Assembly (NCBI GenBank): GCA_025060325.1
Contig: JANXBW010000032.1
Coordinates: 1-46,548 of the forward strand
Reading direction: 5' to 3'
Length of the DNA: 46,548 nt
DNA from: Thermoguttaceae bacterium
GTDB lineage: Bacteria; Planctomycetota; Planctomycetia; Pirellulales; Thermoguttaceae
In this document: positions 1 through 46,548 of the stretch, piece by piece
Position numbering within the stretch: position 1 is the first letter of the stretch
How the letters are laid out: each line of letters begins with the position of its first letter
Notes under the pieces: generated by a model
The model's input: only the letters and a program-made list of their open reading frames with translations
Told to the model about the DNA's origin: nothing
The model's database searches: none
Program-made: the position numbers and the translations under genes

Positions 1-36
1 GCCGCACCATGGACAAAGCCTTTATGCTTTCAATGG

Positions 37-1041
37 CTACAGGGTGGCGGTAGGGTGTGGCGATTCACATAACGCCTTCACAATTTGGGCTTTTTGAGCG
101 TTGAAGTGATCCCGAGCAATCTGGGTCAATCTCTCCCGGATCCCAGGAGATCCATTGGCACCGTTAACAACTTCAGCACACATCTCGTCCAAGCGGGGGG
201 CGATCATAGCGTAAAGCTCCCGGCGGACTTCGTCTTGAATAAATTTGGAGATGATCGCGTCCATCGCGAACCCCGCTAGGAGGCCAATTCCAAAAGTGAA
301 CCAGCTACTGGCTCCGGCCGCTCCGAAGAGCCCGGCGCGAATAGCTAATCGATTTATGACCATGGCGGCCACCTCACCGGCGACAAACGACCCGACGGTA
401 CCTGCGATCTTCGTGATGACTATCTGCGACATCTGGCCAACAACGACGTCGGCGATCTCCACAACCCTTGCCTGAAGGTCCGGGAGCCTAATGCCGGCAA
501 GGGGGACGCGGCTTTGGTCTTCGAGATCTGCTTGAATCCGGACGAGCATTTCGTTTTCGATGCTTTGAAGATCGGCTACAAATCGCCGCTCGATGTTGAC
601 CAAAAGTTCGCGAAAAGCGGGTTCAGAAAAGACGATCTCAGAGAATTTCTTCACCACAAACCAGCGGAATTCTTCCTGGCTGGAGGTAAGGTATTGCCAA
701 ACACTACATGCTTCGTCGGCAAAGGTTGGGATTCGACTTTTACAATCGCTGAAGAATTGATCCACTTCCTCATGGTACCGGTTAATCCGTTGCTCAACCT
801 CCGAGATGGCCCAATCGGTATGTTTAGCAACGGTTTGGTTAATCTGTTCCCACGGTTGCCTTTCTTCCGGGTAAGGGACGCTCGGTCCGACGGGGGGAGG
901 CGCCGTATCTCGAAGGAGGGTTACGCCGACCAGCCTCCATAGGACAATCCCCGTGACCACCCCGAGCGTGGTCAACGCGATCACCCAGACCCCAGAAACA
1001 CGTCGTGCTTGGTTACCGTAGTTGCCCGGAGGCGTAGCCAT
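37..1041 (-). CDS. Hypothetical membrane protein, glycine-rich central region
   Basis: I do not recognise this 334-residue protein. It has a single N-terminal membrane segment (about residues 17-40) followed by a short proline-rich stretch. A charged, probably helical region with several Cys residues covers about 60-190. A long Gly/Ala/Ile-rich hydrophobic stretch at about 200-262 could be one or two more membrane helices. The C-terminal 70 residues are hydrophilic and helical. The start is supported by a purine-rich AGAAAGGGAG sequence a few bases upstream of the ATG. It stands alone on the minus strand, with 1.7 kb of apparently non-coding DNA before the next gene. The gene is likely real because of the ribosome binding site, length and coherent layout. 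No function is assigned. Confidence 0.75.
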   Translation of the reverse strand: MATPPGNYGNQARRVSGVWVIALTTLGVVTGIVLWRLVGVTLLRDTAPPPVGPSVPYPEERQPWEQINQTVAKHTDWAISEVEQRINRYHEEVDQFFSDCKSRIPTFADEACSVWQYLTSSQEEFRWFVVKKFSEIVFSEPAFRELLVNIERRFVADLQSIENEMLVRIQADLEDQSRVPLAGIRLPDLQARVVEIADVVVGQMSQIVITKIAGTVGSFVAGEVAAMVINRLAIRAGLFGAAGASSWFTFGIGLLAGFAMDAIISKFIQDEVRRELYAMIAPRLDEMCAEVVNGANGSPGIRERLTQIARDHFNAQKAQIVKALCESPHPTATL

Positions 1042-2789
1042 AAATGCAACTCCCTTTCTAGTAGTGGCAGTCCGAAACGACTCAGCTGTCGAAGAATCCC
1101 TCGGTGGGCAAGCCTTTCGCTAGGTGCCCGCCTCCACCCCTTACTTACGAAGAGCCTAACCGCACTTTAACATTTCCAGGGCGAAATTCAGCGAGGTTAC
1201 TGTGACAGGTACTGGCGGTTGACGAGAGGGCCGGATATTGGCCTCAAGTTAGTCGGGCAACTTCTAACTAAGCTGCAAATCGCGGACTGGTCACCCCGGG
1301 TACGTTCGATAGGTGCAACCTCCCTGGGAGAAAGGCAAAACTTTTGCGTGGGGGTGCCGGCAGCAACGGCTTAGTGGCATGAAAACCCGGCTCTTTTAGG
1401 AAAGTAGAGCTGGATTTGTGCCTGAGAAATGGTGCCTGAAAGATCCGCCGGGGTCATCGGGTGGTGGCGACCCCCGCGTTGGGGCCGTAAATGCCGCCTG
1501 GCCGGGGCGCTGCGGCAAGAAGTTCCTCCCAAACTGGACGAGGACGTTAATGCGCACGAGGCCCGTTGTTGAAGCCCTATCCTCTGCAACAGTGCGGATT
1601 CTCCTCTACCCGGCCTCTGAGCCTGGCAATCAAAAATCAAACGAGCGGTTACCTCGCCCTTTTGACCCCACCGAGGTCCCAAATTGTGGAGCGCCCGCCT
1701 GGAATGTTGCGCCAGCGGGTGGGAAATTCCCGAGTGATCGTCGTGGTCTGCGACAACGCCCCATTCCCCAAGTGCAGGACGGTAGAAGCTTACTCGGCTC
1801 CCACCGGTGGCCGGATCCGGTTGCACTGGCTGCCGATCAACTCGCCGGAGACTAACCCCATGGACCGCGCGTCGTAGGGTCTAAACGAGGGGCTTAGGTG
1901 CAATCACCCCTGGCCAACTTGTAAGGGACTCCTCGCCGGTGAGCCCCCGGCATGTGTCTAAGTATTGCTAACTCAGTTTGGCTCAGTTCTTTGAGCTCAA
2001 CTGCCCATGCCTTTGCCGTGGCCCCCCTTTCGCGAGTAGATTGAGTTCTTCGATGAGTTCTGCCGGTCGGGAGGGTAGGGATCCGCTTGGGACATGCGAC
2101 CATTTAACCGAAAGGACCCGACCGACTCAGCTTGACTGTCCGCCAGGCTTTCAACGGCACATTTTCCGCGAGGAAGACGAAAATTGCCGGGCCCATTGGA
2201 TTTCTTTTGGACTTCAAATGGATTTCGGACGTTCCGCGCTATGCATAACGCTTATGCCGGCGGTAACATTATCTAAATCCGCCCGATTTGCCGGAGTTTT
2301 CGAGCCTTTGGGAGCGAACCGCCCGGGCCGGTCAAGTCTCTTTAAATGAGGAAAGGCCTCTGTTAATCCTGGGAAGCTGACGGCCAGCTTTGGCCGGTTC
2401 TGTCGGCCCTTGGTCGGCTTGGGGGGCAGTGATCCGGAGCCTTCCTCACCAGGTGGAATTTTGTGGTATGTGGTTCAAGCCCTGTGGCGGACTCCTGGGT
2501 GGGCTTTGCGGGTGGAAACTTCTGGGTTTGGGTAAACTAGACACTCGGCATTGAATAAAGCGACTGGGCAGCTTGGGTCGGCCGAATTTAGTAGGCCATA
2601 AAGGTGTGGGGAAGAACTAGCTGAGACGGCGTCGGGAGGGTCGCATTTAGCAGGGCTTCCTTAACCGAGCCGCTGTGGCAGGGCGGGACGATCGCCGATC
2701 GTAGGAGAGGCTAACTTCGAGCGGCAAAACGCTGGGAATAATTCGGCATGCGAGTATAGTTCTTTGATCAGGTGTGCTGACCTGGACCT
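1042..2789. other. Long intergenic region with transposase remnant
   Basis: This 1.75 kb stretch lies between the divergently oriented membrane protein gene and ilvN. Apart from the decayed IS630-type fragment annotated separately around 1566-1940, I see no convincing gene. Open frames here are short, lack ribosome binding sites and resemble nothing I know. No ilvB large subunit gene is present upstream of ilvN. Confidence 0.5.
1566..1940 (+). pseudogene. Decayed IS630-family transposase fragment
   Basis: The frame starting at 1566 contains RVIVVVCDNAPF, a VEAY block, RIRLHWLP and SPETNPMDR. These follow in order the conserved C-terminal half of IS630-family DDE transposases: the beta strand carrying the second Asp, then the LP..SPELNPIE block. 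A TAG stop at about 1875 interrupts the frame, but the next codons in the same frame still read GLNEGLRCNHPWPTCKGLLA, matching the family's usual H-EE-TRNHRC-T-EELL tail. The third acidic residue appears as Asp rather than Glu. No intact N-terminal half or terminal inverted repeats could be defined. A related fragment lies at 37555-38215 on the other strand. Confidence 0.6.
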
Positions 2790-3341
2790 ATGGCGATGAG
2801 ACATATTCTTTCGGCCCTTGTGCAGAATGTCCCCGGAGTGCTGTCCCACATCTCGGGCATGCTTGCTTCGCGGGGATACAACATTGATAGCCTAGCAGTG
2901 GGCGAAACAGAAGACCCCAGGCTGTCGCGAATGACTTTTGTGGTGATGGGCGACGACGCGGTGCTTGAGCAGGTCCGTAAACAGTTGGAAAAGATCGTGA
3001 CGGTTGTCCGCGTGGACGATATTAGCTCTCAGGACTACGTCGAACGAGACTTGATGCTTATTAAGGTCAAAGCGCCGCCAGGAAAGCGAAGCGAAATCCG
3101 CGAGTTAACGGACATCTTCCGGGGACGAATTGTTGACGTTTCGCACGATTCCGTAATTATCGAGATTTCTGGGCCGGAAAAGAAAATCGAGTCTTTCATC
3201 GAACTAATGCGGCCATTCGGGATCATCGAACTTGCCCGGACGGGCCGAATTGCCCTGGTCCGCGGAAGCCGGCGGCTGCTAAACGGGAACTCCGACCAAA
3301 ATCTGGCCGAGGTTTCTCAGTCGGTTTCCCCTCCTAGTTAA
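2790..3341 (+). CDS. ilvN: Acetolactate synthase small (regulatory) subunit
   Basis: This is the regulatory subunit of acetolactate synthase (acetohydroxyacid synthase), the first common enzyme of valine, leucine and isoleucine synthesis. It normally binds valine for feedback inhibition of the catalytic subunit IlvB. The 183-residue protein opens with an ACT domain (about residues 4-78) containing VPGVLSHISGMLASRGYNIDSL and the conserved SRMTFVV strand. The second ACT-like domain (about 85-165) carries ERDLMLIKV and a GIIELARTGRIAL-type motif. About 20 extra residues follow at the C terminus. No strong Shine-Dalgarno sequence precedes the ATG, and a second in-frame ATG lies two codons downstream. 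The partner ilvB is not in the window. ilvC follows on the same strand after 753 bp. Confidence 0.95.
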   Translation: MAMRHILSALVQNVPGVLSHISGMLASRGYNIDSLAVGETEDPRLSRMTFVVMGDDAVLEQVRKQLEKIVTVVRVDDISSQDYVERDLMLIKVKAPPGKRSEIRELTDIFRGRIVDVSHDSVIIEISGPEKKIESFIELMRPFGIIELARTGRIALVRGSRRLLNGNSDQNLAEVSQSVSPPS

Positions 3342-4094
3342 ACCGTCGCAGCTTTTGGGAGTTTGCCTAACCACACAAACTGAATTGCCTTGTGGCTTTT
3401 CCCGGCGAAAGAAGCACGTTTGCATAATCGAGCCAAGGGGAGAGCTTCGGCTTCCGGCTGCAAGCGCCTCGTAAGCCAGGGGGGAGCGCCGGGGGCGGTT
3501 TGGGAAGCGCTAGCCGCTTGTTAGCTGCGGTCTCGTCTTTAATCTCGCCGAACTTTCGGTTGGAACTTGGGAACTTTCGGGCCGCTTGATCAAACGTTTG
3601 CGCCTCTTCAAGTGCATCCGCACACATTTTCGATTGCTTTCGGGGTAGGGGCCTCTCGGGGCGGAGTTTCGATAAGCTCTCGGAGCTGTCCGGTTGCAAT
3701 TCTCGGCGTTTATTCCCCCGGGTGCGGTCGTTCCAAGCGATTGAGGCTCAAGCACCACAAACTGCTGATGGAATACCGCATTTCTTCGGTAGGTCGCCGT
3801 GAAACTGATCGGGGCGGGGCGGTTTACGTCACTTAATAGGCTGGGTATCATGGGGGCCATTTGTCATTAGCCTCCGCTTTGTGTGAGGTGGTTTCTTCAA
3901 ACGTGGGTAGATGTTCAACTTCCCGCCGGGTTTGCACGGAGGCGGCCTGCCTATCAGGCTCTTGCCGTAAGACGCTGAGTTCGGTTTGTTTTGGAAAATT
4001 GCCCCGGCGGGTATTAGGTGCGGTTTTGCGAGCCTTCGTTGAGGCGGTGTGAACAAATAGTTTTTTTGTCAACAACTAAGAAAGGAGAAGGAAA
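3342..4094. other. ilvN-ilvC intergenic region
   Basis: There are 753 bp between two consecutive branched-chain amino acid genes on the same strand. I find no gene with a convincing start or family match. The last 170 bases hold a candidate structured leader, annotated separately. The first 500 bases hold nothing I can support. Confidence 0.5.
3922..4011 (+). promoter_or_regulatory. Candidate structured leader upstream of ilvC
   Basis: CCCGCCGGG at 3922-3930 is the exact reverse complement of CCCGGCGGG at 4003-4011, so the two can close a 9-bp stem around 72 nt. Inside it, GCCTG and CAGGC form a smaller hairpin around CCTAT, with GGC/GCC pairing outside. The element ends 83 nt before the ilvC start codon. 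A short TTG-started frame (3861-4052) overlaps it and ends in a Val/Leu-rich tail (RVLGAVLRAFVEAV), which would suit a leader peptide but may be chance. The function is inferred from structure and position only. Confidence 0.3.
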
Positions 4095-5099
4095 ATGCCC
4101 GCAAAAATCTACTACGACCAAGATGCCGATCTTAGCCTCTTGAAGAATAAGACCGTTGCGATCTTGGGCTATGGCTCCCAGGGGCACGCTCATGCTCAGA
4201 ATCTTCGCGACAGTGGCATTTCGGTGGTGGTGGCCGAGCTTCCCGGCACGGCGAATTATCAGCTGGCCCTGTCCCACGGCTTCCAGCCGTTAAGCACCGA
4301 AGAGGCTGTTCGCCGCGGAGATATTGTCACGATTCTCATCCCCGATGAGGTTCAGCCGGATGTTTTTCGCACGCAAATTCGCCCCAATCTTTCCCCCGGC
4401 AAACTGATCATTTGTTCCCATGGCTTCAACTATCATTATGGACAGTTTGACATCCCGCCGGGTGTGGCGATTGCCCTTGTGGCTCCCAAGGGGCCCGGTC
4501 ATCTACTTAGATCGGAATTTGTCCGCGGCGCTGGGGTACCCTGTTTGATCGCGGTGGGAGAGAATGCGACTGAAGAAACGTTTCGCATTGCTCTGGCCTA
4601 CGCTAAGGGTATCGGCGGCACCCGGGCCGGCGTGATTGAAACGACTTTCGCCGAGGAAACCGAGACCGATCTTTTTGGCGAGCAAGTCGTGCTTTGTGGC
4701 GGAGTATCGGCTTTAGTTAAGGCCGCATTCGAAGTGCTTGTCGAGGCTGGCTATCAACCGGAGCTTGCGTACTTCGAATGTATGCACGAGCTTAAGCTGA
4801 TCGTTGATCTTTTTTACCAAGGCGGCCTAAGTTACATGCGGTATAGTGTCTCCAACACCGCCGAATATGGCGACTACACTCGCGGTCCGCGGATCATCAC
4901 TCAAGAAACCAAAAAAGAAATGTGGAAGATCCTCGAGGAGATCCGTAGCGGCCAATTTGCCAAGGAGTGGATCCTGGAAAATAAAGCCAACGCCCCGTCA
5001 TTTAAGGCTATGCGGCGGCGCGAAAAGGAACATCCGATCGAGGAGGTCGGCCGTCGGCTCCGGAAAATGATGTCGTGGATCGACGCAAAAGAAGTGTAG
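4095..5099 (+). CDS. ilvC: Ketol-acid reductoisomerase, class I
   Basis: This enzyme converts acetolactate or acetohydroxybutyrate to the dihydroxy acid by Mg-dependent isomerisation and NAD(P)H reduction, the second shared step of branched-chain amino acid synthesis. The 334-residue length is normal for class I. The N-terminal Rossmann domain has [10 protein letters not shown] (residues 25-34), and VAPKGPGH is present. The C-terminal knotted domain shows [11 protein letters not shown] with the metal-binding Asp and Glu, [11 protein letters not shown] and [15 protein letters not shown] strong AAAGGAG site at 4081-4087 precedes the ATG. The loop that selects the cofactor (residues 46-55) reads [10 protein letters not shown]. 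It lacks the Arg and Ser residues that usually bind the NADPH phosphate and has Glu48 at the strand end, so NADH use is plausible (see findings). The gene is convergent with the HEAT-repeat gene 37 bp away. Confidence 0.97.
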
Positions 5100-5136
5100 T
5101 CCCGACCAAAGTTGCCCCGCGCTCGGTGGCCGGTGT

Positions 5137-5871
5137 TTATTTACCTCTGGGATTGCGGAGGCGTCGTAAGGCCTCCTCGGCCGCCTGACGAACGATGAAC
5201 GTCTCAGAGCGGGCGAGATTTTCTAAGGCCGTCACGACCTCTGGCGGTGGGTTGGAGCAATTGCCAAGGGCCTCGGCGGCTTCGGCCTGGATAGTCGGGT
5301 CCGAATCCTTAAGTGCTTCTAAAAGAGCCTTCAACGCTTCTGACGGAAGGACGACACCCGCAGATGCAAGCCTGCCTAAAGCTCTCGCTGCAGCCATCCT
5401 GACGGGGGGTTCTTCGTCCTCCCGGAGGACTGTCGTAAGCGCACCCACCGCCGAGGCAGCCGACGGACCAATTTCGCCCAGGGCAGCGGCGGCCAACTCT
5501 CGGCCGGTCCAACCGCGGTCGAAAATCGCCTCAGCAAGGACAGGGACGGCCTCTGCCGCCTCCGGCCCCAGTTTGGCCAAGACCTCGGCGGCCGCGGAGC
5601 GTGCGGGGCTATTCCCCTTTTGGGCCAACTGCCTGGCAACGAGGGGCACCACTGAGCGACCTCGGGCGGCTAGTTCGGCTACCGCCTGGCGCCGGACAAT
5701 CGCGCTTCGGTGAGCAAGCAGTTTGACGCATTCATCGGTAGAGAGTTCTTGAAAGCTAGCGGGTTCGCCTCCGGGTGGGTGTTTCGCGGACTTCTCGCCA
5801 CAGCCGAGCCACGAAACGGCACATCCGGTTGGGATTAAGGCGGCCGACAGGATGCGCAGAACAGTGTGCAT
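5137..5871 (-). CDS. HEAT-repeat lipoprotein
   Basis: This is a 244-residue exported protein made almost entirely of HEAT (armadillo-like) repeats, which form helical solenoids for protein-protein contact. The chosen ATG at 5869-5871 gives a lipoprotein signal (MHTVLRIL..., lipobox WLGC with Cys at about residue 23). A frame open to 5991 adds only a non-signal-like extension. After a short linker, about six two-helix repeats run from residue 45 to the end. They show the recurring AAEALGxLGPxAxxAVPxL pattern with Asp/Arg positions typical of HEAT/PBS-lyase repeats. It is probably anchored to a membrane facing the periplasm. No enzymatic motif is visible. No good ribosome binding site precedes this ATG, so the start rests on the lipobox. 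Confidence 0.8.
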   Translation of the reverse strand: MHTVLRILSAALIPTGCAVSWLGCGEKSAKHPPGGEPASFQELSTDECVKLLAHRSAIVRRQAVAELAARGRSVVPLVARQLAQKGNSPARSAAAEVLAKLGPEAAEAVPVLAEAIFDRGWTGRELAAAALGEIGPSAASAVGALTTVLREDEEPPVRMAAARALGRLASAGVVLPSEALKALLEALKDSDPTIQAEAAEALGNCSNPPPEVVTALENLARSETFIVRQAAEEALRRLRNPRGK

Positions 5872-6414
5872 CACTTTTGCCCGGTGGCATTCTGCTGAAA
5901 TCTTCTCTGCGTTCTGAACGGGGTAACCCGGCCCACGCGGGATATAACGGTGAACCCGCGCCCCTACCCGAGGTGCTGTCCGTCCCCCCAAACCGCCCCT
6001 ATTCCGGCTGGTTCAAGTAGCCGGTTGGCCCCTGCATGAGCAAGCGGCTGAGTTCGCGGGAAGGCCTCTTTTGGCTATCGGCAAATTGCCTTGCGTACCC
6101 CCTTTGAGAAGGCTGGCTGAGGAAAATTCAACGTCTCGGCTTCGCGTGTTGCCTATTTCTTCCTCGTGTAGTTTCTGACCCCTCTAGGCCGTACGGATTG
6201 GGCGAGTCGATTGGCCCCTTTTCGGCTTGTTGCCCGAGGCGCGAACTTACCCGAAGGTGTGTACGGGGCCGACTGGTTGTTGGAACGTAATATTAATTGC
6301 ATTGGCGTGCTCCGGGGAGGTTCAAGTGTCAAAATGCTTGTTGTCGGTGGTTGGTTTGATGCGGGAAACTTGGCGGTCGAGACTGACGAGCTTGAGGAAT
6401 AAGGAAGCGGGCTT
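5872..6414. other. Intergenic region upstream of protoporphyrinogen oxidase gene
   Basis: This divergent spacer separates the HEAT lipoprotein gene from the protoporphyrinogen oxidase gene and presumably holds the promoters of both. A 63-codon frame ends at 6402, just before the ribosome binding site, but has no recognisable features and I do not support it as a gene. Confidence 0.4.
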
Positions 6415-7878
6415 GTGGTTCGAATTGCGGTAATTGGTGGTGGGATATCGGGACTGGCGGCAGCTCACCGGATCCGGGAACTTGACCCGGCGGTGGAGGT
6501 GAGGCTGTTTGAGGCTTCCAGTCGGCTGGGCGGGGTCCTGGGGACCGTCCACGAAGACGGTTATCAAGTGGAATGGAGTGCCGACAATTTTATCACCACC
6601 TATCCATGGGGGCTTGCCCTCTGTCGACGAATTGGCTTAGAGGATGAACTTACATCGACGTGTCCAGAGAATCGGCGGACGCTGGTTGTGCGAAAGGGCC
6701 GACTGCATGCTTTGCCGGACGGGTTCTTGATGATGGCCCCCACGCGGTTATGGCCGATGGCCCTTACGCCGCTTTTAACCATATGGGGCAAGCTGCGGGC
6801 AGGGTTTGAGTATTTCATCCCTCCACGAAAAGTCAACAGCGACGAAAGTGTAGCCGCCTTTGTGCGGCGTCGGTTTGGTAGGGAAGTTTTCGAAAGGCTC
6901 GTCGAACCTCTCGTCAGCGGCGTTTACGCGGCGGATATGGAGCGACTTAGTCTTTTGGCGACCTTGCCGCGGTTCCGCGAGATCGAACAACGGTATGGAA
7001 GCCTCATCCGCGGAATGCAAAAGGAGCGGGCCTTGCAGCGGCGGCATCACCGCGAAAGTGGCGCTCGTTACAGCATGTTTGTCACGCTGCGGAACGGCCT
7101 TGAGCGATTAATCGGTCGGCTGGCGGAGGCTTTGCCCCCCGAATCGGTTCGGCTCAATCACCGGGTCTTAAGTCTTCGCAAGCTGAACTTTGGATGGGAG
7201 GTGGGGTTTCATATTCCGACGGACGCTGGCCTCCAAGATCAGGCGGAGGTCTTCGACGGAATCATCTTGGCCATCCCGGCTTTTGAAGCTGCTCGCCTTG
7301 TTGAGCCCCTTGATCTTGAGCTGAGCACGCTTTTGGCGAGCATCCGATACGAAGGGACAGCAATTTTGGCCCTGGCTTATGACCGGCAGGCAGTCCGTCA
7401 CCCGCTTCGCGGGATGGGATGCGTAGTCCCTGCCATCGAGCATAGCCCGATCCTCGCGGTGAGCTTTAGCAGCCAAAAGTACCTTCATCGCGCGCCTGCC
7501 GGAAAGGTGTTGCTTCGCGTGTTTGTGGGAGGGGCCCGGCACCCAGATTTAGCTTCCAGGCCGCAGGAGGAAATTGAAAAACTTGTGCTGCCCGAACTGA
7601 CGCGGCTGTTTGCGATTGACGGAATGCCGGAGAAACGCTGGTTCTTCCCCTGGCCGCGAAGCATGCCGCAATATGACGTTGGTCATCTGGAGCGGGTGGG
7701 CCGGATCCGGTCGCTTATCGCTAAGCACCCTGGGCTTGCCCTTGCCGGGAACGCATATCAAGGGGTGGGCATACCACATTGCATTCATTCGGGGGAATCC
7801 GCCGCCGAGTCGCTTCTTAACCAACTTGTCTCGACCGACAAAACCGCGGGAAAACCGGCACCCCACCCCATCGGTTAA
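6415..7878 (+). CDS. hemG: Protoporphyrinogen oxidase (oxygen-dependent, HemY/PgoX type)
   Basis: This FAD enzyme oxidises protoporphyrinogen IX to protoporphyrin IX (or the coproporphyrin equivalent) late in haem synthesis. The 487-residue protein begins with the dinucleotide-binding motif IAVIGGGISGLAAAHR (residues 4-19). An acidic end of the second strand (LFEAS) and SRLGGVLGTVHEDGY follow. It ends with the family's C-terminal FAD-contact block LALAGNAYQGVGIPHCIHSGESAA. The middle holds the membrane/substrate domain (ESVAAFVRRRFGREVFERLVEPLVSGVYAAD). The start is GTG, preceded by AAGGAAG at 6401-6407. The name hemG is used for this class in many genomes and hemY in others. No other haem gene is nearby. 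A short hairpin just after the stop may end transcription. Confidence 0.92.
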   Translation: MVRIAVIGGGISGLAAAHRIRELDPAVEVRLFEASSRLGGVLGTVHEDGYQVEWSADNFITTYPWGLALCRRIGLEDELTSTCPENRRTLVVRKGRLHALPDGFLMMAPTRLWPMALTPLLTIWGKLRAGFEYFIPPRKVNSDESVAAFVRRRFGREVFERLVEPLVSGVYAADMERLSLLATLPRFREIEQRYGSLIRGMQKERALQRRHHRESGARYSMFVTLRNGLERLIGRLAEALPPESVRLNHRVLSLRKLNFGWEVGFHIPTDAGLQDQAEVFDGIILAIPAFEAARLVEPLDLELSTLLASIRYEGTAILALAYDRQAVRHPLRGMGCVVPAIEHSPILAVSFSSQKYLHRAPAGKVLLRVFVGGARHPDLASRPQEEIEKLVLPELTRLFAIDGMPEKRWFFPWPRSMPQYDVGHLERVGRIRSLIAKHPGLALAGNAYQGVGIPHCIHSGESAAESLLNQLVSTDKTAGKPAPHPIG

Positions 7879-9028
7879 GGAAGGCTTCTTGAAAAGCTTT
7901 GTTTAGTTCTTAGTAGCCGGCGGCACATCGGCGGCTTGGCTTTATGGTTGGCGGCTGCGGTATTGGAGGCTCTTTAACCTACGGCCAAGCACGACACTTC
8001 CCGGACGACTTGGGAGCGTCCGACGCGAGTGGTCCTGCCGACTTATTACGGCTTAACCTGTAAACATTGGGACATGAAGGCTTTGGCGGAGCTTTTGCCG
8101 ACTGCGGAAGTGGAGATTGTAAACGCCGCGGATTCTCGTTAGGGGCGGAGTAACGGGCTTGGTAAGCGGGAAGCAATCGCGTGGGCGCTTGGGGCGGCAA
8201 TTCAGTCGTGCGAAAAGCCGCTGGTGTCCAAAGCCACGCGGGGGGAGGGGTGCTCGGATTAGATTCTTCTGGGGCTTCCGCCTTGATGAATCCGGAGTGT
8301 TCCCCGGCCTGGAAAGCTAATCCTCGTTAGGGCCGGATTAAGTCCTCCTTTCCACATCGCCGGGATAACCCATATCTTTGACCTCATCCTAGGGCCTGAG
8401 ATTTCTGGCGTAAGGTATGATTGCGCGATTCCCCGCGGCGGGAATTGAAAGAAAAGCACGAGTTACACGAATCATCTGGGGCTTCTTTACCGTGGCATGT
8501 TCGATTGGCAAAAAACAGTGGGAGGCGAGACTTTAAGGGATTGTCTTCCAGACTTTAAGCCGACGCGGTGAATTGCAACGGATTGGTGCGGTTGGGTTTA
8601 TCAAAGCAACGGCGCTTCCACTTGTGCTTACGAGTTCCGCGAGTTTGCCGAGGCTTTGCGGCTGGATGAGGCAAGCTTGCAGGTTCCATGGGAATTTGCG
8701 TAGGAGCTTCCACGGACTGGAAAACAGGCCCTAGCAGGCTGTTTTCAAAATCATAAACCCCAACATGGTCCCCGTGAATTAACCACGGTCCTTCGGCTGG
8801 AGCTTCCGCGTAACCTGATGCTTCAGGCGTCGAAAAGTTCTTGAGGCGGCTCCGAGCGGGTAAGACGCCCCGGGTGGGCCTTGGCTGGAAAGGGGCGCCT
8901 CGAATCACAGGATTTGAGGACAGGGTTTAAGTTCGCCAGCATGTGTGGCCCGACCAAATAGGCGGGGTGGCAAGAGAATACAGAACCGCGTGTAGGTTCT
9001 CGGCAAGTGTGGTAGGGAGGTGGGCCCA
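7879..9028. other. Long intergenic region, no gene seen
   Basis: This is 1.15 kb between two same-strand genes. I read both strands and found only short frames without ribosome binding sites or recognisable motifs. A plus-strand stretch of about 54 stop-free codons (about 7978-8142) and a 117-codon minus-strand frame at 8555-8908 were considered but are not supported. Confidence 0.4.
7881..7911 (+). terminator. Possible weak terminator after protoporphyrinogen oxidase
   Basis: AAGGCTT (7881-7887) can pair with AAGCTTT (7894-7900) around a 6-nt loop, including one G-U pair. A T-rich run (GTTTAGTTCTT) follows. It begins three bases after the stop codon. The stem is short and AT-rich, so this is tentative. 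Confidence 0.3.
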
Positions 9029-10384
9029 GTGAGCCGATCCGAGCCAATTGTCAGTGTCTCCGGGATGCGAGGGGTGGTGGGGAAGGAACTTCGGCCGGAA
9101 ACGGTTGTCTGTTATGTGGCAGCCGCCTGCCACATCCTGCCACCCGGAGAGGTCGTTGTTGGGCGGGACAGCCGGCCTAGTGGTCGTATCTTTTATCACG
9201 CCGTACTTGCCGCCTTGGCTGCTTGTGGACGAAAGGCGATTGACATCGGAATTGTGCCCACGCCGACGATCGGCGTTGTTGTGCGCCGGAGTGGGGCCGC
9301 AGGGGGCGTACAGATTACCGGAAGCCACAATCCGCCTGAACAAAACGGGATCAAGATCCTTGACGCTGAGGGCAAGATGCTCCCGGCCGAGCAGGCCCAG
9401 GAACTCGTGCAGGTTTTCCGCCAGTGCCGATTTGCGTACGCAACTTCGGCCGAGGGGGCAGGGAGCCATGTTGCCAATCGCCTGGCCGGGCTTTGGCACC
9501 TATCGGCTGTGCTTGATCTTGTGGATGTGGAGGCCATTAGGCGCCGACGGTTTCGCGTGCTTCTTGACGCAAACGGAGGCGCCGGCGGACCCCTCGCCCA
9601 GCGGCTCCTTAAACATTTAGGTTGCGAGGTTGTCGGGCTATATCTTGACGCGGATGGGTGCTTTTATCATCCGCCCGAACCGTTGGCAGAAAACCTCCTG
9701 TCCGTCGGGGAAATCGTCGCTGCCTCGCAAGTGGACGCAGGTTTTGTGCTCGATCCAGATGCTGATCGTTTAGGGGTCTTTGACAGCTGCGGGAAGTTCC
9801 TTGGGGAGGAGTACACGCTTAGCCTGTGTCTGCATCATGTGCTGCGAAAGCGCCGCGGCCCAATTGTTATCAACTGTGCAACGAGCTTGATGAATGAATG
9901 GATCGCTGCGCAGTTTGGGGTGCCTTGTTTTCGAGTACCTGTGGGCGAGGCAAATGTCGTGCGGGGGATGCGAGAGCATGGAGCCATCTTTGGAGGGGAA
10001 GGCAATGGTGGTCCCATCGACCCCCGGGTGGGATGGATCCGCGATAGCCTCGTTGGTATCGCGTTGATCCTGGAAGCCATGGCCACGGAGAATGCCTCTG
10101 TGCGGGAGTTGGCCGATCAGCTACCGCGGTTTGCCATGCGGAAGCTAAAAGTCTCGCTTGCTTCGGCCGATTTCGCAGAGAAAACAGAGCGGCTTATCCG
10201 GATGTTTCCCACGGCCCGGGTGGATCTTTCGGACGGCCTCCGTCTTGCGTGGGATGATCGCTGGCTGCTGTGCCGACCGAGCAATACCGAGCCAGTCGTC
10301 CGGGTTATTGCAGAGGGGCCGAGCGACCAAGTTGTTGACGATCTTTGTAGCCAGGCGTTGGCCACCCTCTCGGCTGATTCATAA
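9029..10384 (+). CDS. Phosphoglucosamine mutase-type phosphohexomutase
   Basis: This is an alpha-D-phosphohexomutase that moves phosphate between C6 and C1 of a hexose. Family resemblance points to glucosamine phosphate (cell-wall UDP-GlcNAc precursor), but phosphomannose or phosphoglucose cannot be excluded. All four signatures are present: the phosphoserine loop TGSHNP at about residues 97-102, the Mg site DPDADR at about 242-247, the sugar-specificity loop GEGNGG at about 324-329, and the phosphate-binding RPSNTEP at about 417-423. The length of 451 residues is normal. An AGGGAGG site at 9014-9020 fixes the GTG at 9029 as the start; an earlier in-frame GTG at 9020 overlaps that site. The gene is convergent with the peptidyl-prolyl isomerase gene 22 bp downstream. 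Confidence 0.9.
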   Translation: MSRSEPIVSVSGMRGVVGKELRPETVVCYVAAACHILPPGEVVVGRDSRPSGRIFYHAVLAALAACGRKAIDIGIVPTPTIGVVVRRSGAAGGVQITGSHNPPEQNGIKILDAEGKMLPAEQAQELVQVFRQCRFAYATSAEGAGSHVANRLAGLWHLSAVLDLVDVEAIRRRRFRVLLDANGGAGGPLAQRLLKHLGCEVVGLYLDADGCFYHPPEPLAENLLSVGEIVAASQVDAGFVLDPDADRLGVFDSCGKFLGEEYTLSLCLHHVLRKRRGPIVINCATSLMNEWIAAQFGVPCFRVPVGEANVVRGMREHGAIFGGEGNGGPIDPRVGWIRDSLVGIALILEAMATENASVRELADQLPRFAMRKLKVSLASADFAEKTERLIRMFPTARVDLSDGLRLAWDDRWLLCRPSNTEPVVRVIAEGPSDQVVDDLCSQALATLSADS

Positions 10385-10406
10385 ACGCACTGGGCTTGCA
10401 AGTGCT

Positions 10407-11855
10407 TTAACGCCGAGACTGAGCCCACATGCGGCGCCACGCAGCTACCTGCGGATCATCGTCGAAAACGGTCCAAATCGTCACTTGGGAGCGAAGTTCC
10501 GCAAGATAGTTGCGGATCTTTTCTCGACGCCTTTCGTCCACAATTCGCTTGCGAATTTCCGGTTGCGCGTCGGAAAAAGGCGTCCGAACAGCTTCTTGCC
10601 GCTCTAACACCCGAACGATGTAAAAGCGGTTGCCCACGCGAAAAATTTCGCTCCACATTCCTATCGGCAGGTGGAAGAGGACTTCCTCCAAAATGGGATC
10701 GACGAGCATAGAGCCTTTGGCCATCCAGTCGCGGCGAGCTCCCTCGCAGCGAGGCGGATCGGGCGGCTGATTGGCTAACGCCGCCTCAAGGGGCATCCCA
10801 GCCAGGAGCATGTTCCCCACAAGCGCAAGTCGTTCTCTGGCTTCCTGGCCTTCGCTGTACCGCGGCACGTTGACCCAGACTTCTTCCCAACGCACTTGGG
10901 CTGGCGTCTCAAACTCGTGAATATGGGTCTGATAATAGGCCAGGAGCTCAGCTGGGTCAGGCTCGGCGATTGGCCCGATCGCGTGATGGAGCCATTGGGA
11001 AGCAATCGCTCGCTCGATGTAAAGCCGGCGCTCTTGATCTAATGAGCCACCCCACTCTTCAAGCTTGGCCCGATATGCGTCAACGGAGCCAAATTTGCCC
11101 TCTTTGACCCGCCGGGGGAGTTCTTCCTCCTCGAAAGCGGCAGTGAGGCGTTTTTCGATTTCGCCCATCCGCTCGGCCGGGATCCGCTGTTTGGCGGCCA
11201 GGTATAAAAGCCGCGTCTCCACAAGTTGATCAAGAATTCGCACCGTGGCCATTCGCTCAAGCACGGGCCATTCCCGCGGAGGGACCGAACCTTTCCGCTC
11301 TTCCATCACCTCGGCCACAGCCGGCCGAACATCCTTTGCCAAAATCCAACTGCTTCCCACCTGGGCGAGGATTTCCACGTCATCCAAGCGCCGAAGTTCC
11401 GCCACCGGGGCCTGCGGCACCGGGAAACTGCTCCCCGGTGGAGCTGGAACGACCGAGGCAGAGATGGGGTTAACTTGCCCCGGCAAAGTCGGGACAAAAT
11501 TTGGGGGAGAGCCCAAAGGTTCCGGCGGAGGTTCAAAGCCCTCCATCTGCGGGTAATGGCCGCCAATCCCGAAAAACGAGGAAGGCTGAGTAGTCTCGGA
11601 AGACGCGGCTTGGGGAGGTGGGGGGAAGCTCGGCGGGACTATCGCCCCGGGAGGCGAGCTTTGTACGGTAACGGTGAAATCCCGGGCGGAAGCCCCCGAA
11701 GGAGTTTGAGCTTCCACGCATATGCCTGTAATAAGTAGAAGCAGCGGAGGTAGACAAATTTGCGCGCAAATTTGATTCAGCCCCGCCAGGCCCCCCTGAG
11801 AAACTGCGGCGGGTTTTACACGGCAGAGCACCTCAGCAGTTAAGACTTGCTCCAT
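10407..11855 (-). CDS. Exported SurA-like peptidyl-prolyl isomerase (parvulin type)
   Basis: This is probably a periplasmic folding helper for envelope proteins. The 482-residue protein begins with a hydrophobic signal segment (about residues 28-46, ending near CVEAQ). A Pro/Ser/Gly-rich linker runs to about 155. A SurA-like N-terminal helical chaperone region (about 155-300) follows, beginning with the ILAQVGSSWILAKDV type motif. A PpiC/rotamase domain (about 310-430) contains VRWEEVWV, KGSMLVDPILEEVLFHLPIGMWSEIFRVGNRFYIVRV. The C-terminal helical tail is basic. The ATG at 11855 has no strong ribosome binding site, and the N-terminal 25 residues before the hydrophobic core are longer than usual, so the true start may lie slightly downstream. 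The family call is solid; partner proteins are unknown. Confidence 0.85.
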   Translation of the reverse strand: MEQVLTAEVLCRVKPAAVSQGGLAGLNQICAQICLPPLLLLITGICVEAQTPSGASARDFTVTVQSSPPGAIVPPSFPPPPQAASSETTQPSSFFGIGGHYPQMEGFEPPPEPLGSPPNFVPTLPGQVNPISASVVPAPPGSSFPVPQAPVAELRRLDDVEILAQVGSSWILAKDVRPAVAEVMEERKGSVPPREWPVLERMATVRILDQLVETRLLYLAAKQRIPAERMGEIEKRLTAAFEEEELPRRVKEGKFGSVDAYRAKLEEWGGSLDQERRLYIERAIASQWLHHAIGPIAEPDPAELLAYYQTHIHEFETPAQVRWEEVWVNVPRYSEGQEARERLALVGNMLLAGMPLEAALANQPPDPPRCEGARRDWMAKGSMLVDPILEEVLFHLPIGMWSEIFRVGNRFYIVRVLERQEAVRTPFSDAQPEIRKRIVDERRREKIRNYLAELRSQVTIWTVFDDDPQVAAWRRMWAQSRR

Positions 11856-12598
11856 CTACTGGACTGCGTGGTGGTTATGACGAGGCTGTTACCAAAGTTT
11901 TCCGGCGAAATCTAGCGCTCTTTTTACTCCTAGGGGCCTCAAACGCCCCAGCGAGGCAGCCCCAGGGGCCCCGGATAGAGCTTCAGAAGAACCTAGTTCG
12001 AGCAGAAACGCGGTTGGAGCTTTTCTTTGTTCGAATTGCGGTTACCCCCTCATCCCTGAGCGAGCAAGACGGGCCATTACTCCCGAGAGAGTGTTTTGGC
12101 CGGACGAAAATTTCCCATGAGGTGCTCACCTTCGCTTGAAGAGGTTTTCTGCCTGTTGCAAAAGCTTTTCTGGTCGCGACGACCCCCAAGAAAAGTAGAT
12201 TTTCTTGATAAGATCGCTAATTGATAGGCTCCTAGCGGATCCGGCAGCCCCCGCCGAGCTAATTTTGCTCGATCCCATGCCCTTTCCGGACAGTTTCTCC
12301 GTGGCCAGCAAGCTTAGGCACACAAAGGGCTTTTTCAAATAGTTCGGGCCCGATTTAAACCTCTCGCAGTACCTTTTGTGGTCTGCGAGGTGCGGTAGGT
12401 GAAACCGAGTAGCTCCTTTCGCCCCGCTTCTTATCCCCGGGAGAAAGCCACATTTCGGAGCCGAGCCGCCCCGCCGGGTTTGTTATCCTTCGACAAAAAG
12501 GCCAGCCCGGACCAACCCCACGCCGAGCGTCTTCCCCGGATGGCGATTGAAACGGCGACAAATATTAGGGATCCCCCGGGGCGAGGGGCAATTGCGGT
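11856..12598. other. Intergenic region, nothing seen
   Basis: These are 743 bp between two minus-strand genes (downstream of mfd, upstream of the isomerase gene). They hold only short unsupported frames. The promoter for the isomerase gene should lie here, but I cannot place it. Confidence 0.4.
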
Positions 12599-15500
12599 TT
12601 AGCTGGTCTCGGCTGGCCGGAGGAAATGCTTTAGCTCCCGCAATAATCCGGGGCCTTTAAGCACTCCGCGCGGAAGCGGCAAGTAGGCGGAGCGCTGGTC
12701 GACTATTCGTAGCCGGCCCCCCGATCGTCTAACAAGCTCCTCCACCAGGGCCCGAATCAAGTATCTGAAGACAACGAATTGGTCTTCGATCCGAATGGAA
12801 CAAATCGCCCACCGCTGGGCTGCCAAACGGAGCTCGGCCACTTGGAACAGATTCACCGCCTCCGGGGGTAGCGGGCCGAACCGGTCCACGACCGTCTCCC
12901 GCAGTTGAGCCAGCTCTTCCTCGGTAGAAACTTTCGCCAACTGGCGATAAAGATCGACCTTTGTGCGAAGGTCCGAGACATAACTTTTCGGCAGAAACGC
13001 CGAACAGGGCAGATTGATCTCCACATCGAACTGCGGCTTAGGCGGCAGATTCTTAAGTTGGCGAACCGCCTGTTCGAGGAGCTGACAATAAAGTTCGTAT
13101 CCCACCCGGGCAATATGGCCGCTTTGCTCGCGACCTAAGATGTTGCCCACACCTCGAATTTCAAGATCCCGCATAGCGATGTGAAAGCCCGCGCCTAGTT
13201 CGCTGTATTCTTCAATGGCCCGAAGTCGACGGGCTGCCTGCGGGGTGATTGGCTTGCCAGGATCAAGGAGCAAATAGCAGTAAGCCCGGTACTTGTAACG
13301 ACCGACACGCCCCCTCAACTGATGCAGATCGGCAAGGCCATAGCGATCTGCCTCGTTGATAAAAATCGTATTCACCGTCGGAATGTCCAGGCCATTCTCC
13401 ACGATCGTCGTCGCGACAAGCATGTCATATTTGTGCCGGAGGAAATCCAGCATCACTTCCTCCAGTTCGTCGTCAGGCATTTTCGCATGGGCGACTGCGA
13501 TTCGTGCCTCCGGCACAATAACTTGTAGTTGGGCGGCCATCTCGTAGATGTCGAACACACGGTTGTGAATGAAAAACACCTGGCCTTGCCGGCTTAGCTC
13601 GCGGAGGACAGCGTGCCGAATGATCTTCGGATCAAACCTTACGACACACGTCTCTACCGCCAAGCGGTCTTGAGGCGGCGTATGCAAGGCGGAGATATCT
13701 CGTAAACCGATCAGGGCCATATGGAGTGTCCGCGGGATTGGCGTGGCAGTCATTGTCAATACGTCTACAGTTTTGCGTAAGGACTTGAGCCTTTCTTTTA
13801 GTTCCACGCCAAACCGCTGTTCTTCGTCGATTATCAACAGGCCCAGGTTGTGAAACTGAACATCCTTTGATGCCAGCCGGTGTGTGCCGATGACAATGTC
13901 AATCGTTCCGGCCGCCAATTCCTCGATGATTCGCTTTTGCTCCTTCGGGGGGACAAAACGCGAGAGCATAGCGATGCGGAAGGGAAACGCGGCCATCCGG
14001 CTGGTGAAGGTCCGGTAATGCTGCTCGGCCAAGACGGTTGTAGGCACAAGCACCGCGACCTGATAACCCGCGTCAACGGCCTTGAAAGCCGCCCGCATCG
14101 CTAGTTCGGTCTTTCCGAACCCCACATCGCCGCAGAGCAATCGGTCCATCGGCCGCGGCCGGCACATGTCCGCTTTGATTTCGCCAATGGCTTTAAGTTG
14201 ATCCGGCGTCTCCGGAAAAGGAAAGGAAGCGTCAAAAAGTTGTTGCCATTCGCTGTCAGGGGGAAAAGCAATGCCCGGCTGAGTGGCGCGGATTGCTTGC
14301 AATTCCAAGAGCTCGGCGGCAAAGTCGGTGACGGCCGCGAGCGCTTCTTTCTTTTGCCGTTCCCACTTGACGCCCCCTAACTTCGACAGGGGCGGCCGGC
14401 GCTTCCGGGGACCTAAGTATTTGTGGACAAGCGAGATCTTCGACGCCGGCACGTAGAGGAGCGTCTCATCCGCAAACTCAAGAACAAGATGTTCCTCCTG
14501 GTACTCGCCTTTGCGAAGGAGCCTGATCCCCCGATAACGGGCGATCCCGTACGCCACATGGACCACCAAGTCCCCTTCCCGCAACTCGGCGAAACTGTCA
14601 ATCGGCTCACTGGGAAGCCGGGTCACCGGCCGGCGGATTTCTTGCCTCGACAAAAGCTCGCCAGCGCTCAGGACACATATGTTGGCGTCAACAAGCCGAA
14701 AGCCCTGGTGAAGCTTCCCCAAGACCCAGTGAAGACGTCCGTCGCCTGCAAGCTGCGATCGGGCAAAAAGCTCCCCAAGCCGGGTTATCTCCGCTTCTGT
14801 TTCGCAAACAAGATACACCTCTTGAGACCCAGCAATCTCATCTATTTCTGAACAAACGCGGTCCATTTGTCCGCTGAGTCTTTCCACCGAGCCAGCTCGG
14901 ACCTTCCAGGTCGGACCATAAACTGCAGGGGCAAAAGTCCACAGACAGGCCCGGCCAAACTGGGATATCCTCTCGGCAAGCGAACCAAAGCTAAAAAGAC
15001 CTTGCGGGGAGTCTTGCCGCTCCAGGAATAGGCGATGTTCCTCCCGGGTCCGAGCTGGCTCAACAAGGACCACCACAGCCTCGGCAGGGAGATGGTGGCA
15101 AAGAGAGGCGGTTTCCGGCTTGTCTAAACCGATGAGGCTAATGGTGATTCGATCTTGTCGCGAGACACTTCGCTGGCTAGCCAGATCAAAAGTGCGGATG
15201 GATTCGATCTGATCGTCCCACAATTCCAGGCGGACAGGTTGAGGCGAATTGGGAGCGAAGATGTCAACAATGCACCCGCGGATCGAGAATTCACCCGGCC
15301 ACTGCACCACCGGTACACCAACAAAACCGTGTTGTCCCAGCCGCTCCCGAAAGTTCTCAAGGTCAAGAACTTGTCCTACCTCAAAAGTGACCCGCGCTTG
15401 CCTAAGCTCGTAAGGGGCATGCACGGGCTGAGCTAATGCCTGGATTGATGCCACCACAAAATCGGGTGGATCATCCGAGCCGAGGGCCTCTAGCACTTGC

Positions 15501-15832
15501 AAGCGCTGACTAAATGCCTCGTCCCGAAGAGTTCGCTCCCCGGCCGGTTTTTCCCACGGCACAAACCGATAGATGTGCCCAGAGGTAAAAAGCGCCAGGT
15601 CGTCGACAAAGTTTTCCGCCTCATCCGGAGTGGGGAGCACCACGACAATCGGCCGAAAGTCAAGCTCCCGCAGGACTGCTGTAACCAATGCACTGGAAGA
15701 CCCCCACACTCCGTCGACGTGAACTTCGCCCTTGCCGCTAAGACAGTCCGCTAAGAGGTCTCGCGGAGCAGAGTCTCTGAGCAAATGAACAAGATGGCGT
15801 AACTCAGCGACAGCCTTGCAGGTTGTACTCAT
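12599..15832 (-). CDS. mfd: Transcription-repair coupling factor Mfd
   Basis: This is a DNA translocase that removes stalled RNA polymerase at lesions and recruits UvrA for strand-specific excision repair. The 1077 residues are slightly shorter than the E. coli protein. The N-terminal UvrB-homology module has a degenerate Walker A (VWGSSSALV) and the FVPWE.P segment. The RNA polymerase interaction domain lies around residues 410-490 and contains GDLVVHVAYGIARYRGI. The RecG-like motor has Walker A GDVGFGKTE (about 566-574) and DEEQRFGV (about 668-675). It continues with TATPIPRTL, VATTIVENGLDIP, HQLRGRVGR and the relay motif region ending FHIAMRDLEIRGVGNILG. The C-terminal UvrA-binding domain follows. 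It lies 42 bp downstream of lipA and is probably cotranscribed. Confidence 0.97.
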   Translation of the reverse strand: MSTTCKAVAELRHLVHLLRDSAPRDLLADCLSGKGEVHVDGVWGSSSALVTAVLRELDFRPIVVVLPTPDEAENFVDDLALFTSGHIYRFVPWEKPAGERTLRDEAFSQRLQVLEALGSDDPPDFVVASIQALAQPVHAPYELRQARVTFEVGQVLDLENFRERLGQHGFVGVPVVQWPGEFSIRGCIVDIFAPNSPQPVRLELWDDQIESIRTFDLASQRSVSRQDRITISLIGLDKPETASLCHHLPAEAVVVLVEPARTREEHRLFLERQDSPQGLFSFGSLAERISQFGRACLWTFAPAVYGPTWKVRAGSVERLSGQMDRVCSEIDEIAGSQEVYLVCETEAEITRLGELFARSQLAGDGRLHWVLGKLHQGFRLVDANICVLSAGELLSRQEIRRPVTRLPSEPIDSFAELREGDLVVHVAYGIARYRGIRLLRKGEYQEEHLVLEFADETLLYVPASKISLVHKYLGPRKRRPPLSKLGGVKWERQKKEALAAVTDFAAELLELQAIRATQPGIAFPPDSEWQQLFDASFPFPETPDQLKAIGEIKADMCRPRPMDRLLCGDVGFGKTELAMRAAFKAVDAGYQVAVLVPTTVLAEQHYRTFTSRMAAFPFRIAMLSRFVPPKEQKRIIEELAAGTIDIVIGTHRLASKDVQFHNLGLLIIDEEQRFGVELKERLKSLRKTVDVLTMTATPIPRTLHMALIGLRDISALHTPPQDRLAVETCVVRFDPKIIRHAVLRELSRQGQVFFIHNRVFDIYEMAAQLQVIVPEARIAVAHAKMPDDELEEVMLDFLRHKYDMLVATTIVENGLDIPTVNTIFINEADRYGLADLHQLRGRVGRYKYRAYCYLLLDPGKPITPQAARRLRAIEEYSELGAGFHIAMRDLEIRGVGNILGREQSGHIARVGYELYCQLLEQAVRQLKNLPPKPQFDVEINLPCSAFLPKSYVSDLRTKVDLYRQLAKVSTEEELAQLRETVVDRFGPLPPEAVNLFQVAELRLAAQRWAICSIRIEDQFVVFRYLIRALVEELVRRSGGRLRIVDQRSAYLPLPRGVLKGPGLLRELKHFLRPAETS

Positions 15833-15874
15833 ACTCGTCGTGCGTGCACCGAAAAGTCTACGGGCAGCTGCCCG

Positions 15875-16753
15875 TCATTTGTCCGCGCAGGCGTGCTGAA
15901 ACATTTCTGCCGCATGATAACTGGAGCGAACAAATGGTCCGGAGGCCACTTCGCGAAACCCCAGGCGGCGGGCTAGCTCGCCAAGCCACTCAAATTCCTC
16001 GGGCGGGACATATCGGGCCACTGGCATCTGTGCCGGCGAAGGTCGAAGGTATTGCCCAATCGTGACCATCTGACAGCCTGCGTCGGCTAGCTCGGCCAAG
16101 GACTCAAGCACTTCCTCTACCGTTTCGCCCAAGCCGAGCATAAGGCCAGTCTTCCTGCCCATCTCAGGCGCAAGTTCGCGGATGCGTCGGAAGATCGTCA
16201 GCGTCCATCGATAATTAGCTTGAGGACCGCGAACACTTCGATATAGCCGTGGAACTGTCTCCGTGTTGTAGTTGTACACATCGGGGCGAGCTTCAATCAG
16301 GCTGTCCAAGGCAGCGAGATTGCCGCCCAAGTCGGAAGGCAGAATCTCAATCGTGACATCCCCGCGACGGCGAATTTCTTCAATAGTGCGAATGAATTGC
16401 GAGGCGCCGCCGTCGGGGAGATCATCTCGGGTGACACAGGTCAGGACCACGTGCCGGAGTCCCAGCCGATAAACTGCTTCTGCCACACGGCGTGGCTCGT
16501 CGGGGTCAGGGGGTAGAGGTTTTCCCTTTCGCACACTACAGAAACGGCAACCCCTCGTGCAAATATCGCCGAGAATAAGGAACGTGGCGGTGCGATGGGC
16601 GTAACACTCTGGCCGGTTGGGGCAACGGGCCTCCTCGCATACGGTATGGAGCTTAAGTTCCTGAAGCACCTGGGCAGTAAAATGGTTAACGTCGCCCTTG
16701 GGGAGTTTTCGCTTCAGCCAGCGGGGAAGCCGAGACGCCTCCGCGGGCACCAT
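15875..16753 (-). CDS. lipA: Lipoyl synthase
   Basis: This radical SAM enzyme inserts two sulfur atoms into protein-bound octanoyl groups to make lipoyl cofactors of 2-oxoacid dehydrogenases and the glycine cleavage system. Both iron-sulfur clusters are visible: the auxiliary-cluster cysteines in CEEARCPNRPEC (residues 39, 44, 50) and the radical SAM triad CTRGCRFC (65, 69, 72). The C-terminal RSSYHA serine ligand of the auxiliary cluster is also present. The ATG at 16751-16753 gives a 292-residue protein starting MVPAEASRLPRWLKRKLP, which matches the usual LipA start. An in-frame ATG at 16900 would add 49 residues that do not look like LipA. It is transcribed toward mfd (42 bp gap) and divergently from smpB. 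Confidence 0.95.
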   Translation of the reverse strand: MVPAEASRLPRWLKRKLPKGDVNHFTAQVLQELKLHTVCEEARCPNRPECYAHRTATFLILGDICTRGCRFCSVRKGKPLPPDPDEPRRVAEAVYRLGLRHVVLTCVTRDDLPDGGASQFIRTIEEIRRRGDVTIEILPSDLGGNLAALDSLIEARPDVYNYNTETVPRLYRSVRGPQANYRWTLTIFRRIRELAPEMGRKTGLMLGLGETVEEVLESLAELADAGCQMVTIGQYLRPSPAQMPVARYVPPEEFEWLGELARRLGFREVASGPFVRSSYHAAEMFQHACADK

Positions 16754-17197
16754 GCCCCTGCCACACCCCGTCAGGGGCAACTCCTGCTCGCTAGGGCGAA
16801 TGTCGTTATTGGGAATTCGGTCGAGATTAATTTCCACGCGTTTATCCCCGTCTTGGTACCGTGCCGGTCCGGCGTCCCTTTGGCCGCCAAAGGGTATCAT
16901 ACACAGCCGACCGGGCTGCAGATTCTGGCCAAGATTTTGTCGCCAACCTGAGCCAGGAGAAATGGACGTTCAGCTCGGACGCCGCGAGCGGTTCGACTTA
17001 AATGGCTATTTAGTGGCGGCTCCAACAACGGCAAGTTCTGCAAGGTTTTGCGGAGAATTCTACTAGCGGAAACTCCCGCGAGCGGGAGAGCTTTCGACGG
17101 ACCAAAACAGCCGGGTCGGCAGTGGCCGAGCGTTGGCCTTTTGATGCGGGGCTCGGGAAGCGGCGTGAGGTGTGCCCAATAAAGGCGGACAGATGCC
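16754..17197. other. Divergent lipA-smpB intergenic region
   Basis: This spacer must hold promoters for both genes, though I cannot place them. It contains a compact hairpin, CTCCCGC/GCGGGAG at 17073-17088 with a tight loop, and flanking GAAA/TTTC that could lengthen the stem. The hairpin lies about 110 bp before smpB and its role is unknown. Confidence 0.4.
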
Positions 17198-17686
17198 ATG
17201 GCCAAAGAGAAGTCTGGTCAATCCGGGAGGACGCAGCCGGATATCAAATTGGTGGCGGAGAATCGCAAAGCCCGCTCCAAGTTTGAGGTCTTGGATACGC
17301 TCGAGTGCGGTTTGGTCCTGCAAGGGAGCGAGGTGAAGAGCCTCCGGCAAGGGGGTGTTTCGCTCGATGAGGCATATGCCCGCTACCGTGACGGGGAGAT
17401 GTGGCTTGTGGGGTGCTATATTCCGGAATATCCGCAAGCCAATCAATTTAATCATGATCCGACGCGGCCTCGGAAGCTGCTGATGCACAAGCGCGAGATT
17501 CGTCGGTTTGCTGGCCGTGCTCAAGAAAAAGGATTAACTTTGGTCCCGCTTAAAATCTACTTTAGGAGTGGAAAAGCTAAGGTTCTGATCGGGTTATGCC
17601 GGGGATTAAAGCTCCACGATAAGCGCGAAAAAATCCGGGAGCGGGAAGCCCAGCGGGCCATCCAGCGGGCATTGCGGCGAAGATAG
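17198..17686 (+). CDS. smpB: SsrA-binding protein SmpB
   Basis: SmpB binds tmRNA and delivers it to stalled ribosomes for trans-translation. The 162-residue protein has the oligonucleotide-binding barrel signatures ENRKARSKFEVLDTLECGLVLQGSEVKSLRQG near the N terminus. The motif YIPEYPQANQFNHDPTRPRKLL-type core and LVPLKIYFRSGKAKVLIGLCRGLKLHDKR follow. The basic C-terminal tail (REREAQRAIQRALRRR) is the part that enters the ribosomal A site. AAAGGCGGA sits about 10 bases upstream of the ATG. A strong hairpin follows five bases after the stop. I looked for the tmRNA gene in the 1 kb downstream and did not find one. Confidence 0.97.
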   Translation: MAKEKSGQSGRTQPDIKLVAENRKARSKFEVLDTLECGLVLQGSEVKSLRQGGVSLDEAYARYRDGEMWLVGCYIPEYPQANQFNHDPTRPRKLLMHKREIRRFAGRAQEKGLTLVPLKIYFRSGKAKVLIGLCRGLKLHDKREKIREREAQRAIQRALRRR

Positions 17687-17691
17687 GTTGT

Positions 17692-17730
17692 CCCCCTCTT
17701 TGAGCATGCGGTGAGTGCTTGGAGAGGGGG
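17692..17730 (+). terminator. Hairpin just after smpB, likely transcript end
   Basis: CCCCCTCT (17692-17699) pairs with AGAGGGGG (17723-17730). Two wobble pairs and an inner AGCA/TGCT stem extend it to about 15 bp around a GC-rich loop. It starts five bases after the smpB stop. There is no T run on either side, so it may be a Rho-dependent or RNA-stabilising 3' hairpin rather than a classic intrinsic terminator. Confidence 0.5.
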
Positions 17731-18702
17731 CGTTACGGGCCAGGTCGTGCCTTCGGAACGCTTTTTACGGGCATGTTCAAAACAGGATGCTGGCCGGAGG
17801 TCTTTGGGGCAAGTACTGGGACCTGGCTCCTGAGCGTGAAAGCGGGGTCCGGGTAGCCGGGGGACCACGTCGGGCACCGCGGGTGACAAGGTTGTTTGGA
17901 TTATTGGCGAGAGTGCTGGCCAGTAAGCGGTCCATTCGATGAATGTCGTTTTTTCGTGATCGCCGGGGGGCGAATGGCGGGCAAAGTTCATTTGCGTTTG
18001 TCCCTGATGGAACTCTTTATTGGCAAGAAACTACTTTCTTCGTGTATCGTCCGAACTTCTCTATGCTCGGTTCCTGCTGCTGCCGGCAAAGGGGGACGAG
18101 TTCTTAGGAGGGCCCGCCGCTTTTAAGCTGCTCGCCCGGTCCGACCAACTTGGGTAATGTCTACTTCCGGCAGTCCAGACGAACTTCCTCGCGGCTCTTC
18201 AACCCAAACGATTGGGTAACCGCACTTGCTACCCATTGGGCGACGGCTCTTTTAAATCCCATGGCCGGAGCAGTTGTTTGGAGGCACGCCCCTAGTCCAG
18301 CCCCCGGTCCCACACCTCGAATAACAGCACGGCTTCAAACCGCGAAAGCGGGATCATCTTAGCTTCCCTGATCGGCACTTCTGGATCAGCCCCCATTCCA
18401 AACAAGGCTTGGCAGGTGGAAGTCGGCCTCCTTCCGTAGGTGGGGAAGGACGCTTTGGATTATCGGGAATCTCCCGTCCCGGAACCTGGGAATCAATCGG
18501 GTCGTAGAATTGGGTGATGCTTGTGAGCACCTTGGCAAGAAAGTTGCTCACGTTGGGGTTGAATTCCCCTCGGTGTGGGAGCTGGAAGCCCCGACCCCGT
18601 CGGCATTGCAAAGTGCGAAAATAGGTTGGGGGCCGTTTCGGCTTAGCTCCCGCTATGCTTCCCTGACGATCGCCAACTTAATCCAACTTCGAAGGTGCAG
18701 CG
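17731..18702. other. Intergenic region, no gene seen
   Basis: This is nearly 1 kb between smpB and the ABC ATPase gene. No tmRNA ends, tRNA-like acceptor arm or tag-peptide frame could be found. Short frames on both strands lack start signals. The promoter of the ABC cassette presumably lies toward its right end. Confidence 0.4.
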
Positions 18703-19392
18703 ATGCTTCTTGTCCTGGAAGAAGTGCGGAAGTCATTTCCCCAACCAGATGGCGGACGATTAGAGATTCTCGATATCCCTTATTTCGGTTTGGACGCCGG
18801 CGAACAAGTCGTCCTTGTCGGAAAGAGTGGTAGTGGTAAGACGACTCTCCTCCACATTATTGCCGGGATTAGCCGCCCGGACTCTGGCTCGGTGCGTATA
18901 GATGGGTGGAATATCACGCTCTTGAGCGAGGCCGACTGTGATCGGTTCCGGGCAAAGCGGATTGGTTATGTGTTCCAGACGTTTAATCTGCTGCCCGGAT
19001 TTACCGCTCTGGAGAATGTGCTTTTGAGCATGTACTTTGCCGACGGGAGGGCTGACCGCCTTCGGGCAAAGCAGCTGCTTGAACGCGTCGGGCTAGGCCA
19101 TCGGCTGGGACATAAGCCGCCGATGCTGTCCGTAGGTGAGCAACAGCGGGTCGCCTTAGCACGCGCGTTGGCCAATCGTCCACAGCTGATCTTGGCCGAC
19201 GAACCGACGGCCAATGTGGACGTAGGAAATCAACAAATTATCATCAATCTGCTTCGCGAAACCTGCCGAGAGGAAGGAGCAGCGCTGCTTCTTGTGACGC
19301 ATAGCCCGGAGGTAGCTCGGCAGTTTCCGCGGATTGAGCGGTTGGAAGAAATCAACATGGTCGGCAAGCGCGAGGTTGAGCAACAAGTATGA
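18703..19392 (+). CDS. ABC transporter ATP-binding protein (LolD/MacB-like)
   Basis: This 229-residue cytoplasmic ATPase powers the permease encoded next to it. Motifs are intact: Walker A GKSGSGKTT (residues 40-48 including the first Gly), Q-loop Gln92 in YVFQTFNLLPGFTALENV, signature LSVGEQQR (142-149), Walker B LILADEP (162-168) and switch His200 in LLVTHS. The sequence belongs to the MacB/LolD/FtsE branch, which pairs with FtsX-type permeases rather than classic importer permeases. AAGGTG lies upstream of the ATG. Its stop overlaps the permease start in ATGA, implying translational coupling. Substrate is not evident from the ATPase itself; the neighbours suggest a metal (see findings). 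Confidence 0.93.
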   Translation: MLLVLEEVRKSFPQPDGGRLEILDIPYFGLDAGEQVVLVGKSGSGKTTLLHIIAGISRPDSGSVRIDGWNITLLSEADCDRFRAKRIGYVFQTFNLLPGFTALENVLLSMYFADGRADRLRAKQLLERVGLGHRLGHKPPMLSVGEQQRVALARALANRPQLILADEPTANVDVGNQQIIINLLRETCREEGAALLLVTHSPEVARQFPRIERLEEINMVGKREVEQQV

Positions 19393-20807
19393 ACCTTTGG
19401 AAAATTGCTTGGCGGAGCATGCAGCAAAGGGCGGTCGCTTCTTGGCTGACCGCCATTTCCGTGGGCTTGGGGGTGGCGCTGATCGTTGCGGTTCTTGTTA
19501 TTCATCAGGTGGTTGATCGCTCGTTTAGGCGGGGCGCACAAGGTTACGATCTCATCGTAGGCGCCAAAGGCAGCGCTTTGCAGCTTGTACTGGACACTGT
19601 TTTCTACCTTGGTCAGCCAGTGGACCTTATTCCATATAGCTACTACCGGGAATTTACCGAGGGCCGGTTTGTTCCCGCGGTGCGGGTAGCTATTCCCATT
19701 TGTACAGGCCACAGTTACAAGGGGTTTCGCTGCGTGGCGACCATCCCGGATATGTTCGAACGGCTGACTTACCTAGACAACCGGGAATTTAAATTTCGCG
19801 AGGGTCGCAATTTTTACGCGGAGAATTACTTCGAAGCCGTGGCGGGTTACACGGCGGCGCGGAAACTTAAGCTTCAGGTCGGCCAAGAGATTCGGCCCTC
19901 GGGTTATGGCGAAGTGGGCAAGAGTCAACACGAAGACGAGGCTTTTGTCATCGTTGGGATCTTGGAGCCGACGGGTACCCCGGTTGACCGGGCCATTTTC
20001 CTCAACCTGGAGGGGTTTTTCCGCTGCAAGGCTCATCAAATGGGGCCAAGCTCGGAGGAGCGGATGCTGCGGGAGTCGGAATTCCGGGTAGTGGCCACGT
20101 CGGCAGAATCGCCGGAGGGTCATTCGAGCGTTTTAGCCGGTAATGGCGCAACCGGCGGAAGCGCCAGCGAGGGTACCCCGAGCCAAGAATCGCACGAGGC
20201 TCCACGTCACGAGGGGGAGGATCATGCCCACGAGCATGCGGAGGACGAGCGCCGTTTAAGCGCGATTTTGGTTGTTTCCGAATTGGAGAGTAATCCACAA
20301 TCTGCGATGGCCCTCCCGCGGATCATCAACGAAGAGCCGTATGCCCAAGCAATTGCTCCGGCCCAGGTGGTGGCCGAGCTTTTCGACGGTATTGTGGGCA
20401 ATGTGCAGAAGGTGCTCCTCATCCTGGCCGTGCTGGTGGTAATCGTCGCTGGCATTGGCATTACCGTAAGCATCTACAACTCGATGAGCGAGCGGCGCCA
20501 CGAGATTGCCATCATGCGGGCTTTAGGGGCAAGCCGGGGCACGGTGATGGCGGTCATCCTCCTTGAGTCGATCCTCTTGTCGCTTGGTGGCGGACTCCTT
20601 GGAGTGGTCATGGGTCATACGCTGGTGGGAGCACTTAGCCCGGCCATTGCGGAATACACAGGCGTTATCGTTCATCCGCTTGATTTTCAGCTTGCGGAAC
20701 TAATACTCATTCCCGGTCTGATTGCCCTGGCGACAGCCGTGGGCTATCTCCCGGCACTTATGGCCTATCGCACCGATGTGGCCAAATGCCTGATCGCAGC
20801 GCCTTAA
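19389..20807 (+). CDS. FtsX/MacB-type ABC permease with His-rich extracytoplasmic loop
   Basis: This 472-residue membrane subunit is the partner of the preceding ATPase. One membrane helix is near the N terminus (about residues 18-42). A large extracytoplasmic MacB-like domain (about 45-330) follows. Three C-terminal helices (about 340-365, 390-415 and 435-460) form the FtsX domain, including SIYNSMSERRHEIAIMRALGASRGTV. The extracytoplasmic domain carries a low-complexity insertion (about 238-287) whose end is rich in His, Glu and Asp, with His at 269, 274, 279, 281 and 283 (DHAHEHAEDE). Such stretches often bind zinc or other metals. The ATG overlaps the ATPase stop. It is followed after 285 bp by the DUF3299-like gene. 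Confidence 0.9.
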   Translation: MNLWKIAWRSMQQRAVASWLTAISVGLGVALIVAVLVIHQVVDRSFRRGAQGYDLIVGAKGSALQLVLDTVFYLGQPVDLIPYSYYREFTEGRFVPAVRVAIPICTGHSYKGFRCVATIPDMFERLTYLDNREFKFREGRNFYAENYFEAVAGYTAARKLKLQVGQEIRPSGYGEVGKSQHEDEAFVIVGILEPTGTPVDRAIFLNLEGFFRCKAHQMGPSSEERMLRESEFRVVATSAESPEGHSSVLAGNGATGGSASEGTPSQESHEAPRHEGEDHAHEHAEDERRLSAILVVSELESNPQSAMALPRIINEEPYAQAIAPAQVVAELFDGIVGNVQKVLLILAVLVVIVAGIGITVSIYNSMSERRHEIAIMRALGASRGTVMAVILLESILLSLGGGLLGVVMGHTLVGALSPAIAEYTGVIVHPLDFQLAELILIPGLIALATAVGYLPALMAYRTDVAKCLIAAP

Positions 20808-21092
20808 AGCCGGCCGAGCTACGGCCAGTGTGAAAGTTGCCCGCGACAGAATGGTTCCTGTTGCGGCGAGGCAGATCGAAACAAGGATTCGTGTACAAGC
20901 ACGGACCGAACTTTGTGAGTAATTCCGTGGGTGTCTTTGGATACGTGGCTCATTCCAACCGCCACGTGGTGGTCGTCTCAGCTAACCTCGTGCCGGCAGC
21001 TGTTGATGGTTGGAGGAGTCCGGGGCAGAAGTTGCTAGCGCATTGCCAGCTTTGCCACCGTCGGCCGGCAGGCTTCCTGAGGAGCTGATGGG

Positions 21093-21800
21093 ATGTCCAA
21101 CACGGTTTTGCAGCAAACATTTCGGCCAATTTTTAAAGAGCGGGTCCGCTATCAATTTGAGCGAGGGGGTGGGCCACGTTACCGGAGTGTGAGCACCCTG
21201 GCTGTGCTTAGCTTGGTCATTGCCCCGTTTTCGATCCTCACCGCTTTCAGTTGGCTTATGCACTTTATCCCGATGGTGGCGCTGGCTCTTGGTCTTGGGG
21301 CAAAATATCGGATTAGCCGGCGGCCTGACCTCCTCGTGGGCACTAAGATTGCAACGCTGGGCATTGTGTTGACATTAGTACTCTGGGGGGTCGGCACAGC
21401 CGGGCTTATTTATTTGGAGATGAAAGAGGTCCCTCATGGTTACACTGCTATTTCGTTTGAGATGTTGGCTCCCCCTAATCCCGGGGCGGAAAATCCCGTG
21501 CCGCCGGATATCGAGAAATTAGATGGGCAAAAGGTGTACATCAAAGGACATATGTATCCCGGCCGACAAAGTATCAACATCAAGAATTTCCTGCTCGTGC
21601 CGACGCTGGCCCACTGCAAGTTCTGCGCTTCTCAGATTCCACTTCATGAGATTGTCGAGGTGGAACTTGTCGCCGACTTGACGACTGACTACACAAGCGC
21701 GCCTACCGGAGTAGGCGGCCGGCTAAGGGTTGACAAGGACGTAGCTAAGGGCAAGAAATTTGGCCAGCTCTATAAGATCGAAGCAGATTACATCCGATAG
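21093..21800 (+). CDS. Membrane protein with DUF4190-like and DUF3299-like regions
   Basis: This 235-residue protein has two or three hydrophobic segments (about residues 35-70 and 85-108) resembling DUF4190. An extracytoplasmic domain (about 115-235) follows, resembling DUF3299: DGQKVYIKGHMYPG, then NFLLVP and a CKFC pair (Cys175, Cys178). The domain is known from gene clusters with FtsX-type ABC transporters, and I recall it in the zinc-regulated zrg system of Vibrio. The CxxC could bind metal or be redox active. AGGAG at 21080-21084 fits the ATG at 21093; an ATG at 21088 is out of frame. Location after the ABC pair suggests a shared role. The family assignment is by eye and moderately sure. 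Confidence 0.75.
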   Translation: MSNTVLQQTFRPIFKERVRYQFERGGGPRYRSVSTLAVLSLVIAPFSILTAFSWLMHFIPMVALALGLGAKYRISRRPDLLVGTKIATLGIVLTLVLWGVGTAGLIYLEMKEVPHGYTAISFEMLAPPNPGAENPVPPDIEKLDGQKVYIKGHMYPGRQSINIKNFLLVPTLAHCKFCASQIPLHEIVEVELVADLTTDYTSAPTGVGGRLRVDKDVAKGKKFGQLYKIEADYIR

Positions 21801-22232
21801 AAGCCCGAAAGCCGTATGCCTCTCGTGGCATTTCGATCTCGGACTTGTCCGCGGTCTTCCTCGCGGGAAAGGGCCCTTCGAGAATCCGGGCGAATGACAG
21901 GTAAGCGCAAGGGAGCGACCAACTGACAGTCGCTGATGTAGTCGGCATGGTTCTCGGATCTCCCCGTTATTACGTGTCTATTCCGCGTCTACTCTTGTTG
22001 TCGGCCGGTCTTGAGAACTAGCCGGCTTGCCTTCGTTTTTGGTGCTTAACTAAGGCAAGATACTTTCCTTCGACGCGCACACTTTCCCCGCGGGGGTAAT
22101 CCCGGCAGAAGAAGGTCACAAGCACCTCACGCACCGGCGCTTACGGCGCGAAGCGAAGCTGGATTGGGCTACTTCATGCCCGCCAAAGGGTTCTTGCGAG
22201 GGCGGCGTCTTGGCCCTTCGGAACTGGGCCGC
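21801..22232. other. Intergenic region between convergent genes, nothing seen
   Basis: This spacer lies between the ends of two convergent genes. I see no gene, no repeat and no clear terminator hairpin with a T run. Confidence 0.4.
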
Positions 22233-23183
22233 CTAGACGTCGCACAGCCGGACGGCCTCCCACAGCGAACGAACCGGGTCGCGCGTGGGAATAAACTCCT
22301 GGGCGACAAAACCGCTGAACTTGGTCTCGGCAATGGCTCGCATGATCGCCGGGTAATTTAGCTCCTGATTCTCATCAAGTTCGTGACGGCCGGGCACGCC
22401 GGCCACATGATAATGACCGATGTACTCGGCAAACTGGCGGATTCGGGTAATGATGTCCCCCTGCATGATTTGCACATGATAGACGTCAAAGAGGATCTTT
22501 AGCCGCGGCGAGCCCACACGTTTACAAACTTCCACGCACCACTCCACGCGGTCGCCCATGTAATCGGGATGCCCTTTCATTTCCACGTCAACGCGGCTGT
22601 TTAACATCTCGAAGATAAGCGTGACCTTCTTCTTCTCCGCATAACCAACCACGGTCTTCAGACCTGCCACACAGTTCTCCAGGCCAACGTCATCGGGCAT
22701 CCCTTTCCGGAAGCCGGAGAAGGTAATGACATTCGGAAATCCTGCTTCAGCGCAGGCATCCACAGCGGCGATAATCTTTTCCCGACACATCGGCCAGTTT
22801 TCGCGACGGTTCCACCCGTCGACAAACCCGTGGCTATTGGCCAGGGCACACACAAGACCATACTTTTTGAGAATCGGCCAGTCCGGCGGGTCGACAAGCT
22901 CGACCGATTCAATGCCAATAGCCTTAGCCACTTGACAAAGCTCTTCGAGGGTCATCGGCTTGGGCGACCATTTTCCGGTGAAGCACCAAGCGCACACGGA
23001 GTGGCGGATTCGCCCTTTCGTGGCCGCCCGCTCAAGCTTCTGTTGTGTTTGGGGCGCTTGAGCAAACACGCCGGCTTTGGTCATTGCCAAGGTTCCAACA
23101 CCCGCCGCGAAGAATTCTCGCCTTCCTAGCGCGCACCCAATTTGGTGAGAAAGATCACCACTGCGCTCGATGCGATGGCCCAT
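22233..23183 (-). CDS. Tat-exported sugar isomerase/epimerase (hydroxypyruvate isomerase-like TIM barrel)
   Basis: This is a 316-residue xylose isomerase-like TIM-barrel protein of the hydroxypyruvate isomerase branch. The N terminus has a twin-arginine motif (GRREFFAAGVG, Arg21-Arg22), a hydrophobic segment and a FAQA cleavage-like site, so it is probably exported folded. Expected divalent-metal ligands are visible in order: Glu in LIFEMLNSR, Asp and His in ILFDVYHVQ, His in GHYHVAGVPGRHE, and Glu in VAQEF. A strong AGGAGGAAATCC before the ATG fixes the start. Exported proteins of this family are common in planctomycetes, but their true substrates are mostly unknown, so the isomerase name is a family label. 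It lies alone between convergent and same-strand neighbours. Confidence 0.88.
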   Translation of the reverse strand: MGHRIERSGDLSHQIGCALGRREFFAAGVGTLAMTKAGVFAQAPQTQQKLERAATKGRIRHSVCAWCFTGKWSPKPMTLEELCQVAKAIGIESVELVDPPDWPILKKYGLVCALANSHGFVDGWNRRENWPMCREKIIAAVDACAEAGFPNVITFSGFRKGMPDDVGLENCVAGLKTVVGYAEKKKVTLIFEMLNSRVDVEMKGHPDYMGDRVEWCVEVCKRVGSPRLKILFDVYHVQIMQGDIITRIRQFAEYIGHYHVAGVPGRHELDENQELNYPAIMRAIAETKFSGFVAQEFIPTRDPVRSLWEAVRLCDV

Positions 23184-23381
23184 GGATTTCCTCCTGTTTT
23201 TTTGAAATACTTTTTGGGGTAGTACTTCTTACTTGTAAAGACATCAACAAACAGATTTGCGACACTTGGGTCCTAGCTAGTGGGCGCCAAATTGAACTAG
23301 AGGCTTCCTAGTCTCGGCATGGGTACGAGCGATCTGCGGACCCCGGGTGTAGACCAACACCGGGCTTCTTCGCGCAGGAAG

Positions 23382-24176
23382 CTAGTCCTGGCGGGCCAGC
23401 CAGCGAACTGCTCGCCGAAGGATCTGTTGATAAACCTCCGCTTGGTAAGCTACCGGATCATGGCCTAGAGCTGAATGCACTACGCGACCCCGGCCGACTT
23501 CGCGAACGAAAATCATCGGATAATTTTGCCCATCAACAACCGATCGGGCGATGGCCAAAACGGTGATGGCTTCTTCCCCGCCTAAGCAGGTATACAGTTC
23601 ATCAACTGTTTCGAAGTCCTTAAGCCCCCGCGTAATCGGGTGCGCCTGGTCGACAATTCGAACTATGAACCGGCCGTGGGGATCGTGGGGTCGCTTGTTC
23701 TTATCCCAGACCCTTCCTGCCAGGCGAACAAAGCCAGGCCATTCCTCGAAAGCCCCGCAGGCAAAGTGGGTTAGAAGAAGTCCGCCACCTTGTTCCACAA
23801 ATTTCTGTAAGTTTTCGTAAATGGCTTTTTCTCGCCGCGGCGGGCCGTAGTTTTTAAAGTGGATGACAACCACAGAGTAATCAAAGATCGCCTCACTAGC
23901 CAAAAACTCAATATCTTCCACAATTCGGGCGTCAACGCCTGGCTCCTGAGCCAGTATCTCGCGGAGTGCCCGCGAGGTGGCTCGCCAGTCATGCCCCTGA
24001 TAGTCCTGCCCGGTTACTATAAGGACCCGGATGCCCGGCTTATCGGCGCCCTTGCCTTCTTGACTAGCGGCCGGAAAAGGATAGGAAAATATCAGCAATG
24101 CCGTGACAACTAATGCTACTTTGCGACCCAGAGTCGCCCTGCGGAAGGCAAAAAGCCTTTTGCTTGGACTTGCCAT
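23382..24176 (-). CDS. Secreted ThuA-like domain protein
   Basis: This 264-residue exported protein of the ThuA (trehalose-utilisation-like) family has a class I glutamine amidotransferase-like fold without a confirmed reaction. After the signal peptide (hydrophobic residues about 19-33, cleavage near PAASQ) come the family motifs VLIVTGQDYQGHDW, DYSVVVIHFKNYG, FVEQGGGLLLTHFACGAFEEWP and HPITRGLKDFETVDELYTCL. It ends with the GRGRVVHSALGHDPVAY block typical of the family. The ATG at 24176 is preferred because GGAGAA lies eight bases upstream; another ATG six codons earlier is possible. ThuA-like proteins in planctomycetes accompany sugar-degradation genes. It is same-strand with the YggS-type gene, 334 bp downstream of it. 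Confidence 0.88.
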   Translation of the reverse strand: MASPSKRLFAFRRATLGRKVALVVTALLIFSYPFPAASQEGKGADKPGIRVLIVTGQDYQGHDWRATSRALREILAQEPGVDARIVEDIEFLASEAIFDYSVVVIHFKNYGPPRREKAIYENLQKFVEQGGGLLLTHFACGAFEEWPGFVRLAGRVWDKNKRPHDPHGRFIVRIVDQAHPITRGLKDFETVDELYTCLGGEEAITVLAIARSVVDGQNYPMIFVREVGRGRVVHSALGHDPVAYQAEVYQQILRRAVRWLARQD

Positions 24177-24510
24177 TACATTTTCTCCGCACACGGTGGC
24201 TTTTCCCGCTTTCTCCCCCTGCTTGCCCCTCGGTTATGTGGCGCTATGTCAAAGCGTTGCCTGCGGGCAATGTCTCTCCAATACGCAAGCCCCTCCGAAA
24301 GGCTCAAAGCCAGCATGCACAAAACGGCTGGGTTTACCCCTTTTTCCGATTGCTCCCTTCTTGTTGCCTAAAGCTCGGCGGGTAGGAGCTTTCCTGCCCG
24401 CCACGCGGTTACGTGGTTGTAAAGTATCATCGCTTGGTGGGTACAGTTCAACGAAAGCGGCTCCCGCCGGTGGGCCAACTGACTATTCCTCGAGGGGGCA
24501 TCGTGGTGAA
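24177..24510. other. Intergenic region, nothing seen
   Basis: This 334-bp spacer separates two minus-strand genes (YggS-type upstream, ThuA-like downstream). It should carry the promoter of the ThuA-like gene. No distinct hairpin or repeat was found. Confidence 0.35.
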
Positions 24511-25254
24511 CTACCCGCCAGTCTCGAAGCACTCGGAAGGCAGCCCCTCGTAAAGAATGCTACCTAACCGAACGACCGTGGCCCCTTCCTCGACAGCCAC
24601 CTCAAAGTCGCCGCTCATACCCATCGAAAGTTCTCGAAGCTCGTTCCCAGCGGGACACAAAGGCGCAAGCTCATCCCGAAGCCGTCGCAGGAGAGCGAAT
24701 TGTTGCCTAGCGGCGGAGAGGCCGCCCTCTAACCCAGCCATCCCCATTAGCCCCTGGACTTTGACATGGGGATAATTTGCTAGCTGAGCCACTACCGCCG
24801 GCATCTCCTGGGGCGAAAAGCCGTGCTTTGCTTGTTCCCCGGAAATGTTTACCTCTAAAAGAACGTCCACAGGTTGGCCTCGCTGGGCAGCGATGGCATT
24901 GAGCGTTTCCAAGAGAGCAAGGCTGTCAACAGAGTGGATCAGCTCGACAAGGGGAACTGTCTTCTTGGCCTTGTTACGTTGCAAGGGGCCGACAAGATGC
25001 CACCGAACCGGAAGTCCCGCGCAGGCCTCGGCCTTTCGCCACAGCACTTGGGGGCGACTTTCCCCCAGGACGTTGTAGCCGAGCTCGACCAAACATCTGG
25101 CAACGTCGGGGACGACATATTTAGTCACGCAGACGATGGAAATTTCCTCGGGAGCTCGCCCCACCCGCCGGGCCGCCTGAGCGATTCGCTCCTGCACAGT
25201 GGTCAAATTTCGCCCAAGAACGGCCCTAATTTCGCTCCAGTTGGAGAGCACCAT
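24511..25254 (-). CDS. YggS-type pyridoxal phosphate homeostasis protein
   Basis: This 247-residue cytoplasmic PLP-binding protein of the YggS/YlmE/PROSC family maintains vitamin B6 and amino acid balance and is not known as an enzyme. The alanine-racemase-like barrel shows the PLP lysine in IVCVTKYV (Lys45). Further motifs are GESRPQVLWRKAE, RWHLVGPLQRNKAKK, the LLEVNISGEQAKHGF block, LMGMAGL and the phosphate-binding ELSMGMSGDFEVAVEEGATVVRLGSILYEG. The ATG at 25252-25254 gives a normal N terminus; an upstream in-frame ATG at 25407 would add 51 unrelated residues. The usual family reads VSK or VTK at the lysine, which fits. The gene is divergent from the GNAT-fold gene. Confidence 0.93.
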   Translation of the reverse strand: MVLSNWSEIRAVLGRNLTTVQERIAQAARRVGRAPEEISIVCVTKYVVPDVARCLVELGYNVLGESRPQVLWRKAEACAGLPVRWHLVGPLQRNKAKKTVPLVELIHSVDSLALLETLNAIAAQRGQPVDVLLEVNISGEQAKHGFSPQEMPAVVAQLANYPHVKVQGLMGMAGLEGGLSAARQQFALLRRLRDELAPLCPAGNELRELSMGMSGDFEVAVEEGATVVRLGSILYEGLPSECFETGG

Positions 25255-25712
25255 TGCTTCCCAGCTGTTGTAAACACCAAAAATTGTGATAGGCGGCCCG
25301 CGCGGGCTTTGTCGCCCGCCGCACGATACGATTCCGGCGACCCGCTGGAGGCACGCACGCAACTTCTTTAAGTCTACTGCCGCCCAAAGCGGCGGAAAAG
25401 AAGTCAAGTTGTGCGGCTACCGTGGGAGCTCTGCTTTGGAGTTGGCTCCGTTCATTTTGTCGAAGTTCTCCCGTAGGGTGAACGCCTTCAGATACCGAAG
25501 CGTGTGGGCCTGCCCCGGAGCCCACCCAGCCAAAGCTGGGGGCCGGACTACATCTTGCCAGGTCGGCCCGGCCGGCTAAACTGAGTGATCTGCCTCCGGC
25601 AAATTGGGGGTAAGTAAGCCGTTGCATTTGCTTGCGGGGTTGAGCCGAAGCTTAACAGCGGAGGTGTCAGAGCTTTCTTTCGTGGTTTATTAGGAGTCTT
25701 TTAGGAGCGGTG
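25255..25712. other. Divergent promoter region
   Basis: These 458 bp lie between divergently transcribed YggS-type and GNAT-fold genes. They must hold both promoters, but I could not place -35 or -10 boxes with confidence. Confidence 0.35.
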
Positions 25713-26834
25713 ATGAGCCGAGTCGAAGTTCGACCTGTCAAAACGGCGAAAGAGCGGCGAGATTTTCTCAACCTTCCTTGGCAACTTTATCGCGGGGATC
25801 CCAATTGGGTACCGCCTTTGCGAGGACAGCAGGCGGAACTAGTCGGCTTTCGGCCGCATCCTTTCTGGCGGCGAAACCGCATCCAGACCTTCGTCGCCTA
25901 TCGTCAGGGTGAGCCTTGTGGACGAATAGCTGCGATTGTCAACTATGACCACAACGAGTGTCATGGGGAAGAGCGCGGGTTTTGGGGCTTCTTTGAGACA
26001 ATTAATGATTTTGACGTGGCGGCTAGGCTGCTAGATGCAGCCCGGCAATGGCTTGCTGAGCAAGGGATGCGGGCGATTCGCGGGCCGATGAACCCCTCGC
26101 TTAACTACAGCTTGGGACTTTTGATCGAGGGCTTCGGCCGTCCCCCCTCCTTTATGATGACTTACAATCCTCCCTTTTATCCACAGTTTGTGGAAAAGTA
26201 TGGTTTCCGTAAGGCGCAGGATCTTTTTGCCTACGAGGGGTGGATCGATCAATTGCCGGAAGTAACCGCTCGCTACGGGCCAACTGCGCATCAAATCGTT
26301 GAGAGGCTCGGACTGAGGGTTCGGCCGCTTGATCGCCGACATTTTCTCCGGGATGTGGAGGCGTTTATCGAGATTTACAATGCCTCTTTAAAAGGCACAT
26401 GGGGGTTTGTGCCCATGACTAAGGAAGAGGTCCACCACATGGCCAAGGGCCTCAAGCACCTTTTGGTCCCGGAGCTTGCCCTTGGTGCCGAATGCGATGG
26501 CCGGCTGGTGGGTGCGGTGCTATGTCTTCCGGATTACAATGCGCGCATCAAGGAAATTGATGGGCGGCTGTATCCCTTTGGCTTTATTAAGCTTTTGTGG
26601 CGGAAAGACAAAATCAAACGGGTGCGGATCTTGGCCGCCAATGTCCTGCCGGAATACCATCGGATGGGCATTGGGCTTGTGCTCCTCCATAGCTTGGTGC
26701 CAAAGGCTTTGGAATGGGGGATCAGGGAGGCAGAATTCTCCTGGGTGCTCGAATCGAATTGGCTATCTCGTGGAAGTTTAGAAAAAGGTGGGGCGGTGCG
26801 GACAAAGACGTACCGAATCTACGATTTAGAGTAA
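25713..26834 (+). CDS. GNAT-fold protein (YghO-like), putative N-acetyltransferase
   Basis: This 373-residue cytoplasmic protein resembles the uncharacterised YghO group of GNAT-related proteins. The N-terminal half contains FLNLPWQLYRGDPNWVPPL and a GRIAAIVNYDHNE strand. It also has GFWGFFETINDFDVAARLLDAARQWL, which matches the GNAT beta-bulge region, and RGPMNPSLNY. The C-terminal half has another GNAT-like segment, LVGAVLCLPDYN, with RVRILAANVLPEYHRMGIGLVLLHSL in the place of the acetyl-CoA loop, and ends AEFSWVLESNWLSRGSLEKGGAVRTKTYRIY. The substrate is unknown. AGGAG at 25703-25707 favours the ATG at 25713 over the GTG one codon before. The cupin gene follows 87 bp later on the same strand. 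Confidence 0.85.
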   Translation: MSRVEVRPVKTAKERRDFLNLPWQLYRGDPNWVPPLRGQQAELVGFRPHPFWRRNRIQTFVAYRQGEPCGRIAAIVNYDHNECHGEERGFWGFFETINDFDVAARLLDAARQWLAEQGMRAIRGPMNPSLNYSLGLLIEGFGRPPSFMMTYNPPFYPQFVEKYGFRKAQDLFAYEGWIDQLPEVTARYGPTAHQIVERLGLRVRPLDRRHFLRDVEAFIEIYNASLKGTWGFVPMTKEEVHHMAKGLKHLLVPELALGAECDGRLVGAVLCLPDYNARIKEIDGRLYPFGFIKLLWRKDKIKRVRILAANVLPEYHRMGIGLVLLHSLVPKALEWGIREAEFSWVLESNWLSRGSLEKGGAVRTKTYRIYDLE

Positions 26835-26921
26835 CTCCTTGCGGAATAATTGGAGTTTGACCGTCGGTGTTCACTGTAAAGTGTTGACCTGTGCTCGCCC
26901 GGCAAGAAGGAGAATTCGCCG

Positions 26922-27182
26922 ATGCGCATCGAGGTTCGTAAACCCACACCGCAGGAAGTTGCGGAAATGAAGAACTGTCCTATCTGGGAGAAAGAGCCGT
27001 CGGAATTCCCTTGGTATTACGATGAAAAAGAAACGTGTCTCATACTGGAGGGTCAGGTCACTGTGGAGGCACCCGGCCAAACGGTGACATTTGGCCCAGG
27101 CGATCTTGTTGTTTTTCCTCAAGGGCTAAGCTGTACGTGGAAAGTGAAGGAACGGGTGCGCAAGCACTATAAGTTCGGCTAA
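26922..27182 (+). CDS. Small cupin-domain protein (EutQ/DUF861-like)
   Basis: This is an 86-residue single-domain cupin. The barrel motifs are visible: the KETCLILEGQVTVE strand pair and FGPGDLVVFPQGLSCTWKV. The first motif lacks the usual two His residues (it has YYDEKETCLILEG), as in the Cupin_3/DUF861 group related to EutQ and ureidoglycine aminohydrolases. The metal-binding capacity is therefore uncertain. A very good ribosome binding site (AAGAAGGAGA) precedes the ATG. It follows the GNAT-fold gene closely and may share its transcript. No specific reaction can be assigned. Confidence 0.88.
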   Translation: MRIEVRKPTPQEVAEMKNCPIWEKEPSEFPWYYDEKETCLILEGQVTVEAPGQTVTFGPGDLVVFPQGLSCTWKVKERVRKHYKFG

Positions 27183-27240
27183 ATCGCTTCCCAAAGGGCA
27201 GCTTGTTTGCTCAAATTTCGACAGGAGCTTGCTGGGAGAG

Positions 27241-27270
27241 GCCGGCCCATTCTATCCGGCGCGGGCCGGC
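27241..27270 (+). terminator. Possible hairpin downstream of the cupin gene
   Basis: GCCGGCCC (27241-27248) is the exact reverse complement of GGGCCGGC (27263-27270) around a 14-nt loop, 58 bases after the cupin stop. No T run follows, so its role as a terminator is uncertain. Confidence 0.3.
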
Positions 27271-27429
27271 TGCAGATACCGGCTTTGCTGCGCCAGAGAA
27301 GCGCTCGGTGAGGGGGCGGAACTTCCCCGGGACAGGATTCTCCTAACGGGCCTTAAGACGTGAAAGGACGCTTTTTACTTCTCTCCGCCGCTTGCCTCCC
27401 CTCGGAAGAAGTCAACAAAGGCAGTCCCT

Positions 27430-29424
27430 ATGACGATCTGTGTCAGTCCTTGTCATCCCTCGGCGTCCCTAACGAGGATCTTTAGCCTCTTCTTCACGTC
27501 GCTAGCGGCTGTGGGAGCGGGGCTTTTTGGTCCTGCCCCTGGTGTGCCCGGGGCAGAGCCGCGCTGGTTTGCTTATCGCTGTCCGTACGGAGTGTTCGAG
27601 GCGGAGACCCTCCGGCAGTTTGCCAAACTTGGCGTTCGCGTGGTGCAGATTTCGCCTCTTAATACGCTTTCATCCCTTGGGGAACCCTACAGTCCGTTTC
27701 CGCCCAGTTGGATCGGGCCGGGACAGTACGACTTCTCGCCTGTAGACAAATACTTTGAGTCGGTTCTCGTGGCTCATCCACAGGCCCAGATCATCTGCGG
27801 GATCGATTTAAACACACCTGTTTGGTGGCCAAGATTGCTTGGCGCCATGAACCGAGTGGACAGCTTTTGCGAACTTGGTCGGATAGCGGCGCATGAGCGC
27901 TGGCGAAAGGAAACGAGCGACTATCTGCGGGCGTTCCTCCGGCATACCGAGTCTCGCTGGGGCCAGGTCATTTGTGCGTATACCCTTTTTGGCGGGATGA
28001 CTTTGGAGTGGCAAGATCAAAGCCTCGGTCAGGAAAGCCCAAGCAAAAGGGCAGCCTGGCGGCGGTGGGCTCAGGCGCAGGGAATGCCTGATCCTGTGGA
28101 TATTCCACCTATGTCCTTGCGGGAGCGAGCAAGCCGGGGGTTTTTCCGCGACCCCGTGGACGATATCCTAGCCATTCGGTACTGGCGATTTAGCAATTGG
28201 CTTATTGGTGATACCATCCTCTTTTTTGCCCGCTCAGCGCAGGAGGTAGTCAAACACCGCGTGCCGGTGGGAACTTTCTATGGGTACTTGTGGGAACATG
28301 CGATACCGGGGCGAATACCCTACGAAGGTCATTTAGATTTTGAGCGCGTGTGGGCGTCCGGCGATCTGGATTTCTTTATGGCACCGGCAAGCTATCACGA
28401 CCGGGAGGTTGGGGGTGGCGGCGGCTACATGCTTTGCGTGGATTCTTTGCGTCTGGCCGGCAAGGGTTATGTCCACGAATTGGACCATCGCACGCCTTCG
28501 GCGCGATCAGTTACGGTTCTTGGTCGGCCGATACCGGGGCATGAGTCTGGATTTGCTGACGATCGGGCAGCAATAGCAGGACTTCGCCGGGAATTTGCCG
28601 CCGCGCTCATCCGGGGTCATAGCCTATGGTGGTGTAATCTTTTCGGGCACTGGTATGACAGCCCCGTTCTTCTTGAGGCGATAGGCCAAATGCGGCAGCT
28701 TTGGGACGAGTTTGCACCGGTCCCAGCCGAGCCCGTAGCCCAAGTTGCTGTCTTTGCCGACCCTGAAAGTATGTATTACGTGGACGGCTCTTCGCCGTTG
28801 ATGGCAGAGTTTCTCTTCCGGCAACGGGCCGGGCTTAACCGAATGGGCACACCGTACGAGATGTACTCGCTCTCCGACCTGGCCCGGGTCGATCTTTCGC
28901 GCTTTCGCTTGATACTATTCCCGAACTTGTTTGTTGTCGACGAGGTGCGGGTTCGGCAGCTCCGTCAAAAGGTGCTTCGTGATGGCCGAACCGTGGTCTG
29001 GGTGTATGCACCAGGAATCATCCGAGACGGCCGATTCGAGGAGGCAAATGTGGAAAAATTAACGGGCGTCCCGTTTGGAACGCCCGGGGTCAACGTCCGC
29101 TTGATGGATGGCTGGAGGTCGGTTTACATAGCCAAACCTAACCTGCCCGCCAGCCTATTGAAAACACTTGCCGCTGAAGCAGGTGTGCACATTTATTCAG
29201 CCACCGAGGAACCCCTTTGGGCAAATTCCCACTTCGTCGCCCTCCATAGTCAACAAGGCGGCTTACGGGAGATTGTTCTTCCCAAGAAAGCCGCTCAGGC
29301 CCGCGAGCTTTTCTCTGGGGCGACAGTTGCGGTCAACACTGACCGAATTCAACTGAGGGTTGAAAGTCCCGGCACAGTCCTTCTCTACTTGGAGCCGGAT
29401 GAGGGCAGGAACACTAACGAATAA
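27430..29424 (+). CDS. Secreted GH42-like glycoside hydrolase with beta-galactosidase trimerisation-like domain
   Basis: This 664-residue exported protein has a signal peptide: hydrophobic residues about 16-33, cleavage possibly after PGA near residue 42. A TIM-barrel region (about 45-430) is built like GH42/GH-A enzymes: QYDFSPVDKYFESVLVAHPQAQIICGIDLNTPVWW, then YTLFGGMTLEW with Glu193 as the candidate acid/base. VHELDHRT with Glu350 is the candidate nucleophile. A Rossmann-like beta-galactosidase trimerisation-type domain follows (about 440-590: VAVFADPESMYYV, MYSLSDLARVDLSRFRLILFPNLF, GRTVVWVYAPG). A small C-terminal beta domain ends the protein. Catalytic residues are inferred by position only and the substrate is unknown. 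The start has only a weak AAAGG. It is convergent with the calcium-loop thioredoxin gene. Confidence 0.82.
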   Translation: MTICVSPCHPSASLTRIFSLFFTSLAAVGAGLFGPAPGVPGAEPRWFAYRCPYGVFEAETLRQFAKLGVRVVQISPLNTLSSLGEPYSPFPPSWIGPGQYDFSPVDKYFESVLVAHPQAQIICGIDLNTPVWWPRLLGAMNRVDSFCELGRIAAHERWRKETSDYLRAFLRHTESRWGQVICAYTLFGGMTLEWQDQSLGQESPSKRAAWRRWAQAQGMPDPVDIPPMSLRERASRGFFRDPVDDILAIRYWRFSNWLIGDTILFFARSAQEVVKHRVPVGTFYGYLWEHAIPGRIPYEGHLDFERVWASGDLDFFMAPASYHDREVGGGGGYMLCVDSLRLAGKGYVHELDHRTPSARSVTVLGRPIPGHESGFADDRAAIAGLRREFAAALIRGHSLWWCNLFGHWYDSPVLLEAIGQMRQLWDEFAPVPAEPVAQVAVFADPESMYYVDGSSPLMAEFLFRQRAGLNRMGTPYEMYSLSDLARVDLSRFRLILFPNLFVVDEVRVRQLRQKVLRDGRTVVWVYAPGIIRDGRFEEANVEKLTGVPFGTPGVNVRLMDGWRSVYIAKPNLPASLLKTLAAEAGVHIYSATEEPLWANSHFVALHSQQGGLREIVLPKKAAQARELFSGATVAVNTDRIQLRVESPGTVLLYLEPDEGRNTNE

Positions 29425-29589
29425 TTCCTCGCTTAGGCTTACTTCCGCTCAAATCCTGAGTCTGCCCGTCGTCGATAATACTAGGCTTTATAAGTCCCGG
29501 TTTCGTGCGCCCAGGTGCCGAGTCGGCGGAACTTTCACCGGCGACATTACTTCCGCCCCAGTTGCTTTTTTAGCCGCAGCAACCGGCCG

Positions 29590-31623
29590 CTAACGGATGA
29601 GCCGGCGGAGCTCGCTTTCCAACGTGGCTGTCTGGAGATTTCGATGCACCACCCGGCCCTGTTGATCAATGAGGATTAATGTCGGCACAGTCACAATGCC
29701 AAGATCGTTGGCCAGCGAGCTTTCTAGGCCCCCAGGTTCATAAAGCTGCGGCCAGTTGACTTGGTACTCTTGAATGAATTGCTGCATCGCCTCGGGGTTA
29801 TTGTCCAGGTTGACGCCGACAATCGTGAAACCGTAGCGTCCGAATCGGGCAAGCAGATCCTTAAGGGTGGCCAAGTCGGCCCGGCATGGTTCGCACCAGC
29901 TGGCCCAATAATACACCAGGACTACTTTGCCTTGAAGTTGTGCGATATCAAATGGCTGGCCATTGGCGGTCGAGCCGCGGAGGCGGAACGGTTGGCCCAC
30001 CATTCCCAGGCGACGAAGCGCACCGCGAGCTTTCACAGCTGGGGGAGTGTTAGGGAATCGCTCCACGATCATGCTATACCACTTCTTGGCTTCTTCCTCT
30101 TCGCCGGCTAGTTCGCGCGCCACGGCCAGTTGCAGGAGGGCTTCGGCACTTTCGGGCAGTTGACCAAATTCTTTGACAAACAACTCAAGTTTTTGTATCC
30201 ACTCTTGCTGGAGCTTGACGTAGTCGGTACCTGGCTGGCGCAGGGCGCGACCGTATTCCCCAGTTAGCTGCCGGTAGCGCACGTAAGCAATCAAATTAGG
30301 ATTCGCTTGTGCACGGACTGCTTGGTAAAGCCGTTCAAGCCGTTCGGCCGCCTGGGGATAAGACCCTTCCTGCACTGTGTAGCTTAGTTCGTCGGCCAAC
30401 TGCTTCATCCACAGCGCTCGCTCTTCCTCGCTGGAGGCTGCTTGCGAAAGTCGCTCCAGAATCTCCGCTTTTTGTTGATGAAGCGAAGCAAGCTCGCTCG
30501 GGGAGCTGGCCTGGGCCAGGGCCTGTTCGGTTTTCTCTAGGAGTTCCACCAGCTGTTTCAGCTGGTCGGTCATCGCCGTTGGGGTCGGCTGGGGCGATTC
30601 GGGGGTCCGAGCACGGAAGAAAAAGCCGCTCAGCTCCATCGGCGGCGGCGTATCGCCTAGAATCTGCGGGGCATCAACCAGCTTCCAGGTTTCGCCCACC
30701 GCGATAAGGGTTCCAAGCAAAATCTGAACCATCTTCTGATTAGCTTCGGCGACGGCAATGACGTTTTCATAAACGCGAATGTCCTGACTTGATTGGTCGG
30801 TACCCGCAGGGACAATCCCGGGACGATTGCCGCTAAATTGGACCCATCGGGCTTCAGCCGGTAGAGCGCTTGCTCCCGTGACGAGCTGCCGGAATTTTTC
30901 GGCGAGAGTCGCCAAGCGCTGTTGAATTTCCTTTGTCTTCTCCGGGCCTAAACCGAGCGCTTTAAGCTCGTCGGCCGACAGGACCAACCGCTGGAATCGC
31001 TCAAAGTCCCGGTAGGCCAAGGCGGCTACAACCTCGGCGCTAACTTCCTCGGCAGAAATCATCCGCCACGAATCAATTCGGCCATCTTCGTTGACATCCA
31101 CGCCCCACCGCGTGCCAGCCGTGTGGAACCACCGGTATTGATCGGCCTTACCGTTGAAGTTGCTGTCGATGTCTCGGTAGACCTCGAGGCCATCTTTGTA
31201 ATAGCACCATTGATCGACCATGTTGTCCCCATTTGTATCAACAAACCGACGTAAGATGGTGCCGTCCGGTGCCCGGACAAGCCAGCCAGCCTGTTTGCCG
31301 GAGCGAAATGCCTCCATCGTGCACTGATCTAGTTCTTCGGGGGCGGGCACATCGCAGTCGACGTCCTTTTGGACTGGGGAAATCTGAAGGGCCTGGCGAG
31401 CCGACGGCGTGCTTCGGCCCGGGGTAGTACCGGATTGGGCACTTTCCGAGGTGCGGGTTTGTGCTGTACGGGCAGAGGCCCCCGCCGCCGAACGGCTACC
31501 CACTTGGCCGGTGGCCGAGGATGCTGCATAAAAGCCCGCTCCCAATGCCACAAGCGACAAGGCCACTGCCCAGCGATTGACCCGAGTTAAGATACCCCAG
31601 AGTTGTCCAGACACCTGCTTCAT
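29590..31623 (-). CDS. Exported TlpA-type thioredoxin with three calcium-loop repeats
   Basis: This 677-residue envelope protein has an N-terminal signal or anchor (about residues 18-38), then an Ala/Ser/Thr-rich linker. Next come three short repeats with EF-hand/dockerin-like loops: DTNGDNMVD (129-137), DSNFNGKAD (153-161) and DVNEDGRID (176-184). A long helical region (about 190-530) includes coiled-coil-like and TPR-like segments. A C-terminal TlpA/ResA thioredoxin domain (about 540-677) has WCEPC near 575 and the cis-Pro segment VTVPTLILID. Thiol-disulfide exchange outside the cytoplasm is likely. A TTG three codons upstream abuts the AAGG site, so the ATG at 31623 (spacing nine) is preferred. 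A second TlpA protein lies at 35183-36607. Confidence 0.88.
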   Translation of the reverse strand: MKQVSGQLWGILTRVNRWAVALSLVALGAGFYAASSATGQVGSRSAAGASARTAQTRTSESAQSGTTPGRSTPSARQALQISPVQKDVDCDVPAPEELDQCTMEAFRSGKQAGWLVRAPDGTILRRFVDTNGDNMVDQWCYYKDGLEVYRDIDSNFNGKADQYRWFHTAGTRWGVDVNEDGRIDSWRMISAEEVSAEVVAALAYRDFERFQRLVLSADELKALGLGPEKTKEIQQRLATLAEKFRQLVTGASALPAEARWVQFSGNRPGIVPAGTDQSSQDIRVYENVIAVAEANQKMVQILLGTLIAVGETWKLVDAPQILGDTPPPMELSGFFFRARTPESPQPTPTAMTDQLKQLVELLEKTEQALAQASSPSELASLHQQKAEILERLSQAASSEEERALWMKQLADELSYTVQEGSYPQAAERLERLYQAVRAQANPNLIAYVRYRQLTGEYGRALRQPGTDYVKLQQEWIQKLELFVKEFGQLPESAEALLQLAVARELAGEEEEAKKWYSMIVERFPNTPPAVKARGALRRLGMVGQPFRLRGSTANGQPFDIAQLQGKVVLVYYWASWCEPCRADLATLKDLLARFGRYGFTIVGVNLDNNPEAMQQFIQEYQVNWPQLYEPGGLESSLANDLGIVTVPTLILIDQQGRVVHRNLQTATLESELRRLIR

Positions 31624-32629
31624 GCTCCACAACCTTCGTGTGACACAAAACTTACGATTCGGCCATTCATGCAGATAGTGCTTGTGTTCGGGAAGTCCTG
31701 CCGCCAGGGGCGATCGGCCGAGTCCTTTTGTACCGCCTGGGGCTTGCGACCCGCGGGTGACTCTTTAGGAGAATGCCGCGGAGACCGGGATCGTAGTCTC
31801 GCCGCGGAGAAGCTCTCAAGGCAGATTTCAGATGCCTTTGGTGTTCCGCGCGGGGGGTAACCACCCCTACAAGCGAGGAAGCTCCATAAGTGGGCCGAGG
31901 GGGCTTTAGGGGCACCTTCAATCGTCGACGACTGGTCAGCGTGGAGAGCGTGCAAGAGGCTAGGCTCAGGCTTGCCTCAAAGGGAATTCGGATCGAGCGA
32001 TTTGCACGCCCCAAGTCAGAAGCTGGTTTCCGGGGCTTTCGGGGCAATTAGCGGCAACCCCAATGCCCACTGCCCCTTCGCCGGCTTTGGATTAAGGTTC
32101 CGCTGGCGGATGTGAGCGGGAGTTGGAGTTAAATTTGGGGCCTGGGATGCGATTGAGAGCCGAAACGCCTCCCGTCTGAGCGAATGGTTGAGCAACTAAC
32201 GGCGTCCCATGGGGAACTGAAGGAACAGGGGGTTTCGTTGGTAAAAGGCCGAGGTTTTGGGGTACTCCGTCAAGAACAAGGTCTTCCGATCCGATAATGA
32301 ACGCCCTCGGTCTTCGTTAGCCAAGGAAAACAAAGTCCGGGGGAAATGAAGGAGCTTCCTGGAGTGCTCTCCCGTCCGCCGGTCACCGCCGAAGTCACCG
32401 GCTTGGCTGAGGTTTGAATTGTTAAAACCGTGGTCTAAAGCTTGCACAGACGGTTGAAAGTTGCCTTGTTGATAAAGAAAATAACATATCCGGGTCTAGG
32501 TATCCTAAGGTTTAGGGCCTTTTTTCTGGTACTCAGTTTGCCCGAGCGCGTTGGGGTGTGAGATTTAACCTCGATACGCCTGGCCCGGATGTCGTTTCCG
32601 CCGGACCACACCAGCCGGGGAGGATGGAG
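31624..32629. other. Divergent intergenic region, no gene seen
   Basis: This 1 kb stretch lies between the divergent thioredoxin gene and the unknown gene upstream of uxaC. Frames on both strands are short and unsupported. If the unknown gene starts at GTG 32558, this region is slightly shorter. Confidence 0.4.
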
Positions 32630-33475
32630 ATGACGGCAATTGGCTGGCACGAGCGAAACGCTCAGTTCTTGATAAATCATCCCCGAATTGAAGGGACTAT
32701 CGACCCTGCCAGACCTGGCCGGGGTTTGACGGCGCTAGCGGTTGACGGGACCTCGTTAGAGAATTGGGAGCTACTTGGAGTTCGATGGGTTGCGGGGAGG
32801 GAAATGGAAAGCGACACCGCGCCGCCGGCCGGTTTTGAGGATTCGGCAGGCCGGGGTGGATGCGTGCTGCGAGACTGCTGGTTTTGTGGGAAAGACCTTC
32901 TGGCCGAGTATGTGCCTCAGGTGGGCGAAGATACCTCTTTAACCATTCGGTGGCGGCTTTTGGGCGGGGACAGCTTTTACCCGGATAAGTTAGGTATCGA
33001 GGTTCTCTTTTCGCTGCAAACACTCCATGAGCCCCACTATCAGCGGTTGTGCGTGACAAGCCTTCTTGGCTCAGCCCTCCTCTACGTGATAACGCCGGGA
33101 GGGGCGGGGGTTGAACGTTTCCCAGTGAGCGAGTCACTCTGTCTTCCGTGTCGATCGTGGATTGTGGCCGCGGTAGGAGGAACCTGGTCATACCAGGAGT
33201 GTGTCCATCCAGATGATGTATTAGCTGCCGGGGTTAGCATCACTCGGGAAAGTTTGCCGGGCAGCGGTAGCGCGAGCGAGGCACAGGACGGGACACTCCG
33301 GGGAGAGAGCAGGCGATACCGCACGTGGTACCGGCTCTTTGCCGAGTCGGTGGAGAGGGGGATAATCTTTCGCGCAAGGGTCCGGGCCATTTTCTGGCCG
33401 GGTAACGTAAGCCTCGAGCAAGGGGCGAAGGCCTATCAAGATTTTGTCACAGGGGGACCGCCGCTAGGGGATTAA
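32630..33475 (+). CDS. Hypothetical protein upstream of glucuronate isomerase
   Basis: I do not recognise this 281-residue protein. It appears beta-rich and soluble, with many aromatic and Gly residues and alternating strands (LTIRWRLLGGDSFYP, KLGIEVLFSLQTL, ALLYVITPGG). Several Cys residues are present, including a CWFC pair and a CLPC pair. There is no signal peptide or membrane helix. The layout recalls a beta-sandwich such as a sugar-binding or mutarotase-like fold, but this is a guess. GGGGAGG at 32617-32623 with six-base spacing supports the ATG at 32630; an in-frame GTG at 32558 would add 24 residues. It lies 127 bp before uxaC on the same strand, so a role in uronate metabolism is plausible. 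Confidence 0.7.
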   Translation: MTAIGWHERNAQFLINHPRIEGTIDPARPGRGLTALAVDGTSLENWELLGVRWVAGREMESDTAPPAGFEDSAGRGGCVLRDCWFCGKDLLAEYVPQVGEDTSLTIRWRLLGGDSFYPDKLGIEVLFSLQTLHEPHYQRLCVTSLLGSALLYVITPGGAGVERFPVSESLCLPCRSWIVAAVGGTWSYQECVHPDDVLAAGVSITRESLPGSGSASEAQDGTLRGESRRYRTWYRLFAESVERGIIFRARVRAIFWPGNVSLEQGAKAYQDFVTGGPPLGD

Positions 33476-33602
33476 CGGCCCGCCTGACAGCGATAACGTA
33501 AACAGGCTGGAGGCGCTCCCTGCCAAATCCTCAATCGCCCGGGCTAGGCTTTTCCGAAGAGCTTGTGGATTTGTCAACTAATACACAGAGGAGCAGCCGA
33601 GC

Positions 33603-35052
33603 CGTGTTTATTACGGAGAATTTTTTGCTGGAGACACCTTCTGGAGTGCGACTCTATCACGAATATGCCCGCGACCTACCGATTATCGATTACCATACCC
33701 ATCTTCCCCCTCAGCAAATTGCCGATGATCACCGCTTTGAAAACATGACTCGGTTGTGGCTTGCTGGCGACCACTATAAGTGGCGGGCAATGCGGGCTAA
33801 TGGGGTGCCAGAAAGGTACTGCACGGGGGATGCGACGGACTGGGAAAAATTCGAAAAGTGGGCGGAGACTGTCCCCAAGACGATTCGCAACCCTCTTTAC
33901 CACTGGACGCACATGGAGCTGCGGTTTCCCTTTGGCCTCGGGGATGTGCTTTTCGGTCCGGACACGGCCCGCCGAGTTTGGGATCACTGTAACGAGCGGC
34001 TCAAAGAACCGATGTTTTCCTGCCGGGGACTCCTTCGGCAAATGAAGGTGGTCCTTTTGTGTACGACTGACGATCCGACCGATAGTCTTGAACATCATGC
34101 CCGGCTAGCCGGCGAGAAAGGTTTTCCGGTTCAAGTCCTGCCAACCTATCGGCCGGATCGCGCACTGGGCATCGAATCGCCCCAGACGTGGAATACCTGG
34201 CTTGATCGACTGGAAGAAGTATCCGGAGTGAGAATCGCACAACTGGACCACTTGTTGGAGGCCTTACGACGGCGACATGACTTCTTTCATGCTCACGGCT
34301 GCCGAATTTCCGACCATGGACTGGAGCGGGTTTTTGCGGAGGATTACACGGCTGGCGAGGTCGAGGCGGCCTTTCGCAAAGCGCGGTCTGGAGGGCAAGT
34401 TTCTCCGGAGGAAGCGGCGAAGTTTAAGTCGGCACTTCTTTACGAACTGGCGGTAATGCACTGGGAGAAAGGTTGGGCGCAGCAATTTCACATCGGCGCC
34501 CTGCGAAATGTAAACAGTCGGGCTTTTGAAATGCTCGGCCCGGATACAGGCTTTGACTGCATCGCGGATGGTGAGATTGCCCGGCCGCTGGCAAAGTTCT
34601 TCGATCGCCTCGAGCGGGCTGGCAAACTCACCAAGACAATTGTTTACAATCTCAACCCGGCGGTCAACGATGTAGTAGCGGGAGTCCTAGGAAGTTTTCA
34701 GGACGGAAGTTTCCCCGGCAAAATGCAGTACGGAAGTGCGTGGTGGTTCCTCGACCAAAAGGACGGAATTCAGAAGCAGCTGGAAACACTCTCCAATCAG
34801 GGACTTTTGGCCCATTTTGTGGGCATGTTGACGGATAGCCGATCTTTTCTGTCATATGTGCGCCACGACTATTTCCGGCGGATTCTCTGCAATCTACTCG
34901 GGAAAGATATCGACGCAGGCCTGCTACCGCGCGACTTCGAGTTTGTTGGGGGAATTGTTCGGGATATTTGCTACCGAAATGCCGCCCGATATTTTGGGTT
35001 TACCGTGCCGGCGTGGGACGATCCGCAATTCTCGGCCTCCAAAAATGGCTAA
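33603..35052 (+). CDS. uxaC: Glucuronate isomerase
   Basis: UxaC converts D-glucuronate to D-fructuronate (and galacturonate to tagaturonate), the entry step of bacterial hexuronate breakdown. The protein closely follows E. coli UxaC from the start: ENFLLETPSGVRLYHEYARDLPIIDYHTHLPPQQIADDHRFEN, with the His-x-His metal-site motif. GDHYKWRAMRANGVPERYCTGDATDWEKF, NPLYHWTHMELRFPFG, CTTDDPTDSLEHH and HGCRISDHGLE follow. GMLTDSRSFLSYVRHDYFRRILCNLLG lies near the C terminus. GAGGAG at 33588-33593 fixes the GTG at 33603 (483 residues); an earlier GTG at 33565 would add 12 residues. Other hexuronate genes (uxaA, uxaB, kdgK) are not in the window. Confidence 0.97.
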
Positions 35053-35082
35053 TTGAAGGGGTAGTTACTCCCGCCGCAAACG

Positions 35083-35119
35083 AAAAAGCCCTTGGGTCTT
35101 TGTTGACAGACCCAGGGGC
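35083..35119 (-). terminator. Rho-independent terminator of the TlpA lipoprotein gene
   Basis: Read on the minus strand, GCCCCTGGGTCT pairs fully (one G-U) with AGACCCAAGGGC around an 8-nt loop and is followed directly by TTTTT (35083-35087). It lies about 64 bases after the stop of the minus-strand TlpA gene. It also lies 36 bases after the plus-strand uxaC stop, where the same hairpin may slow polymerase but has no T run. Confidence 0.85.
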
Positions 35120-35182
35120 TGGGCTGCTAGAACTTCTTTTGCAGCCTGCGCTAGCGGGGAAATTCGAGGAAATTGTTTCGGT

Positions 35183-36607
35183 CTAGTTCAGCTGCGGCGC
35201 TGTGGCCGGCATTGCCTCGGGGACTGGCGGCGGCAATTGCGGATCTTGGTTGGTACTTGCCGGCGGGCCGATAAGTTGGTTTAAATACTCAGGCAGCGAA
35301 TGACCCCGCACTCCGGTCGCCACCACCTTGCCGTCTCGACCCACCAGGATCATCTGGGGGATGCTCATCACACCATATTTGGAGGCCATTTTTTCGCCGG
35401 GGGATTCCTGGTCGAAAAGTATCGTCCACGGTAGTTTATTTTCCTGGAGGAAGGTCTCCAAGGCTTTTCGGTCATCGTCTACACTGATAGCCACGATGTC
35501 AAAGCCTTGCTGGTGATAGGATTCATAGGCTTGGAGAAGCGCGGGAATTTCCCGCCGACATGGGCCGCACCACGTTGCCCAGAATGTCACTAAGACCACC
35601 TTCCCTTTGTAGGACTCCCAGTCTAAGGGCTGGCCATTCAACGTGACGCCACTAACCTCCATAGGCTGACCGACCAAACCTGCCCGCCTGGCGATCCCCT
35701 CGACCAACTTGCCCAATTGCTGGAGGTCCTGATCCTGGCTCGTTGCTAGTTGTTGGGCAAGCGCCTTGTGCAACCCGATAAGAAGCTCGTTTAGTTGACG
35801 AGATTCCAAGATTTGGCACAGCACGACGACCAGCGTGGCGTCCGATTTATCCACAGGGCCGACCTGTATGTACTTTTGAACCTTTTCGGCCAGCTGTGCC
35901 ACTTCGGCATCGGTCATTTCCCCGGAGCGTTGCAATTCTTCCATGATGGTGGCAAATCGCACTTTCCGAGCAAGCTCTGGCTTGCCAGCGGCTTCAAGAT
36001 CGGCCGGAAGGGAGGCCAGTGTCCGGGCCGCGGCAGAATCTCCCAGTTCGCCGAGCATCCTCAGGGCAAGGATCTTTAATTGGATGGCCGCAGTCAGCTG
36101 ATCCTCCGTTGCCACTTGTGACTGCGCCAGGATCTTGTCTGCGGCCGTAAGCACAGCTGTGGCCAGTTTTTTGCGAAAAGCGTCGATAGAGGCTTCGTCC
36201 GTGGCTGACGGCTGGACATTCTGCAGACTCTCAAGAAATGCAAAGATCTTTTCAGGCGGGCCATCAGGCACCTGGAACGGATCCGCCGCTTGCGCACTGG
36301 GTTGCGGGGAGGCTCCTTGAGCCGGCTGTCCTTCCTGAGGTACTCGTCCTTCCGGTGCGGTCTGTCCGGAAGTGGGAGGCGACAACTCCGTAGAAGGGGC
36401 CGAGGTCTGGGGTTGGTCAGTTGCCGGTGGGCTTTCCGGTTGCGCGCCGGAGGACTTCGGGGCCGAGCTGGGAGCGACAGCCACCCGCGGCTCTCGCGCC
36501 CGAAGTTCTGGTGCGGATGCCGTCTTCTTCTCGCCCGATTGGCCGCACCCAGAAAGAACCAAGCCTGCCAGTAGGATCAACCACTTCCAATCTCGTGTTG
36601 ACGTCAT
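35183..36607 (-). CDS. TlpA-type thioredoxin lipoprotein
   Basis: This 474-residue lipoprotein has the signal MTSTRDWKWLILLAGLVLSGC with lipobox LSGC (Cys21). A Pro/Ser/Gln-rich linker runs to about 115, followed by a helical region (about 115-310). The C-terminal TlpA/ResA thioredoxin domain (about 315-450) has GKVVLVTFWATWCGPCRREIP and cis-Pro segment MSIPQMILVGRDGKVV. It should act as a thiol-disulfide oxidoreductase outside the cytoplasm, for example in cytochrome c maturation or disulfide repair. The domain lead-in VGQPMEVSGVTLNGQPLD closely matches that of the calcium-loop thioredoxin at 29590-31623, suggesting paralogy. AAGG upstream of the ATG and a clear terminator downstream bound the transcript. 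Confidence 0.92.
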   Translation of the reverse strand: MTSTRDWKWLILLAGLVLSGCGQSGEKKTASAPELRAREPRVAVAPSSAPKSSGAQPESPPATDQPQTSAPSTELSPPTSGQTAPEGRVPQEGQPAQGASPQPSAQAADPFQVPDGPPEKIFAFLESLQNVQPSATDEASIDAFRKKLATAVLTAADKILAQSQVATEDQLTAAIQLKILALRMLGELGDSAAARTLASLPADLEAAGKPELARKVRFATIMEELQRSGEMTDAEVAQLAEKVQKYIQVGPVDKSDATLVVVLCQILESRQLNELLIGLHKALAQQLATSQDQDLQQLGKLVEGIARRAGLVGQPMEVSGVTLNGQPLDWESYKGKVVLVTFWATWCGPCRREIPALLQAYESYHQQGFDIVAISVDDDRKALETFLQENKLPWTILFDQESPGEKMASKYGVMSIPQMILVGRDGKVVATGVRGHSLPEYLNQLIGPPASTNQDPQLPPPVPEAMPATAPQLN

Positions 36608-37119
36608 CGAAATGCCTTTCTGCTAGGACGGGGAACAAGCCGCACCCTACAGGCCATCTCGGCCGGCGGCTCGACGAACACACTGTTACAACGTGTCGAC
36701 TGAACTGGATCCGGATGCTTTGGATTGCCAACTTGCAGTCGGGATGCCGAACCCCTTTTGGGGAACCACAGGGAGCAGCTCCGCGAGCTAACGGCTCCGC
36801 TGAGAGAGGTAGCGGCGCTTCAGGTGAACTCCGGGAGGGACACCAACCTCAAGCTTCGCAAAGCCCTTTCTTCCGCTCGGCCCGAATTTCTGGGTTCCGA
36901 CGCCTTACCGAATCGCGCTTAGCCGCAGAGGGCAGTTGATCGGTGAATCATAATCCCCCTGTGCGGGTGCGGCCAGGGCGATTTATCCCACAATTTCCCG
37001 CCCAAATTACTTTGATGTCCCAATTTATTCGATCTCTCTCGTTTAAACTGTATGGCGGAAGAACCCGTTTTTCGAAATCGAGACCGACGAGCCAACGCGG
37101 AGGGAATCAAGGCTTAGGG

Positions 37120-37488
37120 CTAAACAGCTCCACACGGGAAGAATAGCGCTACCACCGCAACCCCACTCTTGCCAAATAAGAAGGTGTGTTCCGAGGGGCC
37201 GGGTATCAACATTCGAAAAAACTGCGGAAACCTGAGGAGCCATACCATACAAGGTACATCTGCGGTTTGCTCGGCCCACGCGACATGGGTGCTGCAATCC
37301 GCCAGCAGGGCTATTAACCACAATTGGCCTTGGAGCTCCTTTTGCCGAAGAATTGATGCAGCTTCTCGTTGCATTCCTAAGCAGCTGTCACGCAGTTTCG
37401 GACCACCTGGCGGCTTGGCAAGCTCCTGCTGACGTCCCGAGTCATCAACACACACGCCTAAGTAGCTCCACAACCGAAGCGTAGCGCT
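37120..37488. repeat. Diverged direct repeat pair
   Basis: The 31 bases at 37120-37150 and 37458-37488 match at 24 positions without gaps, sharing AGCTCCACA and TAGCGCT at the same spacing. The copies are 338 bp apart, just left of the IS630 remnant on the right. They could be old ends of a mobile element, or chance similarity. Confidence 0.3.
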
Positions 37489-37554
37489 AGCTGGCTTGCT
37501 GGTAGAGCTAGTAAAAGAACCCGGTCTGCTGGCGAAAAGGGGCCAAGCGCAAAG

Positions 37555-38215
37555 CTATTCATAAACGTAGGCCACCAGTTCCTCGGGGGTCTGGCAGCGG
37601 TGATTCCGCGTGACTTCCTGGAGCAAATGCCATGGGACCCGGTCATGGGGGGCCTCGGGCGGGTAGGTCGGCAGGTTGTGTAACGGGATCTGGCCGCCGA
37701 TGCAGCCCAAGTAAGCCTCGACCGCCAGCGGTTGTCGAACCGTGCGCTGTCGGGACGCCGGGGATGACTCGGTAATGGCCCAGCACCCGGTGCAGCGTTT
37801 TCACGTGGGTGATGAATAAATAGGCATTTCGCCCAAGCTCCATTGGGGAGATGATCACCTGGCCGGGGTTGCTCTGGGAGGGTCCGTCTCGAAACACCAC
37901 CAGCACCTCGATTTGCTACGTGGAGCAATCCTGGTGGTAACTTGTGCTGAAGAGCCAAGGATGCTCATCGACCGGCGGTTGGAGTTAGCAACCTGGCTAG
38001 CGGTCACATAGCGCGTAAAGCCTCCCGAGATGCCCGGATGCCTGTTTTTCGCCGAGCGGTGCCACTGCAAGCGCGTGGTGGTTGTACACAAGCCGGCTGG
38101 TAGCATTCAAATTGCTGTAGACACGGCACGAGCACCGCAACTATAACGTTTCGTTTTGGCGACGGATACCAAATGGAATCGCTTGGCTCACCCACAGGTT
38201 GATCTCATCGTTGAG
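37555..38215 (-). pseudogene. Decayed IS630-family transposase
   Basis: On the minus strand the last frame reads VEAYLGCIGGQIPLHNLP, then PPEAPHDRVPWHLL and QEVTRNHRCQTPEELVAYVYE before a TAG at 37555-37557. This is the standard C-terminal end of an IS630 transposase (LPTYSPELNPIE-W-L-EVTRNHRC-T-EEL). Upstream, in other frames, are RNAYLFITHVKTLHRVLGHYRVI, RHPGISGGFTRYVT and NDEINLWVSQAIPFGI. These resemble, in the expected order, earlier family blocks, so several frameshifts have broken the gene. The catalytic acidic residues are partly lost. The fragment shares VEAY-GG-I-LH-LP-PE-DR with the copy at 1566-1940. It abuts the TPR gene's promoter region. Confidence 0.65.
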
Positions 38216-38430
38216 TAACAAAGTCGCCTTTTCCGGGCTTGGGTGCGAGACGTAAGGTCGCTCCCTTGGTCCGATCCCTATTCGGAGGCCCCAGGCATAT
38301 GGTTCTGTCACTCACGTGGCTAACCGGAACTGGTCCGTGCGATTCAACTTCCGGGAATTCCGGGAGATGGTCGGCCCCTTGCCCTAGCTCCGAAACGGCT
38401 TCGCTCAAGGCCGGGACCTGGTGGTGGTCG

Positions 38431-40605
38431 ATGGCCGGGGTAAGCTGTTTGAGCTTCCTGATTCTGACCACCACTGTTGTTGCCTCCGATGTTGTTGCCT
38501 CCGAGAGTATCCCACCCCCGAAGAGCTCCCATGTAGGTCGTCCTGACCGGATAAATCCTCCACCTTCAAAAGCGCTGCCTGGAATCAGTCACAAAAGTGA
38601 TGAAGTTTCTCTTTCGGGTCGGGAGTCAGGTGTAGTGCCGGCCGTGGGGACTTCCGCCATAGATGCCGAGCCACAACTTGCCGGCAAATCGGATGGATCA
38701 CCTGCGCAACCTCTAGCCGGTGCGTCTGGGGCCAGCCCTCCTCCAAATTTGTCCGCGGGTGCTACTCCGCCGGAAACCGGCGCAATGCCTAATCAACCTG
38801 GTCTCCCTCCAGGAGGTACCCCGTCTCCCCCTCCCCCTCGCGCTCATCCGGCCGCGTCTCCGGCTGCCGAGCAACCGCCGGAGAATCCGCCGCAATCGGA
38901 GCCGGCCAGCTTTAAAGGGGTCACACCTGGGGTGACATCGCTTTTAGAGCTCCAGAAACTGTGGGGGGTGCCGCAAGAGGTAGCTGCCCGGGGCAAAGAC
39001 ATGGTTTATCTCTACGCGGTAGCCCCGTTCGATCACGTTGAGGTGACGGTTCGCGGCGACCGAGTAGAAGCGATTGTGATTCGCTTGAATCGGGCTTTTC
39101 CGGCGCAGGTAGTTGTCGATCATTTACAGCTTTCGGCCATTTCCCCAGTTTTTGTCGCAAACGATCGCGGGGAGGTCTTGGCCCAAGCCTATCCGGAACG
39201 GGGGGTGGTTCTTGCGTTCTTGCCCGCAACACAACCCGGCCGGGCAACCTTCCAGACGTCGGAGATCATCCTTCAGCCCTTAAGCGGCGAACTGTTTGCC
39301 CTTCGCGCCGAGATGAATTTGTGGAAGGACCCAGAGAGTAGTCTGAAGGACTTGGAAACGGCTATCCGTTTGGCTCCGGCTCTAGCTCGGGCCCACTGGC
39401 TCCGCGGTCGAATTCTTGCCATGTCCGGCGATCTTCAGGCCGCTGAGGCCGCATGTCTACAAGCCGTCCAACTGGACCCGCTTGATGCCGCCTATCAGCT
39501 TACCCTGGGCGAGGTGCTCCAAAGACAAGGGCGTGTTGACGAATCGCGGCAGGTACTTGCCCGAGCGGAAGCGCTTGCCACGTCTCGGCCGCACGTCAAA
39601 GCCCGGGTAGCTTGTGCGTTGGCCGAGCTTGCCACAAGACAATCGCCGCCGGATTATGCTAAGGCCTTCGAGTATTATGTTGACGCCATTCGCCAGGCCG
39701 AGGCTCTGGCCGGCTCGGAATTTCCAGCCATTCGGTTGTGGGCTAAAGAAACGCTGCTTGATGCTTATCTTGGCGCCGCCGACTGCATTGCCTACGGCAA
39801 GTGGCGGCAAAAAGAGGTGGCACTGCCGCACTGGTGGGAGCGGGCAGAACGAGTGGCGGCCGACCTCGTGGAAAACGAGGGGTATCCCGAGGATTTTCGC
39901 TTCCATGTGGTTAGTCGGGCCATTGCGGCCTGCGCATTACTGAAGGGAGCTGTGGATCCGTCGCCCTATGCGGATAAGCTTGTTGACTTAGCACCGCGGC
40001 TTGTTCCGGAGTCAACCCAGTCGCCTGGGCCTCGGCCAACGCGTGAAAAGGTTCGCCGGCGGGAGTTAGGCCAAACGCTTTACGAGGCGGCCGTAGTCGC
40101 CCAGAATCGGGGAGCGGTTGACAAGGCCCTTGTTTATGCACAAAAGGCTGCCGCTTACTTGGCTCCCCTTGTTGAGGACCAAACGGCTTCTACGCCTGCG
40201 GATAGGTTCCTCGTAGGCAAGATCTTCTTCCGGATTGGGGCAAGCCATGCCGTGGGAAAGCAGGATCATAAAAGCGCGGTTCAGTGGTTCGACAAGGCCC
40301 TTGGATTCCTTGGCCCGGAGGTGGAAAAGGATCTTTCCCCAAGCGAGCTCGGCACGCTCGGAGAAATGCTCGTCAGCATGGGCGTCTCCTATTGGGAAAC
40401 AGGTAACCAAGACCTTGGGTACCAGCTCACCCAGCGGGGCGTGCGATTAGTAGAAAGCGCTGTTAACTCCGGGAATTATCCCCGCACGGCCCTGGCCGCT
40501 CCTTATGCCAATCTAGGCGCGATGGAGCGCAGACGCGGCAATGCCGCTGAAGCAGATCGCTACCTGCACCAGGCCCGGCAAATTCGCGGAACTATTCAGC
40601 GATGA
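38431..40605 (+). CDS. Exported TPR-repeat protein with proline-rich linker
   Basis: The ATG at 38431 gives a 724-residue protein with a good signal peptide (MAGVSCLSFLILTTTVVAS). An earlier GTG at 38239 leaves the signal internal and is less likely. A Pro/Ser/Gly/Ala-rich linker covers about residues 20-160. A small domain follows (about 165-290: SLLELQKLWGVPQEVAARGKDMVYLYAV, then two beta-rich stretches). Tetratricopeptide repeats are clear at about 290-390 (LWKDPESSLKDLETAIRLAPALARAHWLRGRI and the next unit) and recur to the C terminus (AVQWFDKALGFL, AAPYANLGAMERRRGNAAEADRYLHQA). It is probably a scaffold in the periplasm or cell envelope. No enzyme motif was found. It lies immediately right of the IS630 remnant. 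Confidence 0.82.
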   Translation: MAGVSCLSFLILTTTVVASDVVASESIPPPKSSHVGRPDRINPPPSKALPGISHKSDEVSLSGRESGVVPAVGTSAIDAEPQLAGKSDGSPAQPLAGASGASPPPNLSAGATPPETGAMPNQPGLPPGGTPSPPPPRAHPAASPAAEQPPENPPQSEPASFKGVTPGVTSLLELQKLWGVPQEVAARGKDMVYLYAVAPFDHVEVTVRGDRVEAIVIRLNRAFPAQVVVDHLQLSAISPVFVANDRGEVLAQAYPERGVVLAFLPATQPGRATFQTSEIILQPLSGELFALRAEMNLWKDPESSLKDLETAIRLAPALARAHWLRGRILAMSGDLQAAEAACLQAVQLDPLDAAYQLTLGEVLQRQGRVDESRQVLARAEALATSRPHVKARVACALAELATRQSPPDYAKAFEYYVDAIRQAEALAGSEFPAIRLWAKETLLDAYLGAADCIAYGKWRQKEVALPHWWERAERVAADLVENEGYPEDFRFHVVSRAIAACALLKGAVDPSPYADKLVDLAPRLVPESTQSPGPRPTREKVRRRELGQTLYEAAVVAQNRGAVDKALVYAQKAAAYLAPLVEDQTASTPADRFLVGKIFFRIGASHAVGKQDHKSAVQWFDKALGFLGPEVEKDLSPSELGTLGEMLVSMGVSYWETGNQDLGYQLTQRGVRLVESAVNSGNYPRTALAAPYANLGAMERRRGNAAEADRYLHQARQIRGTIQR

Positions 40606-40807
40606 AAGGTGCTACCATCCGCCGTTTGCCCGGAAGATTGGGGCTCTCCTCGCCTGCTGGCGATAACGACGCGACCCTTCGAGACCGGATCAAGGGGACT
40701 GGATGAGGGTCAGGCGGAAGGCTCCACCGACGGCCTATGCAAAGTGAAATGAAATAACTTAGCTACCGCCGTCAGCTCCTGAGACCTGCACGGACAAGCC
40801 TTTGAAA

Positions 40808-40881
40808 CGTCCCCGACAGGACTCGAACCTGTAACCTTCGGCTCCGGAGGCCGACGCTCTATCCAATTGAGCTACGGGGAC
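40808..40881 (-). tRNA. tRNA-Arg (anticodon CCG)
   Basis: On the minus strand the sequence folds as a cloverleaf. The 7-bp acceptor stem is GTCCCCG/CGGGGAC. The D stem is GCTC/GAGC with the AATTGGATA loop. The anticodon stem is TCGGC/GCCGA with loop CTCCGGA (anticodon CCG, reading CGG). The T stem is ACAGG/CCTGT with TTCGAGT. The discriminator base is G, and CCA is not encoded (TTT follows). It stands alone between the TPR gene and nnrD. Confidence 0.96.
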
Positions 40882-41506
40882 ACACCTCCAATAAGCACGA
40901 CCAAGTCAAGTAATCTATCTTTTTCTCTTTCACGACTTCTGTGTTTCTTCCCACGCCTTTGGCTGAAGTGCCGCCGCCTTTGCCAGGAAACATTTTAGCC
41001 CTCTCGCCCGATTGGGGGCAACCCGACAGGCCGATGAGCGGTTAAGGGCCGGGCCTGCTCGATGGTGCTTGCCATCCCTGATGCCCGCGCGGTGACCAAG
41101 AAATTCGACAAGATTTCCCAGCAAAGCCCGCAGGCCTTTGGGACCCCTCCACCACAACTTCCAGAATTCCCCAGCTCGCGCCACGCCTTTGATAAGAAAA
41201 TCTCCGCTAGCTAGCGGTTCTAAGCCTGAGGTTTAAAAACTACTGGAACACCGGGGGAACCAGACCACCCTAGGCTCAGAAAAGCACCCGACATTTAGGA
41301 TTACCCACCCCCGGGCCTTCCAAAGTTAAGATCACAAATACGATAAACCTGGTTGTATTCTCCTAAAACCCGTATCGCTGCGGAGCAGGATGGTTCGCAA
41401 CGAGCCGGCGACCGCGGTTAACCTTCGCCGTGCTTTTATTAAGCTCCTTGGGTGAGGGCACCCGGAGTAATGGGATATTGAAGCCCAACCAAAAGTTGGG
41501 CCGCAG
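40882..41506. other. Intergenic region, nothing seen
   Basis: These 625 bp lie between tRNA-Arg and nnrD, both on the minus strand. They should contain the tRNA promoter near 40900, where AT-rich sequence (ATCTATCTTTTTCTCTTTC) occurs. No gene or repeat was recognised. Confidence 0.4.
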
Positions 41507-42409
41507 CTAGCTCCCTCCCTTCTCCTGGGATGCAAGTGCTTGCCTATAAGCCCGAAACGCCCGCGGGAGATAGTCGACCAAATCGCTAGCAGTTAAGCTT
41601 TCTTGCCCTAGCTCCTCGGCCGCAAGATCGCCCGACAAGCCGTGAAGAAACACCCCGAGCACAGCTGACTCAAACGGCTGCAGTCCTTGACACAAGAGTG
41701 CCACAATTAGGCCGGTGAGGACATCCCCGGATCCGCCCGTGGCCATTCCCGGATTGCCGGTGGGGTTGACGTAAAGTTTGTCGCCGTCGCTAACCCGGGT
41801 CCGGTGACCTTTTAAGACCACAACGGCCTGGAAAGTTTGAACCAGCTCTCTTTGAAGGGCGAATCGCTCCTCGGGGGGCAGCTTGCCACGGCCAACCAGC
41901 CTGTCAAATTCCCCTGGATGGGGTGTGATAATCCGGGGGCCCGCCGGGACCGGAGCTCGTCCCAGCAAACCCTTTCGGGCTGCCAGCGCGTTGAGCCCGT
42001 CCGCATCCACCACGAGGGGCTTGGGACACACTTCGTAAAGCCACCACACAAGCGCATCCAGACCGTCCGAACGTCCCAAGCCGGGACCCACCGCTACCGC
42101 CGTCGCGGTACCCAATTGCCGCTCGATGACTCTCCTGGCCGAAAGGCTGATTCTCCCTGATCGGTCCTCGGGCAGAGGTATCGTCAAGTACGACGGCTCC
42201 CCGGAAGCAACAACCGAAACGCATCGAGCCGGAACACCTACCCGCACTAAGCCTGCTCCCCCTCTCAATGCAGCTCTACCAGCCAAAATGATTGCCCCCG
42301 TCATTCCCACCGAACCGCCAATCAATAAGGCTGTCCCAAAAGTCCCCTTATGACTTTCCGGGGCACGAGGGGAAAGCCGGGGAAGCTCGGCTGGCAGAGC
42401 AATATTCAT
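41507..42409 (-). CDS. nnrD: ADP-dependent NAD(P)H-hydrate dehydratase
   Basis: This enzyme repairs hydrated NADH/NADPH by ADP-dependent dehydration. The 300-residue protein has the ribokinase-like motifs of the CARKD/YjeF-C family: KGTFGTALLIGGSVGMTGA near residue 21, AVGPGLGRSD and VVDADGLNAL. The TPHPGEF motif is near 163, VVLKGHRT follows, and the nucleotide-binding NPTGNPGMATGGSGDVLTGLI is near 215-235. It lacks the fused NnrE epimerase domain found in the E. coli protein, so the epimerase must be separate or absent. The start has no clear ribosome binding site. It lies 323 bp downstream of larB on the same strand. Confidence 0.94.
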   Translation of the reverse strand: MNIALPAELPRLSPRAPESHKGTFGTALLIGGSVGMTGAIILAGRAALRGGAGLVRVGVPARCVSVVASGEPSYLTIPLPEDRSGRISLSARRVIERQLGTATAVAVGPGLGRSDGLDALVWWLYEVCPKPLVVDADGLNALAARKGLLGRAPVPAGPRIITPHPGEFDRLVGRGKLPPEERFALQRELVQTFQAVVVLKGHRTRVSDGDKLYVNPTGNPGMATGGSGDVLTGLIVALLCQGLQPFESAVLGVFLHGLSGDLAAEELGQESLTASDLVDYLPRAFRAYRQALASQEKGGS

Positions 42410-42732
42410 CGGAGGCAGCTTACTTGACGGAATTCACAGGAACCAAAATGGTCGCTTACATGACCTTGGGGGCCAACTTCGTGACGGCTTCCTTGGAACT
42501 GGGTTCTATTTACGAGGTCGTCTCCTTCTGGGAGTTGCAAAAAGTTCCAGTTTGGCTCTGACTTAAGCGGTCAACATACCTCGGACGGCCCACGACTTGA
42601 TGTTTACGCCGGTTCCTTCTCCCGGGGATCAGGCCCTTCTAACTTGCTGGGTTCGGAACGATAACGACCTCGGCTTCGGTGGAAGCGGTCTCGGTCGAAG
42701 GGATTTCGAAGCAAATTGCAGCTTGGCATAGC
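42410..42732. other. Intergenic region between larB and nnrD
   Basis: This spacer lies between two minus-strand genes. I see no gene, hairpin with T run or repeat. Its length makes simple cotranscription of larB and nnrD uncertain. Confidence 0.35.
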
Positions 42733-43551
42733 CTACCGGGAGGAAACGGTTGCCGGGGGAAGTCCCGCCCGAGCGCGAGCCGCATTTCGGGCAATCAAAC
42801 CGGCGATATAGCCACCTTTGAATCCCGCATCGATATTGACAACGGTCACGTTGGCCGCACAGCTGTTCAGCATGCTAAGGAGTGCCGCAACCCCGGCAAA
42901 ACTTGCCCCATAGCCTACACTGGTGGGAACGCCAATCACCGGGCAGGAAACATATCCGCCGACAACACTTGGTAATGCCCCTTCCATCCCAGCCACGACA
43001 ACAACGGCATCGGCCTGCTCCAAGAGGTGCAGATTGGCCTGGAGACGGTGCGGCCCGGCCACCCCGACGTCCTGGACCATTGTCACCTGAGCGCCTGTCC
43101 ATTCGGCTGTCTCGCGGGCTTCCTCGGCGACCGGAAGATCCGTCGTCCCTGCGGTGACGATCGTGACCCGGCCTTGGACTTCTTCCCGCGACTGGCTGGT
43201 GGGAAGCGGGATACGGAAGGTCCTTCCCACAGGGTTATATCGCGCCCCTGGAAACTTACTGAGCAGGACCTCTGCCTTGTCCTGACTTATCCGCGTGGCT
43301 AGCACGTCAATGCCGCGCTCGACCATTGCGCGGAAGACACGTTCCAGCGACTCCAGGCTCTTTCCCTCGCCGTAAACGACTTCCGGAAATCCACAGCGAC
43401 GCCGGCGGTCAACATCCAGCTGAATAGCATCCAAATCCACAATGCCTACTTGGCGGACACGCAGCAAAAACTCAGTAAACGATAGCTCCCCGTTAACGTA
43501 TCGCGCAATCCATTCTCGGACTTTGAGTTCTTCACGGTCGGGTTCTGCCAT
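42733..43551 (-). CDS. larB: LarB, pyridinium-3,5-biscarboxylic acid mononucleotide synthase
   Basis: LarB carboxylates and hydrolyses nicotinic acid adenine dinucleotide, the first step of nickel-pincer nucleotide cofactor synthesis for lactate racemase-type enzymes. The 272-residue protein shows the family start (LDVDRRRRCGFPEVVYGEGKS) and RVTIVTAGTTDLPVAEEARETAE, the PurE-like Rossmann segment. VVVVAGMEGALPSVVGGYVSCPVIGVPTSVGYGA and the C-terminal LNSCAANVTVVNIDAGFKGGYIAG follow. A near-perfect AAAGGAGGTG precedes the ATG. LarC, LarE and LarA are not in the window. Its neighbour nnrD also acts on nicotinamide nucleotides, but the spacing leaves any functional link open. Confidence 0.95.
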   Translation of the reverse strand: MAEPDREELKVREWIARYVNGELSFTEFLLRVRQVGIVDLDAIQLDVDRRRRCGFPEVVYGEGKSLESLERVFRAMVERGIDVLATRISQDKAEVLLSKFPGARYNPVGRTFRIPLPTSQSREEVQGRVTIVTAGTTDLPVAEEARETAEWTGAQVTMVQDVGVAGPHRLQANLHLLEQADAVVVVAGMEGALPSVVGGYVSCPVIGVPTSVGYGASFAGVAALLSMLNSCAANVTVVNIDAGFKGGYIAGLIARNAARARAGLPPATVSSR

Positions 43552-44256
43552 TCGGGCACCTCCTTTAGGAAGTGAAAAGGGGTCGTCAACGCAACTACTT
43601 CTTGCTTTCGGAGTTCAGGCACTGGATCCCTAAAAATGAGTTGTTCACAATTTTGTTTCTCGCAGACGGCAGTCCGACCCGGGGGGAGCAAGCTTGGAAG
43701 CCTGCTCTCGGTATCATCCCGCCCCGGGCAGGGCAGAGCTGGCAGCAACCAGTTTGGTGGCTGGGCTGCGGCGGTTGAGCACCGCTTGTGCAGTTTTCTA
43801 TTTTATTAGAAGAAGCAGGGCACAGTGGGGCAGGTAGGTAAAGAGGTATTCTGTGCCGGTTTTTTCGGACTGACCCGTCGCGGGGCAAAGGCGATCAATT
43901 TAAGGGTTGATTGGCCCGTGCGTTTCCGGGAACGGCCCCCCGGCTGGGTATGACGCTGGCTCCCAAGAAATCCCGAGCAGTTAAGATGCCGCATTCAAAT
44001 TCTTCGCACCAAAGCGAAGGTCCCGCTCGGCATTAATCCACATGGCACAAAAGTGAAGGGGAATCCTCGATTTGGCGGTTGTCCTGGGCAGGTAGCCCCA
44101 GATTCTTCGTATGATTTTTCGGGAGGCGTCCTCTTGGTGCTTGTCCGGATCTGGAGCAAGCGGTGCGGCTGGGGAAATCGGCGGGTGGCGTTACACGGGG
44201 AATTACTCGCGCCAATGCGTCAACAGCGGGACCACGAGTAACAAAGGAACACATTG
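43552..44256. other. Divergent intergenic region, nothing seen
   Basis: These 705 bp lie between divergent larB and the DUF2784 gene. They should hold promoters for both. No gene, repeat or clear hairpin was found. Confidence 0.4.
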
Positions 44257-44700
44257 GTGAAAAGCTTCTATTTTGTTCTTGCCGATTTCATCCTTTTTCT
44301 TCATGCCCTTTATGTCGGTTTTGTTGTGTTTGGATATGCGGCAATTGTTGTTGGGGGATTATGCGGCTGGAGCTTTGTCCGCAACCCCACGTTTCGATGG
44401 GTACATCTGGCAGCAATCGGCGTGGTGGCTGTCCAGGGAGCCCTCGGCGTCCTATGCCCGTTGACCATTTTGGAAGATTATCTTCGCACACTTGGTGGCG
44501 ATCAGGCGGAAACGGCCACGTTTATCGCCCGGTGGCTCAGGCGGCTTATCTTTGTGGATGTGCCCCTGTCCACGTTAAACCTCGTGTATGTCGCCTTTGC
44601 CTTTCTTGTACTTGCAACGATGATTGTCCTCCCGCCCCGACGGCTTGAGCGGGACAAAAAATGGGAAAAGGCCAGCCCTGCCAATGAACTTGTAAGCTAA
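44257..44700 (+). CDS. DUF2784 family membrane protein
   Basis: This is a 147-residue membrane protein with four hydrophobic segments (about residues 6-35, 46-65, 90-103 and 105-128). It matches the DUF2784 pattern: ADFILFLHALYVGFVVFG near the N terminus, FRWVHLAAIGVVAVQGALGVLCPLTILEDYLR in the middle, and FVDVPLSTLNLVYVAFAFLVLATMIVLPPRR at the end. Its function is unknown; conserved His and Cys residues in the helices might bind a cofactor. AAAGGA at 44242-44247 with nine-base spacing favours the GTG at 44257 over the adjacent TTG at 44254. It is convergent with the GH109-like gene. Confidence 0.88.
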   Translation: MKSFYFVLADFILFLHALYVGFVVFGYAAIVVGGLCGWSFVRNPTFRWVHLAAIGVVAVQGALGVLCPLTILEDYLRTLGGDQAETATFIARWLRRLIFVDVPLSTLNLVYVAFAFLVLATMIVLPPRRLERDKKWEKASPANELVS

Positions 44701-44837
44701 TTGTTTAAAAAAGGGAGCGACAAAACAACAAGCTGCAAGTTGTGCACGGTCGTGGCCATAAACGGCCGGGCGAGTGGTCCTCTCCTTCGGTCCGGAGGCG
44801 CTCCGCGGGAGCTGTAAGCACTCCAGTGGGAAGCGCT

Positions 44838-46148
44838 TTAGCTCCGGCTTTCCCACTTTCCCCGCGTGAAATCCGGTATTTCGACAACTCGGCCTCCTTC
44901 ATTGAGGGAAAGTTCCGACAGCGAGGTAATGGCGCTCCAGCTAGCAGCATCGTAAACGTCGATGGGCGATGGTTTACCTCGGCGGACGCATTCAAGGAAT
45001 TGCTGGAGCTCGAAGTAGTCGCCGCCTGCGTACCCCAGCTTTTCCACCTGGGCGCGATAAGTGGTCCACAGGGGATCTTCAAATTCCCGCAGGTACCGGT
45101 CGATTGGTTCCCACTGGTAGCCTTGGGAACGCCCCTCTATCCAAATGCTGTTGATCCGCGAATCATAGCTAGCTGTGGTGCCCTGCAGGGCATAGTACAC
45201 GGTCGTGGGATGGGGACGAGCACTCTTGACATCATAGCGGAGGTCGATCAAAGCACCCCTGGCCGTGCGAATCAGCACAGTGGTTGAATCTGCGGACTTA
45301 AAGGTGACATTGCGCGACGGATGATCGGTCGGGAAGTTCTTGTTGATGAAGTGTTTCATCGCCGCTTGCTTGGTCTCTGCCGCTACGAGCGTCAACAGGC
45401 GGTCACCCCGGTTGATTGAAAGCCACTGGGCCACAGGTCCTAAAGAATGGGTGGGGTAAAGGTTGCCGCGATGATCCCGGGCTAGTTCGCCCCGCCACGT
45501 AAGCGTTCCGTCGGGCTGGAAGACAAGGCCCCGGCAGTCATGAACGTATCCGCACTCCGCAAAAGTTAGTTCCCCAAAGACCCCCTGGCGAACCATATTG
45601 TGGATCGCCATCACGAAGTCCCAATAGCAGCAATTCTCAGCCAGCATGTAAATCTTGCCGGTCTCTTCCACCGCGTTGACAAGGTCCCAGCACTCTTGCA
45701 AGGTGATCGCGGCAGACACTTCGCTGAGGACGTGCTTGCCTGCTCGGAGGGCGTCAACCGACATCACCGCGTGCCATTGCATAGGCGTGGCCACCAAGAC
45801 GGCCTCCACATCGTCGCGGGCCAAAAGCCGGCGGTAATCAAAGGGATCATTCCCATAGGTCGCTGGCGCCTTTCCGTCGCGGGACTCTTGGATCAGTTTG
45901 ACCGCCCGGGCCAAACGGTCTGGTCGGATGTCGCAGATAGCTGGGATCTCCGTATTTAACGTAAGAAGGATGCGGAGCAAATAGGTCCCCCGCGATCCTA
46001 CCCCGATGATTCCCAGTCGGACAGGCTCACCTGGCTGCTGCGACTCCTTATCCTGGCAAAGGCACTGCGAGGCAAACGCAACCGAAGAGATGAGGGAGCC
46101 TCCAATGGCGGCCTTAAGGGTTTGCCGGCGTGAATACATCCGAGTCAT
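44838..46148 (-). CDS. Tat-exported Gfo/Idh/MocA protein, GH109-like
   Basis: This 436-residue protein has a twin-arginine signal (SRRQTLKAAIGG, Arg7-Arg8). A Rossmann domain follows with GVGSRG (residues 49-54) and DIRPDRL. Its motifs match the GH109 subgroup, which cleaves alpha-N-acetylgalactosamine using tightly bound NAD, better than ordinary sugar dehydrogenases. GKHVLSEVSAAITLQECWDLV replaces the usual EKP segment. MLAENCCYWDFVMAIHNMVRQGVFGELTFAECGYVHDCR and GNLYPTHSLGPVAQWLSINRGDRL are also GH109-like. GGAGGT lies upstream of the ATG. The substrate is inferred by family only. A perfect 14-bp palindrome lies 240 bp upstream of the start. Confidence 0.9.
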   Translation of the reverse strand: MTRMYSRRQTLKAAIGGSLISSVAFASQCLCQDKESQQPGEPVRLGIIGVGSRGTYLLRILLTLNTEIPAICDIRPDRLARAVKLIQESRDGKAPATYGNDPFDYRRLLARDDVEAVLVATPMQWHAVMSVDALRAGKHVLSEVSAAITLQECWDLVNAVEETGKIYMLAENCCYWDFVMAIHNMVRQGVFGELTFAECGYVHDCRGLVFQPDGTLTWRGELARDHRGNLYPTHSLGPVAQWLSINRGDRLLTLVAAETKQAAMKHFINKNFPTDHPSRNVTFKSADSTTVLIRTARGALIDLRYDVKSARPHPTTVYYALQGTTASYDSRINSIWIEGRSQGYQWEPIDRYLREFEDPLWTTYRAQVEKLGYAGGDYFELQQFLECVRRGKPSPIDVYDAASWSAITSLSELSLNEGGRVVEIPDFTRGKWESRS

Positions 46149-46548
46149 TGCGCAGACCTCCGGCCAAAGTGTTGATTGATGCCTCCCGGGAGATTTTCAC
46201 GATGTGCGCTCTATCCGCGGGTGCCGCACGGAACTCAGATGGCTCTAGGGCAGGACGTCGCCACCCTGATAGGGCTCTTGCGTTTTACGAGGTGGGGACG
46301 ACGGCCGAGTTCTTACGGGTGTTATTTTTCGGCTTGGGGGCATAAAGGCGGCACTTGCGTTGGGCGGCTCAAGCGACCCACCGCGTTCCTGATTAATCAG
46401 GTCGCAGTAGCGTACACAATCATGGCCGGGAGGTCGGTCCGCCTGGCCTCCGGAGGAACGCTAGTGGGCCCTTGGCCGCTTTCCGGGCGGCGTGCGACAA
46501 AGTTTGTAAAGCGGGGACACGACGCGGACAAGGGACCCTCCGAGGATC
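46149..46548. other. Intergenic region at window end
   Basis: This is the upstream region of the GH109-like gene. It contains a 14-bp perfect palindrome (annotated separately) and no supported gene within the window. Confidence 0.4.
46388..46401. promoter_or_regulatory. Perfect palindrome, possible operator
   Basis: CCTGATTAATCAGG is identical to its reverse complement. It lies about 240 bp upstream of the GH109-like start, in a region with no gene. Symmetric sites of this size often bind dimeric regulators, but no regulator gene is nearby and the match may be chance. Confidence 0.25.

Follow-up and report, generated by a model that had tools for sequence, protein, structure and literature searches.

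A Zrg-like ABC locus without ZrgA in a Thermoguttaceae bacterium, probably a metal-handling machine

The Zrg system of Vibrio is described as having a His-rich segment (PMC9817125 and PMC9820375, available portions). In Pseudomonas aeruginosa, PA4063 of the PA4063-PA4066 cluster is described as a ZrgA homologue in the available portion of PMC9820375; its counterpart was not found in the system analyzed here. The text available from PMC11481552 reports that PA4063-PA4066 is Zur-regulated and that loss of PA4065 worsens the low-zinc growth of a zinc-uptake mutant; in the same text PA4065 deletion caused no further zinc loss, and export of a cobalt-pyochelin complex was argued over zinc import. 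Neither fold nor sequence is said to give a reasonable clue to the role of PA4066/ZrgE (PMC8561739, available part). Zinc uptake versus export by a MacB-type machine is disputed in the literature as far as the available texts go, and a ZrgA-free version of the machine could help decide.

We analyzed a stretch of 46,548 nt from a Thermoguttaceae bacterium (contig JANXBW010000032.1, hereafter the window). The original prediction, made from the letters and ORFs of the window, had proposed a trio of ABC ATPase, FtsX-type permease and DUF3299-like protein and had likened it to the zrg cluster. The trio was confirmed by ORFs and by profile and fold matches. The link to zrg was also right: zrgE is listed as DUF3299 (PMC9817125, portion available), consistent with the tree, the fold and the gene order. 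Zrg itself is already known; what is new here is a Zrg-like system without ZrgA, with a core of ATPase, permease and DUF3299 protein.

The trio and its proteins

All three genes lie on the forward strand. The ABC ATPase (18703..19392, 229 aa), a nucleotide-binding subunit of ZrgC/LolD/MacB type, matches ABC_tran (PF00005, E 1.5e-34); its top NCBIfam model is LolD, with a score of 194.7 bits that does not reach the family cut-off of 307.75. The ZrgB-like permease ORF of FtsX/MacB type (19389..20807, 472 aa) shares with it the ATGA at 19389-19392, an overlap noticed in the original prediction, and is followed after a gap of 285 nt by the gene for a membrane-anchored, ZrgE-like DUF3299 protein (21093..21800, 235 aa). 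An 83-aa ORF in this gap (20837-21088) has no Pfam match. By Pfam, the trio is flanked by genes for lipoyl synthase (LIAS_N/Radical_SAM), SmpB, a xylose-isomerase-like barrel (AP_endonuc_2) and a ThuA protein, and none of these flanking genes encodes a MacA-type adaptor. A scan of 18100-22200 gave one promoter-like site (1.7 expected) and six terminator-like sites (4.7 expected), and neither count is informative.

The permease matches FtsX (PF02687, 6.7e-18) and MacB_PCD (PF12704, 2.3e-12), and ABC-3 (PF00950) is absent among its Pfam matches; the score for the lolCE model, 43.1 bits, is below the cut-off of 362.45. Four transmembrane helices are found, the first two separated by a large periplasmic domain. 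The best Foldseek match of its structure model (pLDDT 87.2) is MacB (5gko, 1.2e-12), and structure comparison of the model describes the fold as MacB/LolE/HrtB-like. In the phylogenetic analysis a branch with SH-aLRT 99 separates 78 permeases, of which 69 belong to the phylum and 9 come from plasmid loci of zrg type or linked to a phosphatase, from the other 15 FtsX-type permeases, and the same split was recovered in a second tree of 86 versus 12 permeases. The window permease groups with permeases of DUF2796 + DUF3299 operons (SH-aLRT 99; the outgroup rows drew long-branch warnings), and E. coli MacB, LolC and LolE fall apart from it in both trees, under the same long-branch warning. Permeases of Vibrio and Pseudomonas were not among the tree rows, nor was HrtBA placed. 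Alignment A2 was restricted to permease ORFs whose start is clear (78 of 108), and A3 is A2 minus the 9 plasmid rows. Loci L208-L287 served for names alone. The outgroup came from 13 stretches, one of which (L156) yielded no permease and is absent from the trees; the 86 versus 12 tree omits outgroup rows L155, L148 and L151 (long or short) and uses 17 of 21 plasmid permeases (L289, L290, L293 and L298 omitted).

Two common His residues, at positions 172 and 181, flank a short loop of the permease. His181 (19929..19931) is His in 53 of the 78 aligned permeases; position 172 is His in 68/78, but Gly in the window permease. His216 (20034..20036), at the base of the His-rich insert, is His in 61/78. 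The insert itself, rich in His, Asp and Glu and predicted to be periplasmic, spans about residues 236-288 (20094..20252), and pLDDT falls below 50 at residues 240-274. The original prediction of such an extracytoplasmic insertion holds in the window, where 7 His occur in 77 residues (216-292; binomial p 1.6e-4 versus the His rate elsewhere in the protein). Across 58 permeases, that of the window among them, His made up a median fraction of 0.1085 of the insert versus 0.0195 elsewhere; insert length and His content vary widely, with at least 4 His in 38 inserts and fewer than 4 in 20, and the nearest relative (L061, same genus) has just 4 His in 71 residues. A density of at least 8 His per 40 residues was reached by 18 of 69 permease inserts versus 3 of 241 other ORF models from the same loci. 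We concluded that the loop is His/Asp/Glu-rich in many relatives, though not all; since 20 of the 58 permeases carry fewer than 4 insert His, its importance is something we infer.

Taken alone, the third protein scores just below the Pfam cut-offs (27.2 of 35 bits for DUF4190 and 20.2 of 22 for DUF3299). Across the family, DUF4190 matches 41 and DUF3299 31 of 44 sequences, window included (E up to 0.01). The family profile matches PDB 4hsp at 3.8e-6, and 4hsp (PA4066) is also the top fold match of the structure model (VIA Z 11.1, rmsd 2.7, 107 aligned). PA4066 is the ZrgE homologue. A DUF4190-like membrane anchor at about residues 30-110 (21180..21422; model helices 35-51, 54-76 and 84-110) precedes an OB-like, predicted periplasmic DUF3299 domain at about residues 115-235 (21435..21797). 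This domain carries the CxxC pair, C175 and C178 (21615..21626), that had been noticed at the outset. C175 is invariant (44/44 aligned sequences). The CxxC form occurs in 26 of the 44, which are 26/26 of the window's family, and CC replaces it in 18/18 sequences from the other families of the order. The alignment (A1) comprises the window and the references of 43 of 44 relatives; the incomplete L117, with CC at this site, was omitted. The invariant Cys and the DUF3299 protein thereby offer a testable site and partner for the role of ZrgE.

Co-occurrence, ZrgA and regulation

A strong permease match was found in 55 of 60 genomes; the DUF3299 domain is present in all 55 and in none of the 5 genomes without the permease. 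In family f21, DUF3299 occurs in 14/14 genomes, away from the permease in 13. It was found in 0/20 phylum genomes lacking the permease, these 20 being the ones listed of 245 without a match. The original prediction turned on a recurring neighbourhood, and one exists: a DUF3299 gene lies within 6 kb of the permease in 41 of 57 relative loci (L118-L120, obtained for their DUF3299, are not counted) and in 20 of 22 other-class loci. In 49 of the 57, the permease gene is immediately preceded by an ATPase gene. Of the 18 class-set loci (16 from f21, 2 from the window's order), 14 have no DUF3299 gene within 6 kb. The trio arrangement is not due to chance, because its members recur together in relatives. 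These results point to ATPase, permease and DUF3299 as the recurring core, with DUF3299 as the usual companion of the permease. The best non-planctomycete plasmid matches sit in operons carrying the zrg gene set, as in Phaeobacter (P. piscinae), where a Fur-family regulator, DUF2796, ATPase, permease and DUF3299 are found together. Another arrangement, in Alphaproteobacteria and Deinococcota, combines an alkaline phosphatase with a DUF3299-like CPFC protein, ATPase and permease; we know of no published description of these cassettes. It is DUF3299, not ZrgA, that tracks the permease through the phylum, into Proteobacteria and (by the profile built here) into Deinococcota.

The ZrgA family (DUF2796, PF10986) was detected in 0/60 genomes, the window's own included, in line with the original observation that no separate His-rich partner is seen; in positive controls the ZrgA model was detected in 3/6 and 1/11 plasmid records. 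The further suggestion, that the permease loop stands in for ZrgA, fared less evenly. It has correlative support from Alisedimentitalea, a member of the zrg clade with no ZrgA on its plasmid, whose permease carries a His-rich loop in the equivalent position, and the permeases of 4/4 ZrgA-bearing relatives are without one. Catenovulum, with neither ZrgA on its plasmid nor a His-rich loop, is a counter-case. The contrast gave a Fisher p of 0.09, resting on 4 ZrgA-bearing loci and on loci that are not independent. An exchange of ZrgA for a His-rich permease loop is suggestive, not significant, and the apparent exchange in Alisedimentitalea provides a handle on what ZrgA does. A protein with an ACPFC motif (cluster 'c3'; no Pfam family above cut-off in three scanned) was considered as the ZrgA substitute of the window and rejected: it is present in 23/23 other-family genomes of the order and in 0/37 of the window's family, and therefore cannot act here.

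The genome carries a separate znuACB, with a His-rich ZnuA (L137), beside a Zur-like gene, which makes a second zinc importer unnecessary. A Zur box was derived from the region between znuA and zur in this genome; G001 has a similar but weaker site in the corresponding position. When up to 3 mismatches are allowed, the box occurs once in the genome, elsewhere than the trio; a differently built site could escape this search. The original prediction had suggested a search for Zur-type sites upstream of 18703: no znu-zur-like box was found upstream of the ATPase in the window or in the loci of 86 relatives, and the best upstream scores of the 87 loci, in stretches anchored on the profile-set ATPase start, equalled those of shuffles (mean 12.67 versus 12.68 of 24; maximum 16 versus 16). 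For a related palindrome, 2 matches were counted in the window versus 7.3 expected. These results lend no support to Zur control of the trio. Among 113 stretches, 3 of which are the genome's own Fur loci, only L124 (zrg type) and L077 have a Fur-family gene within 1.4 kb of the permease. A neighbouring Fur-family gene is not a general feature of the cassette.

Proposed mechanism and rival explanations

The trio probably constitutes an ABC machine of Zrg type that handles metal and is without ZrgA, and we infer zinc as its substrate. On the periplasmic side, the disordered His-rich permease loop would capture a divalent metal, with zinc as the likeliest one; this step is modelled on ZrgA, whose own His-rich loops reportedly do likewise. 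The metal might be passed to or from the conserved permease His residues and the invariant DUF3299 Cys, and ATP hydrolysis would switch the periplasmic domain of the permease from accepting metal to releasing it and back. Within this explanation, import as proposed for Vibrio is a tentative choice of direction, at somewhat under even chance; export and transfer to periplasmic or exported metalloproteins are each slightly less likely, to the same degree.

Several observations were counted against the metal-handling reading: the lack of a znu-zur-like box, the separate znuACB, the 285-nt gap, the missing His at position 172, the variability of insert His, Catenovulum, the small ZrgA contrast, the long branches, and the export argument in the available text of PMC11481552.

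The same permease fold, shared with MacB, LolE and HrtB, would suit a MacB-type exporter that moves a metallophore, metal complex or peptide from the periplasm or membrane outward and is tuned by metal through the His-rich loop and DUF3299. The pyochelin-cobalt export claimed for PA4064/PA4065 (PMC11481552, available text) and an HlyD-like ORF upstream of the Alisedimentitalea locus speak for it; the absence of an adaptor gene from the trio flanks, the separation of the permease from E. coli MacB and LolC/E in the trees (subject to the long-branch warnings) and the usual pairing with DUF3299 speak against, and we regard it as unlikely. Still less probable is an envelope machine with no metal specificity, for lipoprotein release or remodelling like LolCDE/FtsEX, in which the acidic, His-rich loop is a neutral low-complexity spacer. 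LolD is the nearest profile of the ATPase (below cut-off), the fold resembles LolE, and loop length and His content vary widely; yet LolC/E lie across the SH-aLRT 99 branch, loop His-richness exceeds that of other ORFs in the same loci, and related cassettes adjoin DUF2796 or alkaline phosphatase genes.

It is hardly credible that the ATPase and permease form an ordinary pair and that the DUF4190-DUF3299 membrane protein, unrelated to them, is a neighbour by chance: the intergenic gap and the 14/18 class-set loci favour separate units, and against them stand genome co-occurrence (55/55 versus 0/5, and 14/14 versus 0/20) and the proximity of DUF3299 in most relative and other-class loci. As a speculation that we think improbable, the trio might represent a widespread unrecognized ABC class with a core of ATPase, ZrgB-type permease and Cys-bearing OB-fold DUF3299, to which ZrgA, alkaline phosphatase, the ACPFC protein and the His loop would be exchangeable metal-side accessories; such a machine would move no metal across the membrane, and its periplasmic work, powered by ATP through mechanotransmission, would be to hand metal between the DUF3299 thiol site and a His-rich catcher, in the service of metalation or uptake.

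Comparison with known systems

ZnuABC belongs to the ABC-3 permease family, whereas the trio permease matches FtsX and MacB_PCD. The ZepA zinc system, whose paper names Planctomycetota (PMC10957091), was considered and set aside; the available part of that text contains no 'FtsX', 'MacB' or 'ABC transporter'. With the type VII ABC transporters MacB, LolCDE and HrtBA the trio shares the permease fold; its permease lies outside the tree rows of MacB and LolC/E, and no adaptor gene adjoins it. The alkaline phosphatase cassettes share the ATPase, a related permease, a DUF3299-like CxxC protein and often a His-rich permease loop. They differ in the linked alkaline phosphatase gene and in the position of the DUF3299-like gene, which is upstream of the ATPase, and the four of their DUF3299-like proteins that were profiled had no DUF4190 match.

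PA4063-PA4066 of P. aeruginosa shares ATPase, permease and DUF3299 with the trio, and the third protein has its best structural match in PA4066. The latter is described as a periplasmic protein, whereas the DUF3299 protein of the window is membrane-anchored. Compared with ZrgABCDE of Vibrio, the trio is without ZrgA (DUF2796) and a znu-zur-like box was not found at it; its His-rich segment is in the permease, its DUF3299 protein is anchored in the membrane via DUF4190, and CxxC takes the place of the CxHxP of zrg-type plasmid homologues. Shared with the Vibrio system are the ATPase (ZrgC), the MacB-like four-helix permease (ZrgB) and the DUF3299 protein (ZrgE).

Gene content and recurrence of the cassette

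The trio consists of an ATPase gene (18703-19392, Pfam ABC_tran), a permease gene (19389-20807, Pfam FtsX C-terminal domain and MacB_PCD) and a third gene (21093-21800, Pfam DUF4190 and DUF3299, both sub-threshold), all on the + strand. The ATPase and permease ORFs share ATGA, as in the original prediction, and 285 nt separate the permease gene from the third gene. Among the NCBIfam rows shown, no cut-off was reached by the trio proteins; the nearest model of the ATPase is LolD, far under the LolD cut-off. The genes flanking the trio code for lipoyl synthase, SmpB, a xylose-isomerase-like barrel and a ThuA protein (Pfam). The upstream neighbours, lipoyl synthase (15875-16900; LIAS_N, Radical_SAM) and SmpB (17198-17686), are unrelated to the trio.

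The predicted permease model (pLDDT 87.2) carries a disordered, acidic His-rich insert at residues 240-274. Foldseek matched it to MacB, LolE, HrtB and further type VII ABC transporters, and the first VIA-align match was the Streptococcus permease 5xu1 (Z 24.3). We built a tree of 78 permeases (69 of the phylum and 9 from plasmid loci of the zrg type or linked to alkaline phosphatase; the rows do not include the permeases of Vibrio and Pseudomonas) with 15 FtsX-type permeases as outgroup (E. coli MacB, LolC and LolE plus 12 planctomycete proteins). A branch with SH-aLRT 99 parts the 78 permeases from the 15 others, with a warning from the tree program about long branches coming together among the outgroup rows; a rerun with extra rows gave the same split (86 versus 12). 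One permease ORF (L179:4823-7708, genome G313) is 961 aa, twice the usual length, and may represent a large insertion, a fusion or a start placed too far upstream.

In the 60-genome comparison, a strong permease match (below 1e-20) was present in 55 genomes, each of which also matched the third protein over some or all of its DUF3299 half; in G018, G019, G023, G031 and G036 the permease matches were only weak and general and the DUF3299 half was unmatched. The trio recurs at relative loci, as a neighbourhood survey of this kind was meant to reveal: the ATPase gene lies directly upstream of the permease gene in 49/57 and a DUF3299 gene lies within 6 kb in 41/57, with less than 2.5 kb of contig downstream in 5 of the 16 loci lacking a nearby one. 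Loci of other classes, picked on the permease match alone, gave 18/22 for the upstream ATPase and 20/22 for a nearby DUF3299 gene. The class set (16 loci from one family, f21, plus 2 from the window's order) gave 18/18 and 4/18, respectively; the f21 genomes searched, which are close kin and not independent, all had a DUF4190-DUF3299 match (14/14), in 13 away from the permease. Among 20 genomes of the phylum without the permease none had such a match, and two matched the DUF4190 half only. At 1e-20 the permease is found in 147/392 genomes of the phylum. Judged from gene content, DUF3299 is the usual companion of the permease.

The third protein and its kinship to zrg operons

The DUF3299-like character proposed for the third protein is borne out by its family. 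Scanned singly, 41/44 third-protein sequences (window included) matched DUF4190 and 31/44 matched DUF3299 (E up to 0.01), and the family profile had a single match among PDB sequences, 4hsp (3.8e-6). The predicted model (pLDDT 89.7) has long helices at residues 35-51, 54-76 and 84-110, then a C-terminal OB-like domain; 4hsp was its top match in Foldseek (2.5e-6) and in VIA-align (Z 11.1, rmsd 2.7, 107 residues), followed in the latter by general OB folds at Z 8.9 and below. In the alignment, the window's CxxC has its first Cys opposite the Cys of CIHVPPP in 4hsp. Profile and predicted fold both place the third protein in the DUF3299 family.

The Cys of the DUF3299 site is kept in 44/44 aligned sequences, as CxxC in the window's family (26/26) and as CC, nearly always CCFGG, in the order's other families (18/18). 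This split coincides with a secreted ACPFC protein (23/23 genomes of the other families versus 0/37 of the window's family); both may stem from one event on one branch, and the match is only suggestive. The ACPFC-motif protein (L110:7205-8497 and relatives; about 430-620 aa, weak HEAT-like signal) is often encoded between the permease and DUF3299 genes in the other families, and three scanned had no Pfam family over cut-off. At other-class loci the Cys site is mostly CCxG, several carry two DUF3299 genes, and the DUF4190 anchor profile matched none of their DUF3299 proteins. One DUF3299 protein of another class (L177:6007-6732) has a weak DUF1980_C match under the cut-off (E 0.0076); a distant relationship of DUF3299 and DUF1980_C is possible.

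The window permease matched 114 plasmid records, every one at less than 60% identity. The top matches are from Phaeobacter, in one of which a Fur-family regulator gene is followed by DUF2796 (ZrgA), ATPase, permease and DUF3299 genes, in that order; Pseudooceanicola and Sulfitobacter plasmids carry two DUF3299 genes along with genes for DUF2796, the ATPase and the permease. In the available text of two Vibrio papers, zrgA encodes a His-rich zinc binder, zrgB a MacB-like 4-helix permease and zrgE a DUF3299 protein (PMC9817125, PMC9820375). Because this composition and the gene order of the best plasmid matches agree, the tie to the Vibrio zrg cluster drawn in the original prediction is right.

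A four-gene cassette of alkaline phosphatase, DUF3299-like CPFC ORF, ATPase and permease also recurs on Alphaproteobacteria and Deinococcota plasmids (L127, L128, L129, L132, L291, L292, L294-L297, L299). In the cassettes from Deinococcus, Paracoccus, Rhizobium and Ensifer, the ORF preceding the ATPase gene is annotated as hypothetical, has CPFC at the Cys site and scores 27-42 bits with our own DUF3299 profile. Its kinship to DUF3299 rests on that profile, since the Pfam DUF3299 model matched none of the three scanned (Deinococcus, Rhizobium, Ensifer). The adjoining phosphatase is PF00245 in 4/4 scanned, and the layout suggests that the cassette supplies the phosphatase with metal. Two such cassettes have a copper chaperone PCu(A)C gene beside them (L132:70-567, L292:4647-5123), and the metal of some may be other than zinc.

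ZrgA and the His-rich loop

No separate His-rich periplasmic partner had been seen beside the trio, and the ZrgA model PF10986 likewise matched 0/60 genomes, the window's own included. As 14 control genomes were also silent, likely carriers were tested, and the model scored well above cut-off in 3/6 plasmid records (those annotated DUF2796) and in 1/11 of a second plasmid set (Aeromonas). By this profile ZrgA is missing from the 60 genomes, with the proviso that a highly divergent ZrgA could escape the model.

The original prediction was that the permease loop may stand in for the separate His-rich partner. Across 58 permeases the median His fraction is 0.1085 in the insert versus 0.0195 in the remainder; the insert has at least 4 His in 38 and fewer in 20, with none in 2. 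At least 8 His per 40 residues, a measure independent of length, were found in 18/69 permeases versus 3/241 of the remaining long ORF models at these loci, which may include ORFs that are not real genes; outgroup permeases have 1-3 His by this measure. The four ZrgA-bearing permeases have 2-3 His, and 10/17 plasmid permeases without ZrgA beside them have 6 or more, with the His run in another loop in two of the ten (Cereibacter and Roseomonas). Because Fisher's test of ZrgA presence against a His-rich loop gave p 0.09, an exchange of ZrgA for the loop is only a lead. The most telling case is Alisedimentitalea: its permease falls within the zrg clade (SH-aLRT 100), with a long His-rich insert that aligns with the one in the window permease, its DUF3299 protein is of the CIHTPPPP type, and its plasmid, the only replicon searched, has no PF10986 match. 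Catenovulum speaks against a strict rule of either ZrgA or loop: its permease is in the zrg clade with 4 His and no His-rich loop, and its plasmid has no PF10986 match. The replacement idea has correlative support, with Alisedimentitalea as its clear case; Catenovulum and the 20 permeases with few His count against it.

Regulation, metal and direction of transport

In the window's genome, znuA-znuC-znuB and a Fur-family gene lie divergently (L137:5343-9097, G000:C8); from its position we take the Fur-family gene to be zur, and this znuA has a His-rich loop. The znuA-zur intergenic region holds a clear palindrome, GTGATAATGGATTATCGTTATCAC; with up to 3 mismatches allowed, the genome has a single copy of its 22-base core, and the region is likely the head of the genome's Zur regulon. 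The search for a Zur-type site upstream of 18703 found none like this box: upstream of the ATPase gene, 87 loci (window included) scored no better than shuffled stretches, and a different kind of site is possible. At a single relative locus (L077:6536-6952, G045) a Fur-family regulator gene directly follows ATPase, permease and DUF3299; that genome has two cassette copies, and the regulator gene follows one.

We consider it fairly probable that the trio is a metal-handling machine of the Zrg type, and from the zrg literature and the His-rich loop we infer zinc as its putative metal. MacB-type proteins are not known to have a channel. Their stated mode is mechanotransmission (available text of PMC11481552), and for these two reasons ATP-driven periplasmic metal transfer by the trio is a serious option. 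Import by Vibrio zrg was inferred from growth under chelation (PMC9820375, PMC9817125, in part). In Pseudomonas, the same portion of PMC11481552 reports that loss of PA4065 worsens low-zinc growth of a zinc-uptake mutant, does not lower zinc further and raises cobalt, and its authors favour pyochelin-cobalt export.

The literature covered on DUF3299, zrg, PA4064-PA4066 and planctomycete zinc uptake, partly as excerpts and with few subscription journals, describes neither the planctomycete cassette nor a His-rich loop replacing ZrgA. The cassette differs from ZrgABCDE of Vibrio, which has ZrgA, whereas the 60 genomes, including the window's, yielded none; its third protein has its best fold match in PA4066 of Pseudomonas (structure 4hsp).
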